From Pseudisothecium myosuroides (taxonomy: Eukaryota; Streptophyta; Bryopsida; Hypnales; Lembophyllaceae), in the NCBI GenBank assembly GCA_951799445.1, contig OX637287.1, positions 51,427,724 to 51,491,723 on the forward strand: 64,000 nucleotides of DNA, given 5' to 3'. Shown one piece after another: positions 1 to 64,000 of this stretch. Each line of letters starts with the position of its first letter. The first letter of the stretch is position 1. The position numbers and the translations under genes were made by a program. The notes below the pieces were generated by a model. The model was not told the DNA's origin, did not search any database, and saw only the letters and a program-made list of their open reading frames with translations.

Positions 1-596
1 TAAGAAATCAATGAAAGATTAGTAAGAAGTTGCTCTATGTTGAAATATTGTGCAACTAGTTTTGTTTTGTTTTTGTATTTTTTTTGTTCATAAACTTAAA
101 TGACAACTCTTAGCTCTATTGTAGAATAATGTTAATAAATAAAAAAATTCCACCATTAGCGGATTTTTGAGGCCTCTGGATACTACGAGTTCCTGGATTG
201 TAGAAACTTTGACACATTTGCAATCTAACATGGTCGAGAGAGTGCCACATTATATATTAATATATAATTAATTTTGTAATATTAAAAAAAATTATTATTT
301 AATAATCTAATAGCGTTGCATTGTTCCTTGCAAGGGGAACATGGTTGAAATTGTCTCCTAATGCCCTCAAAACTCCTCTAATGATTGTTGTAATACTGAA
401 AATAATTCAATATATAACTTATATTTTTTATATTAAAGATTTCAATATATAAATGTATATTTTCCATAGTAAAGATTTGAACCCTAAACATAATAATTTA
501 TGGAGTATGATACATGTGTTCTAGATACAATATATAGGCTTGATTCAACACAAAAGGATCTTGCAACTTTATAATGTTGCATCATAAGTACAAGAT
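1..596. other. AT-rich intergenic DNA
   Basis: No reading frame of protein-like composition is present. The stretch is dominated by A/T runs, and I see no clear terminal repeats. Confidence 0.6.
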
Positions 597-600
597 TTAA

Positions 601-1238
601 TCCCTAAATGCCCAAGGCCTGTTTTGAGTGACTTGGAATTTGCTCTAAATTGAACAGAATGCCAACATTTTGATAAGTTGTATCAATTTTTTTAGAATTG
701 TAACCGTACCAATTCAAACTAGACATGTTAGAGATCTCATAGGAAAAAAAAACACAACAATATCACTTATAGTGTGAAAGATTATAATGTTTGACCATGA
801 GGGTGTTAAAACTGCAAAAAACTTTCAACCCTCTTTTCACAAGTTGAATCTAAAAAAATGGTGACCAAAAAAATATGAGGTTAAAGAGCCTAACATGTAT
901 AACCCCAATCAATTTATGGCTTCTTAAAATCTACTCTATAGTTTTTTTAAATGAATTTTGAATGTGATTTTTGATCCAAGATCTAGTGTATTTGAGGCTC
1001 ATTTCCAAGAGCTCTCAACACTACGGGAAGTCAAGATTGCAATGGGTACCCTTGCACAAAATCTTCAATAGAAAAATCACTATTGATTATTTTCAAGATC
1101 GAATTTTTGATGCTAGAACTAGACTTCACAAAGAACTTTCCAAAAATATTAAACTACTAAAAATAGCAACTTGGTTGAGTTTTGTTTGACTTCAAAGTTT
1201 TGCAAACACCAGATTTTGGTGCCTCGGGCATTTAGGGG
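601..1238. mobile_element. TTAA-flanked inverted-repeat element, copy 1
   Basis: The left end reads TCCCTAAATGCCC and the right end is its inverted counterpart GGGCATTTAGGGG, with about 20 bp of imperfect inversion. TTAA sits directly outside both ends (597-600 and 1239-1242). It has no coding capacity. The same end design recurs at 4967, 37282 and 58426, and in weaker form at 8037, 9278 and 32685. TTAA target sites are typical of piggyBac-like transposons, but no transposase is present to confirm that class; the TTAA could also be part of a longer conserved terminus. Confidence 0.6.
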
Positions 1239-1548
1239 TTAATAGCGTAGATGTATAATAGGCGTTTTGGGAGGTGTGCCCGCCCACCTTGTGCCGTAAC
1301 TTAGTGCACAGTGTCAAGTGGACTGAATGTGGGATGCATTGACTGGTGATGGTATATTTATATGAGGAGAAATGAGAGGGACTTTGAGTAGTACCTTCCT
1401 GCTCCTGTTGAATTCTGGCATCAAATGAGTGGTTTGGTACTGTAGTTGAATGACCAAAAACTTGTGGATAAAGAAAACTTTAGTAGTTCTCCTCCTTCAC
1501 GCAGTGAATGCTGTGTGCAGTTCTTGTAAGTTAAAAGTTAGCAATTTC

Positions 1549-1674
1549 GTTGTGTTTGGATTTTAGTTTGTAAAAAATACAAAAATATCTCCGCCGAGGG
1601 CTTGCTCTCTGGTTTTCTGTACTGTTTCCCGATCAATGGAAATTGTCCATGTTTCAAAAAAAAAAAAAAAAAGT
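1549..1674 (+). mobile_element. Short poly(A)-tailed retroposon (SINE-like or processed transcript)
   Basis: A block of about 125 bp ends in a run of 17 A (1656-1672). It is bracketed by a 14-bp direct repeat AAGTTAGCAATTTC at 1535-1548 and 1675-1688. Poly(A) plus a target duplication is the signature of L1-type mobilisation. No tRNA-like A/B boxes could be recognised, so it may be the 3' end of a longer transcript rather than a true SINE. Confidence 0.55.
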
Positions 1675-1933
1675 AAGTTAGCAATTTCTCTTAACATTCT
1701 TGATCATGAAGGCGAGTGTCCCCTCTCAAGTGGGAAGTTACTTTAGAATATATTGCGGAGGGGGAAGCATCAGTTCAAAAATTTTAATAGTTTTTAACAG
1801 AAAAAGGAGGTTGAATTGCGTAAGAGGCAGAGGGACCCAAGTCACCCAACTCTTGAAGTTCAAGATTGTGATGAGTAGGCAAGTGGCAGAGTTCTTCTTT
1901 AATTGGGAAAAACAGTTCTATGGTGTAAGCTTA

Positions 1934-3133
1934 CATAACATCAGTAGCGTTCAGAGAGGCTGCCTTTTCCTCTCTGGAGTCCTCATCCACGAATTTCATC
2001 CCCATATATTTAGTGTAAGCTTCGGTATCGGGATAGTGACTGTCCATTATGATATGTTCCATTTTCTTTTCTTAATTTTAGGACTAGACATACAAATCAA
2101 CAAATATTTGTAATGAAAGATGTTGGCCAAAAATCCAATGAGTGATAAACTAATGCATTATTAATCTTTGCAATCAATAACTTATACTGGAATTCGAAGA
2201 GGAAAGACAACTCTATATATACATATGGGGTGGTAGGAGGTAGAGCAACCCATGTGGGATAAATAAATTAGAATTTGTAGGTTCTCATGCACTCATAGTT
2301 AAGTCAAAAACAAAAAATTGTGTTAAAAGTAGAATTTCAGACCTCATTTAGACATAGTAGAATAACTTTTTTCAAAAAACTTTGAATTAGAAAAAGTTGG
2401 AAAATGACAATACGTTTCACCTCCAAAAATCCGTTTGAGATTTTGAATCTCCAATCAAAAGTTATGGACAAATTTTGGAGAGGGGTTGGAATGGATTTTC
2501 AAAAGTGTCAAAAGAAAATGTCCAATAAAAGTCCTCTCCAAAATTTGTCTATAACTATTAATTGGAGATTCAAAATCCCAAACGGATTGTTGGAGGTGAA
2601 ACTTATTGTCATTTACCAACTTTTTTTAGTTCAAATTCTTTTGAAAAAAGTTATTCTACTATGCCTAAATGAAGTCTGAAATTTTACTTTTAACACAATT
2701 TCAACTTTTGACTTAACTATGAGTGGTAGTTGAGAAACTACAAATTCTAGTTTACATATCCCACACGGATTGTTCTACATCCTACCACTCCATGTGCATA
2801 TAAAGAGTTGTCTTCTCACTTCTTAAGCACAATGCACAAATGGATTCCAATTCAAAGTGAGGTAATTCTACAATAACAATGAAATCGATAATCTTAATGA
2901 ATCCATTAGCATTTTGTTTAAAGATCCTATTGTTTGGTTTTCAGTTTTATTTATAAATTTTTAATTTGCCACCAGCAATGCATAGTTGCAGGCTTGTGGC
3001 GCCGGCACAAGTGATGTCTGACAATTATTGACAATTGTTTGCACGAAATCAATAGTTATTGATATGGTGTGGTATATTCCACACCATTTCGTTCGGGGAA
3101 GGGCAGAGCCAGTGACTGCTACTGAATGTTATG
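1934..3133 (+). mobile_element. 1.2 kb inverted-repeat element (CATAAC family), copy 1
   Basis: The left end CATAACATCAGTAGC and right end GCTACTGAATGTTATG form terminal inverted repeats. The centre (about 2195-2840) is a long foldback: the left half, from the GGTAGGAGGTAGAGCAA block onward, returns in reverse complement to the right of about 2510. A second full copy in the opposite orientation lies at 6506-7696, supporting the boundaries. The reading frames inside are by-products of the hairpin arms. The target duplication is not resolved. Confidence 0.65.
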
Positions 3134-4962
3134 TACTTTCTACATGTGCACAAGTGAAAAAGGGAGAGAGAGAGTATATGAACGAAGTGCAACACTGAAG
3201 TGGTGAACAGTCTACCAAACAACCTAAACATTGGTACTCCTACTGCGAATCTTTGTCCATTTTTTTTGCTGTGGAACACGCCGTGAAGAAGATGAGCTTG
3301 ACTGCTTGAGCATAGGTGATGGCGGGACACACGGCGCAGTCATGTCAGACAAGGAGTAAAACAGTTGTTTTGGTCCTTGCAAATACTGTAAAGAGGCTGA
3401 TGGGAATAGTTTTACTAAAAACTGCACATGGAGCTAAGTAAAAGGTCAACTAAGTTAAGCACTTCACGTAGTGAGTTGAAGTGGACAATCCACAAATGAA
3501 TTGAAAAAATTGCATTACAGTACAATTACCCATTGTCATCATCCTCCCTATTGCAAGGGCCTCCTTACATGTAAGATAGGAGGTCCATAAAGTGACTATC
3601 TAAGTGCCGAAACTGAATTTTTGGGAGGTAAAACACCTTGAAATATTTTTCAGTAAATTTTCCTTGAAAGACAAGAGGAAATGGCATTTGGCCCAAGTTG
3701 TTTCATATTTTTTGGAGCTTTGTGGAATTAGTTATGAAATTTTGAAGTTGAAAAGCCATAGGGTTCTAGAAGCGACCACCTCCTAGAATGTACATTGATA
3801 GTGAATTTTGGTAAATTGAAGAAAGCAAAATGTATCTTTGTGTCCTATTTGGTTCAAAATGCCTTGTCGGAGTTTGAGCCTCCTACCTTATCAGTGGGTG
3901 GGAGGAGTCAACAGGGTCGAAATATAGAAAGCATTTTTATGCTCCTTCTATAATGTGGAATACACCGGGATCGGTAGAACTCTCTCTCCTACTTCCACGC
4001 TTGCCGATCATCGGTGGCACTGTTCTTGTCTTTTAGTTGCTTTCTTTGCCCATCAAGCTCACATGTAAGCTGGCCCTAAAATCTAAGTTACTAGATCTTT
4101 CAATAGCGCTTCATTGTATCTTAAGTAGTCAAAATTTTTTTAAGTGATGTACTTACAAACAACACAATGGCAGATTGGGAGCAGATTGGGAGCACATTGA
4201 AGTGTTCATAAGGTAAAGTACCAGTAGTCGATCGTTTAAGCAATTTTGGTATAGATTGTGTGCAGTAACAAGTGGTGGAAATTTTTCCCATGTAGGAAGA
4301 TAGGAAATATGGGGATTGCACAATTTTCAGAATTTTATTCCCAAAATTGAATTTATAGTGAATTTTGGGAATCAAAAAGTGCATTTCACTAGTAGCCACT
4401 ATTTAGAGTCTTTCAATTCTGATCATTCAAGAACTATTTTTCCACTCATTGCTTCATACTTTCTTGCTCACTACTTTGGGACATGTGTCATGACTTTATT
4501 ACTCCCAACCTTGAAAAGGGACAAAAAAAACATTCCAAGCTTGGTTGGAAGTTTGTGCCAACTTTGGTTGGGTGATACAGCACCTCTATAAGTTGGATGC
4601 TGGGCATGGTTGATTACTAGTGCTTCTACCTTACTGTATTGGGATAAAACTAAGCACCTAATTTGTATCATTGACATTCATTGTCAAAGATGTCAATTAT
4701 TATTTTGCTTATTTAAAATTATATACACCCATTCAAAAAGAGCAATACCATTTCAACATTTTGTAGTGATTCAACAATTTGTCTTCTTAGTGAAAGGGAG
4801 AAATTTGCATCACCTAAAAAATTAGTATCACTAAAATTGTTTTTTGGTAGAAATTGGTACACTACAATAATATTTCAATCTACAAAAATTCAAAATAATG
4901 TGACTTTGGTAAATTGACATTATACTCACTTTTAGGGCAAATTAGTATATGCTATAACCTCC
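3134..4962. other. Gene-free AT-rich stretch with a dispersed repeat
   Basis: No supported gene is present. Bases about 4262-4570 are repeated in the same orientation at about 9440-9730 at roughly three-quarters identity by eye; shared blocks include CATGTAGGAAGATAGGAA and ATTTTATTCCCAAAATTGAA. The rest shows nothing I can assign. Confidence 0.5.
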
Positions 4963-4966
4963 TTAA

Positions 4967-5534
4967 CTCCTAAAGTCCCATTGGGCCTACGAGGGCCAAA
5001 ATGCGACTTCAGGTAGGCTCATACGGTCTCAATATTCATCATAATCTTCTAAAACTTTTTGTGAAGCTAGAAAAATACATAAGCTTCTTGGGAATATAAT
5101 TTTTATTTCAATCGGTGCCCGGAAGCAAAAGTTATGGTACAAAAAGTCGAAACTGGAGGTCGGTGGGCAGCCCAAAAAAATTCACAAAAAGTCAAAATAA
5201 TTTTAAAAAAAAATTCCTAAAATATTATATTTTTGTCTACATGTAAAACTTTGATTCATTCCATTTGGACTAGTAATGAAAAAGTTATGGACAATCTTGT
5301 TTTTCGGGCAATCTAAGCTTGTTCTTGAAAAAAAACTTTTTGTCCGACTTTGAATGCTAATATCTTCCAATCCGTATGGTCAAATTTTTTACCACATAAT
5401 CTCGGACAAGTGAAGTACAATATCCTACGGTTAGATTCTTAGAAAAATATTTTTTTGCTTTCATGGATTAATGTAACAGAAATGGCAGTTTTGAGTGGTT
5501 TTTGACAAAAAAAATGGCCATGGGACTTTAGGGG
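4967..5534. mobile_element. TTAA-flanked inverted-repeat element, copy 2
   Basis: The 568 bp element starts CTCCTAAAGTCCCATTGG and ends with the inverse CATGGGACTTTAGGGG, with TTAA at 4963-4966 and 5535-5538. It is very similar throughout to 58426-59006, in the same orientation. It is non-coding. Confidence 0.75.
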
Positions 5535-5538
5535 TTAA

Positions 5539-6505
5539 GTTAACTATTTAGGAGACCGTCATAGTATAGATCAAATAGTTTGCATGAGAGATAAGTGTGC
5601 TCCAAGGAAGAAGAATATGGCAAATAAATAGAATATTCTTGAATATCTATGTAGGAAGGGTTAGATTAAAGAAGTCTGAATGTAGACTCACACACACATA
5701 TATATACACATTGTATATTGTATATGATATGATAGTACACTTCCAACAACAAATAGTACAACATAAAATAATATTTGAGCTAATTTAAATAAATATACCT
5801 AATTTTTCTCCTTATATATTAAAAGTAATCAATTTAGATTCTTCCCTAAAATGTATGCCCTTTGAATTTGCGATCATAGGGTTGATTTTGGAAACAACTG
5901 CAATCAATATTTTGAAATTTTATAGGTTTAGTTATGTAGTAACAAAGAAAAAGTCCACTAAAATACCTATAAAGAAGAAAGCCCATTCTTGTCTCTTTAT
6001 TTAATGGTTTTAAATATTTAGATTTTTTTTCAATTATTTTTTAAAATATTGGCAAATCCAAGAATATTTTGTAAACATTACAAGATGTTAAATCAGTCCC
6101 ACGAAGTGCGACCAGCAGGGTGAAAACGTAGAAATTGGAGGTTAAATGTAAAAAAAAATCCACTATTTTGTGCTATACTTGTCCTATATTAGGCACCCTC
6201 CTAGCTAATTTGGGGCCTCTGATTGCAATTATGAATTCAAAATCTGCAAAAAAATTCATGTGAAAAATTAAAAATTCCTGCATTTTCACCCTATTGGTCC
6301 TTTTTGTGGGACGGGTATATATATATATATATATATAATAGGTGGTCAAATAAAAAAGATATAGCTCCCCATTGTAGACAATGTGGGACTGTTCTTGACC
6401 TTATAGGTATTGATGCAACTCTATTATTCCCCTACATTGTTGCCATGTTAATCAAAAAATGGCATCGAAAATTATAGAAAAATAAATGAATCCTTTGTCA
6501 TGATT
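5539..6505. other. AT-rich stretch with simple repeats
   Basis: No gene is seen. A (CA)n/(TA)n tract lies at about 5690-5710 and an (AT)n tract at about 6317-6338. Confidence 0.55.
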
Positions 6506-7696
6506 CATAACATTCAGTAGCAGTCATTGGCTCTGCCCTCACCCGAACGAAATGGTGTGGAATATACCACACCATATCAGTAACTACTGATTTCGTGCAG
6601 ACAGTTGTCAATATTTGTCAAAACTTAACTTCAAGCCCGCGCCGCGACTGTACACTGAAGTAGGGGAAAATAAAAAATTTCCATATAAAACTGAATACAA
6701 AACAATAAGAACTTTAAACAAAAAGCTAATGGATTCATTAGGAGTATTGATTCTATGTTATTGTAGAAGTACCTCACTATGAATTGGAACCCATTCATGC
6801 ATTGTGATTTAGAAGTGAGAAGACAACTCTTTATATGCATATGGAGTGGAAGGAGGTAGAGCAATCCATGTGGGATAAACAAATTAGAATTTGTAGGTTC
6901 TCATGCACTCATAGTTAAGTCAAAAACAAAGAGTTGTGTTAAAAGTAGAATTTCAGACCTCGTTTAGGCATAGTAAAATAACTTTTTTCAAAAAACTTTG
7001 AACTAAAAAAAGTTGTTAAATGAAGATAAGTTTCACCTCCAAAATCCGTTTGGAATTTTGAATCTCCAATCAAAAGTTATGAATAAATTTTGGAGAGGAT
7101 TTTTAATGGACATTTTCTACAAAGTCATTTAAAAATCCATTCCAACCCCTCTCCGAAATTTATTCATAACTTTTGATAGGAGATTCAAAATCCCAAACGG
7201 ATTTTTGGAGGTGAAACTTATCTTTATTTAACAACTTTTTTTAGTTCAAAGTTTTTTGAAAAAAATTATTTTACTATGCCTAAAAGAGGTCTAAAATTCT
7301 ACTTTTAACACAATTCTTTGTTTTTGACTTAACTATGAGTGCATGAGAACCTGCAAATTCTAATTTGTTTATCCCACATAGATTGCTCTACCTCCTACCA
7401 TCCCATGTGTATATATAGAGTTATCTTTCACCTAGAAACCCAAAATAAGTTATTGATTGCAAATATTGACAAGGCATTAGTGTATTATTCATTGGATTCT
7501 TTGCCAGCGTCTTTCACTACAATATTTGATGATTTGTATGTCTAGCCCTAAAATTAAATAAAGAAAATGGAACATACCATAATGTACTGTCACTATCCCG
7601 GTACCGAAGCTTACATAAATTAAGTGGGGCTGAAAGTCGTGGATGACGACTTCGGAGAGGAAAAGGCAGCCTCTCTGAAGGCTACTGAATGTTATG
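6506..7696 (-). mobile_element. 1.2 kb inverted-repeat element (CATAAC family), copy 2, opposite orientation
   Basis: The ends CATAACATTCAGTAGC (6506) and GCTACTGAATGTTATG (ending 7696) match copy 1 at 1934-3133. All internal blocks occur in reverse order and orientation: the subterminal GGTGTGGAATATACC block first, then the foldback core (about 6815-7435), then the AGAGAGGCTGCC-type block. The pair forms a large inverted repeat separated by about 3.4 kb. Confidence 0.7.
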
Positions 7697-8036
7697 TTCC
7701 TTTCACTCAATTTGCTGAATTTTTGGAATGAGTCAAAATTTGCTCAATTTTCAATTTCCAATCCAATTTCTACAATTTTTCACTCCCATTTAATACTAAA
7801 AATGTATGTGTTTGAAATTGAATATAATTTTCAACATTGGAATGCTAAGGAGTGAATTGGATGGAATACTAGGCTTGCAATTGCTTTGGTCATGAATACT
7901 TTTTAATTGTAAGAAAGGTTATTTATTCCTTAACATGGGAAAAATGTTTTAATCTCCAATTTTCTAATTCTCAAAGTTTTGGTGTTTAGCAATTATAGAA
8001 TGTTTTGCCTCTTGCTTTTTATTGAACCCTAATTAA

Positions 8037-8825
8037 AGTCCCAGGGTCTTTTTTCCAACCAAAAACACTCAAAACTACCATGTCTATTGCAAAGAGCAAA
8101 AAAAATTATTATTATTATTATTTTGCATATCTAACTATAGGATCTTGCACTAAACTAGTGCAAAAATGTTTGGAAGAAATTTCAAAAACTTTGACCCCAT
8201 AGATTGCAAGATATTTACATTTGAAGTGAAAAAAATAAGTTTTTCGCAACTTAATTGACTAGATTTTTTTGTTGAAGAATTGAGGTTAGAATTTTTGTAG
8301 AAAAAATTTCAAAAAACAAAAATTTAATTTTCACTCATTAAAAAATTATTAAATAGAAGTAGATTCAAGAATGAAGGAATAATTAAACTATTAATAGCTT
8401 TTAGATGGAATTGAAACAATGAGATTGTTCTAGCAAGAGATTTTTACCTTTTGAATTCTTTTTTTTAATTGTAAAAATTGAATTCAAAAACAAATCCTAT
8501 AACTTATTTTTTCAAGATTATGCTTTGATTGCCCAAAAAACAAGATTGTCCATAATTTTCACATCATTGATCCGAATGGAATGAATCAAAGCTTCCTACA
8601 AAGATAAAAATTTAATAACTTTTTTTTCTATGCTTGTTGAATTAAAATTTGGTCTTTTTACACCATAACTTTTGCTCCCAAGCACTAATTGAAATAAATA
8701 TCATACTCCCAAAAAGCTAATGTGTTTTTCCTATCTCCACAAAAAGTTTCAAAAAATCATGACAAATATTCAAATCATACAAGCCTGCCCAAAATCCATT
8801 TTATTCCTTAAGGGGACAATGGGAC
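8037..8825 (-). mobile_element. Degenerate TTAA-flanked element, reverse orientation
   Basis: TTAA occurs at 8033-8036 and 8826-8829, with short inverted ends AGTCCCA and TGGGACT. Internal blocks (the AAGATTGTCCATAA and GGAATGAATCAAAG region, about 8540-8600) are the reverse complement of blocks in copies 2 and 3 of the family. The termini are weaker than in the other copies. Confidence 0.45.
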
Positions 8826-9177
8826 TTAAGAAAATATAGTTTCTACTTTTCTTCAAAACTTAAAAAAATCCTTAAATTGAGTGCTTTATTGCATTTCAAA
8901 ATTGAAAGCTTATATCCAAGTTTTCATGGTATGAAAATAAGTTGTTCATTCAATACAATGTTTTAAATTTTAATTTATATGTATGGTGAGAATCTCATGT
9001 TTCTCCTTTACAAATTGCATTTGAAATTAATTATTATTTTATTATTATTTCATCTCTAGAGAATAGAACAGAAGATTGCATTTTCATGTGTGAATATGGT
9101 AGGAAAATGAAGTAAGCAGAGTGAAAAATATTAGAGTTTCACAACAGGAACATCAACTCTACTCTCAACTTTAACTC

Positions 9178-10620
9178 CATTTTCTGGTCGTTGCCCTCTT
9201 TTTTGAGTTGCTCGTTCTCAAATTTTGAGTTTAAAAAAATATATATATATGGTCGCTTTTAGAGTAGACTACCTTAAACCCTAATGACCCAAGGGGGGTG
9301 CACTTTCAAAATAGGCCAAAATAGCCTAGAATTTGAGTAGTTTTTTTGCTCATTTTTTTTGAGATCAAATAGAATGTAAGGTAGAACCAACAACAATTGA
9401 TCACTTAAGTGATTTTCAAATAGATCATATGCAATATGAAGCAAATGAAATTTTTTACATGTAGGAAGATAGGAATTATTGGGACTGCAAATTTTCTAGA
9501 ATTTTATTCCCAAAATTGAAATTATTTTGATTTTTGGAAGCCAGAAAGTTGTCCGGACTAGTAGCCAATATTTAGACTCTTCCAATTCCGATCATAAAAT
9601 AATTACTTTTCTGCTCGCTACTTCCTATTTTCTTGGTCACTACTTTGGGATATGTGTAATAACCTATTAGTTCCAATCTTGAAAAGGAAAAAAAAAGCTT
9701 TGGTTGGAAATATGTTCCAACCTCGGTCGAAAATAGTTGCAACCTACAAGTTGGATATGTCTCCCTAGTTAGGAATGGGTGGTGCTACCTTAACCATAGG
9801 ATCTTGAAGTTCACATTGAGAGTGAGCACCAAGGCTTTTTTTTTTCGCACTGTAGATGAACAGTGGAGCCCTTGTGTGCCTACCGTTTGTTGGTGAATAT
9901 TTGGAGGGAGCCAGGCACAGTGGCGGAAATCTGTCAGAGGGAATTAGAATCTGGCAAAATTTCGCCAAAAAAAGAAGCCTTGGTGAGCACTTCAAAAAAT
10001 TTCAGATTATTTGACATTATGGTTTAGGAGATATTTAAGTTTAAGTTTTATTTGGATCAATGTTGCCCTACATTTCCATTGATCCAACACACTTTGAAGG
10101 AGCATATCTTTGCAAGAATATTTTGAAATGATACCCTTTTTGTATTCATTGAATGATAAGAGAGTTGAAAATGTACGTGTAAAATTTCACAACATTCCAA
10201 GCATTTTTGAATTCATGGTGGAGCTTACAAGGCACAGTGGTCACTAAAATGAGAGTGGTGTTTGTAAGAGGAAAAATGATGGGACACTTGTCTTCTCCTT
10301 GAACTCCTTAGATCTGCCCTTTTTGAGGTGGATTTGCCCTTTCTGAGGTGGACAAGAATTACACTGGTTGGTTGACTATCTGGTCCATACCCAAACCAAA
10401 CCTAAAATAATGAGCTATAAACTACACTACATCACTTAACTTTGAAAAATTTCACAAGGCGGATTTTAACTTGGAATTTGATGAAACTACAGTCATTGGA
10501 TTTATATTATAGTCTACTTTCTAAAAATAATTTTTATTTTTAAAAAACTCAAAATTTGAAAACGGGCAACTCAAAAAAGAGGGGCAACGACTAGAAAATG
10601 GTCATTTGGGTCATTAGGGG
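9178..10620. mobile_element. Compound TTAA-flanked element with inverted arms
   Basis: An inner pair of ends, ACCCTAATGACCCAA at 9278 and its inverse TTGGGTCATTAGGGG ending at 10620, is flanked by TTAA (9274-9277 and 10621-10624). A further inverted pair lies at about 9178-9265 (outside the left TTAA) and about 10515-10601 (inside the right end), so a nested or rearranged element is likely. It contains the dispersed repeat at about 9440-9730. No coding sequence was recognised. Confidence 0.45.
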
Positions 10621-10624
10621 TTAA

Positions 10625-11610
10625 GGACCATTAGACCCAATTTGGGCCTCATGTTATTTTTATAGATTTGAATAATTTAGATGTTTGTTTTGATTCATTT
10701 TTTTTATCTTTTTGAAGCAATTCATACAATATACTTTCTACAATATGATCAATCAAAATAGTCATTTTAAAATCATGACTCCTTCATCCTTAAAGGATTA
10801 AAATTAGCTCCTTCGTCAAAGTCCACAAAGTTCTATTGTATAACTCATCTTGCAAGCACCTCTAAAAGTTGAGCCATTTCAAATTCTATTTCTAATATCT
10901 CCAAATCACAAACATGTGACTCCTACAAATCTAAGCTGACTACACATCTTAAGCAAACAACTTTATTTTTAAGTAGGAAACAATTTGGCAGAGTTAGGCC
11001 CTCAATGCCATTTAAGTCCAAGTAGTTCACCATCCATCTATCAAAAATCATACACTCGTTACGATTCACAATATTTGCCAACAATGTCTATTCTGTAACG
11101 TAATACATACTGTACATTAGTCATCATGCAAAATCAAAATTCTACAGAGAATGTGCAATACAGAATACAAAGAATAAAGATGTTTAGAAGCCCTATGACT
11201 AGAATTTCTTCGATTACTTAGGCAGAACTCGTAAGTTGTCCTTGGAACTAACTTGAAAATTAATGATACAGACAGGACTACTCACTGACCTCCACAGCTA
11301 TCTTAGTCTTAGTAAGAGACTTCTGAAATATCCAATATGCCACAAACACTCTCTACTGTTTTCTACTGATTCAAGACACCAAAACTTCCCGAGCTTCAGC
11401 AAAAATACGAAACCAAAACCTATGAAGGGAAGGGAAGGCGGTTCTATCGCTGCACATTTTCAGATTTCGGAGTAGCATAACTTAATCATACAAATCCCGA
11501 TTTCCATGAAATCGAGCATAAAATCTGGCAACCTTACAAAAGAAGTGAGTACATTCTACAAACGAAGATTACGCATACACTGCAACAGTACTATACATCC
11601 TCAAGAAAAG
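10625..11610. other. Intergenic, nothing recognised
   Basis: AT-rich DNA without a supported gene or clear repeat. Composition becomes more balanced toward 11.4 kb, next to the GC-richer block that follows. Confidence 0.5.
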
Positions 11611-11615
11611 TGATC

Positions 11616-11882
11616 TCACACGTCCCTCTGAAGCCGTGCACGTGGGTGACCACCCTCCATAGCCGTCTCCTTGAAGTGATGACCATCGAGCAGCCGCTGC
11701 ATCATGTTGCCGTGAGCCTTGTGTCGCCACCGAGCCTCACCCAATTTCTCATATTGGCGGCTTCTCTCCTTCCATCGGACCACCGCCTTCCACAGCACAG
11801 GAAGCAAGCCAGTGTAATTCTCCACCAGCTTGTCGCCCAAGCTGCTGCCACCCACAGAAGACTGCATCATGTCGCGCCTCAA
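11616..11882 (-). CDS. Unidentified open reading frame, possibly an exon
   Basis: The frame is open for about 88 codons and ends in TGA. It encodes a basic, hydrophilic peptide with segments such as GDKLVENYTGLLPVLWKAVV and RWKERSRQYEKLGEARW. The composition is protein-like and the block is clearly richer in G+C than its surroundings. I do not recognise a family. No start could be fixed: upstream on this strand the frame runs into a tandem repeat (11876-12235). It could be a terminal exon of a gene whose other exons lie beyond the repeat, a captured gene fragment, or a chance frame. Confidence 0.25.
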   Translation of the reverse strand: MRRDMMQSSVGGSSLGDKLVENYTGLLPVLWKAVVRWKERSRQYEKLGEARWRHKAHGNMMQRLLDGHHFKETAMEGGHPRARLQRDV

Positions 11883-12235
11883 ATCCCTCCTCGAATAGCC
11901 TCAATTGTCGACACCTCAGAAACGGGTTCCAAAACTTGTGAATAGGCAGATGCTATCCCGCCTCGATCAAATCCCTCCTCAAGTCTGTGGCACCAATCGT
12001 CGGCACCTAAGAAACGGGTTCCAAATTAAAACTTGTGCACAGGCAGATGCTATCCCGCCTCGATGAAATCCCTCCTCAAGTAGCCCCAATTGCCGGCACC
12101 TAAGAAATGGGTTCTAAAACTTGTGCACAGTCAGGCAGATGCTATCCCGCCTCGATCAAATCCCTCCTCAGTTAGCCCCAATTGTTGGCACCTAAGAAAC
12201 GGGTTCCAAAACTTGTGCACAGGCAGATGCAAGCT
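11876..12235. repeat. Tandem repeat, about 92-bp unit, four copies
   Basis: Four successive units share CAAATCCCTCCTC, AGAAACGGGTTCC, AACTTGTG and GGCAGATGCTATCCC. They differ by small indels, such as extra bases before CAGGCAGATGC in the third unit. Function is unknown. Confidence 0.8.
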
Positions 12236-15200
12236 CTAATAGCTAGCTACGGCAATGTATAGAACATTTTGTGACCCTCTCTGACTCATGCCAAGTGTGT
12301 CTGAAGTGATTCATAAGGTGCGAATGGACTGCGTGTTTGAGGTGGCGTAGAAGGAGCTGTTTGGGTGGATTGAAAAGGGATATTGCTGGTGTGTGGAAAG
12401 GGATTTCAAGCGCTGAGTGTGACTGGATTGTGGAGAAAGGAAGCTTTTCTTTGGGTCTGGGAAAGGAGAAGAAAGGGCGAAAGAGATTCAAGCAACATGG
12501 GCGTACTATCCGAACATGATTCTTTCTTCAGGGTTTCAGTTAGGCATCCAAGATCCAGACAGGTTGAAAACTTGGACACGAGAGAATTTTAAAGCCATAT
12601 CAGCTTTTCACTATCGGGATCCATCCTTATTAATGATTCTAACAAATGTTCATCGTTTTGTTTGCTCGCTTGTTATATATCTTGCCATCAGAGTTGACAA
12701 GAGTGGGTTGAATGGTAGGAGCAGACTCCTTAATGAAATTCAAGTTTGCCGAAAGCTTATAGAAAGTGACGGTAGAATGTGAAGTTCATTCCAATTTTCA
12801 AAGAAATTGAGTGCAGATTTGCAACAGGGCAAGGGCCAAAGAATGTCAATTTTTGAATGTAAGAATTATGATACCTGTTCAAAAAGAATGTTATGACGGG
12901 GACAAGCCAGACAAGTGGAGTGGGTGCACCCCTTTTAGTTTTAGACCACTGTCCCAGTTGGAGGGATGTCAAATTGTCAACCAGAGCATAAAATGCCACG
13001 TGTTCAAAAAGCATGGATAGTAAACTCGTAAATATTTTGACATGATTCTGCAGTCAATGGGTGTGACTTGGCAGGGGTCAACTTGCCACATGGGTATGAC
13101 TTGACAGGAGTCAGCATTTGTTGACTTTGACCATATCCAGTACTTCCAGTACTTCCAAGGGTTTAGAAATCAATGTTCTCATACCCAGCGCTGGCGGTCC
13201 ATACGAACATAAATTTTGACCTAAGCTTACCTTCAAAGTAGAAAGCAGCTGGCTCCTTTTTATCAAAAATCCATGGCACATATAAGGTAGGAGGCTCAGA
13301 AATGGAGCATCTAAGGGCTGGTCCGCCTTTGTCATGTATTTCTTTGGACGGGAATATTTTTAGCTCATTTTTCAGACATAGAGAAATTGATGAAGAATCT
13401 AACCCAAGTGGTTTTGTATTTTTCCGAGCATTTTTGAATTACTTATGAATTTTCAAACAAGTTGGGTTGTAGTTCCCTATTTGTGACCCTAGGTCTTTTA
13501 GAAACGGTTCACTTGCAATTCTAAATAAAAATGGGAAAAGCAAAGAGAATGATTGGCTCTTGCAATTAATAATGTTTTTTTCCTTAATTCATTCAATGAC
13601 TATAGAGGTCAATTTCAGAACCAACTCATGTCCATTTCACAATCATTTATAAGGTCCATTCTTAACCCTTTAAGGACCGGTCGACCACCTTTTGGTCGAT
13701 TTCACGACTTTTTGTCTCCTACTATTTATAGAACATCTAATTTAAAAAAACTCAAAGAAGAACGCAATTAGAGTGTCTTCATATACTCCTAACAGAGCCA
13801 ATTTCAAGAGAATGCGTGCAAAATTGAGTGAGTTGTGCTTGTTTAAACTTGAAATGGCCTAACCTTTCATATTGGAGTTTTCAAAAGAAAAACGCAAATT
13901 TCATATAAAAGACAACTATATATATGTGTGAAGGGATTAGCCGAAAGGTTTTTGGTCGATTTTCAAACCATATACTTAAATTTATGTCCAATTGTAGCAA
14001 ACCCTAATTAGAACTAGTGCCAAAGGGTGTTTACGACACATCAATCTTCAAAGAGTAATTACAAGGATGTGAACCATTGGATCACTTTCCTTTTTTGTTT
14101 GCTTCAAGGATCTAACCCATAGAATCAATTTATACAATCTGATCTAAAATTACATCTTTGAAGAAGGCATGAAACAATACTTTTTTATAAATGTATGCAA
14201 AAACTACGACTGCCCCCCAAATCGACCACGGCCCTTACAGCCTCCTACCTTAGTAATAGCTTGGAGAATACAAAATTTTGCTTGCATGGAAAATTCCAAA
14301 CTTCTAGATGAAAGAATGTGGGAGCAACAATAAAATAAGGTAACCACAATTGAAACCCTCTAAATTTCAATGTTTTTGTTTTGAGCAAAAATTCGCTTGA
14401 CCCACCAGATTCTAACCTCTCTGTCACTGTCCCCCCAAAATTGGCCTATATAGTGAAGCCAACAAGCTAATGCATGGCCAAAAAAAATACTTGTCTAAAT
14501 AAGAGGTTTCTATTACTAAATTTATTTATTTACTTCTTAATATTGTTGGTAGTCAATAGGGATTCTAGATTCTTTCAAAATGCATCTTTTGGACATTGTA
14601 TGGATAAATTATGAATTTTTAAAGTGTTCAATAGGTGTATTCAAATTGACCTCAAGCTCTCCTAAATAGATGTTGTAAATTTTTGGCCAGAATTTGTAGG
14701 GCTTGGTTTTAAAACTATAAGATAATTAGGTGCATTTACCTTAGTAGGTATCACAATAGGTTAGATTTCAATGAAATTAAAGATTCTAAACTTACCTATA
14801 TATTCCTTGACATCACAAAAAGAAGATCACTTAGCAAGATTTGTACATTCTCTACGTAAATTCCATTATCTTCCATAGTTTATATTTTTAATGAATCGAA
14901 TGTAAGCTAGTTCATTAAAAGCACTAAATAGATAACTGTGGAGACACCATGATGTTTTGTAGGTGGTCAACTACAACGCCTAATGTTGCTCTACTAAGTG
15001 AAGATTGTTTTTTATATTAATAAAACAGTAAATAAAAACGAATTAGTTTAGGAAGCCTATTTGCCAAAATATTTTTGACTATTATTGACAAGATCACAAG
15101 ATCCCTTTATTATAGTAGTCCACTCCAAAAATCTAAGAAAAATTCATCTCTTTCATCTAGGACTACAATTGAATTAAAAAATATTCCATAAATTTCACAC

Positions 15201-17985
15201 CAATGTCACGCACACTATAATAAAGGTGGGAAAAATCAACCTATACACTAGGTCTAGACTGTGAAGAATGGAAGTAACTTCATTTGCAAAATAGCTCATA
15301 CCCATGACTTTTGTTCGTGTCTCTATTCTTAATACAAACGTGAACCTTGAAGGACCAAATCCATTGTGAAATGCTCAAATACTCATGTCCAAACGCAATT
15401 TACACTTTCAAATTGCATTCAAGTATAATTCTCGCATTTTGATTATATGACATTACATTAGAGAAAATCTCGGTCTTTTGAAGGGCCATTTGACTTTTGG
15501 TGTATGTGTAAATACAATGAAATAAAAAAAATATTAAAAATAATAATAAATTAAAAAAATTTAATTTAATTCAAAAATCCAACATGGCACACAAGCTGAC
15601 TTTTATTGGCAAGATTCTCTATAAGTTAGCTTGGGCAAATATTTTTTCCTAATTCACATTTTTATGCAGTCAAATTAACCCTCCTAAAGCTGAAATTTTT
15701 TCTAATGTAAATTGTCTATCAACCTGAAAAAATTTCAACTTGTTGCATAAAGTATTGTCAACATTATAATTCTGTAGTGAAAAGTGCAAATAAATTAGAA
15801 GATATACCTAAGACAATCCAACTAGTTTAAAAAATTCTGAGAGGTACAAGTAGCAATGAAGATTGGTGTAAAGATTTACCAATTAATTATTTTAATTTTT
15901 ACAATCAAAACACTCTTGCTAATGACCTTCAAGCCAAGTTTCATTGTGAAACTAAATATATCCTTTTATATAATTAAAATATAGAATTTTGATATTTTTA
16001 CTTGTGAATAATTGTTTTTTCTATTCATGCTGATTTTTTTAATTTTTCAGTAGAAAAATCAAGTTATTGTGATTTAAAAAAATAAAAGGTAGAAATAAAA
16101 TTAGATTACACAATATATATTAGGTTAATATGGAAATTTTATCATAAATAAAGGTTAGAATGATAAAGTCAGTTTTAAATTCTGAGAGGTACAAGTAGCA
16201 ATGAATTTTAATTTATAATAATTTAAAAAAATACAAATGAAACACGCAAAATATTGTGTAATTTGGATTTTAATACATAGAGCTTGCAATTGCAATAATT
16301 TTTTCAATTTTTAGATTTTTCCAAAATTTTAAATACAATAGAGTCAAAATTTGTTAGGCTTCATATTTTTAATTTAAATCAAATACCAAAAATGGCTCTT
16401 TTGAAAGTTATGATTGAGGTAGTCTAGGCCCATCCACTTTTGGGATGCGTGTCAAACCTTCCTTTAGGAATTGACATCTCTCTTTGTGAGTTTGTATGCA
16501 TTCCTTCTTCTACTTTTATTTCCCTTCCACTTTCTTTTAGCACACTATTGTTGTTGTTCGATTTGCATGTGATTTCTTTGGGAAAAAAAATAATCTTATT
16601 GTTTTGTTATTGTGTATGTCATTTGTTATTCTATATGTTGTTTTTGTTTCTTTCATCATTCTATATCCTAGGATCTTTGTATACAATTCAAAAGTTAGGA
16701 ATTCTAAGTTATTAATTAAAACAATCACTAGTAGAAAGGGTGGACTTTAAGCACCAAAGAATAGTGACAAAGTATTGTGTCCAAGTTCCATATTGGCACC
16801 AGATCATTGTTAATATGGGCCTTTGGAACCACACCTGCCAATTTTGTTGCATTTTACAGTATTCATGCCTTTCTTTTCTAGAGTAGTTTAAATTTTTTTT
16901 TTTTAAAATTTAAAAATTTAAAATGGCCAATGTATACACTTATAAGATGAAGGTGACCACCAAAAAAAAATCATAGAAAAATTCTCTAAGTAGGAAAACT
17001 AGAGAAGTGCCAAATCTGAAGAAAATATATTTTGATGTTTTAATTATTAGAAAATAGGAAAAAAATTAAACAAATAAAATAATTTTTTGTATTTGTAAGA
17101 ACTTTATAAAAATGGTCATTCACCAAAAAAAATGCCAAAATAATTGTTTACATGTTTCAAAAAGCAAGTGGAAAGAGGCTCATTTGGGGGACTTGTACAT
17201 GACATATAATTATCTATTTTAAAAAATACTTTGAAAAAAGCTAAAAGTATACTAGAAGACCATCCCTCCAAATTTCAGCTCTAAATTTGTTTCTTTGGGT
17301 ACTACTTTGTTCAAAAAACCCAAAAATTGGCACGTGTGACATAAAATTGGGGGCTATTTTTGGATAGTAAAATATTTCTAAAAAATTCTAAAAAATTTGA
17401 CAAGGCGTACAATAGTCATGAATATCATGCTTATGAATTTTGAGTCATTTAGAGCCAAAATGCAAAAGTTATGGGTAAAAAACATATTAGTACACAAGGT
17501 GTGATGCAAAATAGGATAGGTGTTTCTTGCAATCACCCTCTACTAGTGAACTTACATGATAATGCATGAATTATGTTTGCCTTCTATTACAATCCATCTT
17601 CAATAAAAGACATACATCTTACACGATGCTATAATAGTATTGCACCTAGCTTTCATAAACGGCAAAAAATAATTCAAAAAATTTAGGCAAGAATTCTAAA
17701 AAAATTATTTTTTCAAAAATAAAATTTACACTAAGAAAATGAAAAATTGGTAATAATCCTATTTCTAGCATCTACAATTTTTTTGGAATTGACAACAATC
17801 TTCTAGTTTCCTTTTCATTTATCTTTGTTGCAAACAAAAGCTCTAAAAGCTTACAATTCTATCATTAGTTTCCAAATTCAGTCACCGAAACCTTGTCTAA
17901 AAGGACTTGCCTTGGAGAAACATGACATTTACCAAATCACCTCCATTGTCATAGCACATACAACCTCTAATCAATGTTGTGGTAT
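12236..17985. other. Long gene-free AT-rich stretch
   Basis: Only short open frames without recognisable content occur here (the longest lie around 12.3-13.0 kb in balanced-composition DNA). A 29-bp perfect direct repeat beginning AAATTCTGAGAGGTACAAG lies at 15832-15860 and 16177-16205. A short direct duplication including GGTATGACTTG/GGTGTGACTTG lies near 13055-13110. A block starting TTAACCCTTTAAGGACCGG at about 13667 resembles a TTAA-type end but has no matching partner. Nothing else is assignable. Confidence 0.45.
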
Positions 17986-17990
17986 AATCT

Positions 17991-20900
17991 TCAAGTCTCC
18001 ATGTTAGTGGGGCCTTCAGCACCCACGCCGATGCCACCTCTACCAGAAGTATCATGTCGATGAATCTCCGTAGTGCGTCTCTCCTCCTCAACGTCAACCT
18101 TAATTTGTTGTTCATCTTTTCCACCCTCCAATGAGTCAATGTACTCTTGAAGAGACTTAGGGTCAAGAATCGTAAAAGGCTCTCCAATTCCCACGATAGC
18201 AACTCCACAATTGGTACTACTAAGTTCTTCTTCTTGGAGAGACTCTTTGATAGCATAAAGAGCATGTCGAATCAACTCCTCTTTGGAACATTGCATAAAT
18301 GTCTCAAACTTACGTTCCAAGTAGGTCTTTGCAGCCTGAGAGCGGGAACCAATAGCAAATGCTTGAAACTCAAAGTAGTTGCCAGAAGGACAATTTTGAT
18401 AAAGATGTGGCCCTCCTTCATCCAATCCTGCTACTAGAAGTCCTACTCCATATGGTCGCTTCCATGAACGTTGCGTGCACACCTGCATGTCTCCAAGACA
18501 TACCCACTCCTTAAAAAATTAAAAACACAACCTATGTTCAAATCTCTATAAGATAAAGGATACTAAAATTATTAGGGGCCTACTAAAATATAGAATCATA
18601 TTAACAACAACAATTCATCAATTTATAAAACTTAGTTGGAGCCCTTGATCAACAATTTCTTTTGTTTGACAATTATATTGTTTTTTACAGTGAATAAAAT
18701 ATATTTACTTGTGCCCAGAAAATCAAAAAACTTGGTTGGAGTTTTTAGTAAGTAGGGTAAGCATGGCTTGGTTTAGAATGTCTATGGCTACTATTCTTTG
18801 AATGGAAAATGGAATTGTCAGCTATCGGTGTTGCTTATAGTGGTTTAGATCCTCTAACTTCAAATGGTTGCATAAGAATTCATATACAACAATAAATATT
18901 TGATCCAAAGAGAGTTTCATTCTTTGAACTCCCAAGCTCAATTGTGATCTCCCAATGAGAGCATAATCTTACATATGTAAAATGTTTAAAGTTATGTTAA
19001 TAGTATCCTCTACCTTAATGCATGAGAGGATAATCATGTAGACATAGGGTTATAAGGAATAAGAGTTGATCCATAAACTTGAAGCAATACACAAATTGAC
19101 TTCAATGATATCAAGTTATTTTTCTCCTTTATTGCTTAGTGCAAAGTCTTTTTAGATATTGGAATGCGCAAGTTTCTTAAGGAGGTGAAAGGCAACTAAA
19201 ATATCTTTAACAAAATGAATATTCCCTACTCCAATATCTTTTATGCAAGGTAGAGGTACCTATTTGAGACACCCTAAAATCTTGTACAATTTACTTTTAA
19301 GAATATACAACATCTAAAACATAAGAATAAGTGTTGATTTTTGTCATCCACTCACTAAACTTCAAATGCTTATGACCTTTGCATATAGTATCTAATATAC
19401 CACGTTCTTTGGTGCATTTGATTCTTCTTTGATATGCTAATAAAAATACATTACAAGTGAACCATAATAAGAACTGTAAGTTAACACCTTTACCACTTGG
19501 TTGGAGAACATGGGAAATGGACAACATAAAATGTCCACAAGCTATAACTAATTGGTAAAATCCAAGATTGCATTACTAAGAATATTGTAGATTAAAACCA
19601 TTTTTTTAATTTTAAATGACTTCACCAAGAAAGTAGCACCCTAAGGTTCCATTTTTCATGTTTTTTTTTTATGGTCATTGAATAAACTTTCTAGTTATTT
19701 CAAATATCATATTACAAAAACGCAATGAAAACCTAAGGAAGACCTCATTGCCATATGTGGGAGTCATTTGTCTTTGAAAGCTTAGGGATGCTATCTTGCT
19801 CTTTGTTGTTTACCATTAGGATTGGATAGTTTGGGCAAAACCAATGCCTTCTCATATGAGTTGTGCCTTGAGGGCTTTCATTGATAATCGCTTTTCTTGT
19901 CCAATCCTTCTAGGGTTTGATTGTTTTGTATGCTGATTTTTATGCAAGGAATCTTCATTTGTTTTCAAAACAAAAAACAAAAACACCAAAGAAGATATTG
20001 CTTCAAAACTGCAAATGCACAAAAGTGGCCAACCTATGCTTTATCAGACGTTCGCACCACCAATTATTCCACTCGCAACAACAATTCCTAAACAAAGTGG
20101 TGATTAAGCATTTTGTAGTTTAAATCAAATTAAAAATATTAAAATGACCTCACCAAGGAATTATAGCACCCTATGTTTCATATTTTTTTTAATAGTAATT
20201 GAATAGAATTTTCAATTATTTCAATTATCATATTACAAGGACAAGGGAAAACCTAAAGAAGATACTAGAGTTCATCATGAAGTGAACCCCAATTTGTAAA
20301 AGGGGTGCCAGAGGAAGGTTTTATTGAGAAGAGCATAAAAACACCCTTGGGATTTGCTCCAGGGGTGGTGTGGGCTGCGTGGTGACCAAATGTGTTGCTA
20401 TCTTGGGGCTTTGGTTTGAAAGGATGGCGTGGTTGTAGGTTCGATACCCTAGCGGTGACAGGTTCTTTACCTTGTGTGAAATCAACCTCTCATCCTAACA
20501 TAAACCTCTGCAGTGTGTTTCCTTAACACACTTATATCAAAAAAGAAAAAAAAAAGAGTATAAAAAGAAAACCACCAAACTCCATCACACCAAATTTGGG
20601 AGGGTGCTTCAAGGAGTTTCGTCCTGTCTTTTTCTCAAACTTGGGCTCCTGGCCCCTCATTGGACGATTAACTCTACCGTATTGATTCAAAAACCTCCAA
20701 TACACAAAACTGTGCAAACCTGTGCTTTATCGGCCACTTGCACCACCAACCGTCCCACCGGCAACGGCGACTCATAAACAAAGTGGTGGTTGATGCACTC
20801 CGACCGCATGTAGCGCGACAGCACGCGCCCATCTGCTGTCAATCCGGCCATGGCGATTCCAACGTGATCATCGATCTTGAACAGCTTCTTCTGATGCGCG

Positions 20901-21070
20901 GAAAGCTCCGAGGAGGCTTTGTTCACGGTGGCCAACACCACGTGCGTCTTGGACCGCAAGCCGACGGCGGCGCTGCCCTGCTTCACGGCCTCCATGGCGT
21001 ACTCCACCTGGTGCAGGCGTCCCGCGGGGCTCCATGTCGTCACGTCCGTGTCGTATTGGTTTCGAAACAT
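17991..21070 (-). CDS. PAF1: 20S proteasome alpha subunit, PSMA1/PAF type
   Basis: This is a subunit of the alpha ring of the 20S proteasome, which gates substrate entry into the proteolytic chamber in cytosol and nucleus; alpha subunits are not catalytic. Two exons, complement(20720..21070) and complement(17991..18482), join in phase at CAG|GTTTGC...GCAG|GTGTGC to give 280 residues, close to the family norm. Exon 1 starts [15 protein letters not shown] and carries the alpha-ring N-terminal signature ([18 protein letters not shown]). Mid-chain motifs [17 protein letters not shown] and, across the junction, [19 protein letters not shown] are diagnostic of this subtype. The C-terminus is acidic, then Gly-rich, ending TNMET. 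An in-frame stop lies upstream of the chosen ATG. The intron is 2,237 bp and contains duplicated DNA. One family position (GRLFQ) reads GRLHQ here. No truncation is seen, and the gene is probably functional. Confidence 0.93.
19600..20265. repeat. Intronic tandem duplication with relic of the proteasome exon end
   Basis: Two copies of a block of about 140 bp (about 19600-19740 and 20125-20265; shared TTCACCAA/CTCACCAA, TAGCACCCTA, ATCATATTACAA) are about 525 bp apart in the intron. Following the first, bases about 20007-20115 resemble the 3' end of exon 1 (about 20705-20808): CTTTATC, CACCACCAA and AAACAAAGTGGTG occur in the same order. The relic has lost the splice-donor frame and many C/G positions, so it is non-coding. 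Confidence 0.6.
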
Positions 21071-21284
21071 GACAATGTGTGTTGGGTAGGTCAAACCATA
21101 GAGAGAGATAAACGAAGTCTTGTTTGTCAATGCAAATCAAGATCGAGCGAGGTGCTAACTTGTCTACGATTTGTTGATGAGTTTTTGAAGCAAGTTGTAA
21201 GGTAGCAGGCTTTGGCAGGTTGAAATGGCGGTGGCGATGGCGATGGACGAGCTGCAGGAAGTGCAATGCAACGACAATGCAGAG

Positions 21285-21545
21285 AGAGGAAGCTCCATGG
21301 GAGAGAATTAATTAGTAACTTCTTTTTTAGGCCTAATTAGTGACTTGGTTCTTGGCATGATTAGTAGCTCGTTCTCGGCCTGATTACTGGTTAGCTTCGT
21401 AGCTTTGTAATTGATCTGATTAGTAGCTTCGTTCCTCTAGTAGCTTTGTAATTGGTTTGACTACCGGTAGAAGCTTCTTTGTTAGCCTAATTAGTAACGT
21501 TGTTATTGGCTCGGTTAGGAACCATATTATTGGACTGATTAGTAA
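21285..21545. repeat. Degenerate minisatellite GATTAGTAGCTT-type, left block
   Basis: This is an irregular array of units like CTGATTAGTAGCTTCGTTC and TAGCTTTGTAATTGG. The same array recurs at about 26995-27170, 28175-28215 and 28562-28810, in front of the second glutaredoxin copy, and marks the start of the segmental duplication. Confidence 0.75.
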
Positions 21546-22074
21546 TCTCAATACACTCGAAACCCCCTAAACAATGATTGAAGTTTGAAAGAAACTCTTT
21601 CACCGAGATTACAATGTAGTCGCACGTATCTTGAGAGATCAATTTGTGATCTAAGTTGCAATCAAACATTTCATGCCTCACTGAATTCTTAGTATCGGGT
21701 GATCGAGTTACCTCATTAAAAAATAAACTTCAGAAATAGACCTCATTGGATCTCCTTTAAAAGGTTAAAGTGGGTATGGTGAAAACAAGACTCCAACGGC
21801 ATAGGTCTATTCACAACTTACTAATATAACATCCCAATGAAGTAGGGAAGTGCCATGGCCGCAACTCACCGTCACTCATAACTCCAGTACAGATCACACT
21901 CACAAAGTTCACTCGACAAGGCCGCGAACTGCAGCGAATGCACTTGGAACCTAATTGGCACCACCGAACCTTGCCCTTCAACAAATATTCTTCGATGTAC
22001 AGCTTCTGATCAGAGCAACGTTAGGAGAGATTGTCCATGCAGAATCATGCCAATACCATAGCTCAGAGCTCCTT

Positions 22075-23432
22075 TCAGACTCTGCAGCAGAAATCATCAG
22101 GGACGAATCGGCCGTCCATCTTCTTCACATCTTTCAGTAATGTCTCCAGCTCTCCCGACTGTTGCCACAGGCAAATCAGAACTTCAATCAGGTACATATA
22201 TACTGAAAATCTGCACTACGTCCCACATAATACAGGGCTCAAAGAAAACGCCGACATGAAACCTGGAGACTCACACGGTGCATGGAGATGAGAATATCGA
22301 ATCCTCCAAGAAACTCGCCATTCACGTAAACCTGTGGAATCGTTGGCCACTTACTGCATCCAAAAGAATGAACCAATTCGATTTCATGCATCAAAAGAGA
22401 CTAGGAGGCTCATTCACCGGATTACCAAAAAAATTAAAGGCGAGTCCCAGTCTGTAGTATGACAGGAAAAGATTAGACCACTACCTTATGGCATGGCACT
22501 ATGTACAGCAGAACACCGCCCTCCCAGAAAACCTACTGTAGCTCCGTTAAACCCTGCAAATTGTAGCGCCATTTAAGGCAGTTTCTAATGCGCGCAGCTA
22601 CTGCAGGTTTTCCAGAACACCTTTGGGGAATAAGGTTCTCCTGCTAGAGAAAATATGCCAGTCGAAGAAACGAGACAGAAATTCAATTCAAAGAGTGTCA
22701 AGCAACTACGCTGAGCAACTAGAAACCATGCATGTGCATTGGAAGTGCTAACACTCCACATTGGTCGAGTGATCCCTTTTTAAACAAAAACAAATCACCT
22801 GTAATCCTCGACGGCTGTTCTGAGCTCCGGATCCACCAGAACGTTTCTGGACTGGTACTCCACCTCTGCAAGTAGCAAAGTAGGTGAGCCTATGAATAAA
22901 TCGAATTGATAAACGAAGAGGCTAGCATCAGACGCAGAACCTCCCTCTCCCAATAGACCAAATTATAAGAGAATTCCTCTTACAAGGTCATTCTGAAAGT
23001 TCCAATAGAACAAGCCTGGATCGCTCTACATCACAAAAGAACCCCAATCATTGGATGGACAGTGGACCATAATGGTAAGGTAAAAGGCATTCGATTCACA
23101 GAGTCTTCATGTTAAGTAACATCAACTTACAATTGAATAACTTTGTGAACCTTATTCGGGGATTATTTGAGATGTACACCAGAAAGTTGCAGCAAGAAAA
23201 CTTCCTAGCTTAATTATAGAGTTGGAGACAAGATAATAGCCCATATCCAAACTCTGGAATTTGGGAATGGGCACATCTGGGCAATAGATACCTAGCTAGA
23301 ATCGGAGGCTTTTGAGTTATGCAATATTGTACCATATTCCTCCAAAATGCTAACCACCATAGCACTGAATCCGCACTGGGGCGCCTGAGGCACCCCTTTC
23401 ATGTAAACCATCACTGGATTTTGCTTGACATC
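22075..23432 (-). pseudogene. 5'-truncated GRXS15-like monothiol glutaredoxin
   Basis: Four exons, complement of 23333-23432, 22799-22865, 22275-22353 and 22075-22158, match exons 3-6 of the complete gene at 29965-32353 with intact splice sites and phases. They include the CGFS active site ([11 protein letters not shown]). Homology with the complete copy stops near 23640, inside intron 2, so exons 1-2 (transit peptide and linker) are missing; no replacement start is evident in the non-homologous DNA upstream. Relative to the other copy it has R to S and K to E at positions where the complete copy keeps the usual plant residue. The glutathione-contact motif GGSD reads GGFD. The stop is lost to CGA, extending the C-terminus to FVPDDFCCRV. 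Replacement changes outnumber silent ones, which suggests relaxed constraint. Confidence 0.75.
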
Positions 23433-23644
23433 CTGCGTCCCAACAACAACGGAGAGAGAGATGGCCAGTGATCGTTCAAATGAAGCTCCTGAAGCAGATA
23501 CACAAGCTGTTAGCAGTAAGGTCAACTACGGAAACAGAGGGATTCGCCACTAGTAGAAAACCCATCCCCCGAGGTATTCTCGAAAACCTAGTCACGTTAC
23601 AATTACGTTAGAAACTGTCTGAAATGGCACCAAGGTTTTAATGT

Positions 23645-25060
23645 ATTTAAATGCCCCTTGTCAGTTTGTTCCTTTTGAGGGGATATCCTCGCAAGGCTGA
23701 GAAGGAAGTCAAGCATTTCAAGGCACTAATCTGGTTATTCGGAGTCCCTTTCCTGAATCCAGGGTGTGCAATGCTTATCATGATTGTCTGAGTCTGATCG
23801 ATCTCTCACATTCTCAGTTTTGTGTCATGAATTTCCACCTTTTTGCGCTGTATTCTCATAAACTTCCCTCATTGATTCTCAAGGGCCGGGTGCTTTCCAA
23901 AGAATCTCTGAAATTAGACTAAGATTGTTCCAGGAAATGAAAATTGAATTTCCTAGTTACGCCCCACAATCATTCCAGGAAATGAACTCTGAAATTCCTG
24001 GCAGCAGGTCTTTACTAGAGTAGGATACCGAGTCCACATTCCGAAGCTTCGATCTACGTGGATTTCTCCTGAAACGCCAGCGTTCCGCCACGTGTACACG
24101 CCTACCCTCCGTCAATGTCGGTGGGAATATAGTTGTAAAATGCGAGCTGTAAAATGCAGCCGCTCCCCAATTTTGGCCTTTCCAATTTCTCTTGCAGGCA
24201 ATCCTTCTGTTGTATCCATTTCCCACTCCAAATCCAGTCTCCGGCACAAAAAAATTTCAAGTTTCCGGCGCAATTTTCTATTTGGGTTCCCTGACTGTGA
24301 CCTCCTCTCGCTTGGTGAGTTCAATTCTTCACTTAAATGCGCGCTCTCTTTCGCAAACTTTCCGCAACCATTGATGCTCATTTCTCGCAGTAGTGGGGTT
24401 CTCTCGTCGTTGATCAGTTGAAAATCACCACTTCTTGTCAATTGCTGCAAGTTTTGGGACAATTCCAACCAAGAGTGAGTGCTGAATTTGAAGGAATATT
24501 GGTTGAAAATTTTGAGAAGGGTTCTGATTCAGTGGTAGTCACAGTCGAAATTGAAGAAACTGTGTGTTCAACTGTTGATTCAAATATAATTCAGGGTTAT
24601 AAAGCAACAATTGAAGTGAAAAAGAATTCTCGAGCTCCTCCTACCACAGTCGACCGGGGGGATAGCATCAACAAGAACTCACATAATTCACTACGGAGAA
24701 GAAAATTGATTTAAGGAGACAGTGTTCTGATTAATTGGTTGTAGATTAGTTTGAGTCTAAATTAACGAAGACTGTGGGTTCAATTGTTTGATTCAAATTT
24801 AATTCAGGGTTTTGAATCAACAATTGAAGTGAACAAGAGCTCCTACCACACTGGGAGATCCATCAACAAGAACTCACATAAGAATTCACTAAAGAGAGCA
24901 AAATAAATAAGCAGAGTGAGAAATCCGCTAATTGCAATTGTGTGCTCTGAAGATCGAGCATTCAAGGTTGCACTAGGATTTATTAGTGGATTCCATATTC
25001 CCACGAATTCCATCATTTGCCACATTCTTTTAGGACAAATTTATGTCTTAGGGTGGGCAT
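23645..25060. other. Unique intergenic DNA with a tandem duplication
   Basis: The sequence is not shared with the other half of the segmental duplication. Bases about 24540-24715 are repeated, with changes, at about 24745-24905 (ATTCAGGGTT, CAACAATTGAAGTGAA, ATCAACAAGAACTCACATA). Several medium open frames overlap on both strands around 24.0-24.7 kb, but none has a recognisable domain. It may be 5' leader or promoter DNA of the zinc-ribbon gene. Confidence 0.4.
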
Positions 25061-25067
25061 CAGTCCG

Positions 25068-25180
25068 AACAGTGAGACTCAAACAGCGAACTGCGTGTGA
25101 GACTCAAACAGGGAGTTGCATGTGAGACTCTAACCGGGATTAGCATGTGAGACTCGATCAAACAGGGGATTGCATGCAAG
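25068..25180. repeat. Short tandem repeat GTGAGACTC-type, four units
   Basis: Four units of about 28-37 bp begin GTGAGACTC and mostly continue with AAACAGGGA or similar and TTGCATG. They lie about 130 bp upstream of the zinc-ribbon start codon, so they could sit in its leader or promoter. Confidence 0.6.
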
Positions 25181-25306
25181 AATCCTGTGAATTACTGAAT
25201 TGTAATCCTCTCCAGGAGTTAATGTTGAATCAACCATTTGATGTGCAGGGGTTTTGTGCGCATTACAATATAGTTTGAGAATTTTGTTACCTGCAGCAGG
25301 ATCAGG

Positions 25307-25513
25307 ATGTTTTTCTGCTTCGTGTGCGACGAGCAGCGCGAGGTGGTGGGCAGTCGCCCCGTGAACGGCGTTTGCGGCAACTGCGGCGGGCTGTTGAGCG
25401 AGGTGGAGATGCGGGACATGTACCGCTTCTGCTTCGTGCCGCTCTTCTGGAAGCACAAGAACCGCGTCGTATGTTCCCGCTGTGGCGCCCATTACAGAAG
25501 CCACTATTACTGA
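25307..25513 (+). CDS. Small zinc-ribbon protein (zinc_ribbon_15-like)
   Basis: This is a single-exon, 68-codon gene. The protein begins MFFCFV, followed by two CxxC pairs (CGNCGG near residue 23 and CSRCGA near residue 57) separated by a conserved-looking FCFVPLFWKHK stretch, the arrangement of a four-cysteine zinc ribbon. Plants have a family of about 70-100 residue proteins starting MFFFFVGG with the same CxxC - FFVPxW - CxxC layout, which supports the assignment; their biochemical role is not established. The coding part is much richer in G+C than its flanks. An AG acceptor-like site (TACCTGCAG) 13 bases before the ATG could end a 5'-leader intron. Open frames on the other strand are shadows of this GC-rich block. 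Confidence 0.7.
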   Translation: MFFCFVCDEQREVVGSRPVNGVCGNCGGLLSEVEMRDMYRFCFVPLFWKHKNRVVCSRCGAHYRSHYY

Positions 25514-26972
25514 ACCAAAGCCCTAAACGGAGCTGTTGCATTGTGGGGCTTGAGTTTTGAGAGTGCTTATGTACAGGGAAGACCGTTAACATGCGGCTAA
25601 ATGGAGTCATTTCTCAAAATGCAGCAAATCTTCTGCCCTACATATTGGATGTGGTAACGAAGAATGTGGAAAGCAGTGTTGAATTTGAAAATCAAGCACA
25701 TTTGCTCGTGTTTTAACAAGTTGAGCTAGTTAGGAAAATTAGATTTGGGACGATTGTTTCAAGAGCGATTTGGGATGCAGAGAAGGAATAGCCATGCATC
25801 TTAGTTTCTGTGGTTGGACTGATTTGATTTGTATTGGGTCGTGTTGATAATTGAAAGGGATTCCAAAGAAGTTTAGCATGTGTTATTTGGATATTGTCTG
25901 AATTAGTTGTAAATATTCAGACTGATGCCTCTCTGTGGGTATCCAAAATCAAGCACAGGCGCACTTTGTTTTGATTGTGTATTGATGCAACTTTGTTGTG
26001 AAGATCTAGCCTTATATGATGGCTCTTACCATCTAGATGTAGGGATTGCTTTAGGTGCAGTTACTTTACTACTTGTGGAAATTGCTAACTTGGGAGGGGG
26101 ATTTTCTCTACTTTTAGAGGAATACATTTTTCCTATTTCTCCTTGCTTAGAAGGGTCAATTTGGGAGCTACTACAAAATAGCTATTAAAGTGATCAATGT
26201 CAACTAAGTTGGAAATCTTAAAACCGTCAAAATAAACAATTCAACATAGTTGGAGACACCTTTTCCTAAAAATAATATTTTCATAATATTAGCAATTGAA
26301 AATCATGAATTTTCAAAAAAACAATTAGAGTTTTTGGATATGGCATGCAAATTCTATAAATTTTTAAAGTGAAAGGTCCCTAAACCACTGAATCCGTAAT
26401 ATTGTTGGATCTAAAACTGAAATCTCACAAAATCAACAGACAATTAATCATACTTAGGTATTGGGACGCTTTAATAGAAGTCTAGGAAACTTTAAGGGAA
26501 ATCTAGTGTACAAGAATGGGTACAAGGATTGTTTAGGATGTTTCCACCCAGTTTTTTGGTATTTTTTTTTGGACAAATGGTTATGTGGCCTTTCTTTCAA
26601 GAAGGTTTTGAATTTGTTGACTCTTTTATTTTGGGGGTTTGAATTGAAGGAGGCCAACTTTAAGTATGCAATTTTGAGTATGTAATTTTTGTACACAATT
26701 GTCGTATATGTTGGCTTTGCACGATGGATGAAATTAGATTTTGGAAACATTGAGGCAACAGTGTGCATGACCATCATTACAATCTGGCATTTTTAAACAC
26801 ATTCACCTTCTTTTTTTCCTAAAGACTTGAAGCTACCCATTTTTTTTAGGCAATTGACATTAAATTGCCTAAAAAAACACTGTTTCCACCTTACTTCTTC
26901 AAAATTCTTGATATCAAGGTGTAAGAGAAAGGATGTAAAGATAGGGGATGTTAAATGATCGGAACATCTTGA
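25514..26972. other. Intergenic, nothing recognised
   Basis: This is the 3' side of the zinc-ribbon gene, then AT-rich DNA. Short open frames at 25.9-26.8 kb have no recognisable content. Confidence 0.5.
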
Positions 26973-27170
26973 TGCTCCCTTGAATTAGGAGATGGAATAA
27001 TTAGTAACTTGGTTTTTGACCAGATTAGTAACCTTGTTCTGGGCCTGATTATTGATAACCTAGTAGCTTTGTAATGGGTCTGATTAGTAGCTTCATTCTT
27101 GGCCTAATTACTAGAAAGCTTAGCAACTTTGTAATTGCTCTAATTAGTAGCTGTGTTCTTGGCCTGATTA

Positions 27171-28174
27171 CCGTAGCCAGAGGTCACCTTCGGCGAAAAT
27201 TAATTAAAAAAAATTTAAGCCGAATAATTTTGAAAATTAATAAGTCATTCTGCCGAATTCAAAGGAAATTAATGGTAAAGAATGTCAAAATATTGAAAAA
27301 TATTCCAATTCAACTTGATGCCAACTCATGTCCTCCAAACTTTGGGTGGAGAGGTCGTTTTTATAATGAAGTCCATTATCCATCATGAATCCTCAAAGGA
27401 TATGGGACAATTTGAACATGAGAGCTTGACCTCTCATTGTCAAAACGCAGGAATTATGTTCAATGTAGAACTTTAGACCTCTTTTTGGCATAGTATAATA
27501 ATTTTTTTCAAAAAACTTTGAACTAAGAAAAGTTGTAAAATTAAGCTAAATTTCATCTCCAGAAATCCTTTTGTGATTTTGAGCCTCTAAAAAAAATTTA
27601 TGGACAAAAATCAAAGAGGATGTTTGAAAATGTCAAAGAAAATGTCCCTCCCAACCCCTCTCTAAATTTTATCCATAACTTTTGATTGGAGACTCTAAAT
27701 CTCAAACGGATTTTTGAAGATGAAATTTAGACTAAATTACCAACTTTTTTCAGTTCAAAGTTTTTTGAAAAAAATTATTCTACTATGCTAAAACGAGGTC
27801 TGAAGTTCTACATTTAACATAACTAAGTGTGAGAAGTTGAGCTTCTACTAATCCTTATTTACATATCCCACATGGTTAGTCTTACCTACTACTATCCCAC
27901 TTGTATAAAGAGATTGCTTGTACTCATCTTGATGTGCACATCATAAATGACTTCCACTTCCGTGTGGTGGTTAGAGACTAGTGTATCTAAAAGTATGCAA
28001 TGAAGAAATCTTTATGCAATTTTTTGAATTAATTTGAATGGTTGCCGAAAATTAAGAAAAAATATTCAATAATTGCCGAATAATCTCATAATGAAAAATG
28101 AATTGCCGAACCACTCATTCTGGTTTTAATTAATTATTCGGCAAATTTGTGCCGAAGGTGACCTCCGGGTACGG
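27171..28174. mobile_element. 1 kb inverted-repeat element inserted in the minisatellite
   Basis: The ends CCGTAGCCAGAGGTCACC and the inverse GGTGACCTCCGGGTACGG are flanked by TA on both sides (27169-27170 and 28175-28176), fitting a Tc1/mariner-type target. Subterminal blocks with TTCGGC/GCCGAA and AATTAATTA are also inverted. The centre (about 27410-27920) is a foldback related to the core of the 1934 and 6506 elements (shared CAAAAAACTTTGAACTA and GTTATGGACAAA-like blocks), although the outer ends are unrelated. Confidence 0.65.
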
Positions 28175-28215
28175 TACTAGCAAGCTTATTAGCTTTATAA
28201 TGGGTCTAATCATTA

Positions 28216-28561
28216 GAGGAGATCTGGCCGTCTGGAAGACCATTTTAGGGCTATTCCCAATGTTGGGAACCAACCTTGCTGTCAGAAAAAATTATTATTA
28301 AATGTGGCCGTTTGGAAGATTGTTTCAGGGTTGTTCCCAATGTTGGGAACCAACCCTGCTGTCAGAAAAAATTATTATTAAAAAATTTAAAAAAAAAAAT
28401 TTAAAATGTTAAAAGAATATTAAAATAAAAATAAAAAAAATAAAAAAATGACGTGGCAATCCCTCGGCCACGTCTGACTGGCCATGCGGCAACGTTTCAG
28501 CAGTCCTACAGAGTTCCCACAATCTGGGAACTCGCGGGCTCTTAGAAGCCCAAATCTCCTC
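28216..28561. mobile_element. Small inverted-repeat element with internal duplication
   Basis: The ends GAGGAGATCTGG and its inverse AAATCTCCTC interrupt the minisatellite. Inside, a unit of about 92 bp holding the palindrome TTCCCAATGTTGGGAA occurs twice (about 28225-28410), followed by an A/T tract and another near-palindrome GTTCCCACAATCTGGGAAC. There is no coding capacity. Confidence 0.55.
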
Positions 28562-29964
28562 CAATGTAGTAGCTTCATTCTTGGCCTAATTATTAGAAAG
28601 CTTAGCAGCTTTGTAATTGGTCTGATCAGAATCTTTGTTCTTAGCCTGATATTTGTAAGCTTAGTAGCTTTGTTAATAGCTTCACTATTCAGCTGATTAG
28701 TAGCTATATAATTGGTCTAACTAGAAGCTTCGTTGTTAGCCTGATTAGTAACATCGTTATTCGCTCGGTTAGGAAACCACATTATTGAATTTATTACTAA
28801 TCTCAATACACTCTTAACCCCTCAAACAATGATTGAACTTGAAAAAAAACTCTTTCAACAAGATTACAATGTATTCGCAAGTATCTTGAGATCAATTTGT
28901 GATCTAAGTTGCAATCGAACATTTCATGCCTCACTGAATTCTTAGTATTCGGTGAGTGCCCTCATTAAAAAATATACTTCTGAAATAGACCTCATTGGAT
29001 CTCCTTTAAAAGTTTAACGTGGGTATAGTGAAAACAAAACTCCAAGGGCATGAGCCTATTCACAACTTACTAATATAACATCCCAATGAAGTGGGGAATG
29101 AGGCTTTATTTCTAGTGCCAATGGCCGCAACTCACGTTAACCTTTTAAAGGAGATCACATGAGCTCTCAGCCATGGCCGCAACTCAACATGTTAGCATCA
29201 CTCATAATTCCAGTACAAACCAACACTCACAGAGTTCACTCCACAAGGCCGCGAACTGCAGCGGATGCACTTGGAACCTAATTGGCACCACCGAACCTTG
29301 CCCTTCAACAAATATACTTCGATGTACAGCTTCTCATCAGAGCAACGTTAAAAGAGCTTGTCCATGCAGAATCATGCCAACACCAGAGCTGAGATCTCCT
29401 TCCAGACTCTGCAGCAGAAATCATCGGGTGTTAACGGCAAGGAGGTATGGCCACAAATACCTGATCCATTTCCCTTATGGTTCTGCTGTTGCTGCAGTCA
29501 CCCACTGGTAAAACCCCCACCCCTAAGAGGTATTCTAGAAAACCGGACTGCGTTCCAATTGGCAGGGTTTAGGCTAGGAATCGCCTTAAATGACAGTAAC
29601 ATGAGCTTTGGTTCTCTCGAACATACCTGGGGGGGGGTTCAGCAACACTAGTTAATCGATTTAATACGCAGTATATGACACACGGTCTTCTAGGCCTATG
29701 GGACACTATTAACACCCATGTACCTATTGATGAAAACCATGTACCAAGCTTTGGATCTTGTGTTGGCCACGTGTGGCTTGAGGGGACTATTCACTCAAAA
29801 CATTCTTGATGGTGGGCCCAACGTACACAATTTCAGCAAAACGAATCCATTTACTCTAGGATACACAATTGGGGCATTAAAATAAATCAAGGATGACACA
29901 AAATACAATAAACGGCCTCGTGACCATATCAAAACAGCAGAGAAAAGCTCACCCCAGGGACGAA

Positions 29965-32353
29965 TCAGCTGTCAATCTTCTTCACATCTTTCAGTAATGT
30001 CTCCAGCTCTCCTGACTGTTGCCACAGACAAATCAGAACTTCAATCAGGTACATACTGGAAAATCTACACTAATACACCGCTCAAAGACAACGCCGACAT
30101 GAAACCTGGAGACTTACTCGGTGCATGGAGATGAGAATATCGGATCCTCCAAGAAACTCGCCATTCACGTAAACCTGTGGAATCGTTGGCCACTTACTGC
30201 ATCCAAAAGAACGAACCAATTCGATTTCATGCATCGAAAGAGAAGAGGAGGATCATTCACCGGATTACCAAAAACTTAAAGGCGAGTCCCAGTCTATATT
30301 ATGACAGGCAAAGATTAGACCACTACCTTCGGGCACTATGTACTGTACAGCAGAAAAAAACCTCCCCCAAAGCCTAGCTCCGTTAAACCCCGCAAATTGT
30401 AGCGCCATTTAAGGCAGTTTCTAATGCAGCTACTGTAGATTTTCCAGAACACCTTTGGGGAATAAGGTTCTCCTGCTAGAGAAAATATGCCAGTCGAAGA
30501 AACGAAGACAGAAATTCAATCCAAAGTGTGTCAAGCAACTACGCTGAGCAACTATAACCATGCATGTGCATTGGAAGTGCTAACACTCCACATAGGTCGA
30601 GTGATCCCTTTTTACACAAAAACAAATCACCTGTAATCCTTGACGGCTGTTCTGAGCTCCGGATCCACCAGAACGTTTCTGGACTGGTACTCCACCTCTG
30701 CAAGTAGCAAAGTAGGTGAGCCTATGAAGAAATCGAATTGATAAACGAAGAGGCTAGCATCAGATGCAGAGCCTCCCTCTCCCAATAGACCAAATTATAA
30801 GACATTTCCTGTTAAAATGTTCATTTCTGAAAGTTCAAATAGAACAAGCCTGGATCGTTTCTGGTGTACATCAAAAAAGAACCCCATCGGATTAGATTCA
30901 TAGAGTCTTCATGTTAAGTAACATCAACTTACAATTGAATAAATTTGTGAACCTTATTCGGGGATCTTTGAGATGTACACCAGAAACGTTGCAGCAAGAA
31001 AACTTCCTAGCTTATGGAGTTCAAGATAATAATCCATATCCAAACTCTGGAATTCGGGTAGGGACACATCTGGGCAATAGACACCTAGAATCGGAGGCTT
31101 TTGAGTTGTGCAATATTGTACCATGTTCCTCCAAAATGCGAACCACCATAGCACTGAATCCGCATTGGGGCGCCTGAGGCACCCCTTTCATGTAAACCAT
31201 CACTGGATTTTGCTTGACATCCTGCGTCCCAACAACAACGGAGAGAGAGATGGTGAGTGATCGTTCAGTTGAAGCTCCTGAAGGAGACACACAAGCTGTC
31301 AGAAGTAAGGTCAACTACAGAAACATCTGGAGGGATACGCCACTCGTAGAAAACCCATCCTCAGAGGTATTCTCGAAAACCTAGTCACCTTACAATTACG
31401 TTAGAAACTGCCTGAAATGGCACGGCAATTGCCAAGGTTTTAAGGCAGATAAATTTTCTACAATACATCTGGGAGGGGGGTCAACTCTTTACGGGCGTTA
31501 CAAGACGACATGTAATACCTTTTCGATGGCTTCATGCACGGAGGAAACAGAAGAAGCCTGTTTCTGAACAGGCTTAAAGTCGTCATGTGAATCTGCTTCA
31601 TCTCCGGCAGGGATGGTGATACTAGCTCGTGCTTGCAACCATAGCACTGCCATTCCAAATACAGTTTAATTCAACGCGTCCTCTTTTCCACTTGATCAAT
31701 AAATGAAATTAACAGAAACAGGTCTCCAAAATACAAGTCGTGCTAGAATATACATCAGAGCGAGAAGTCCCAATCCAATAGAACGACAACTCAACCACTC
31801 ACAAACTGTTCCCATTTTAACCTAATTCAACTCCACAAAAACAAGCCAGCAACTGAACCTGACTCAATCTCCTTCCTAAAACCCCAGCGACCACTTAAAC
31901 CCTGAATTCCAAATTCAAGGAAATAAGAGTTGGGATTAGTGATAAGAATATCACTAGTATACAAGTCTTACTAGATTACAATATCAAAGTACAAGACAGC
32001 GATAACTCTCGATCCAATAGAACGGCGATTCAACCACTCCTAAACTGTTCCCATTTTAACCTAATTCAACTCCACAAAAACAAGCCAGCAACTGAACATG
32101 GCTCATATCTCCTTCTCTAAACCCCAGCGACCACTTAAACCCTAATTTCGAAATCCAGGAAAGAAAAGTTGGGATTTATGATAAGAGTAGAATCGATACC
32201 ATTCTCTCCACCAAAGTTGAACCGTGATGGAGTATCCGTCGTCGCCGTCGCAGCTAAAACCCTCAAAGAGCGACCACGGTTCGGAGGCGGTGCCGCTGCT
32301 GCGACCCTTTGCAGTAGCTGCGAGAACCCTCGTCGTCCTCCCGTTCTCAACAT
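29965..32353 (-). CDS. GRXS15: Mitochondrial monothiol glutaredoxin, GRXS15 type
   Basis: This is a CGFS-class glutaredoxin expected to carry Fe-S clusters for mitochondrial assembly. Six exons, complement of 32200-32353, 31519-31631, 31122-31221, 30631-30697, 30118-30196 and 29965-30015, join in phase at GT-AG sites into 187 residues. Exon 1 encodes an Arg/Ala-rich, acid-poor N-terminus ([18 protein letters not shown]) typical of a mitochondrial presequence. Exon 2 carries [10 protein letters not shown], close to the GRXS15 linker. Exon 3 has [13 protein letters not shown] and the active site PQCGFS. Exon 4 has [17 protein letters not shown]. Exon 5 has the cis-Pro region [13 protein letters not shown] and GGSD. 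Exon 6 ends [16 protein letters not shown]. The length fits the family. Intron 1 holds a 239-bp tandem duplication. A truncated paralogue lies at 22075-23432. This copy keeps all key residues and is the likely functional one. Confidence 0.9.
31735..32197. repeat. 239-bp tandem duplication in glutaredoxin intron 1
   Basis: The block around 31770-31960 is repeated about 239 bp later (32010-32197): ATCCAATAGAACG, CTGTTCCCATTTTAACC, ACAAGCCAGCAACTGAAC and CCCAGCGACCACTTAAACCCT occur in both, in order. The second copy adjoins the exon 1 splice donor. The duplication is purely intronic and leaves the coding sequence intact. Confidence 0.85.
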
Positions 32354-32684
32354 AGCGTTTGCCGAAACAACTATTACAACTATGGAGTTCCAACCTCAGA
32401 ACCCTAAATTCTTGTGCGCTGTTTAACACCACCACACAATGAAGAGCAATACTTCAACTCACACAGAGAAACAAAAGGAAAGCAAATCTAATGGCAAAAC
32501 CAACAGGGCTCTACTAGAGCTGCAAATTATGTCGTAGCGACAGAGGGAAGACGTATTGTTTTCAGTGATGTATGCTTGAATGGCCAAAACGTGGTTGCCC
32601 TTCCTGGTCTACAGTTGTTTACTAGTATTGGATTTCATCATTGAGGAACTTTCAAGGAAGGTAGCGAAACATAAGGAAAGTTAC

Positions 32685-33235
32685 CCCCTAAATGACCGAA
32701 TGACCATTCAAAATTTGGCAAGTATGTAACTAACATGATATAAGATGCGAATGTCAAAAAAATTTAACCATGTTTAGTGTAAACATCTCACTTTAGGAGG
32801 AGTTTCAATGTCCAATTTTTAGTTGATTAACAGACTGAAACTCAAGTTTCATCTTCATTACTATTTGGATGAAAGTCATCCAAAATTGTTGGAGATACTT
32901 TATCAAGTTGTTGTCCTATAGTTGGATTTGGTATTAGTAGAGTACATATTTTTCTAAAATTGCAAATGTGGAATTATATCAAGTGGTTGACCAAGCCAAA
33001 ATTGCATCATATTTTGCTTGTAAATGAATTTAGAAGGAATTTTGAAATTTCCCTTTCAAAATTTATAAAAAAATAACGTTGATAGCATTGGTGATCTAAC
33101 CGTAAGGATAGAATCTAAAAATCAAAGTCTACAACTTTTATTTGTATATCACTTCCAAAATATTCTTCCAAATAGTACTTTACAATGATTTTTCTCGAAT
33201 CGTGAATTCTGGTGAAGGCTTTGGATGTTTAGGGG
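32685..33235. mobile_element. TTAA-type inverted-repeat element, degenerate
   Basis: The left end CCCCTAAATGACCGAATG and right end TTGGATGTTTAGGGG are imperfect inversions. TTAA follows on the right (33236-33239), but the left flank reads TTAC. Internal blocks resemble other family members (a CCGTAAGGATAGAATCT stretch matches the TACGGTTAGATTCTTA stretch of copies 2 and 3). Confidence 0.5.
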
Positions 33236-33239
33236 TTAA

Positions 33240-33940
33240 AGTCTCTTGACTGATCAAAAATAAATAAATAAATAAAATCTTTTAATTTCAAATGTTATAA
33301 TCTTTTAATCTATGTGGTCAAAGTTTCTGAGATTTTTTTTACATATTTTCATAGTAGTCTAGTACAAATTTGTATGGTTGAATTGTTATTTTTTTTTTTT
33401 TTCATTTTTTCATTTTTGCCCTAAAAAGTGGCAATTTTTCACGATTTGTGTCCAAAACGTGCCTCATTCCTATAGGAGTAACCCTTTAATGCTCATTTTT
33501 TTTTGTAAATATCTACATATTTTTTCATGTTTTTGATTACAAGGATGGAGTATATTGCAATTAGCACCAAAAAGGTTTCATTAAGCTCCAAAGTTTCATT
33601 GAAAAGATGTTTGGATGTCAATAGGATTCGGAAAGAAAAAATGAATAAAAAATTGTGTAGATGAGAAGGTGACAGATAAAATTGTGACATAATTTGCATT
33701 TAACCCCTTATTGACTAAGGAGCTTACTTTAGGCTTTTTGAGAACTCGGGCACCTTCTATTGACTTTATAATTTGAAACTTCTGCATGAAATTTTTAGAA
33801 TGGATGCTAATCAGAAAATAAATTGTTTCACATCTAATTCCAATAAAAATTGCAAAAGTTATAAATTTTATTTTATTTCGATGTGGAAGCGGGAAGCTAA
33901 AAATGTATTCTAAAGAACTATTGATTTGATTTGATTGTGG
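33240..33940. other. AT-rich stretch, nothing recognised
   Basis: No gene is seen. A block at about 33740-33775 (ACCTTCTATTGACTTTATAA) resembles the reverse complement of about 53312-53360, just right of the CACTA element, so both belong to a dispersed repeat. Confidence 0.4.
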
Positions 33941-33954
33941 AAACATTTGAACCA

Positions 33955-34190
33955 ATGGTGCTAGTGTGTGAGCATGAAAATGCAAGCATGTGAGCCTTGA
34001 GCATATATATAAGTAGATATCCTACAACCAGTGAAGGTGCTCATAACATATACATCTATAATATAGATATCTATACTATAGTTACACTATAATTATAGAA
34101 GGTTTCTATAATATAGACACCTATAACATAGGTGTATAGTTTTCTAGGCTCATAGGCTCATGCTTCTATGCTCGCTTAGTAGCAACCCTC
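33955..34190. mobile_element. Small MULE-like non-autonomous element, copy 1
   Basis: The ends GGTGCTAGTGTGTGAGC and the inverse GCTCGCTTAGTAGCAACC are flanked by the direct repeat ACATTTGAACCA (33943-33954 and 34191-34202). A 9-12 bp target duplication is in the Mutator-like range. The centre is AT-rich with TATAGGT/ACCTATA inversions. A related copy lies at 59864-60125. Confidence 0.6.
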
Positions 34191-34202
34191 ACATTTGAAC
34201 CA

Positions 34203-34264
34203 TTCAATTCTCAATAATGAGATGACAGTTACTTGTGAGGAGTTTTATTTTGCAAGGCAATGAA

Positions 34265-34299
<35 letters not shown>

Positions 34300-35018
34300 T
34301 TTGTTTTTTGAACTCACTTTTGAAAATTTCCAATTAATTTTAAAATCATAATATGTATATTGTTTATTATAACATTCTTATTATTAGAATTTATAATTTT
34401 CAATTTAAAAAAAAAGTTAATAGTGATTTAGATTTTTCTTTCATCCAATACAACCTTCTACTTTATAATTTTAAAAGATGAACACTAAATTTTTTTTGGT
34501 TAAATTTTTTTTTTATAATCTCAACTGATTTTGCCACATATTGACTAAATTGCAAAGACATGGATTTTTTTTTAAATATTAAAAGACAATACTTCACTTT
34601 TAGAAAGGGCTAAAAAAAATACTCTTAGAAGTTTAAGCACATTGAACTTGCTATCAATTAATGACAATTTTTACTCTAAAATTCTAAAAAAGATGCACTT
34701 GAATAAATTAACTAAAGAATCCTATGGTTGGATTTCTTATAGAATAAATATAGATTAAGATTATAGCCTTGCTATGGATATGAGTATTTTGAAGTATTAG
34801 TTTTTTAAAATACAACAATAAATTAGGGATTAATATAAGATATACTTTTTTTAAATACTTTATTTAATTCAATTTCATTGATAAAGAAAGTGTGACTTTT
34901 GAAGATTCTAGCATTACTTTGGACCAATGATTTTGCTCATCATTTTAAATATGGGCTTTGGAGTGCTTAGGAGGTAAAAATAACACTATTGAACTTTAAC
35001 CCCTAAAATTTCATGAAT
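34203..35018. other. AT-rich stretch with (AT)n microsatellite
   Basis: A perfect AT dinucleotide tract lies at about 34269-34296. No gene or other structure is recognised. Confidence 0.5.
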
Positions 35019-35020
35019 GC

Positions 35021-35280
35021 CATATTTAACTACTATTGGACTATTCAATGAATTCTGGACTTTACATCGGGAGATCTCTTAAAAAAATCATCAGGAGATC
35101 TCCCGATGTTTCTATTGATCTCTTGATGTTTGTATAGATCTCCGGATGTTTTGTATTGATCTCTCGATGTTTTGCATAGAACTCTCGATGTTTTGGATTA
35201 TTGCCTGATGACCATTTTTTTTTCTCTTGATGACCATTATTAATTCTGGACTTTCAATAGTCCAAAAGTAGTTAAATGTG
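35021..35280. mobile_element. Small inverted-repeat element carrying a GATCTC minisatellite
   Basis: The terminal inversion is CATATTTAACTACTATTGG at 35021 with CCAAAAGTAGTTAAATGTG ending at 35280. Inside, about six units of roughly 24 bp (GATCTCYYGATGTTTTGTA-like, about 35090-35200) are tandemly arrayed. It is non-coding. Confidence 0.6.
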
Positions 35281-35297
35281 ACATATGACTATGTTTT

Positions 35298-36640
35298 CAC
35301 CGGAAACGCTCAAAAACTGCCACTTTTAATACAAGTACCAAATTTTTGAAAAAAAACTTTTTTTGACACATGTAACCGTAGGATCATGTAGTATATTGGC
35401 TTGAGAACATGTGGTAAAAATTTCAGAAATTTCCACCGCATAGATTGCAAGATATAAGCATTCAAATTCATTGAAAACATTTATTTGGCCCAGCAAAAAA
35501 CATGGCAGTTGTACTTCACAAGCTCACTTTTCTATGAAAAAATGTCCAAATTGGTGGTGCTTCTTTGGATTCTTTTTCTTAGACAAATTGACTACATGTT
35601 TGAAAAATTTTACATCATTTGTGTCAAAAAAAAATTTCATATCATTTGGAATTGTACAACATCTAGGAAAAAAATAGTAAGTAGAAAGAAGTAGAGAATG
35701 ATTTAAAATACAAAATGGTTAAGAATTTAGTTATGGAATTGAAAAATGCCAATTCCAATGGTTGCAACGTTGTAATAAACAATTTACATCCTATGATTTT
35801 ATTTTTTTCAAAAATTATTGAAAATTGAGTAAGATAAAGGATTTCAAAGTTTATTTTAGAGTAGAGAAGCCATAACTGCCCGCAAACAAAACTGCCTCAT
35901 AACTTTTGACTCATTGATTGAAATGAAATGATTAAAAGATTTCCATGTATATATAACTCTAGAAAACCAATTTCAAATTTTTGTTTTTGAAAAAAGTGAT
36001 TTTTTCCTATTTTGCCCAGACTGCCTAGCCGAGGAAAAAAATAACATATTTGGCCATAACTTTTGACTCATATTTTCCAGTGTTATGAATTTAGTGTGTA
36101 TGAAAGATATTCCTCGTGCCGACTTCTTATTAAATTTTTAGCCTAAAATATGCAATTCTCTAGTCACATGTACCTGCCCAAAATTTCTATGTTGCCAAAA
36201 AACACATGCTGGTTCTTTAGGTGTTACTTCCTAGAACCAAATTGTGTTTTTCAGCAATATAGCGATTTTGGGCAGCTCACTACAACATTGTATGATAGTT
36301 AGATTCTTTTATAGATTGGACAGTCTGGGTAGAAAAAAAAATCACTTATTTTAGAAACAAAAATTTTAAATTAGTTTCTTAAATTTATGGAAAGCTTTGA
36401 ATCATTCCATTTTGATTAATAAAATGAAAGTTATGAGGAACTTTTATTTGCTGGCAATTATGGATTCACTACTCCTAAATAAACTTTGAAGTTGTGAATT
36501 TAACTCAATTTTCAATATTTTTTGAAAAAAAAAAATCATAGGATGTAAATTGTTTATTACAACACTACAACCATTGGAATTGGCATTTTCCAATTCCATA
36601 ACTAAAATCTTAACAATTTAGTATTTTGAATCAACGCAAT
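35298..36640. repeat. Inverted-repeat region (family shared with 55920-57720)
   Basis: The arms at about 35690-36010 and about 36330-36640 are inverse copies of each other (AATGCCAATTCCAATGGTTG against CAACCATTGGAATTGGCATT-like, TTACATCCTATGATTTTATT against AATCATAGGATGTAAA). The left part, including the ATTGTACAA site at 35653-35661, recurs in reverse orientation at about 55920-57720, where that site is occupied by a foldback element. Confidence 0.65.
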
Positions 36641-37281
36641 AATACTAAAGCACCACTCCACAATAGCATGGAAACTCCAAATCCCAGCAATCTTCACCAA
36701 GGCTTCATCCTATGCAGTAAAGTAGGTATCCCAAAACCGCCAATAATTGCTATTGTGCCTAATTACTACTATTAGACTGTTCAAATTCTTATATATTCTT
36801 ATTGGCAAGGAAAAGGAGGTTCCAACGTACTAAAGACCGCAACATTTGGATATTGTATGCAAAAGTTATGAAGAAACAAAGTTTGGTTCTAAAAGCGTTT
36901 CTTTCACAGAGGTACATAACTGATTTTGGAGATGTACACACACTGAAGATGGCGCTTTAAGATCAGTGGCGCATTTGGGATGCTTACCTTATAAGTTTTG
37001 TATCAAGGTGAACATGAACGTCAAGCCTTGCAAAACCTCATGAAAACTAAAGATAAACACTAGAATGGCAATGGTAAGGATACTGAGGAAAAGATACTAA
37101 TCTACTAGCTCTAATTCAAAAATCCCCTTGCGGCCTTGCCAGCCAATCTTGACAGCACTTCTCCAAGAATTAATAGCTTCAATCCTTGTAACGAAAATTT
37201 TCTTGGAAAAAATATTGTTGGCCAAACATGCGCTCAACAAGGGCCAAGTCTATTTCTATAGCCGGCTTTCAAGAACTTTAA

Positions 37282-38260
37282 CCCCTCAATGCCCAAGGGG
37301 CCCAAAAAAGGCCTCACAGAATTTTGAGTCCAATTCAAAGTGTTGTAACTTTTGCATCCAATGTCCAAATTCAATAAAACTTGTTGGAAAATTTGCGCTC
37401 TATCTTCTAGTTTATGTGGTAAAAAATTCAGACTAATCCAAGATGTATTGATGTCTTGGAAGCTGATCAAAGTTCATAGGTTCAATTTGAGTTTACCAAA
37501 CTACATTTGAAGGCTGCAACTTCGGGGGCTTATATCTCCTTCATCTAATGTTTGTTTTCAATAAAATTTGTTGTGTTATGTTTCCCTTTAAGTCTAGTTA
37601 TTGTGGTAAAATTTTCATGTCAATCCAAGATGTTTTGAATGTTTGGGAGCAATTTGAAGTTCAAAGTCGAGACATTTTTGGATTACAGTGAACTTTGGCG
37701 GCTTGTTTCTTCTTCATACAATGTCTGATTTCAATAAAAAAAAGAAAAAGATTGGAAAAGTTGCGCATACTAGTCTAATTTGTGTGTCTAAAATTTCATA
37801 ACAATCCAAGAAGTTTTGAGTGACTGAGAAGCATTTTAGTAGAAGTAGGTTCAGCCCTAGATGTGTTTTTTACAACTTTTTTGCTATTTTTTTGACATTT
37901 CAAAGCCATTTTGCAGACATAATGAGGCAATTCAATGATGTTTTTTATTCACCAATGTGTTTGTATGGTGGTTTTGAATCACTTTACAGTGTATGTTTTT
38001 TCTATTTGAGTAGGTTTAGAAATTGAATTTCACCTCCAACTGTGTTTCTAGGAAAATTTCAGCATCTTTTTTCTACACTAAAACATTATAACCTTGCAAT
38101 CTACATGGTCAAATGACTCCAAATTTGATTTGCGCCATCTACAACACATACACTACAAGATTGTACGGTTGAGATTTTTATACCTTACTAACATTTTGAA
38201 CTATATCACTTCAAAAGCAATGACGTTTTCAAATCCAAAAAGTCCCTGGGCCTTAAGGGG
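37282..38260. mobile_element. TTAA-flanked inverted-repeat element, 1 kb member
   Basis: The ends CCCCTCAATGCCCAAGGGGCC-like (37282) and CCTGGGCCTTAAGGGG (ending 38260) are flanked by TTAA (37278-37281 and 38261-38264). The internal sequence is AT-rich with repeated phrases such as TTTCATNNCAATCCAAGA. No transposase is present. Confidence 0.6.
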
Positions 38261-38264
38261 TTAA

Positions 38265-39247
38265 AGTAGGAAAACACCTCTCATCCTTCATAGACCCAAG
38301 TACCAAACAACACCCTATTTCAGAAAGTTTGAAGTGCTCAGAGATAAGCTTATACAAGTGGCTTGTCTGTGAGAGTTTGTTCCACAATTTGATGACTGGA
38401 TTCAAATGCAAGGATGGGCCACAAGCGGCCTCACGATTTGCCCTTGTAGTAATTGAACCAATTTTGAGATTCAAACCCCTAATTTTTTCCAGTGTTTTGA
38501 GGCCCAAAATTAGTTCAAAATACTCATATTCAAAGCAAGACTAAAAACTTCATCTATATTTATTCTTTAACAAATCACACCATAGGATAATTAACTTGTT
38601 TGAGTATGCCCTTCCAAGATTTCATAGTAAAAGAACCCATTTATAGCAAGTTCAATATGCCTAAACTTTCCAAAGTAGTTTTTTCTAGCCCTTTCCAAAA
38701 GACTAGTGAAATTTTGTCTTTCAACATTTCTATAAAAAAGACACATGTCCCATGCATTAGTTATTTGTTCAATTAGTCAATATGTCAAAAAATGATTTGA
38801 GAATGCTTGAAAAAAAATTACATATAAAAACTTTTATATTCATCTTTAGAAAATTATAAAGTAGAAGATAGTACTAAATGAAAGAAAAACCCAAATTGCT
38901 AATAACTTTTATAAAAAATTACAAATTGTCATTCTAAATGTTGAGAATGTTTTAATAAACAATAAATAACCTTATTTTTTTATTTAATTTGGAAAATTGG
39001 AAAATTGACTCCAAAAACACTTATATGTTTTTTCAACATTCAATGCCTAAAAAATTAAACTCAATAATCATGACTTTCATCTTGTTATTAATTTTGGAAT
39101 TGAATGGTTTAAATGTTTTTGAGGTGGATTATCAATCTATACAATACAATAAAATAAAATAATTTTTATTCTTTTATATATATTTTATCTACCCATTTTG
39201 ACATTGAAGTTGAAAAACTACTATAACTTTTTTGCAATATTTATCGC
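38265..39247. other. AT-rich flank left of the CACTA element
   Basis: No gene is recognised. Composition is strongly AT-rich up to the abrupt switch at 39251. Confidence 0.5.
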
Positions 39248-39250
39248 AAT

Positions 39251-39263
39251 CACTACAAGAAAA
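39251..39263 (+). repeat. Left CACTA terminus
   Basis: CACTACAAGAAAA, preceded by the target duplication AAT (39248-39250). Confidence 0.95.
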
Positions 39264-40041
39264 TGGGGGTATATGTGATTGCGGGGTCACGTGACTGCAG
39301 CCCTGCAGTCGTGGGCGCGACTGTCCCTCTCTAATTGCACGAGCTGGAATGCGATTTACAAGTACAGTTAAGCTGGAGTCGCGGACACGACTGGGAGATG
39401 AAGACTGGAAAGAAAAGCAGGCTTCCTACGCATGTTTTCTTTCCCGGTTCATTTCTTTTACTGCAAGAAGCTTAAAGTCACATTTCGGGACTCAGGATGA
39501 CTAAAACATAACTGGTACGTGACTGGAGATGCTCTATTGTCCACGTCACATGGTCTTTGACGCTGCCTACGTGGATTACGGGAGTTGACGTGACCCCTGC
39601 CAACTCGTCAGTCGTTATGGAGTCACGGTGAGTCGCCATGTGCCACTTCAAGGCGTTGGGAGACGACTAGAACTTCAGTTTACAGGAACTTGAACGCGAC
39701 TTGCACGGAATTTCTGTACGCACGGGGTTTTTGAAGTACTCATTTTGTAGAGGGACTTCGAGCAGAGCAGGGAAAATGCAGATATGCAACACTGGTGACT
39801 TTGGCAACGATGTGAACACCTTAAATGGGGAACATATAGGGGGACAGAGATTGCAAAGACGCGGGGAAACAAGCCCTTCACTTTTCAGTTAGTGCATGAA
39901 CATGAAAGGACTCACGCATCGTATTCAGTCACATGCTACACCTAGCTAGGGAGTGGCCACAATGCGACTCCGCCGCGACTGGGCCATAACTGATTGCAGA
40001 GTACCACGGACACTGTGACACGACTGCAGGGCTACTGACCA

Positions 40042-43000
40042 CTAGTACCGTGAGTGCGCCAACAAATTGTCTTCCTCATACAATTCAATGGCCCCTAAAA
40101 GATTCGCCGCCTCTGGGGGGAATGGCATCGTGTGCGGAGCAGTCAGTCCGGCACTCTCCGACGAGGTGGTGATGAAGGCGTCTGTCTTGTCCACGACCTC
40201 CCGGCGAGCTCTTGCTTCTTTCCGTAAGACAACTTTCCATCCAGGCCTGCCGGCAATATCTGAGAAAAAGACTTGTGTGGCCTGGCTGGGAAAGATGAAG
40301 GGATCTGCCATATGAGGTAAAGTATGGCGAGTGTTCACAAGTAGGAAACCAGCATCATCCCGCGCATAAGTTGCATTCCCTCGTTTGTCTTGGTCCTTCA
40401 CCCAATCATAGCACAGTAGAATTATTTCTGTACCGAGACCTCCGTAATCCAGCACCAAAATGTCTTTTAGCACCCCGACATAGTTCACGGGTAAGTCCAC
40501 AGCTCCCTCCGAAGCCTGTTCAAATACCGAAGCCACGCCGCTGTTGTAGCTTTGCAATGCGGATGTGGTTGCATCGTCCACGCGGAAGTGGTTTCCGAAA
40601 GCGGTGATCCGGGAATACCTCGATGGCCCTTTGCGACGGCCTCGTGCTTAGCAACAAGCGATCCCGGTCCTCAGGAGAGCGCATATCCAAATCAGAATTG
40701 CGCACGGCGCTCCGTACCCACTCTGCTAGCGTTGGGGTGGATGGATTTGACCTCTGTTCAGCCCTCCATTTCCTGCGCGTGGAAACGGTGCACTTCATTA
40801 GACAATATCGTGCACACAGTTGACACGTCTGACCAGAATGCATAGACGCTGAGGGGATTTGACAAATGCACCAATGTTCGAGCCGCGACAGTATCACCAC
40901 TTCTACTCGACTGAAAGAAGTTGACAGACAGTCACAGATTGATAGTGAGCGCTATTTCCGTACACGCATTGGACTGCAAAACGACTCCAAGACAACGAGT
41001 CGCGAGTTTGTCCTACAAGCTGCAGGGATTGCGTCCCTCACAGCGCTGGTTTCAAGTACAAGAAATGCGTGCAAGCCAGGTTGGTCACAACTACTTCTGT
41101 CATAACTGGAGTACTGTCAGTTCGATTGACATGCGAGGATGAAGGTAGCACTCACGCATAGAAGTCTCCCATAACGGATGTGTTCATCAGCACGTACTCA
41201 TGTGCGATGTCGCGTAGCGCAGCGGTCAAAATATACTGCTTCCCTGCACCCTGAAGAACTTCTTCAGCATCCCCATACTCTTCATCTTCATCCCACACGC
41301 GTCTTTGAGTGTGCTCAAACCTCTGCAAGTGCTCCGTGATGAAGCCAATGCACTCATCCTTCAAGTATCCCTCCGCCATGCACGCCTCGGGCCTAGCCAA
41401 ATTCCGGACATGATTCTTCAGCACTTTCATATAGCATTCCACTGGATACATCCACCTGGCGCTCACTGGCCCGCACAGGTCCAGTTCCTTGGCTAGATGG
41501 TAAGATAGATGAGTCATAATGTCAAAAAACAATGGAGGGAATTCGATCTCTAGTAACGCCATGCTCTCGGCGACATCAGCTTCGAGGGAGGGAAAATCAC
41601 TCGGATTGTAAACCTTCGTGCATAGGCGTCTGAACACCTTGTACATCCGCATCACAACCATGCATGGCCCAGGTTCCATTAGCCCGCAAAGCGCAAGAGG
41701 CAAGACCTGCTGCATCAGCACGTGGTAGTCGTGGGATTTGAGGCCCCCAAAATTCTTTTTCCGTATGCACTTCCCAAGGTCAGATGAATACCAAGACGGA
41801 GTCTTCAGAGACTCTATGCAATGGGCAAACGTCTTGAATTCCTCTTCAGTCAACACGTAAGAGGCTCTTGGCTTCAACATCTTTCCGGCCTTCCGGGGGT
41901 GTGGGGTGAGCCACAGGTGTCTCCTCACCTGCCGCCTCTGCAAATCCCTCCTTACCTTGACTGTGTCCTTTTTGCCTGTTATGGTTTTGAGGAAGTTCTT
42001 GGCGAGGTTCATTTCGCAATGCATGACGTCCAGCGTATTCCGAATGAGAAGATCTTGTATGCAATCAAGTAAATAAAGAATCAATGCAAGTGACAGCATA
42101 CATACGGCGGATAGGGACTACCTCGAGTGCGGTTTTGGGGGACCCGGTCACAACGGAGACCAGTCGCACAATAGTGACGAAGAAGTCTCTTAATGTCACT
42201 GCGACTCATTTACAACTTCCTCTCTACTAAACCGCGACTTCATAGTCGTTCTACTGCCGTCAAACTCACAACGCAGATGCGGTTTACTAAGAGACAAGGC
42301 TAGATGGGAGGCTCACCTTCCAGTACGGCAATCTGAACAAAATGCTCATGCGCTTCACTCCGTGCACTTTGGAGGGGTCACCTGCACCGTTGTCTTTGTG
42401 GTTACCCGCCTTCCAGGCCTCAAACTCTGCCGCATGTGCCAGCTGCTCCTCCACTGTGATGGCCGGTGGTTTAGGTCTTGTTTCCATGGCACCATTGAAG
42501 TAGTCCTTCATGGAAAATGACCTGAAGGGGTGGTGGTCAGGTAACCAACGGCGTGTCCCTCCGTACGTCTGCTTGCCCAACTCCATGGAATGCTCAGCGT
42601 CCAAGTTCATGCCGCACCACGGACACGCTGCATAGCCCTGATGGGAGAAGCCCCCCACTGTCCCATAGCCAGGGAAGTCGTGGATTGTCCACAACAACAT
42701 GGCGTGTAACTGGAATGCCTCGCAACCTGGACCCTTTGTAATGTCATATGCAGGCACTCCCGTCCATAGCTGGAGCAACTCCTCCACAACGGGCTCAAGG
42801 TAAACGTCAAACACCTCCGAGGTCACGGACTCCCTCCCTGGAATTAGAAGTGTTAACAGCACAAAGAATTTTTTTGTGCACAGCCAAGGGGGGACATTGT
42901 AATTCAGCAGAAGTACTGGCCACGTGGACCACGACGAACTATTATGTTTGAACGGGTTCACGCCGTCTGCAGCCAAAGCAAAGTGAGCATTCCGGGGATC

Positions 43001-44084
43001 CAATGCAAAGGTGGGGTCAACATTATCATGGAAGTGCCGCCAAGCCTTCGAATCACAGGGATGACGAACCAGCCCGTCCCCTCCCTCCTGGTTGCTCCGG
43101 TTCTCATGATGCCACACCATGAGCTTCGACAACGTCGGACTCCGGAACATTCGCTGCAAACGAGGAATTATTGGGAAGTGACATAGAACCTTCACAGGGA
43201 AGGCCTTCCGCTCCTCATCTCGGAATCTCTTCCCACCACACTTAGGGCAACGGAGGGCATCCACGTGTTCACCACGGAAGAGTACGCAGCCTTGCTCGCA
43301 TGCGTGAATGGTGTTGTAGGACAAACCCAGCTTCGCTGTGAGGGACTTCGCAGCATGATAGGTAGTTGGCAAGGTATTGTTTTTAGGTAGCAGATGACGG
43401 TTGAGGATGCTGAACAATTTGTTTGCACATGTGTTGGTAACACCGTGCACTGTGCATAGATTCATCAGCAGCACTGTGGCAGCTAGTGTGCTGGACCGGG
43501 CGCCATCGTACAACACATTCATGGACTCCTCCAGAGCAGTGACGGTGGGGTGGTCGTCAGCCACCCGGGCATCCTCAACCGAGGCCGTCATGACGGCCAC
43601 ATCACGACACTCCTTGCTTTCAGCATCGTCCCCTGCGTCCATTTCCCTGCACTCTTCGTTGATGGAATCTGCCGTTGCAAATTAAAGGCGTCCATGACGG
43701 CCTCCTGAAATCGATCACCTGCAGAGGGTGCCTCCTCCTCGATACGTGATGCCTGGTGGACCATGCCGCGTACATCCACTGTGGCATCCACTTCACGCGG
43801 AGCCTCTACGGCAGGTGCCCAGAAGTCGTCCTCCCACTCCTTGTCTGAAGAGTCCCGGGTGCCAGGTCCGGTCCACCTCCGCAGAGTCGGATCCCTGCCG
43901 TTGCGGATGAGGTGGTCCCGACATTACGAAGCAAGATTTTCTTCCGGCCCTTGCATTTAGTGCAAGGGCAATGCAGTCTTGTGACGCTGTCTCGTGCAGC
44001 CAGTTGCACCTCCCTTGTCCAGAGACGCTCATCTCTGAGCCGCTGCCTCTCACTGGCAGAGAGGGGAAGTCTTGCGGGTATCAT
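40042..44084 (-). pseudogene. TNP2-type CACTA transposase, frame-disrupted
   Basis: Family order is preserved. An N-terminal Cys motif (LHCPCTKCKGRKK, about 43945-43985; Transpos_assoc-like) leads to HLIRNGRDPTLRRWTGPGTR. The tnp2 core (42317-43642) has HACEQGCVLF, CPKCGGKRF, WHHENR, FALAADGVNPF and a CPWC motif. The DUF4218 part (41156-42053) has LDVMHCEMN, RWMYPVECYMKVLKNHVRN and ARPEACMAEGY. The C-terminal DUF4216 part (40042-40910) has YVGVLKDILVLDYGG. The intron 40911-41155 joins in phase. The frame changes near 43918 (one base short after LRNV), near 43670, and near 40617 (one extra base). The visible junction 42317/42053 is one base out of phase. The start ATG at 44084 is the first in the frame of the Cys motif. 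The family cuts and pastes CACTA DNA by recognising the termini; this copy should not yield a full protein unless the disruptions are sequence errors. Confidence 0.88.
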
Positions 44085-44089
44085 CGACT

Positions 44090-45350
44090 CCGCCTACGAT
44101 ATCAGTAGTTTTCCACGTCCTGTACTCCAAGCAGGACACGCGGTTAGGGTGTGCAATTCCTGCTTTGAACATCTTGGGACTGCGCACGAAGACGGGACTG
44201 TCTTGACTTTGTTGTGACTGAAGAGTGACTGCAATGAGTTCCGCTTCAGTGAAGCTTCCTGCCTACGACTCTGACACTACTTCACCCAGTGACTCTGGAG
44301 TATCACAATGTGACTGGGCGGTCGGGCGAGCAAATTTGAGGACTTCTAAACTTCTATTCATGGACTCATGTGCGGAACGCCTATCTCTCAATTACCAGCG
44401 ATAGTATTAGGCCTCACGTCAGATGTGAAGATTGATGTGTGAATATGGAATAGCCAGTAGGCCTTCGTTACAAAGGTATGGCGGTATCCTTCCGAAGAGC
44501 CGAGCCATTAGCCGCTGCCAAGCGAGGGAGGAAGGTTCAAACGCATGGCCGGAGGGCGTGGACAAGAAAATACAAGATTAAGCTACACCAATCACACAGT
44601 CCAGGAATACCCCACTCTAGGAAAATACTATGAGACGGGCAGAAGGACATTGCGTTCGAACAACAGCGGACGGAGACGGTTGGAAGAAAGGCGAGAAGAT
44701 AAAAGTATGGACTTTCAATTGAAACGGATAGTGTGATCTTCTTCCCACAGTTTCAAATACTGTGTGCCAAGTTTGGTTGCTAGTGCTAGTCTTCCGAAAA
44801 CTAAGATGTCTTCTGAAGGGGCTGTATTCAAAAAAGCCCAGGAGGTGTTTCTTCTAGCCAATCAATCAAGCATTATGAAATACAAGGTAGGCCCTGTTTC
44901 GCTTTCCATGTCGCTGCAAGAATATGAACAGTATAGTCAAGCGGAAACAATGAAAATACACGTACATAATAAATGCCATGGAGTCTTTGAAGTCCATATC
45001 ACTAGAGTCAGGGACAACCTATGCCCATACAATTCAACATAGTAAATGATGGTGCACAGTAGTGGACTACGATACCGACGTACCTAAACCAACATTACAG
45101 AGTGACTTGCATGAAAGTGCGCCATGAAAAAAAATACCCCTCACACGCTTAAACTATAAAGGAGGCGCCTTCAAACAAACAAGTGACTACTAGGAAAATA
45201 TTGCAAGCAGAACGATGGCACTTGGAAGGTGGAACCTTCTTCACGCCGAATCCTCCGCACGAAGGGATGCTTCTCAGCGTTCAAGGAAAGAAAATCGTAT
45301 TCATGTGACACTCCAGGAGGAATACTGGAAAGCATATGTACCCCAAGAAA
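44090..45350. other. CACTA intergenic region between the divergent genes (left part)
   Basis: No recognised gene. A plus-strand frame at about 44764-45042 is open for about 92 codons with protein-like composition, but it lacks a family assignment and clear splice context. Together with 45780-46738 it would hold both divergent promoters. Confidence 0.35.
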
Positions 45351-45356
45351 ATGAAA

Positions 45357-45779
45357 TGCCCTCTTCTATGAGGAAGAGCGGGCCAAAAAAAAAATGCCCT
45401 CTTCCATGAGGAAGAATGGCCCAAAAAAAGAAGGGAATGCCCTCTTCTATGAGGAAGAATGGCCCCCCAAAAAGAAGGGAATGCCCTCTTCCATGAGGAA
45501 GAATGGTCCAAAAAAAAAAGGGAATGCCTTCTTCTATGAGGAAGAAAGGCCCAAAAAAAAAAGGGAATGCCCTCTTCCATGAGGACTCCTGGTCCAAAAA
45601 GAAAAGGGAATGCCTTCTTCCATGAGGAAGAATGGCCCCCCAAAAAAAAGGGAATGCCCTCTTCCATGAGGAAGAGCGGGCCAAAAAAAAAATGGAATGC
45701 CCTCTTCCATGAGGAAGAATGGCCCAAAAAAAAAAGGGAATGCCCTCTTCCATGAGGAAGAGCGGGCCAAAAAAAAAAT
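45357..45779. repeat. Minisatellite, 43-44 bp unit, ten copies
   Basis: Ten units begin ATGCCCTCTTCYATGAGGAA, followed by an AATGGCCC or AGCGGGCC variant and an A-run of variable length ending GGGA. Length variation is mainly in the A and C homopolymers. Long open frames on both strands here are products of the repeat, not genes. Confidence 0.95.
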
Positions 45780-45844
45780 TGTAATTTCTAGCAAAGGGGG
45801 GAGGGTAAGGAGGGAGGACAGGTTAAAAAAAAGGAGACCCGACT

Positions 45845-46246
45845 TCAAGCAAAGCAGCTCATCTTTTGCAATATGAGAAGCATGTCTTGACAAGGAATTC
45901 CGGTTAACAGGCACAATCGAAGGTTGGGCACATTCATGAATGGACTGTCATAATCCAGAAGTTGGTAGTAAACAAATTCATTTGTTTCCATCGGCATGTG
46001 GATGACACCGTCGTCACGGCCACCGAAGACAGGTGGCCTGAAGACCACAGTGACCTCAAAGTCATTTAGCATTACTCGTAACTTGGACTCAGCTTCTTCT
46101 AGTCTTGTCATCACTGAGGGATGACTACAAGAAGTCGCATAGAAGTCATTATTCACAACTTGTGACTTAGATGCGAACGTCCACAGCCGGACGTCTGTTG
46201 TCGACGTTTCTCCGGCCTTGTGCCGTTCATTGTGCCGTGAAATCCA
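45845..46246 (-). CDS. Unassigned exon-like frame inside the CACTA element
   Basis: The frame is open for about 133 codons from a good acceptor (AATTACAG at 46247-46254) to a stop at 45845. The peptide looks like a folded protein: WISRHNERHKAGE, LWTFASKSQVVNNDFYATS, then an amphipathic LEEAESKLRVMLNDFEVTVV, FGGRDDGVIHMP and LLDYDSPFMNVPNLRL. I do not recognise the family. It lies on the minus strand between the two divergent transposon genes. No matching upstream exon was found, so it may be a captured host exon or the remnant of a third transposon gene. Confidence 0.35.
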   Translation of the reverse strand, partial: WISRHNERHKAGETSTTDVRLWTFASKSQVVNNDFYATSCSHPSVMTRLEEAESKLRVMLNDFEVTVVFRPPVFGGRDDGVIHMPMETNEFVYYQLLDYDSPFMNVPNLRLCLLTGIPCQDMLLILQKMSCFA

Positions 46247-46738
46247 CTGTAATTGAATTCACAGATATTAATTAAGCTGAATCGAAATAATTAGGCCTAC
46301 TCCAAAGTATGAAATCACAAGCAATCATTGCCCCTAAATGGACAGCGCTCAAGGGCGATCAGCAAAAGATCGTGGACATCGAGGTCGTCAAGTCACCCAC
46401 TAGTCCGATATAATTACTACGGACAGTAATTAATGGGGAGCCATTGAAATGGGCCTCCCTAATCATGAAACACAGCAGCCTTGCTCACATTCTTAAGGGC
46501 ATTTCAAATACAAACCTGGTAATGACTGAGTTCCTCCGGCACTTATCGCTTCCAACACCTGAGGATCAGAAGACGAGGAGGACCCAGCGGACTCTAACGC
46601 CACTGTTTAGCGCCGCGGAGATTGTGCCGCCAAGACGTTGTGGCCGAATTACATCCTCCGCAGCTTCCAACAGCGGGGGCTGCCAAGCGTAGTCGCCGTT
46701 GCATGCAGGAGTAACAGATCTGCGCCAGAGTCCAGTCG

Positions 46739-48863
46739 ATGGAGAGTCCGCCGCAAGAGAAGTCGGAGTACGAATTGGCGCGTGATAGAAACGTCGCGGA
46801 GGTTCGGAAGAAGATGCAACCAATGTTCGAAGCACGCTCAGAGCTGTAAGTACGCGGCCACCCTTCCGTGCGTACAAGTCTCACTGCATGTACACTCTAA
46901 TTCTATCGGCGCTATAGCAGGTAATTTGGCATGATGGGGACATTGTCTAGTGAGAAGTTGTTCCCAACACCAAGCCTACAGTGCATTGTTCCACAGAGTG
47001 ACTTTCATGGTCGAGTCTAGTAGTTACTGTGCATTGATCCTTGCGCTGTTTCTTCCATGAGTCTATGCGGCGGCGGAATAGGGTTTTACTGCAGGCGTAT
47101 TAATTTTAGGACCGCCGCCTCCCACAGCAGCGCGTCAGTTGTGGTCTCTCTGTCGTCCCGGAGTCATAGTTTATGACTTCTCACAGCCAAGCGACAGGTT
47201 CCAGTCACGATAGAGTCACGGTAGAGTCAGGGGGTAGTTCAACTGCCATTAATTACTGATTGCCTCGGGGAAAGTGAGCCCTATTTCAACATGAAAGCCA
47301 CGTGGGCCCTATCCTTGCACTGCGCCCGTAAACCCTCGTCACTTGCCCATGGAGACGTTCCACGGAGATGTTTTTTCTTTCCTTTTCCGCCGCGCGTGAC
47401 CACTGGCATTGCGTTGATCAACGCGTTCAGCGTCACCCTAAACCCTGGCCGTCGATTTCTTGCGGGAAGCTTGACCTCGCGACTTGGGCATTGCAGGGAC
47501 AACCCGCATGCGAAGAAGAAATCCGCGGACTTGTTAGCCGGAGAGGAGAGACAGCAAGGGCAGGTGAGGCGTTCGTCGCGGGGCCTTCGAGGACGCGGGG
47601 GGAGGAAGCAGCAGATCTCAGGAGTGGCGGGAAGACGTGTCCGGTTTGCTGACGAAATGAGCAACCGCGACAATTCCTCCTCCGAGGCGACGGAGTCCTA
47701 TGACGAGGCCATCGCCAAAGGTATGATGAAATTAGCACTAGCTTGTTCCCATGTGCAGCAGCAGGCCACCTTGGAGGCAGTTGCGGCAGGTAATTTGGCA
47801 TCACTCCGCCATGAATTCGGGTGCGGGTTTAGGGTTTAGGGTTTAGGCGTCCGTCTTGTTCCATGCATGATGTAGGGTGTCATTTTATACCTTGTTTGCA
47901 GTACTGGTCCTTTGAGGTCGCCTCCATGCATTCGTCTTGTGGGGATCATGTCACTTGCGCCCGCACGGTGAATGTCTTTTTCTACAGCCGGCTAACGCTG
48001 TCAGTGTCTTTTTGTTGTTGGGTGATGAAGGGAACGAAGATTTTGACTCCAGCGATGAAGACGTGTCGTTAGAGGAGGAGGACCCGGAGCCCGAGCCAAG
48101 GCCGAAGAGGCAATGGGGGTCAGGGATTCTCAAGAAATCTCCTCCTAAGGTACCTGCGACGTGGCCTGCTGTGGTAGTCCCCAGACCCTCGACGAAGGAG
48201 CGTGCAGCGGATGTCGGAGGGTACCCGCCCAATTTGCAATGGGTGCCTGGCCACTACATGCCCGCTTGCACGTCGCAGGCTCCAGCACCGTGGGCGCAGG
48301 GATTGTGTGGTCCATCAGTGCCAGAGGAAGTCTCCTCCCGCGGGGTCCGACGTGCTTCAGGCTCCCAGTACGACCTCGGGAGGACTGAGCGCGTGCAAGG
48401 CGGTCCTAAAGCTGCTCGCGTTGAGGTCCTGGAAAATGGAGACATTGACCAGACGGGGGAGGGTAAAAACGCATGGGACGAGGCTGTCCGCAATTTTGTT
48501 CCTAAAATTTTGGACATGAGCTTCATCGACTAGAGGAAGCAGAAGCCTCAGGCTGTGTAGCGCCTCAGAGACGCTCTGGACAACAAGTTCCAGTATGTTG
48601 GAAATCCAGTGAGCATGATTGGATATCGGGCGGCCATCACGCGGTATATGAAGTCGGAGCGGTCCCGGCTGAAGTACCGGTTTGATCATGGCAATCACAG
48701 TTGCCCAGTTCGGATAGATGAGGAGCAGTGGGATCGCCTCATGGCGTATTGGGACACGCCTGCGCAATGGCGGAAGGCAGCGTTAATGGCTCCTGCTCGG
48801 CAATGTGTTGGTACTGGAGGGCAGGGGACAAAGAAAGTAAAACCTGCTAAGCAGCCGCAGGTG
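46739..48863 (+). pseudogene. TnpA-like CACTA gene, N-terminal and Transposase_24-like part
   Basis: Exons 46739-46845, 47497-47789 and 48031-48863 join in phase at GTAAGT, GTAATT and GTAAGT donors with AG acceptors. Exon 1 starts MESPPQEKSEYELARDRN and continues VAEVRKKMQPMF, a pattern common at the N-terminus of plant transposon proteins. Exon 2 is basic, then rich in S/E. Exon 3 opens with an acidic DSSDED run and ends with a Transposase_24 (PF03004)-like core: FID-RKQKPQAV-RLRDALDNKF, GYRAAITRYMKSER, WDRLMAYWDT and KAALMAPARQ. At 48531-48533 and 48558-48560 the frame reads TAG where the family has Trp (DW and LW positions), so this copy carries two nonsense codons about 301 and 310 codons in. 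The same gene continues into 49010-51556. Confidence 0.7.
47825..47847 (+). promoter_or_regulatory. Interstitial telomere-type repeat (TTTAGGG)3
   Basis: Three tandem TTTAGGG units lie just downstream of the exon 2 donor. This is the plant telomere repeat; short internal copies (telo-boxes) are known binding sites for Myb/TRB-type factors. Any role here is inference. Confidence 0.5.
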
Positions 48864-49009
48864 GTAAGTACTTGGGCCGTCATAGTCTAACCCAGTGTTG
48901 TGGCCTCCGTCCCTTTGCAATGCCTTGTCTTCTCCTGCAAGAGTGAGGGCTTTCTGATCGTCGTAGTCATGACCTTGAGTGTGACTTGTGTTGTGCCTTC
49001 CTGACGCAG

Positions 49010-51556
49010 AGTGAAGGACGCTTGAGCAGCCCGGGGGTCACTTCAAATATCCCACTAAGTGCATGTCACGGCGGGTCAGGGACGGTGAGTTCTCATTGTA
49101 ATTTAGGGTGGGATTATGTTTGCTTATACGGAGAAAATACTTGCCGGTGAGTTCTCCTTGTCTTGTTTAGGGTGGGATCATTTGCATATTCTCGAGGTTA
49201 GCGTATAAGATTCCAGTACGGGGGCTATACCTTTTTGAAAAGAATATGGCGGGATGCTGTGATTTCGGGGTAGTAGTGCGCAGTAGTCACGCAATAGAGC
49301 AGGAGTAGCACCCAGTTGCCATTGAGTCACCGTGAAGTTGCGCAAGAGTAACTTTTCAGTCTTGAAACAGTCGAGTGAAAGTCGCAGAGAAGTCATGTAG
49401 TTACGCACTAGTCATGGCTACCGTAAACCTTGAAGCCCCAGCAAAGACGGTAGGATGATGAATTCATTGACTTCCAATGCGTGTGTGAATGTGTGTTGGA
49501 CAACAGAGTGGCGCTGCAGGGGAGATTGTGACAGCCTCGACCTTGTCAAGCTGGAAGCAAGACGTGGAATGGAGGTTTGATGCCTTCCAAAAGACAGCCG
49601 ACAAGCAATCCTCTACAATCGAGGACCTGCGCTCCATATTCGCGTCCTTCATGAGTCGGTCTGCTGTTGCCGACGGCGCGAGCCCATCTGCTTCGAAGTC
49701 GGCGTTGGAAACGCATGAACCGTCGAGTCGAAGATCGTCGAAGAATAAGAAGCGACGCCAAAATCAGCTGGCGGACGCAGCGGAGATCACAGCGACCGGA
49801 GCACAGCTGACCTTGTCGGAGGAGGATCTGCCAGCTCTGCCACGTCCACGAAGTGCGTCTTCGGAAGCGCCTAGGAAGTGGAAGGTGGCAAGCAGGGGAA
49901 AAGACCCCGCGCCAGACGCGCGATTGGGGCGGAAATCTTCAACCCCCAGCGAGCCCACTGTCACCGACCCGTACGTGACCCCGTCAAGTCCCGGGGTTCT
50001 TGAACAGAGCGTGGCGGATGATGCGGGAGGCACGGGAGTTTCTGGCAACTTGGCATCAGCAGCACAGAGCGAGAGATCGCCCGACGTGGCGCATGACGAC
50101 GCGTCCTTGGAGGCATTTGGACCCGCGGAGCCTGAGAAGACTCCGTATGATGAGGAAATGGAGACGCCAGCAGATGTCGTGACAAAACACGGCAATTCCG
50201 GAGACGATGCACCCCAAGGAGGAGAGGGTGGGGATTCAGCAGGAGGAGGTGCCGCTGCTGGAGGAGAAGTCTCAACCGTTGGAGGAGGAGCTTCGGCCGA
50301 GGGAGTTGAAGCTGCATCCGAGGAGGTTCAGACTGCGGCTCTGACTGTCCTTGCGCCGACCGAGGCTGTCCAAGCAGCGCCCCCAACTGTGGAAGCAACG
50401 ACTGCAACTGTGGAAGCAACGACAGAGGGAGAAGAAGCGGTGGCGGAGGGAGCAGGAGGTACGCCCGCCCAAGGCGCAGTGGAAGAGCCAAGAAGGGAAG
50501 AACGTCGTTCTCTAGTCACGCGCGAGACTCACGCCATAGCCCCGGCCATCCCTGCGAGTCCCGTCAAAGTGGAGGCGTCTCAGAAGAAGTCGAAGAAACC
50601 TCCAAAATCTCCTGTCAAGGTACACGCTGCCACCGGGGTGCCTCAGAACATGTTGACAAGAGGGAGGCCTGGAATGCCGGATGTTGTTGGGGCGGCAGGG
50701 AGTACTCGGGGGAGGGATAAATTGGTAGTATTCAATGTGCAGGGAACCTTATTGGACTGTAGTTTGCTTACTGAAGCCAACCCGAACAGCAAAATAAGGG
50801 CTTCAATGAAGACTAACCTGCGAAGAGTAGTGTTGAGGCTGTGGCTTAAGCCATTTCTTTCCAGATGTTTTGTGCACTTTGCAGTGGGCTTTTGGGGCAG
50901 CAAGAGCATGTCTTTCATGGAGGACGTAGTTCCAACCATAATGGCTGGTCCCTTTAGGGGTCCAAATTGTCTCCCTTTATTTTCGTGGTCAGGTAAACAG
51001 TGTGAGTTCTGGGACGGGGGAGATGGCGCAGAGGCATCGTGGGGGAAAAAATTGGAACGAGTGTATGCACAGTGGCCTCAATTTACCGCCCACAACACAG
51101 TGATTGTAGATAGTAAACTCTGTAGGGTAGCGTGCAATCCCCTAGCGAATGTGGTCGTGAACTCTCCGTTCTATGTGACGGAACTGTCGACATTGGCTGA
51201 GGACAAGGACTACCTGAAGTGCGACTTGTGGCCGCTTTTGGAGTCATTCCACAAATGCCCAGACGTGGGATCCTTTTGTTCAAAGCACCCATTACTAGCT
51301 TCGCAATCCGCTCATGACATGAACTCCAAATGCCGTCATGATTCCCCGTACAAGTTTCTTGACGTCATGGAAGGTGAGGGGACTAGCGACCTTCGTGGTT
51401 GCATTGGCGGAACATGTCCCCTCACCTTCCCTTCTCTCGCTTCACTAACTGCTATGTTGTGCTCGTGCAGGCGAAACAGCAGTAGCCGAGGGAGTCGAGG
51501 GCCAAGGCAGCGGTGGGGACTGCGGGGATGGCGCCGAAGCGCGATGCGTGGTCTAA
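49010..51556 (+). CDS. TnpA-like fusion: linker plus FCP1/NIF-like (HAD) pseudophosphatase domain
   Basis: Exons 49010-49084, 49507-51373 and 51471-51556 continue the upstream gene in phase (donor GTAAGT at 48864; 25-codon exon; large exon; strong GTGAGG donor at 51374; 97-bp intron). Order: a possible short coiled coil (WRFDAFQKTADKQSSTIEDL, a usual follower of Transposase_24), then about 350 residues of Ala/Glu/Thr/Gly/Pro-rich linker, then about 190 residues (50716-51292) like the NLI-interacting/FCP1 domain. The latter has DKLVVFNVQGTLLD, HFAVGFWGS (for VGVWSS), LFSWSGKQCEFW (for WDQSxC), HNTVIVDSK (for NTLLIDDS), LANVVVNSPFYV and a final SKHP. The DxDGT catalytic motif reads NVQGT, so both aspartates are gone, and catalysis is not expected. 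The tail after 51471 is short, acidic and Gly-rich and stops at 51554. It could also be read as a stand-alone gene starting at the ATG at 49489. Confidence 0.72.
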
Positions 51557-51915
51557 AAAGGTGCTTTTCATGAACCCAGTTTTGGCACAGTAGGCGTGGT
51601 GTTTTCTGGCTTCGGAGTCTGTGGACAGTGGCGCGAAAGTGTTGTTGAAGTTGTGAGGAAGTAGCGATGAAGTGCCCTTTCAGTAATGCGCAGAGGTCTG
51701 AGATGCAGGGAAGTCACATATCAGTAGCCAGTAAGCCGCGTATGAGTTGTTTACCAGTCGCGTGTCATTCGACTTTCACCACACACCCAGTGGGTCATTT
51801 TTTTTTCACTTCACACGTTGGGGAAGTGTTGCAGCGCAGACCCTAATCCTCTGTCAAAATATATGTTTGAAAGCGGTATTACCATTTTAATAAGTACTGG
51901 ACCTCCCGGTTGCAG

Positions 51916-52185
51916 CAGTTCCATATCGGCGACGAAGTCTTCCTCTACAACCCTCGAGCGGTGCGGCAGAAAGTGGCGAAGGGCAAAGTCAGTGGACTGC
52001 CTGGTCAGCAGACATTTCACTTGAAGGATATTCCGGAGCCCTATGTCAGGGTTGACGTCTCTGCAATTTTGAATCCTGGAGTTCCGCTGATGATCCCGCC
52101 ATCAGACCCCGACATGGTACTTATAGAATATGCGCTGGGGAGTGCCGTACTGTGGCACGGCAAGCAGGTGAAGTTTAGCACGTGA
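51916..52185 (+). CDS. C-terminal module of the CACTA TnpA-like protein (last exon)
   Basis: After acceptor GGTTGCAG the frame reads QQFHIGDEVFLYNP, KVAKGKVSGLPG, YVRVDVSAILNPGVPL and VLWHGKQVKFST, then stops. This is the pattern of the C-terminal module of plant En/Spm-type proteins (GxEVxLYN ... VAKGxV ... GxAxxWP). It is in phase with the upstream exon if splicing uses a weak GT at 51548 or 51551, giving a protein of about 1,174 codons. Otherwise the stop at 51554 makes it a separate or alternatively spliced end. Confidence 0.6.
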   Translation, partial: QFHIGDEVFLYNPRAVRQKVAKGKVSGLPGQQTFHLKDIPEPYVRVDVSAILNPGVPLMIPPSDPDMVLIEYALGSAVLWHGKQVKFST

Positions 52186-52189
52186 AAGG

Positions 52190-53221
52190 CACTGAAGGCT
52201 GGGTGACGTCATAGATCAGGGTACAGAGCATGGCGTCATGAACACGTAGTCTTTGTAAGTGCTGAGAGCCAGCGAATTGTTCTCTTTTGAGAAATGCAGA
52301 ACTATCTCCTTTGCATGAACTGTCTGACGTTGAATGCTTTCTTTGTTCAGTTTTGTGACTTTCGTCAATGTCTGCTGTCTCTCCGTGAAGCAATGTGGGA
52401 GTGCAGTTACAGTCTCTGTTGAATGAGGGCGTCCATAGTCCCTAATTCATGCTCAGTTGGAAGTGCTCATTGATCGCCGTCGTGATGTTTCATAGCGTGT
52501 TCGTGAGACGCTGTCACTTGCACAACACAGTCGCCACTCCCATGAGACTGGAATGCTACACCTAGTCGTTGTAGGTGACTAGTTCTAATGGCATGAAACT
52601 TCACTAGGACGCGACTTCAGAGTGACTCATGCAGTTATGAAAGTGGCAACGCCCTCCACCGCAGTGACTTCATTGTAATTGGGTCACGACTCCGGAATGA
52701 CTCACGCGTCCCTGTCGCGTCGTTCCCACAATAGCAGTGTCACTTTGAAATGACTTCGAGTAGTGCTCACTTGTGACTAGTTGGTCACTGTCGCACGACT
52801 TTGTCGCGACTCCGAGGCAACTGTGACCCTCACCCCACATTGCTGTCCACGTCAGATTTTTTAGGGGTCCTACAAAACTGGTACGCGCTAGTAGCGGCCA
52901 GCCACGTGTCTGTCCACGTCAGATTTATCATGGATCCGACGCAACTCAGTCGCGACTGCAGCGTGACTGGACGCGTGGCTGTCCACGTCACATTGTCTTC
53001 CTTCCCACTTTCCACCTCAGACTTTATCATCCATCTCCCACCCAGAAAGAAAAAGATGGTGATAATAGTTTTCCCTAAGTCTGCAAAAAACATAGATTTT
53101 AGGCCAATATATTTGACTTTTTCACAACTGATGAGTTTTCAGTCACCTGAAAGTCACATGCAGGGAAAATGACTAATCAGAGTCACAAATCAGTCATTTT
53201 CTGCAGTCACTTTACCCCCCC
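52190..53221. repeat. Right subterminal repeat region of the CACTA element
   Basis: Dense short words GTGACT, CGCGACT, AGTCAC and TCCACGTCA occur in both orientations, as in the left 0.75 kb of the element. No gene. Confidence 0.7.
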
Positions 53222-53234
53222 TTTTCTTGTAGTA
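53222..53234 (-). repeat. Right CACTA terminus
   Basis: TTTTCTTGTAGTA, followed by the target duplication AAT (53235-53237). A perfect terminus would end in G. Confidence 0.92.
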
Positions 53235-53237
53235 AAT

Positions 53238-54345
53238 GAAGTGAATCTAAACTTCATGTGTATTCATGTAGATGAAGATGATTAGCATCCATCCTACAAA
53301 CCTCAAAGAAAAAATCAAAATTATGAAATCAATAGAAGGTGCCCAAATTCTCAAAAATCCAACATATTATTTATAAACAATTAACAAAATTACCCCAAGT
53401 TGAAGAAAATTAGATGGGGATTTTTCTTCAAATTCAAATTTCTCTTTGACTACATGCCCACAAGTTCTAGCTTTTCCTCTTTTTGTTTATATATTCACAT
53501 AAGAACGTAATCTTTAAACAATCTCAACCTATTAAATTTAAACACAATTGGAGGAATAATATAATAGACATCACTTCTTAAGTGAAAGGAATATATACCA
53601 AAGTTGTTAGAGTATATGAAAAAAGAGTTTTAAGCTTTATTGACATTGGAAGGATGCTAAGGCCCAAAGGCTGGATCCAATCCAATCAATAAACAAGCAA
53701 AAATTCAAAAAAAGACTAAAGCACTAAAGGCTAAACACCAAAACAAGTCATAATCTTTGACTTCTTAAGAAGTTTTGTTCTATCGTATGCGAAGAAAAGC
53801 CATTGACACCGTACTCTATTGTTGAGTACCTCTAATATTCTGGTTATACACCAACTCTTAGATTTTGCACTCTTGCAGCTTAAATAATAATCAAATAAAC
53901 AATCTACTACTTGGATCCGAAGATAACAAATACTAATCTTTCTTGCAATGACAGCACAACAAGGGTATGATCAATAAATTCTATGCCAAACATGTAAACT
54001 TACTAACTTCCTACAGGATGTACTTGCCTCAAGAATCTAATATTGTATTGTACAATATAATGTTCTAATAACAGGAGTAGGCGCCCTACCACATTCCTTT
54101 GCAATATGCTTGAAATTTGGCAACAGTAATAATTCAAGCCACCCTTCCTCCTTCATATGCTCAAATGTAGACTATTGAGTACACCTACTCCTTTGAATTG
54201 TCTCCGACCTAAGCCCCTTGTGTACTTCACTCTAAATGCTTAACAATATGACTTTGGCTCCGATGATGACATTTGACTAGTTGTCGATAGAATCGATTCT
54301 CTCTGGAGCAACAAGTTTTTCATAATTGTATGGTGGTGTGCCCAT
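53238..54345. other. AT-rich flank right of the CACTA element
   Basis: No gene is recognised. About 53312-53360 is a dispersed repeat related to about 33740-33775. Confidence 0.45.
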
Positions 54346-55376
54346 CATTGTTACATTAGGTGAGTTTGGATTACTAAACATCCCGGACAGGCAGACATAT
54401 TAAATAGTTCGGACAGATAATGTTATACTTTAAAAGTAGTCACATTGGGCAAATTTGGGTTATTAGACATCCCAGATGGATGGACAAATCAGACAATTCT
54501 AACGGAAGGTCAGTCCAATGTGACAAATATGGGTATGCCATTATTTGAGCTAACAACAATTTCTCTCGATCTTCCCCTTCTAGACAAGCATTGCAGATTG
54601 ATTCTATACTGGTACATTTTTGGCTAGGTTTTTATCTTGTTTTTGTGAATTGCTTGTGGAGATTGCTCAGCACAGCCACTAGTAGGAAGTGATGACTATT
54701 CTAACAAAAAATTGACAAATTTGTATTGTTTTGGGCACCACTGGATATGACTTGGGAGGTTCAACTAATTTCTGTACTTGCTTCTAGAAATGTGAATTTT
54801 CTTTTGTTGGTTTGGGTAGTAGACCTCCTGAAATTCCTCATGAAATTCTCTTAAAAGTTTATTTACCTATTCAACTTCCTAATGTGGCAAACATGCTGTC
54901 ATAGACATTGTATTTGCTTCAATGTAAATTTTTTTGTACTGCATGGTAAAAAACATTTACCACTTTGTAGCAACAATAGAAGCTTCGTAAATTGTATACC
55001 AAAATTGTGTTTCCACTTGTTGTTCATTTTGTAACATGAAATGAATATTGTAAAAAGGGCAGCCTTCTCTTTCAAGTATAAGGTTTCTTACATTTAATAT
55101 AGAGCATTGCACACTTGGCTTCAATGCTAGATTTCAAACTACATTCAAAACATGTTGAAGGAACTACACGGCATTACAATATAAAGCACTGTGGGTGATT
55201 CTAGACATTTTGCTGGTAAATGAGGTTTCATCACACTGTAATGGAATTTCATCCAAAATTTAGATGACCCTAATTTGTCGGATGCAACTATTTTAAGGTA
55301 ATCACATTATCTATTCAATATGTCTGCCCGTCCGTCCGAGACGTTTGGTAATCCAAACTCTCTTAATGTGACAATG
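54346..55376. mobile_element. 1 kb element with long inverted ends
   Basis: The left end from CATTGTTACATTAGG through GAGTTTGGATTACTAAAC and CAGACATATTAAATAG is inverted at the right (CTATTCAATATGTCTGCC ... GTTTGGTAATCCAAACTC ... AATGTGACAATG), about 60 bp per arm. A second, imperfect copy of the left end (GTCACATTGGGCAAATTTGG) starts at about 54440. The target duplication is not clear, and there is no coding sequence. Confidence 0.65.
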
Positions 55377-55919
55377 TCGATAGAGGGTGATTGCCAGAAA
55401 CACCTGCAAGTTTGGTTGCCTTTTGATTTTGGAGCGCTATAACTTTTGAATTCTGAATCAATTGCCAAAAACAAAAATCCGTTTCTGGATGTCTTAATTA
55501 AATTTTCTCCTTTATTTTTCCAAAAGTTTTAAAAGATCATTTTATATTTAAATGTCCATTTTGTTAATTTGTCACACTTTGATGTTTGGATTTTTTAATA
55601 TTCTTGAGCAATGTAAATTAATGATTTTCAGCTGAACTTTCTGTGATATATTCCTTTAGTAGTCAAACATGTTCCTACCAAAGGGCATCTAAAAATACAG
55701 TATTATATATCCTCCATATATGTGCAAATAAGCCTCCCTTGCGCACACACTTCTAAACATTAGAAATGGCTTTGACCTAATTTTTTTGGTCAAATCTCAT
55801 CATCGAGAAGTCCTTCCAAGTTAATAATTTCTAATTTTATTGGAAATTGTTGTACCTATTTTCTACAAATTAAAACATCAAAGTATGTATTTTCTTCGCC
55901 AGAATTCTATGTCCAAAAA

Positions 55920-57720
55920 TTTGTCCATGAAAAGCTTTGAATCATTCCATGTATAAAATAAGCAACTTTTTTCAGAAACAAAAATTTGAAATTGGTTTTC
56001 TGGATTTATTTATACATGGAAACGTTTGAATCATTCCATTTTAATCAATGGAATGAAAGTTATGAGAAATTTTAGTTTGCAAGTAGTTATGGATTTTATA
56101 CTCTAAAATAAACTTTGAAGTTGTTAATTTAACTCAATGTCCAATATTATTTGAAAAAAATAAAATCGTAGGATGTAGATTGTTTATTGCAACATTACAA
56201 CCATTGGGATTGGCATTTTCAATTTTATATAACTAAAATCTTAACAATTTAGTATTTTGAATCACTCTCTATTTCTTTCTACTTACTATTTTTTCCTATG
56301 TGTTGTACAATAGGGTACCAATCAAAATGGCGTTTTTGCATTTCCTGGGAAAAAATTTCATTGCTACCAACTTTGACACCCGCTCAAAGACTTAAAAATT
56401 GCTTTTGTACTTTGAAAATTTTGGCATGGGAACATCTTTATATTAATAATATGTGTACCAAATTTTAAGGTCAAAAGATTCACCAAAAGAAAGATATTCA
56501 AAGTATGCCAACATGCGTAGCACAGAGAAAATTTTCACTACTACCAACTTTGATACCCTCCCAAGGGCAGAAATATTTTTTTCTTACCATGAAATTTTTG
56601 GCATGAAATTACCTATTTGTTGATAATATGTGTGCCAAATTACAAGGTCAAAAGATTTACAAAAAAAAAGATGTGCTAATTCTACCAACATGTGTAGTTG
56701 TCAGAATGATCTTTTCAGCCCTTGGAATAGTGTCATTTTATGGGTAAAGTTTTACATGGATTTAAAAAATCATTCTCACAACTACACATGTTGGTAGAAT
56801 TAGCATATCTTTTTTTTGTAAATCTTTTGACCTTGAAATTTGGCACACATGTTATCAATATAGATATGATCTCATGCCAAAAATTTCATGGTAAAATGGT
56901 TTTTTTCCAGCCCTTGCAATAGAGTCAAAGTTGGCAGTAGTGCTTACAGTAGTTAAAATTTTCTCATAGCTATACACGTTGGCAAATTTTGAATATATTT
57001 TTTTGGGTAAATTTTTTGACCTTGAAATTTGGCATACATGTTATTAACATAGAGATGATTCCATAACAAAAATTCCATGGTAAATAAACAGTTTTTCAAC
57101 CCTTGGGAGAGTGTTGAAGTTGGTAGTAGTGAAATAGTTTCTCACAACTACACATGTTGGTAGATTTCAAATATCTTTTTTTGTGTAAATCTTTTGACTT
57201 TGAAATTTGGCACACATATTATTAACATAAATATGTTCTTGTGCCAAAAATTTCATATTAAAAAAAAACTTTTTAGCCTTCAAAAAGGTGTCAAAGTTGG
57301 CAGCAGTGAATTTTTTTTCCCAGGGAATGCAAAAATGCCTTTTTGATTGGTACCCTATTATACAATTCCAAATGATTTGAAACTTTTCAAGCATGTGGCA
57401 AACCTGCCTTGAAGAATGAATCCAAAGGAGACAACCACCAACATGGACATTTTTTCATACAAATGTGACCTTGTAAAGTGTAGCTGCCCTGTTTTTCGTA
57501 GGGCCAAAGAAAAAGATTTCTGTCATTCAAATGCTAATATCTTGCAATCCACACAGTGTAAATTTAAAAAAAAATTCTACATCTTTTCAAACAGCGTACT
57601 ACAAGATCATATGGTTACACGTGTCAAAAAATGCTCTTTTTCTAAAATTTGATACTTGTACTAGAAATGGCAATTTTGGAGCATTTTTGGTCAAAACACA
57701 GTCAAGAAACTTTAAAGATT
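55920..57720 (-). repeat. Reverse-oriented copy of the 35.3-36.0 kb repeat, split by a foldback element
   Basis: About 55920-56300 and about 57361-57720 are reverse complements of consecutive parts of 35298-36010 (for example GTAGGATGTAGATTGTTTAT; GACATTTTTTCATACAAATG against the ATGAAAAAATGTCC block). They are interrupted by 56312-57356. Confidence 0.7.
56312..57356. mobile_element. Foldback element of 2 forward and 3 inverted units
   Basis: The ends AGGGTACCAATCAAAA and the inverse TTTTTGATTGGTACCCT are present. The inside consists of roughly 185-bp units (CCAACTTTGACACCC, AAAATTTTGGCATG, AATATGTGTNCCAAATT, AAGGTCAAAAGATT): two in one orientation (about 56350-56715) and three inverted (about 56745-57310). 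The flanks TTGTACAAT (56303-56311) and TTATACAAT (57358-57366) form a 9-bp target duplication. The unoccupied site is present at 35653-35661. No transposase. Confidence 0.8.
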
Positions 57721-58421
57721 ATGGCAATAATCAAGGAGAATTCTTAGCTAGTGTCGTATGAACCAATCAAAATGAAAAATTTAAATTGGATTTTGAAATA
57801 CAAGATAAATATCCATCAAAATTCAAGAGATGTGTGTATAGAAACAATAACTTGAAGTATATACATGAAAGTTGGTTGAAATGTAATGAATGCAAGATAA
57901 TTACTACTCCATAATAAAGTTCAAAAAACTCCTCAAGCATTGCTTCAAGGATTGGGTCCCTTTAACTCCCATGCATTGCGTCTCTCTTTTACTATTCAAA
58001 ATTATTGAAATTCTTCAATTGATTTTTTTCCCTAAATCTGGTAGTACTTACTAGGAATGATTCCATCTTCACTGCTGCTACTGCTACTATAAAAGGGACA
58101 TTCAAGATTCATTTTCAAAAATGTTACAAATCCTTAAGTGCTTGAATATAAGATAATGAAATCACTTTTAAAGAATCATAACAAATAATGGTAACTCTTT
58201 CTAATTATCCATATCATTGATTCATGCCTAAAGCATTCTTTCCTCCTCATATTGGTATTTCTTGAAGCTTTTTTAATAAATTATTATTGAATGAAGGACA
58301 CTTTTTAAAATATTTATCATACACTATGGTTATTTAAGCATGTAGAAGTTGCCAATTTATAATAGTAAGAGGTGTTTATTGGTAGAAATTAGTCAAATTT
58401 GCCAATACTCAAAACACCCTA
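57721..58421. other. AT-rich stretch, nothing recognised
   Basis: No gene, and no clear repeat structure beyond simple A/T runs. Confidence 0.45.
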
Positions 58422-58425
58422 TTAA

Positions 58426-59006
58426 CCCCTAAAGTCCCATTGGCTCTACGGGAGTCAAAATGCAAGTTCGGGGAGGCTCACACAGTCTCTATATTCATCA
58501 TAATTTTCTAAAACTTCTTGTAAAGCTAGGAAAACACATAAGCTTCTTGGGAAAATAATTTTTATTTCAATCGGTGCCCGGAAGCAAAAGTTATTGCACA
58601 AATAGCCGAATATGGAGGTCAGTGGGTAGCCCAAAAAAAATCACAAAAAGTCAAAATAATTTTTTAATTTTTTTTTCCCTAAAATATATTATATTTTTGT
58701 TTACATGTAAAACTTTGATTCATTCTATTTGGACTAGTGATGAGAAAGTTATGGACAATCTTGTTTTCAGGCAATCTAAGTAATTCTTGCAAAAAAAAAT
58801 TTGCCCAACTTTGAATGCTAATATCTTCCAATCCGTACGGTCAAATTTGATGAAATTTTTACCATATGATCTCAGACAAGTGAAGTACAAGACCCTACGG
58901 TTAGATTCTTAAAAAAAATGTTTTTTCTGCTTTTATGAATGAATTCATCGGAAATGGCAGTTTTGTGTGGTTTTTGAAAAAAAAAATGGCCTTGGGACTT
59001 TAGGGG
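58426..59006. mobile_element. TTAA-flanked inverted-repeat element, copy 3
   Basis: The ends CCCCTAAAGTCCCATTGG and TTGGGACTTTAGGGG have TTAA at 58422-58425 and 59007-59010. It is nearly collinear with 4967-5534, with many identical long words such as ATTTCAATCGGTGCCCGGAA. It is non-coding. Confidence 0.78.
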
Positions 59007-59010
59007 TTAA

Positions 59011-59854
59011 TAAATGCTTTTTCAGTGATGTAATTTGATTATTTGAATGCTGCTTGGTTGAAATTGATTCTTCAATGAATATTTCTTGATAATTTTTATA
59101 ATTTTTAAAATTTGAATTGTCATTTTTGGAAAATAAATCCGAGGTCATCTTACATTAATCGTTGGTTCTCCCTATACAAGTGCAAGCTTTCTTTTTCAAG
59201 ATTAGAGGATGCAAATGCAAATTAAAAATTTGGTACTATAACAAGGTAGTATTTTCACACAAAATTTCATATTCTGTATGGTCTTCCAAATTTGGAAAGA
59301 CATTATGAAATCTTACAATACAAATTACACTCTCTGATATAAATTCAAGTGAAATATAATATTGAATGCTTGAATGTTCTGAAAAGGTAAAGATTGGCAA
59401 TTTCCTTCATTTTTGCAAGCAATGGAAGATGCATTGTCTTTTGAAGAGACTTCATGGAAGGTTAATAGGTTGATTTTAAAGAAAAGTTAGCCCATATGAG
59501 CCAATGAAAAATGGAGAGCTTCTAATCTTGAATCCCCAAAAAATTCTTTGTTCTTCTAACTTTGTTGATTTATAAAGACATTTTGTAATATCATACTTGA
59601 TGGTCATTGTTGGCAAGAAACAATTCTAAAAACCAATGCCAAAAATTTTGGAATAAAAAATTTTCATGGAAAAAATGGCTTGTTCTATTTTAATCATCTA
59701 TCAAATCACATTTGTCACCTTTAATTAATTATTTGGCAAGGAGTACTAACGGTATGGTGGAAGTACTGATTGAATTTTGAGTAGGTTCTATGCAAATTCT
59801 ACTTTCTCATAATAACTTTGCCTTTACATCTCTAATGCAAAATCTTCCTCCTTT
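59011..59854. other. AT-rich stretch, nothing recognised
   Basis: No supported gene or repeat. Confidence 0.45.
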
Positions 59855-59863
59855 ATGGGTTGC

Positions 59864-60125
59864 TGAGGGGTGCTATTATGTGAGCATAGGAGTCTTGATA
59901 GGAGTGTAAGCCCGTGAGCCTAGAATACTACACACCTATGTTATAGGTGTATACACTATAAAAAACATCTATAATTATAGGGTATACATGTTACAAATAT
60001 CCATGTTATAGGTGTTTATGATACATACACCTTCTATAGTGTGTGGTGTCTATATTATAGGTACCTATATTGTAGGCTCAATGCTCACAAGCTCGCATTC
60101 CTGGGCTCACATACTAGCACCATTG
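59864..60125. mobile_element. Small MULE-like non-autonomous element, copy 2
   Basis: The ends GGGGTGCTATTATGTGAGC and the inverse CTCACATACTAGCACC are flanked by the 9-bp direct repeat ATGGGTTGC (59855-59863 and 60126-60134). The AT-rich centre has TATAGGTGT/ACACCTAT inversions. It is related to 33955-34190, but the ends of the two copies have diverged. Confidence 0.6.
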
Positions 60126-60134
60126 ATGGGTTGC

Positions 60135-61400
60135 CTCCATAATTTGCATAATTATAGAGTATGTATTTTTTTTAAACACAAGAGAGGCTTTAGAGAGCAA
60201 AAAGCTATTTTTATTATGTTAAATGCAAATTGTGTTAAAATTTCATTTGTCACATTTTCATCCACACAATTTTTCATTCATGTGATCTAACTAAAGTCTA
60301 ATGACATGCAAACATTTTTTTAGTCCTAAGAGGAGGCTTTGTGTCCTTTAGATGATTTGAAGGAGGCTTTGTGTCCATTTAGATGAAATGAACCTTATCA
60401 ACTCTAGTTTCTATTCCAATTTGAAATTTTGAAAAATTTATAAATTTAAATCTACATATTGTATTGCGATTTGAATTTTGGATCTATTACCATACAATTT
60501 TGATTTTTAGTTTTAGAATGATACAACAATTTTTTTGCACTGTAGAATTTTATACTTAAATACGCACCATAGAGAAATTTTAAGATTTTTTGAATATGTT
60601 TTTTTGTATGATATGAATTTTTTTGAATTTTTATGCAAAACTTCACAATAATTTCAAATTTTTACAACAAAATTTGAAAATTTTAAGACTTACAGAAGAC
60701 ATGTCTAAGAGAACATGTAAGATTTGTATATATCTCTATTTACTTAATTATGTATAGTCTCAAAATGCAAGCATCTAGAGGAGGAACTTCAAGGTTTGAA
60801 AAAGTGGTCATAGGTCTGTCCTTTCACGGTTAACCTTGAAACAATGCTAAAGACCCAAAGTGTCCAATGGATGACTTTTTCTACTATCATCATAAGAGTT
60901 AGACCAAATTATTTTGATGCCACTTTGACAACAAAGGCCATTTTAGTGTCATTTTTCCATTCACTTTGATACTAAGTTGGCACAAAGGTTGGCACCAAAT
61001 TATCATGATAGTGTGTTGTTGTTGTTTCTTAAAAGCACATGGACAATTTTCATTGATAGAGGAAACAATACAATGAACCAAGGGAACTAGTCTCTGGCGG
61101 AATTTTTATGAATTTTCTACAGCATAATAACCTAACAAGCAGAAATCACGATAGTGTTTCAATGCACCATATTCACATGCAATAGAGTTCAAGACGATTG
61201 TAAAAACAAAGAATACACCTATTTATCCAAAAATTGAGTCATTTTTGACTTGAGCACCTATCACCAAGACAACGTTCGTTGAACCCCTCAAGCTTGATGA
61301 AACATTTTTTGTGTCATTGCATTGCGAAGGGCTCAAGCCTTCAAGGTTTTAGTGCAAGCGGTACTACTCAGACAGTCTCTCGTAGTGTAGCTGCTTGCTT
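60135..61400. other. Gene-free stretch upstream of the PPR gene
   Basis: AT-rich; one short tandem duplication (AGGAGGCTTTGTGTCC, about 60332-60380). The last few hundred bases, of more balanced composition, probably hold the PPR promoter, but no core element could be fixed with confidence. Confidence 0.4.
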
Positions 61401-61514
61401 CTTCTTGTCGTAGCGAGAGCGAAGTTTTGCTCTGCAATTGTGCGACCGTGGCAATGAGAATTAGGCTTTCGAGCTCGGATTCCAGCAGCCTCGACGTTTT
61501 TCACATGCATCACA

Positions 61515-63197
61515 ATGTGGAGAACAGGAGGCCGATTGTTGCTGCAAAAACTCCTCTCCCCATCCTCACCGCCTTCAACCCTAAATCGCCCCTCCACCCT
61601 TTCAGCCTCGTACTCATCCCCGTTTCAATTCAATCCTACTCCACCTTTGGCATCTCTCCACAGCAAGTCCTCGTCGTCATCGTCTTCCACTGTGGATTCC
61701 GCAGGTTGGAGAGCGTTTCGGAAGGAGAAGGAAAGGCGAGCAGCGGAGGCGAAGGTTGTGGAGAAGATTTATGGCATTGTGAAGAAGCGAGGGGAGTGGA
61801 ATGTGGACACGGTGAACGAGCTGGAGAAGCTGAAGATTCGGTTACGGTCCAAGCTGTTGAACAAAGTGCTGCGAGAATTGAATGATCCTGATGTGGCGCA
61901 CTCGTTTTTCCTGTGGGCGGGGAAGCGGCCGTCTTTTAGTCACAGCTTGCAGACTTATCATGCCATGATTGAGATCATGGGGGCTGCGCAGAAATTCGAC
62001 GCGCAGAGTGAGCTGCTACAGGTATGTGCAAGCTAGGGTTTAAGGGTTCAAGGGATACCAAGGGCTGGTCTGTTGGTTTGTCTGATTTAACATTCCTGTG
62101 ACGTTTGGCTGCATGATTGTTGACAATTCTAGAGGGAGGCAGTATACTGTGCATACCAGAAGGTCCTTGTTCATGATTGTACTATGCAGTAAGTTGACGC
62201 CAAAATTCTTACAGACGTCTGTTAGTTATTAGCATAGTATAGGGTCACTCTTGCAAAATTTATGCTTTGAGAACTCTTGCTGATGAAAACCTCCAATCGC
62301 GTGCTCTGCTCGTTGAAATCCCTCATAAATCACAAACCCTTCAAGTAGAGTGAGGAGGGTTTGTGATAAAGCTGGAACCGCATCCTTCTGTCACTAGGAT
62401 GCGCAGGATATGCGTAGGGTCTAATAAAATTTTACAAAGAGGGATCCCTAGGGGTTGATCTCATAGACCATTGGTAATATTACTACCCTAGAGTCCTCTG
62501 TGTTTAAGGTTCAATTAATTAATTACAAAAAAGGGGTTCCCTAGGTTTTTGTAATTACACTAGGGTTCTCTGTACTTCGGAGAGAATTTCGTTGCCATCC
62601 ATAACCTATGGCTTGCTTTCCATCTTCAATACTATTCCTGTTCTATATTCAACTGAGTTGGTGTGTTCGCAGGATATGCATCGTCAAGGTCTACAAGCAA
62701 ACACCTCAACTTTCAACATCCTCTTGTTAGGATTCAGTCGGGCGAATTTCACAGACAGAGTGGTGGAGACTTTCAAGCAGATGGACAAGTACGGGTGGAG
62801 CCCGAATGCGTTCACCTTCAAGTGTGTCATCCGTTCGTTAGTCTGGAACACCCAAGCTTTGGAAGCCCTGTCCATCTACATGAAGATGATGGAATTCGGT
62901 TACATTCCCGACAATTTTACTTACAACGGTCTCATTGAGGGACTGTGCCAAGCGGGGCACGTGGACGAGGCTTTCATCATTTTTCAGGACATGGAAGACC
63001 GGGGCCTCAGTCCCGATGCCATCGCCCATGCGGCCTTGATCAAGGGCCTGGACACCAAGGGACGTGTTGATGAAGCGTGCCGGATGTTTCACGAGATGAC
63101 TGGGAAGAACCTTCGTACTGTTGTGAATACTCACAAAGGGGTCATGGGCGTCTTCAGTAAGCGGCACAAGGAAGTTATGATGTCTTCAGATGCATAG
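61515..63197 (+). CDS. P-class pentatricopeptide repeat protein, organelle-targeted
   Basis: PPR proteins bind organelle transcripts, one base per repeat. Two exons, 61515-62021 and 62673-63197, join in phase at CAG|GTATGT...CGCAG|GAT to give 343 residues. The N-terminus (MWRTGGRLLLQKLLSP followed by a Ser/Pro-rich run) is acid-free for about 50 residues and looks like a mitochondrial or plastid presequence. A linker (VEKIYGIVKKRGEW) and HSFFLWAGKRPSF lead to about five P-type repeats. The first spans the intron (TYHAMIEIMGAAQKFDAQSE / LLQDMHRQGLQA); the next four begin STFNILLLGF, FTFKCVIRSL, FTYNGLIEGL and IAHAALIKGL. No PLS, E, DYW or SMR domain follows. At five repeats it is short for the class but not obviously truncated; the C-terminus is a short basic tail. 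The target RNA cannot be inferred. Confidence 0.88.
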
Positions 63198-63286
63198 GCA
63201 CTGAGGACATTTGATTCAACTACGAAGCTCTATACTGCATCCGATTGACACACTGGTGAACACCCGGGCGAATTTGTAGGTACACC

Positions 63287-63910
63287 CTGACCTCTTTAAA
63301 TCCGACTGCCTGGAGTGCCCCCCAAAAGACATTGTTTGAATGTGTGACAAATTTGCTGCAGTCATTGACAATGTGACAAGTGTGCAAGATATTTGTTTTA
63401 GAGAAGGTTCGCTTAAAGAGAACTGAGTGTGTTGTGACACTTGTGTTCTCTTCCCCTCCCAATACAAGAGGAACATAACGTGTGGTCTCTTGAATCTGAC
63501 TGCCTTAAGGGTCGAAAAAGAATGGCTATGAATGTGTGACGAGTGTGCGATTGTCAATGGTAGTGTGCTTGATATTCCAAAAAGTCGTTTCATTGAAGGT
63601 CATATGAAAGAGGTTTAAGTGTATTGCGGCACTTGCAGGCTTTCTTTCCCAATACAGGAAGAAGCTACGTATTTGTTCATTGCAGGATAGTATGTTTGTT
63701 ATATTCCTTGGGTTCCTGGGGCGAAGAATGACTATGACACAGTTTGAATGTGTGACAAGTGTGTGACAGTTCAGGATAGTTTGACTAGTGTGAACGATAT
63801 TCCAGAATGTCGTTTTAGAGAAGGTTTGAGTGGATTGTTACATGTGCGGGGGACGCTCTCTTAGTACAAGAGGAAGTTATATACTCATTAATTGCAAGAT
63901 AGTATTGTTT
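63287..63910. repeat. Three degenerate tandem repeats downstream of the PPR gene
   Basis: Three units of about 195-225 bp share TTTGAATGTGTGACAA, GATATTNNNNAATGTCGTTTT (variable), AGAGAAGGTT and CAATACAAGAGGAA. They diverge strongly from each other. They may lie in the 3' untranslated region or just beyond it; no function is evident. Confidence 0.65.
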
Positions 63911-64000
63911 TGTTCTATTCACTGGATTCTTTCATCACCTAATGTATCTGTCACTATGCAAAACTAAAGTTCTCCAGTGAGGCAGTGACAGTACAAAAGT

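What the first reader, a model, noticed from the sequence alone, without database searches (positions are those of the whole stretch)
46739..52185. CACTA transposon gene with an in-frame FCP1/NIF-like domain between its transposase core and its C-terminal module
Seven candidate exons can be joined with matching phases. They give N-terminal module, Transposase_24-like core, possible coiled coil, 350-residue low-complexity linker, FCP1/NIF-like HAD domain, then the En/Spm-type C-terminal module. CACTA elements are known to capture host DNA, but a phosphatase-fold domain built into the TnpA-like protein itself would be a distinctive domain architecture. It could mimic or compete with host CTD-phosphatase-like factors, or serve as a protein-binding platform at the transposon ends. 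Whether it is already described in some plant lineage I cannot tell.
Basis: partly seen in the sequence, partly recalled or inferred. Interest (0 to 1): 0.85.

Follow-up and report, generated by a model that had tools for sequence, protein, structure and literature searches.

The report
CACTA transposon with dead phosphatase domain
A plant "jumping gene" of the CACTA type carries, in its second gene, a domain built like the phosphatases that act on RNA polymerase II, but with its catalytic residues replaced; many relatives show the same replacement, which points to a protein-binding part kept by the transposon rather than a captured scrap of host DNA.

Summary

(2) Probable coil, linker and NIF recur together in relatives. 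(3) The NIF exon's splice donor sits in a 15-bp perfect hairpin (z -5.15 or -3.95 by stretch folded). Relatives' read-through peptides could encode its second arm at near-fixed spacing in three phases (19 of 24 clusters, at most 1 mismatch; shuffled mean 2.8, maximum 9), suggesting nucleic-acid constraint; this test was post hoc.

The fusion claims are weaker: Transposase_24 is below cut-off, the C-terminal module has no profile match and needs a poor donor, and none of 139 relatives shows either in one ORF. No transcript was available.

The parts
39251..53234 (.). Whole CACTA element, 13,984 bp, GC 51.6% (35.4% in the rest of the window)
   Evidence: Left TIR CACTACAAGAAAA; right TIR identical over 12 of 13 bases, the terminal base being A where TAGTG expects G; the same 13-bp TIR is printed in PMC7210773 (passage)
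39248..39250 (.). Target site duplication AAT, left copy
53235..53237 (.). Target site duplication AAT, right copy
40045..43681 (-). TNP2 (TnpD-type) transposase gene: blocks 43681-42290 (Transposase_21), 42117-41155 (DUF4218), 40647-40045 (DUF4216)
   Evidence: Pfam 4.9e-66, 2.6e-31, 1e-7; intron borders and integrity not verified
46739..46845 (+). Candidate first exon of the second gene (MESPPQEKSEYELARDRNVAEV...), ends at a GTAAGT donor
   Evidence: Sequence; no homology evidence (Pfam only DUF7067 at 0.081, below cut-off)
48006..48863 (+).
   Evidence: Transposase_24 12.8 bits, below the 28.7 cut-off; possible bypass intron 48463-48570
49010..49084 (+). Candidate 75-nt exon, in phase with both neighbours
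49507..51373 (+). NIF exon: probable coiled coil (about 49540-49660), low-complexity linker, NIF domain
   Evidence: coil region also matched in relatives
50719..51267 (+). NIF/FCP1-fold pseudophosphatase domain; motif I FNVQGTLLD instead of DxDxT
51369..51430 (+). Hairpin over the 5' splice site: arms 51369-51383 and 51416-51430, 15 bp perfect, with a small inner hairpin
   Evidence: z -5.15 on 51353-51433; z -3.95 on 51353-51480; 0 of 200 shuffles as stable in each
51374..51470 (+). Candidate intron (GTGAGG...GTGCAG), 97 nt
   Evidence: similar tails in relatives
51471..51556 (+). Next exon in phase: acidic/Gly-rich tail ETAVAEGVEG...CVV and stop
51916..52185 (+). C-terminal module claimed as En/Spm-type; membership unproven, splice route uncertain

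Best explanation
The window holds a CACTA (En/Spm) DNA transposon with a TNP2 transposase gene on one strand and a divergent second gene (the ORF2/TnpA position) on the other. The large exon of the second gene encodes a probable coiled coil, a long low-complexity linker and a NIF-fold domain that has lost both catalytic aspartates but keeps the fold, the motif-III Lys and the motif-IV Asp: a pseudophosphatase. Shown: element, fold, loss of the catalytic pair across the family, the coil-linker-NIF unit in relatives, and the inverted repeat at the donor in this copy. Inferred: the domain is a protein- (perhaps phosphopeptide-) binding platform that lets the accessory protein self-associate (coil) and dock on a host nuclear partner, as TIM50 uses an inactive NIF fold for binding (recalled). 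Also inferred: the hairpin over the NIF exon's donor slows its splicing, so the gene makes an intron-retained form ending soon after NIF and a spliced form with another C-terminus, in the manner of the P-element intron switch.
For: TIR, TSD and TNP2. NIF profile and fold. 139 relatives collected; nucleophile column N124/Y2 of 126, acid column H116/Q7/L2/Y1 of 126, motif-III Lys 105 of 115, motif-IV Asp 93 of 102. By the VIA-align ranges (model 1 = SCP1 90) N7 and Q9 fall on SCP1 positions 96 and 98, if ungapped there. Coil region matched at E below 1e-3 in 11 of the 139 relatives, 3 more at 0.02-0.07 (BLAST with low-complexity filter and composition correction off). Hairpin: z -5.15 or -3.95 by the stretch folded, while three other candidate donors of the gene (46846, 48864, 49085) give z +1.16, +1.77, -0.32. 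Second arm compatible in 11 of 24 clusters exactly and 19 of 24 with at most 1 mismatch, against tail-shuffled means 0.14 and 2.8 (maxima 2 and 9 in 1000), in three reading phases.
Against: No RNA evidence. The test was post hoc: I had seen the tails before testing, and they were chosen by a G[EK][GEV] pattern (49 of the 77 relatives that reach the end of the domain; 40 long enough). With the motif shuffled instead of the tails the margin is smaller: 15 of 32 exact and 25 of 32 with at most 1 mismatch, shuffled means 0.36 and 4.5, maxima 9 and 19 of 32 in 300. Five of 24 clusters do not fit. No Rfam family matches the window at gathering score. No relative is known to lie in a CACTA element, as their contigs were not visible. 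P0004, P0005, P0128 and P0134 are 443-505 residues long but gave no coil match at E up to 1. No partner or function was tested. This copy may be damaged: two TAGs in the core block and a changed terminal TIR base.
Confidence: 0.6

Rival explanations
1. Simple host-gene capture: this copy picked up a fragment of a plant NIF-family gene (transduplication), with no role in transposition.
For: [quoted passage not shown] The NIF domain is typical of host phosphatases.
Against: Coil, linker and NIF recur together in relatives; the 69 relatives aligned are 35-74% identical to the window's NIF stretch, so the family is old or diverse; the catalytic loss is shared by 124 of 126 rows; the exon is open over 622 codons.
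Confidence: 0.12
2. Two separate genes: the upstream blocks (46739-49084) are one TnpA-like gene, and coil-linker-NIF is a different gene or an independent transcript inside the element.
For: None of 139 relatives shows the core (three weak BLAST hits, E 0.056-0.48) or the C-terminal module (no hit) in the same ORF. The core block has two TAGs.
Against: Phases of 48863>49010 and 49084>49507 match. In P0001, P0130, P0131, P0135 and P0136 a Gln (possible CAG acceptor) stands just before the coil region (read by eye). Absence from one ORF is expected if introns separate them.
Confidence: 0.25
3. The domain is an active phosphatase with unusual chemistry (Asn nucleophile, His acid).
For: The N-x-H-G-T signature is nearly invariant, and Lys and Asp of motifs III and IV are mostly kept.
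Against: HAD phosphatases use an Asp nucleophile (established knowledge).
Confidence: 0.04
4. The inverted repeat at the donor acts at DNA level (a binding site for an element protein) or is a relic, and does not regulate splicing.
For: CACTA elements can have repeated sites near their ends that form palindromes (PMC2613891 passages). A like inverted repeat turned up once in a viral-contig scan, so such a pair can arise by chance.
Against: The exact GTGAGGGGAC arm occurs in the window only at this hairpin, once on each strand; it overlaps the splice donor and is unlike the GTCAC/AGTCGCG motifs enriched at the ends.
Confidence: 0.3

Closest known systems
CACTA (En/Spm) DNA transposons of plants
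   Same: TIR, 3-bp TSD, TNP2 transposase plus a second ORF of poorly known function (definition in passages of PMC4158355)
   Different: The second gene carries a NIF-fold pseudophosphatase; the two genes are divergent, whereas Spm tnpA and tnpD are made from one transcript (recalled)
SCP1/SCP2/CTDNEP1/FCP1 (NIF-family phosphatases)
   Different: Both catalytic Asp of motif I replaced
UBLCP1 (HAD-IIID)
   Same: Best solved relative by sequence profile, E 5e-8; NCBIfam HAD_IIID1 weak match (that HAD_IIID1 is the UBLCP1 type is recalled)
   Different: Far below the HAD_IIID1 cut-off of 192.25 bits; no Pfam domain other than NIF in the NIF ORF; catalytic pair replaced
TIM50
   Different: Mitochondrial import protein; no transposon link
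MAIL3 / plant mobile domain proteins
   Same: A transposon-related domain joined to a phosphatase domain in one plant protein (PMC5418596 passage)
   Different: Ser/Thr phosphatase type and another transposon-related domain; a host gene

Membership tests
CACTA transposon | TIR starting CACTA / ending TAGTG | tested here: met
   Left CACTACAAGAAAA; right identical in 12 of 13 bases, terminal base changed, so the right end reads TAGTA
CACTA transposon | 3-bp target site duplication | tested here: met
   AAT on both sides
CACTA transposon | TNP2-type DDE transposase | tested here: met
   Transposase_21 4.9e-66, DUF4218 2.6e-31, DUF4216 1e-7; the DDE triad itself was not inspected
CACTA transposon | Subterminal repeats | tested here: inconclusive
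   AGTCGCG 8 times in the two 0.9-kb ends against 1 in about 48 kb outside; GTCAC denser at the ends; no repeat units defined
NIF domain (PF03031) | Profile score above the gathering cut-off | tested here: met
   29.9 bits against 21.8
NIF domain (PF03031) | HAD/NIF fold | tested here: met
Active FCP1/SCP-type phosphatase | Motif I DxDx(T/V) with two catalytic Asp | tested here: not met
   NxQ in the window; N124/Y2 and H116/Q7/L2/Y1 of 126 rows
UBLCP1 (NCBIfam HAD_IIID1) | Score above the 192.25-bit cut-off | tested here: not met
   20.3 bits
Transposase_24 (PF03004) TnpA-type protein | Profile score above cut-off in the core block | tested here: not met
   12.8 bits against 28.7, 18 of 138 positions
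En/Spm C-terminal module | Recognisable profile match of 51871-52185 | tested here: inconclusive
   No Pfam family at E up to 10; the likeness to a plant TE C-terminal domain is recall only
TnpA-like protein | Binds the element's subterminal repeats | not testable with these tools
   needs a binding assay

The most novel reading that the evidence does not exclude
A lineage of plant CACTA transposons has turned a NIF-fold phosphatase into a dedicated non-catalytic reader (signature FNV(H/Q)GTLLD) that ties its accessory protein to phosphorylated host transcription proteins. It controls the form of that protein by a conserved RNA hairpin covering the splice donor of the NIF exon, giving a built-in switch between two C-termini.
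Probability: 0.15. Interest if true: 0.85.

Novelty: new variant of a known kind. Interest (0 to 1): 0.62.

Why it matters
The second protein of CACTA elements is poorly understood and varies much between elements. A large, conserved pseudophosphatase family in that position would give a handle on how such elements meet the host transcription machinery. The inferred hairpin over a splice donor would be a testable example of a transposon controlling its own products through RNA structure. It also warns annotators that some plant genes named 'NLI interacting factor-like phosphatase' (one relative, P0023, bears that name in its source) may be transposon genes without enzyme activity.

Tried and rejected
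Whole-genome search for other copies: the genome search 'own' was asked ten times and each time answered that the machine was busy or out of reach; copy number and other copies are unknown. Scans of viral contigs for the NIF family and the transposase, and of prokaryote genome contigs for the NIF family, found no relative. A viral-contig scan for the hairpin pattern found one contig (L001); its translations showed no NIF relative by eye and I read it as phage-like, so it was dropped as chance. Transposase_24 membership, the En/Spm C-terminal label and UBLCP1 membership were tested and not accepted. A first structure model from 7 sequences was poor (pLDDT 57.9; its fold search, also ranked SCP2/SCP1 first at E about 1e-4) and was replaced by the 70-sequence model, for which 69 of the 139 relatives were used. 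The viral fold library gave NIF-like phosphatases of giant viruses as best matches; not followed up. A dN/dS test was not possible without relatives' DNA. Paper searches for CACTA, transposon, transposase or transposable element with NIF/FCP1/pseudophosphatase terms listed 3, 0, 1, 1, 7 and 1 papers; by titles and abstract starts none describes this architecture; only an open-licence library was searched. A search for CACTA with splice donor, stem-loop or intron retention (any 3 of 4 terms) gave 43 papers, of which I saw 20 as titles and abstract starts; none of those described such a switch. Four papers were seen as passages only.

Full report
WHAT IS THERE. The finding lies inside a CACTA element with both ends present. 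Its left end (39251) reads CACTACAAGAAAA, the 13-bp TIR printed for a radish CACTA element (PMC7210773, passage seen). Its right end (53234) is the same in 12 of 13 bases, the last base being changed. AAT is duplicated on both sides. The element is 13,984 bp and 51.6% GC, against 35.4% in the rest of the window. On the minus strand it carries a TNP2 transposase with Transposase_21, DUF4218 and DUF4216. The gene of the finding is on the plus strand, divergent from it, so it takes the place of the second ORF of a full-length CACTA element (PMC4158355, passages seen).

A PSEUDOPHOSPHATASE FAMILY. Three protein searches (6 hits; 193 hits, 120 listed; 28 hits, 13 of them new) gave 139 relatives. 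In an HMM alignment of these plus the window (141 rows) the nucleophile position is Asn in 124 and Tyr in 2 of the 126 rows that reach it; the second catalytic position is His 116, Gln 7, Leu 2, Tyr 1. Asp occurs at neither. Thr of motif I (120 of 126), Lys of motif III (105 of 115) and the first Asp of motif IV (93 of 102) are mostly kept; the residue after that Asp is His, Asn or Ser in 97 of 101. The family has therefore swapped its catalytic pair in one consistent way and kept the rest, which is not what random decay gives. The rows are not independent (they are related), and they are amino-acid patterns only; dN/dS could not be computed.

ARCHITECTURE. The coil region at the start of the exon is matched at E below 1e-3 in 11 of the 139 relatives, and at 0.02-0.07 in 3 more (BLAST with filter and composition correction off). 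The 120 listed are only 94-419 residues long because of the length limits of that search, so most cannot reach the coil; but P0004, P0005, P0128 and P0134 (443-505 residues) gave no coil match either. Longer relatives such as P0129, P0131 and P0135 show coil, long low-complexity linker and NIF in one ORF. None of the 139 holds the upstream core (three hits at E 0.056-0.48) or the 51871-52185 module (no hit). In P0001, P0130, P0131, P0135 and P0136 the ORF runs upstream past a Gln that could be a CAG acceptor, which would fit a spliced upstream exon; this is a reading by eye.

THE JOINS. Exon ends 48863>49010 and 49084>49507 match in phase. Two TAGs interrupt the core block (48531, 48558); an intron 48463-48570 with a GTAAAA donor would bypass them in phase, otherwise this copy is broken there. 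Transposase_24 scores 12.8 bits with a cut-off of 28.7. Downstream, the strong donor at 51374 and acceptor before 51471 lead to 27 further whole codons and a stop at 51554; an in-frame path to 51916-52185 needs a poor donor.

THE HAIRPIN. The donor of the NIF exon lies in a 15-bp perfect stem (arms 51369-51383 and 51416-51430). Folding 51353-51433 gives z -5.15 and 51353-51480 gives z -3.95, with 0 of 200 shuffles as stable in each. Three other candidate donors of the gene (46846, 48864, 49085) show nothing of the kind (z +1.16, +1.77, -0.32); further candidate donors were not folded. No Rfam family matches the window. Relatives were tested through their read-through peptides, as their DNA is not visible: 77 of 139 reach the end of the domain, 49 of these have a peptide of the donor type (G[EK][GEV]), and 40 have a tail long enough. 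Taking one member of each of 24 clusters (65% identity), the tail could encode GTCCCCTCACC exactly in 11 and with at most one mismatch in 19; shuffled tails gave means 0.14 and 2.8, maxima 2 and 9, in 1000 trials. An earlier run on 32 distinct tails without clustering gave 15 and 25; there the shuffled motif gave means 0.36 and 4.5 with maxima 9 and 19, a weaker margin. The site lies 27-30 nt after the donor peptide in 18 of the 19 (33 in the other), in three reading phases (12, 4 and 3 clusters). A conserved peptide would keep one phase, so the constraint looks to be on nucleic acid and the stretch is most simply an intron with a conserved hairpin. Against it: I had seen the tails before testing, five of 24 clusters did not fit, 28 of the 77 had no donor peptide (several end before it), and a pattern scan of viral contigs hit one unrelated contig with a like inverted repeat, so such a pair can arise by chance.

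HOW IT MAY WORK. Anatomy suggests an accessory protein that self-associates by its coil and uses a dead NIF fold to bind a partner. SCP/FCP1 relatives act on the RNA polymerase II tail, so phosphorylated transcription proteins are the first candidates; this is inference. The hairpin would hold back U1 binding and favour intron retention, giving a NIF protein with one C-terminus, while splicing gives another. PMC4158355 (passages) recalls the P element, whose retained third intron inhibits transposition, and raises the same possibility for CACTA transposases. Nothing here shows which form acts in transposition.

NOVELTY. Six paper searches listed no description of a NIF domain in a CACTA element. 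The library holds only open-licence papers, so this is weak evidence of absence. I file it as a new variant of a known kind. The window is from a plant by its contents (CACTA TIR; its proteasome subunit is closest to chain 7qve_m, which I recall as spinach); the species is unknown to me.

Noticed in passing
45348-45778: Tandem array of a 43-bp unit (about 10 copies, AAAAGGGAATGCCCTCTTCCATGAGGAAGAATGGCCC...) between the two divergent genes of the element.
   Followed up: no
45845-46258 (-): 137-residue open block with protein-like composition (LRVMLNDFEVTVVFRPPVFGG...) on the transposase strand; no Pfam match at E up to 10.
   Followed up: partly
39251-53234: The element is far richer in GC (51.6%) than the rest of the window (35.4%).
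   Followed up: no
54346-55376: About 1 kb bounded by 52-nt inverted repeats (81%) just outside the element; may be a small non-autonomous transposon.
   Followed up: no
47825-47847: Three units of the plant telomere-type repeat (GGGTTTAGGGTTTAGGGTTTAGG) at the end of an open block of the second gene.
   Followed up: no
51384-51415: The hairpin loop holds a small inner hairpin; many relatives' tails have a Pro-x-Gly at the matching place, compatible with CC...GG pairing; seen by eye only.
   Followed up: no
17994-18518 (-): Proteasome alpha subunit exon, best PDB match 7qve_m.
   Followed up: no
62523-63194 (+): PPR-repeat protein fragment, PPR_2 2.4e-37.
   Followed up: no
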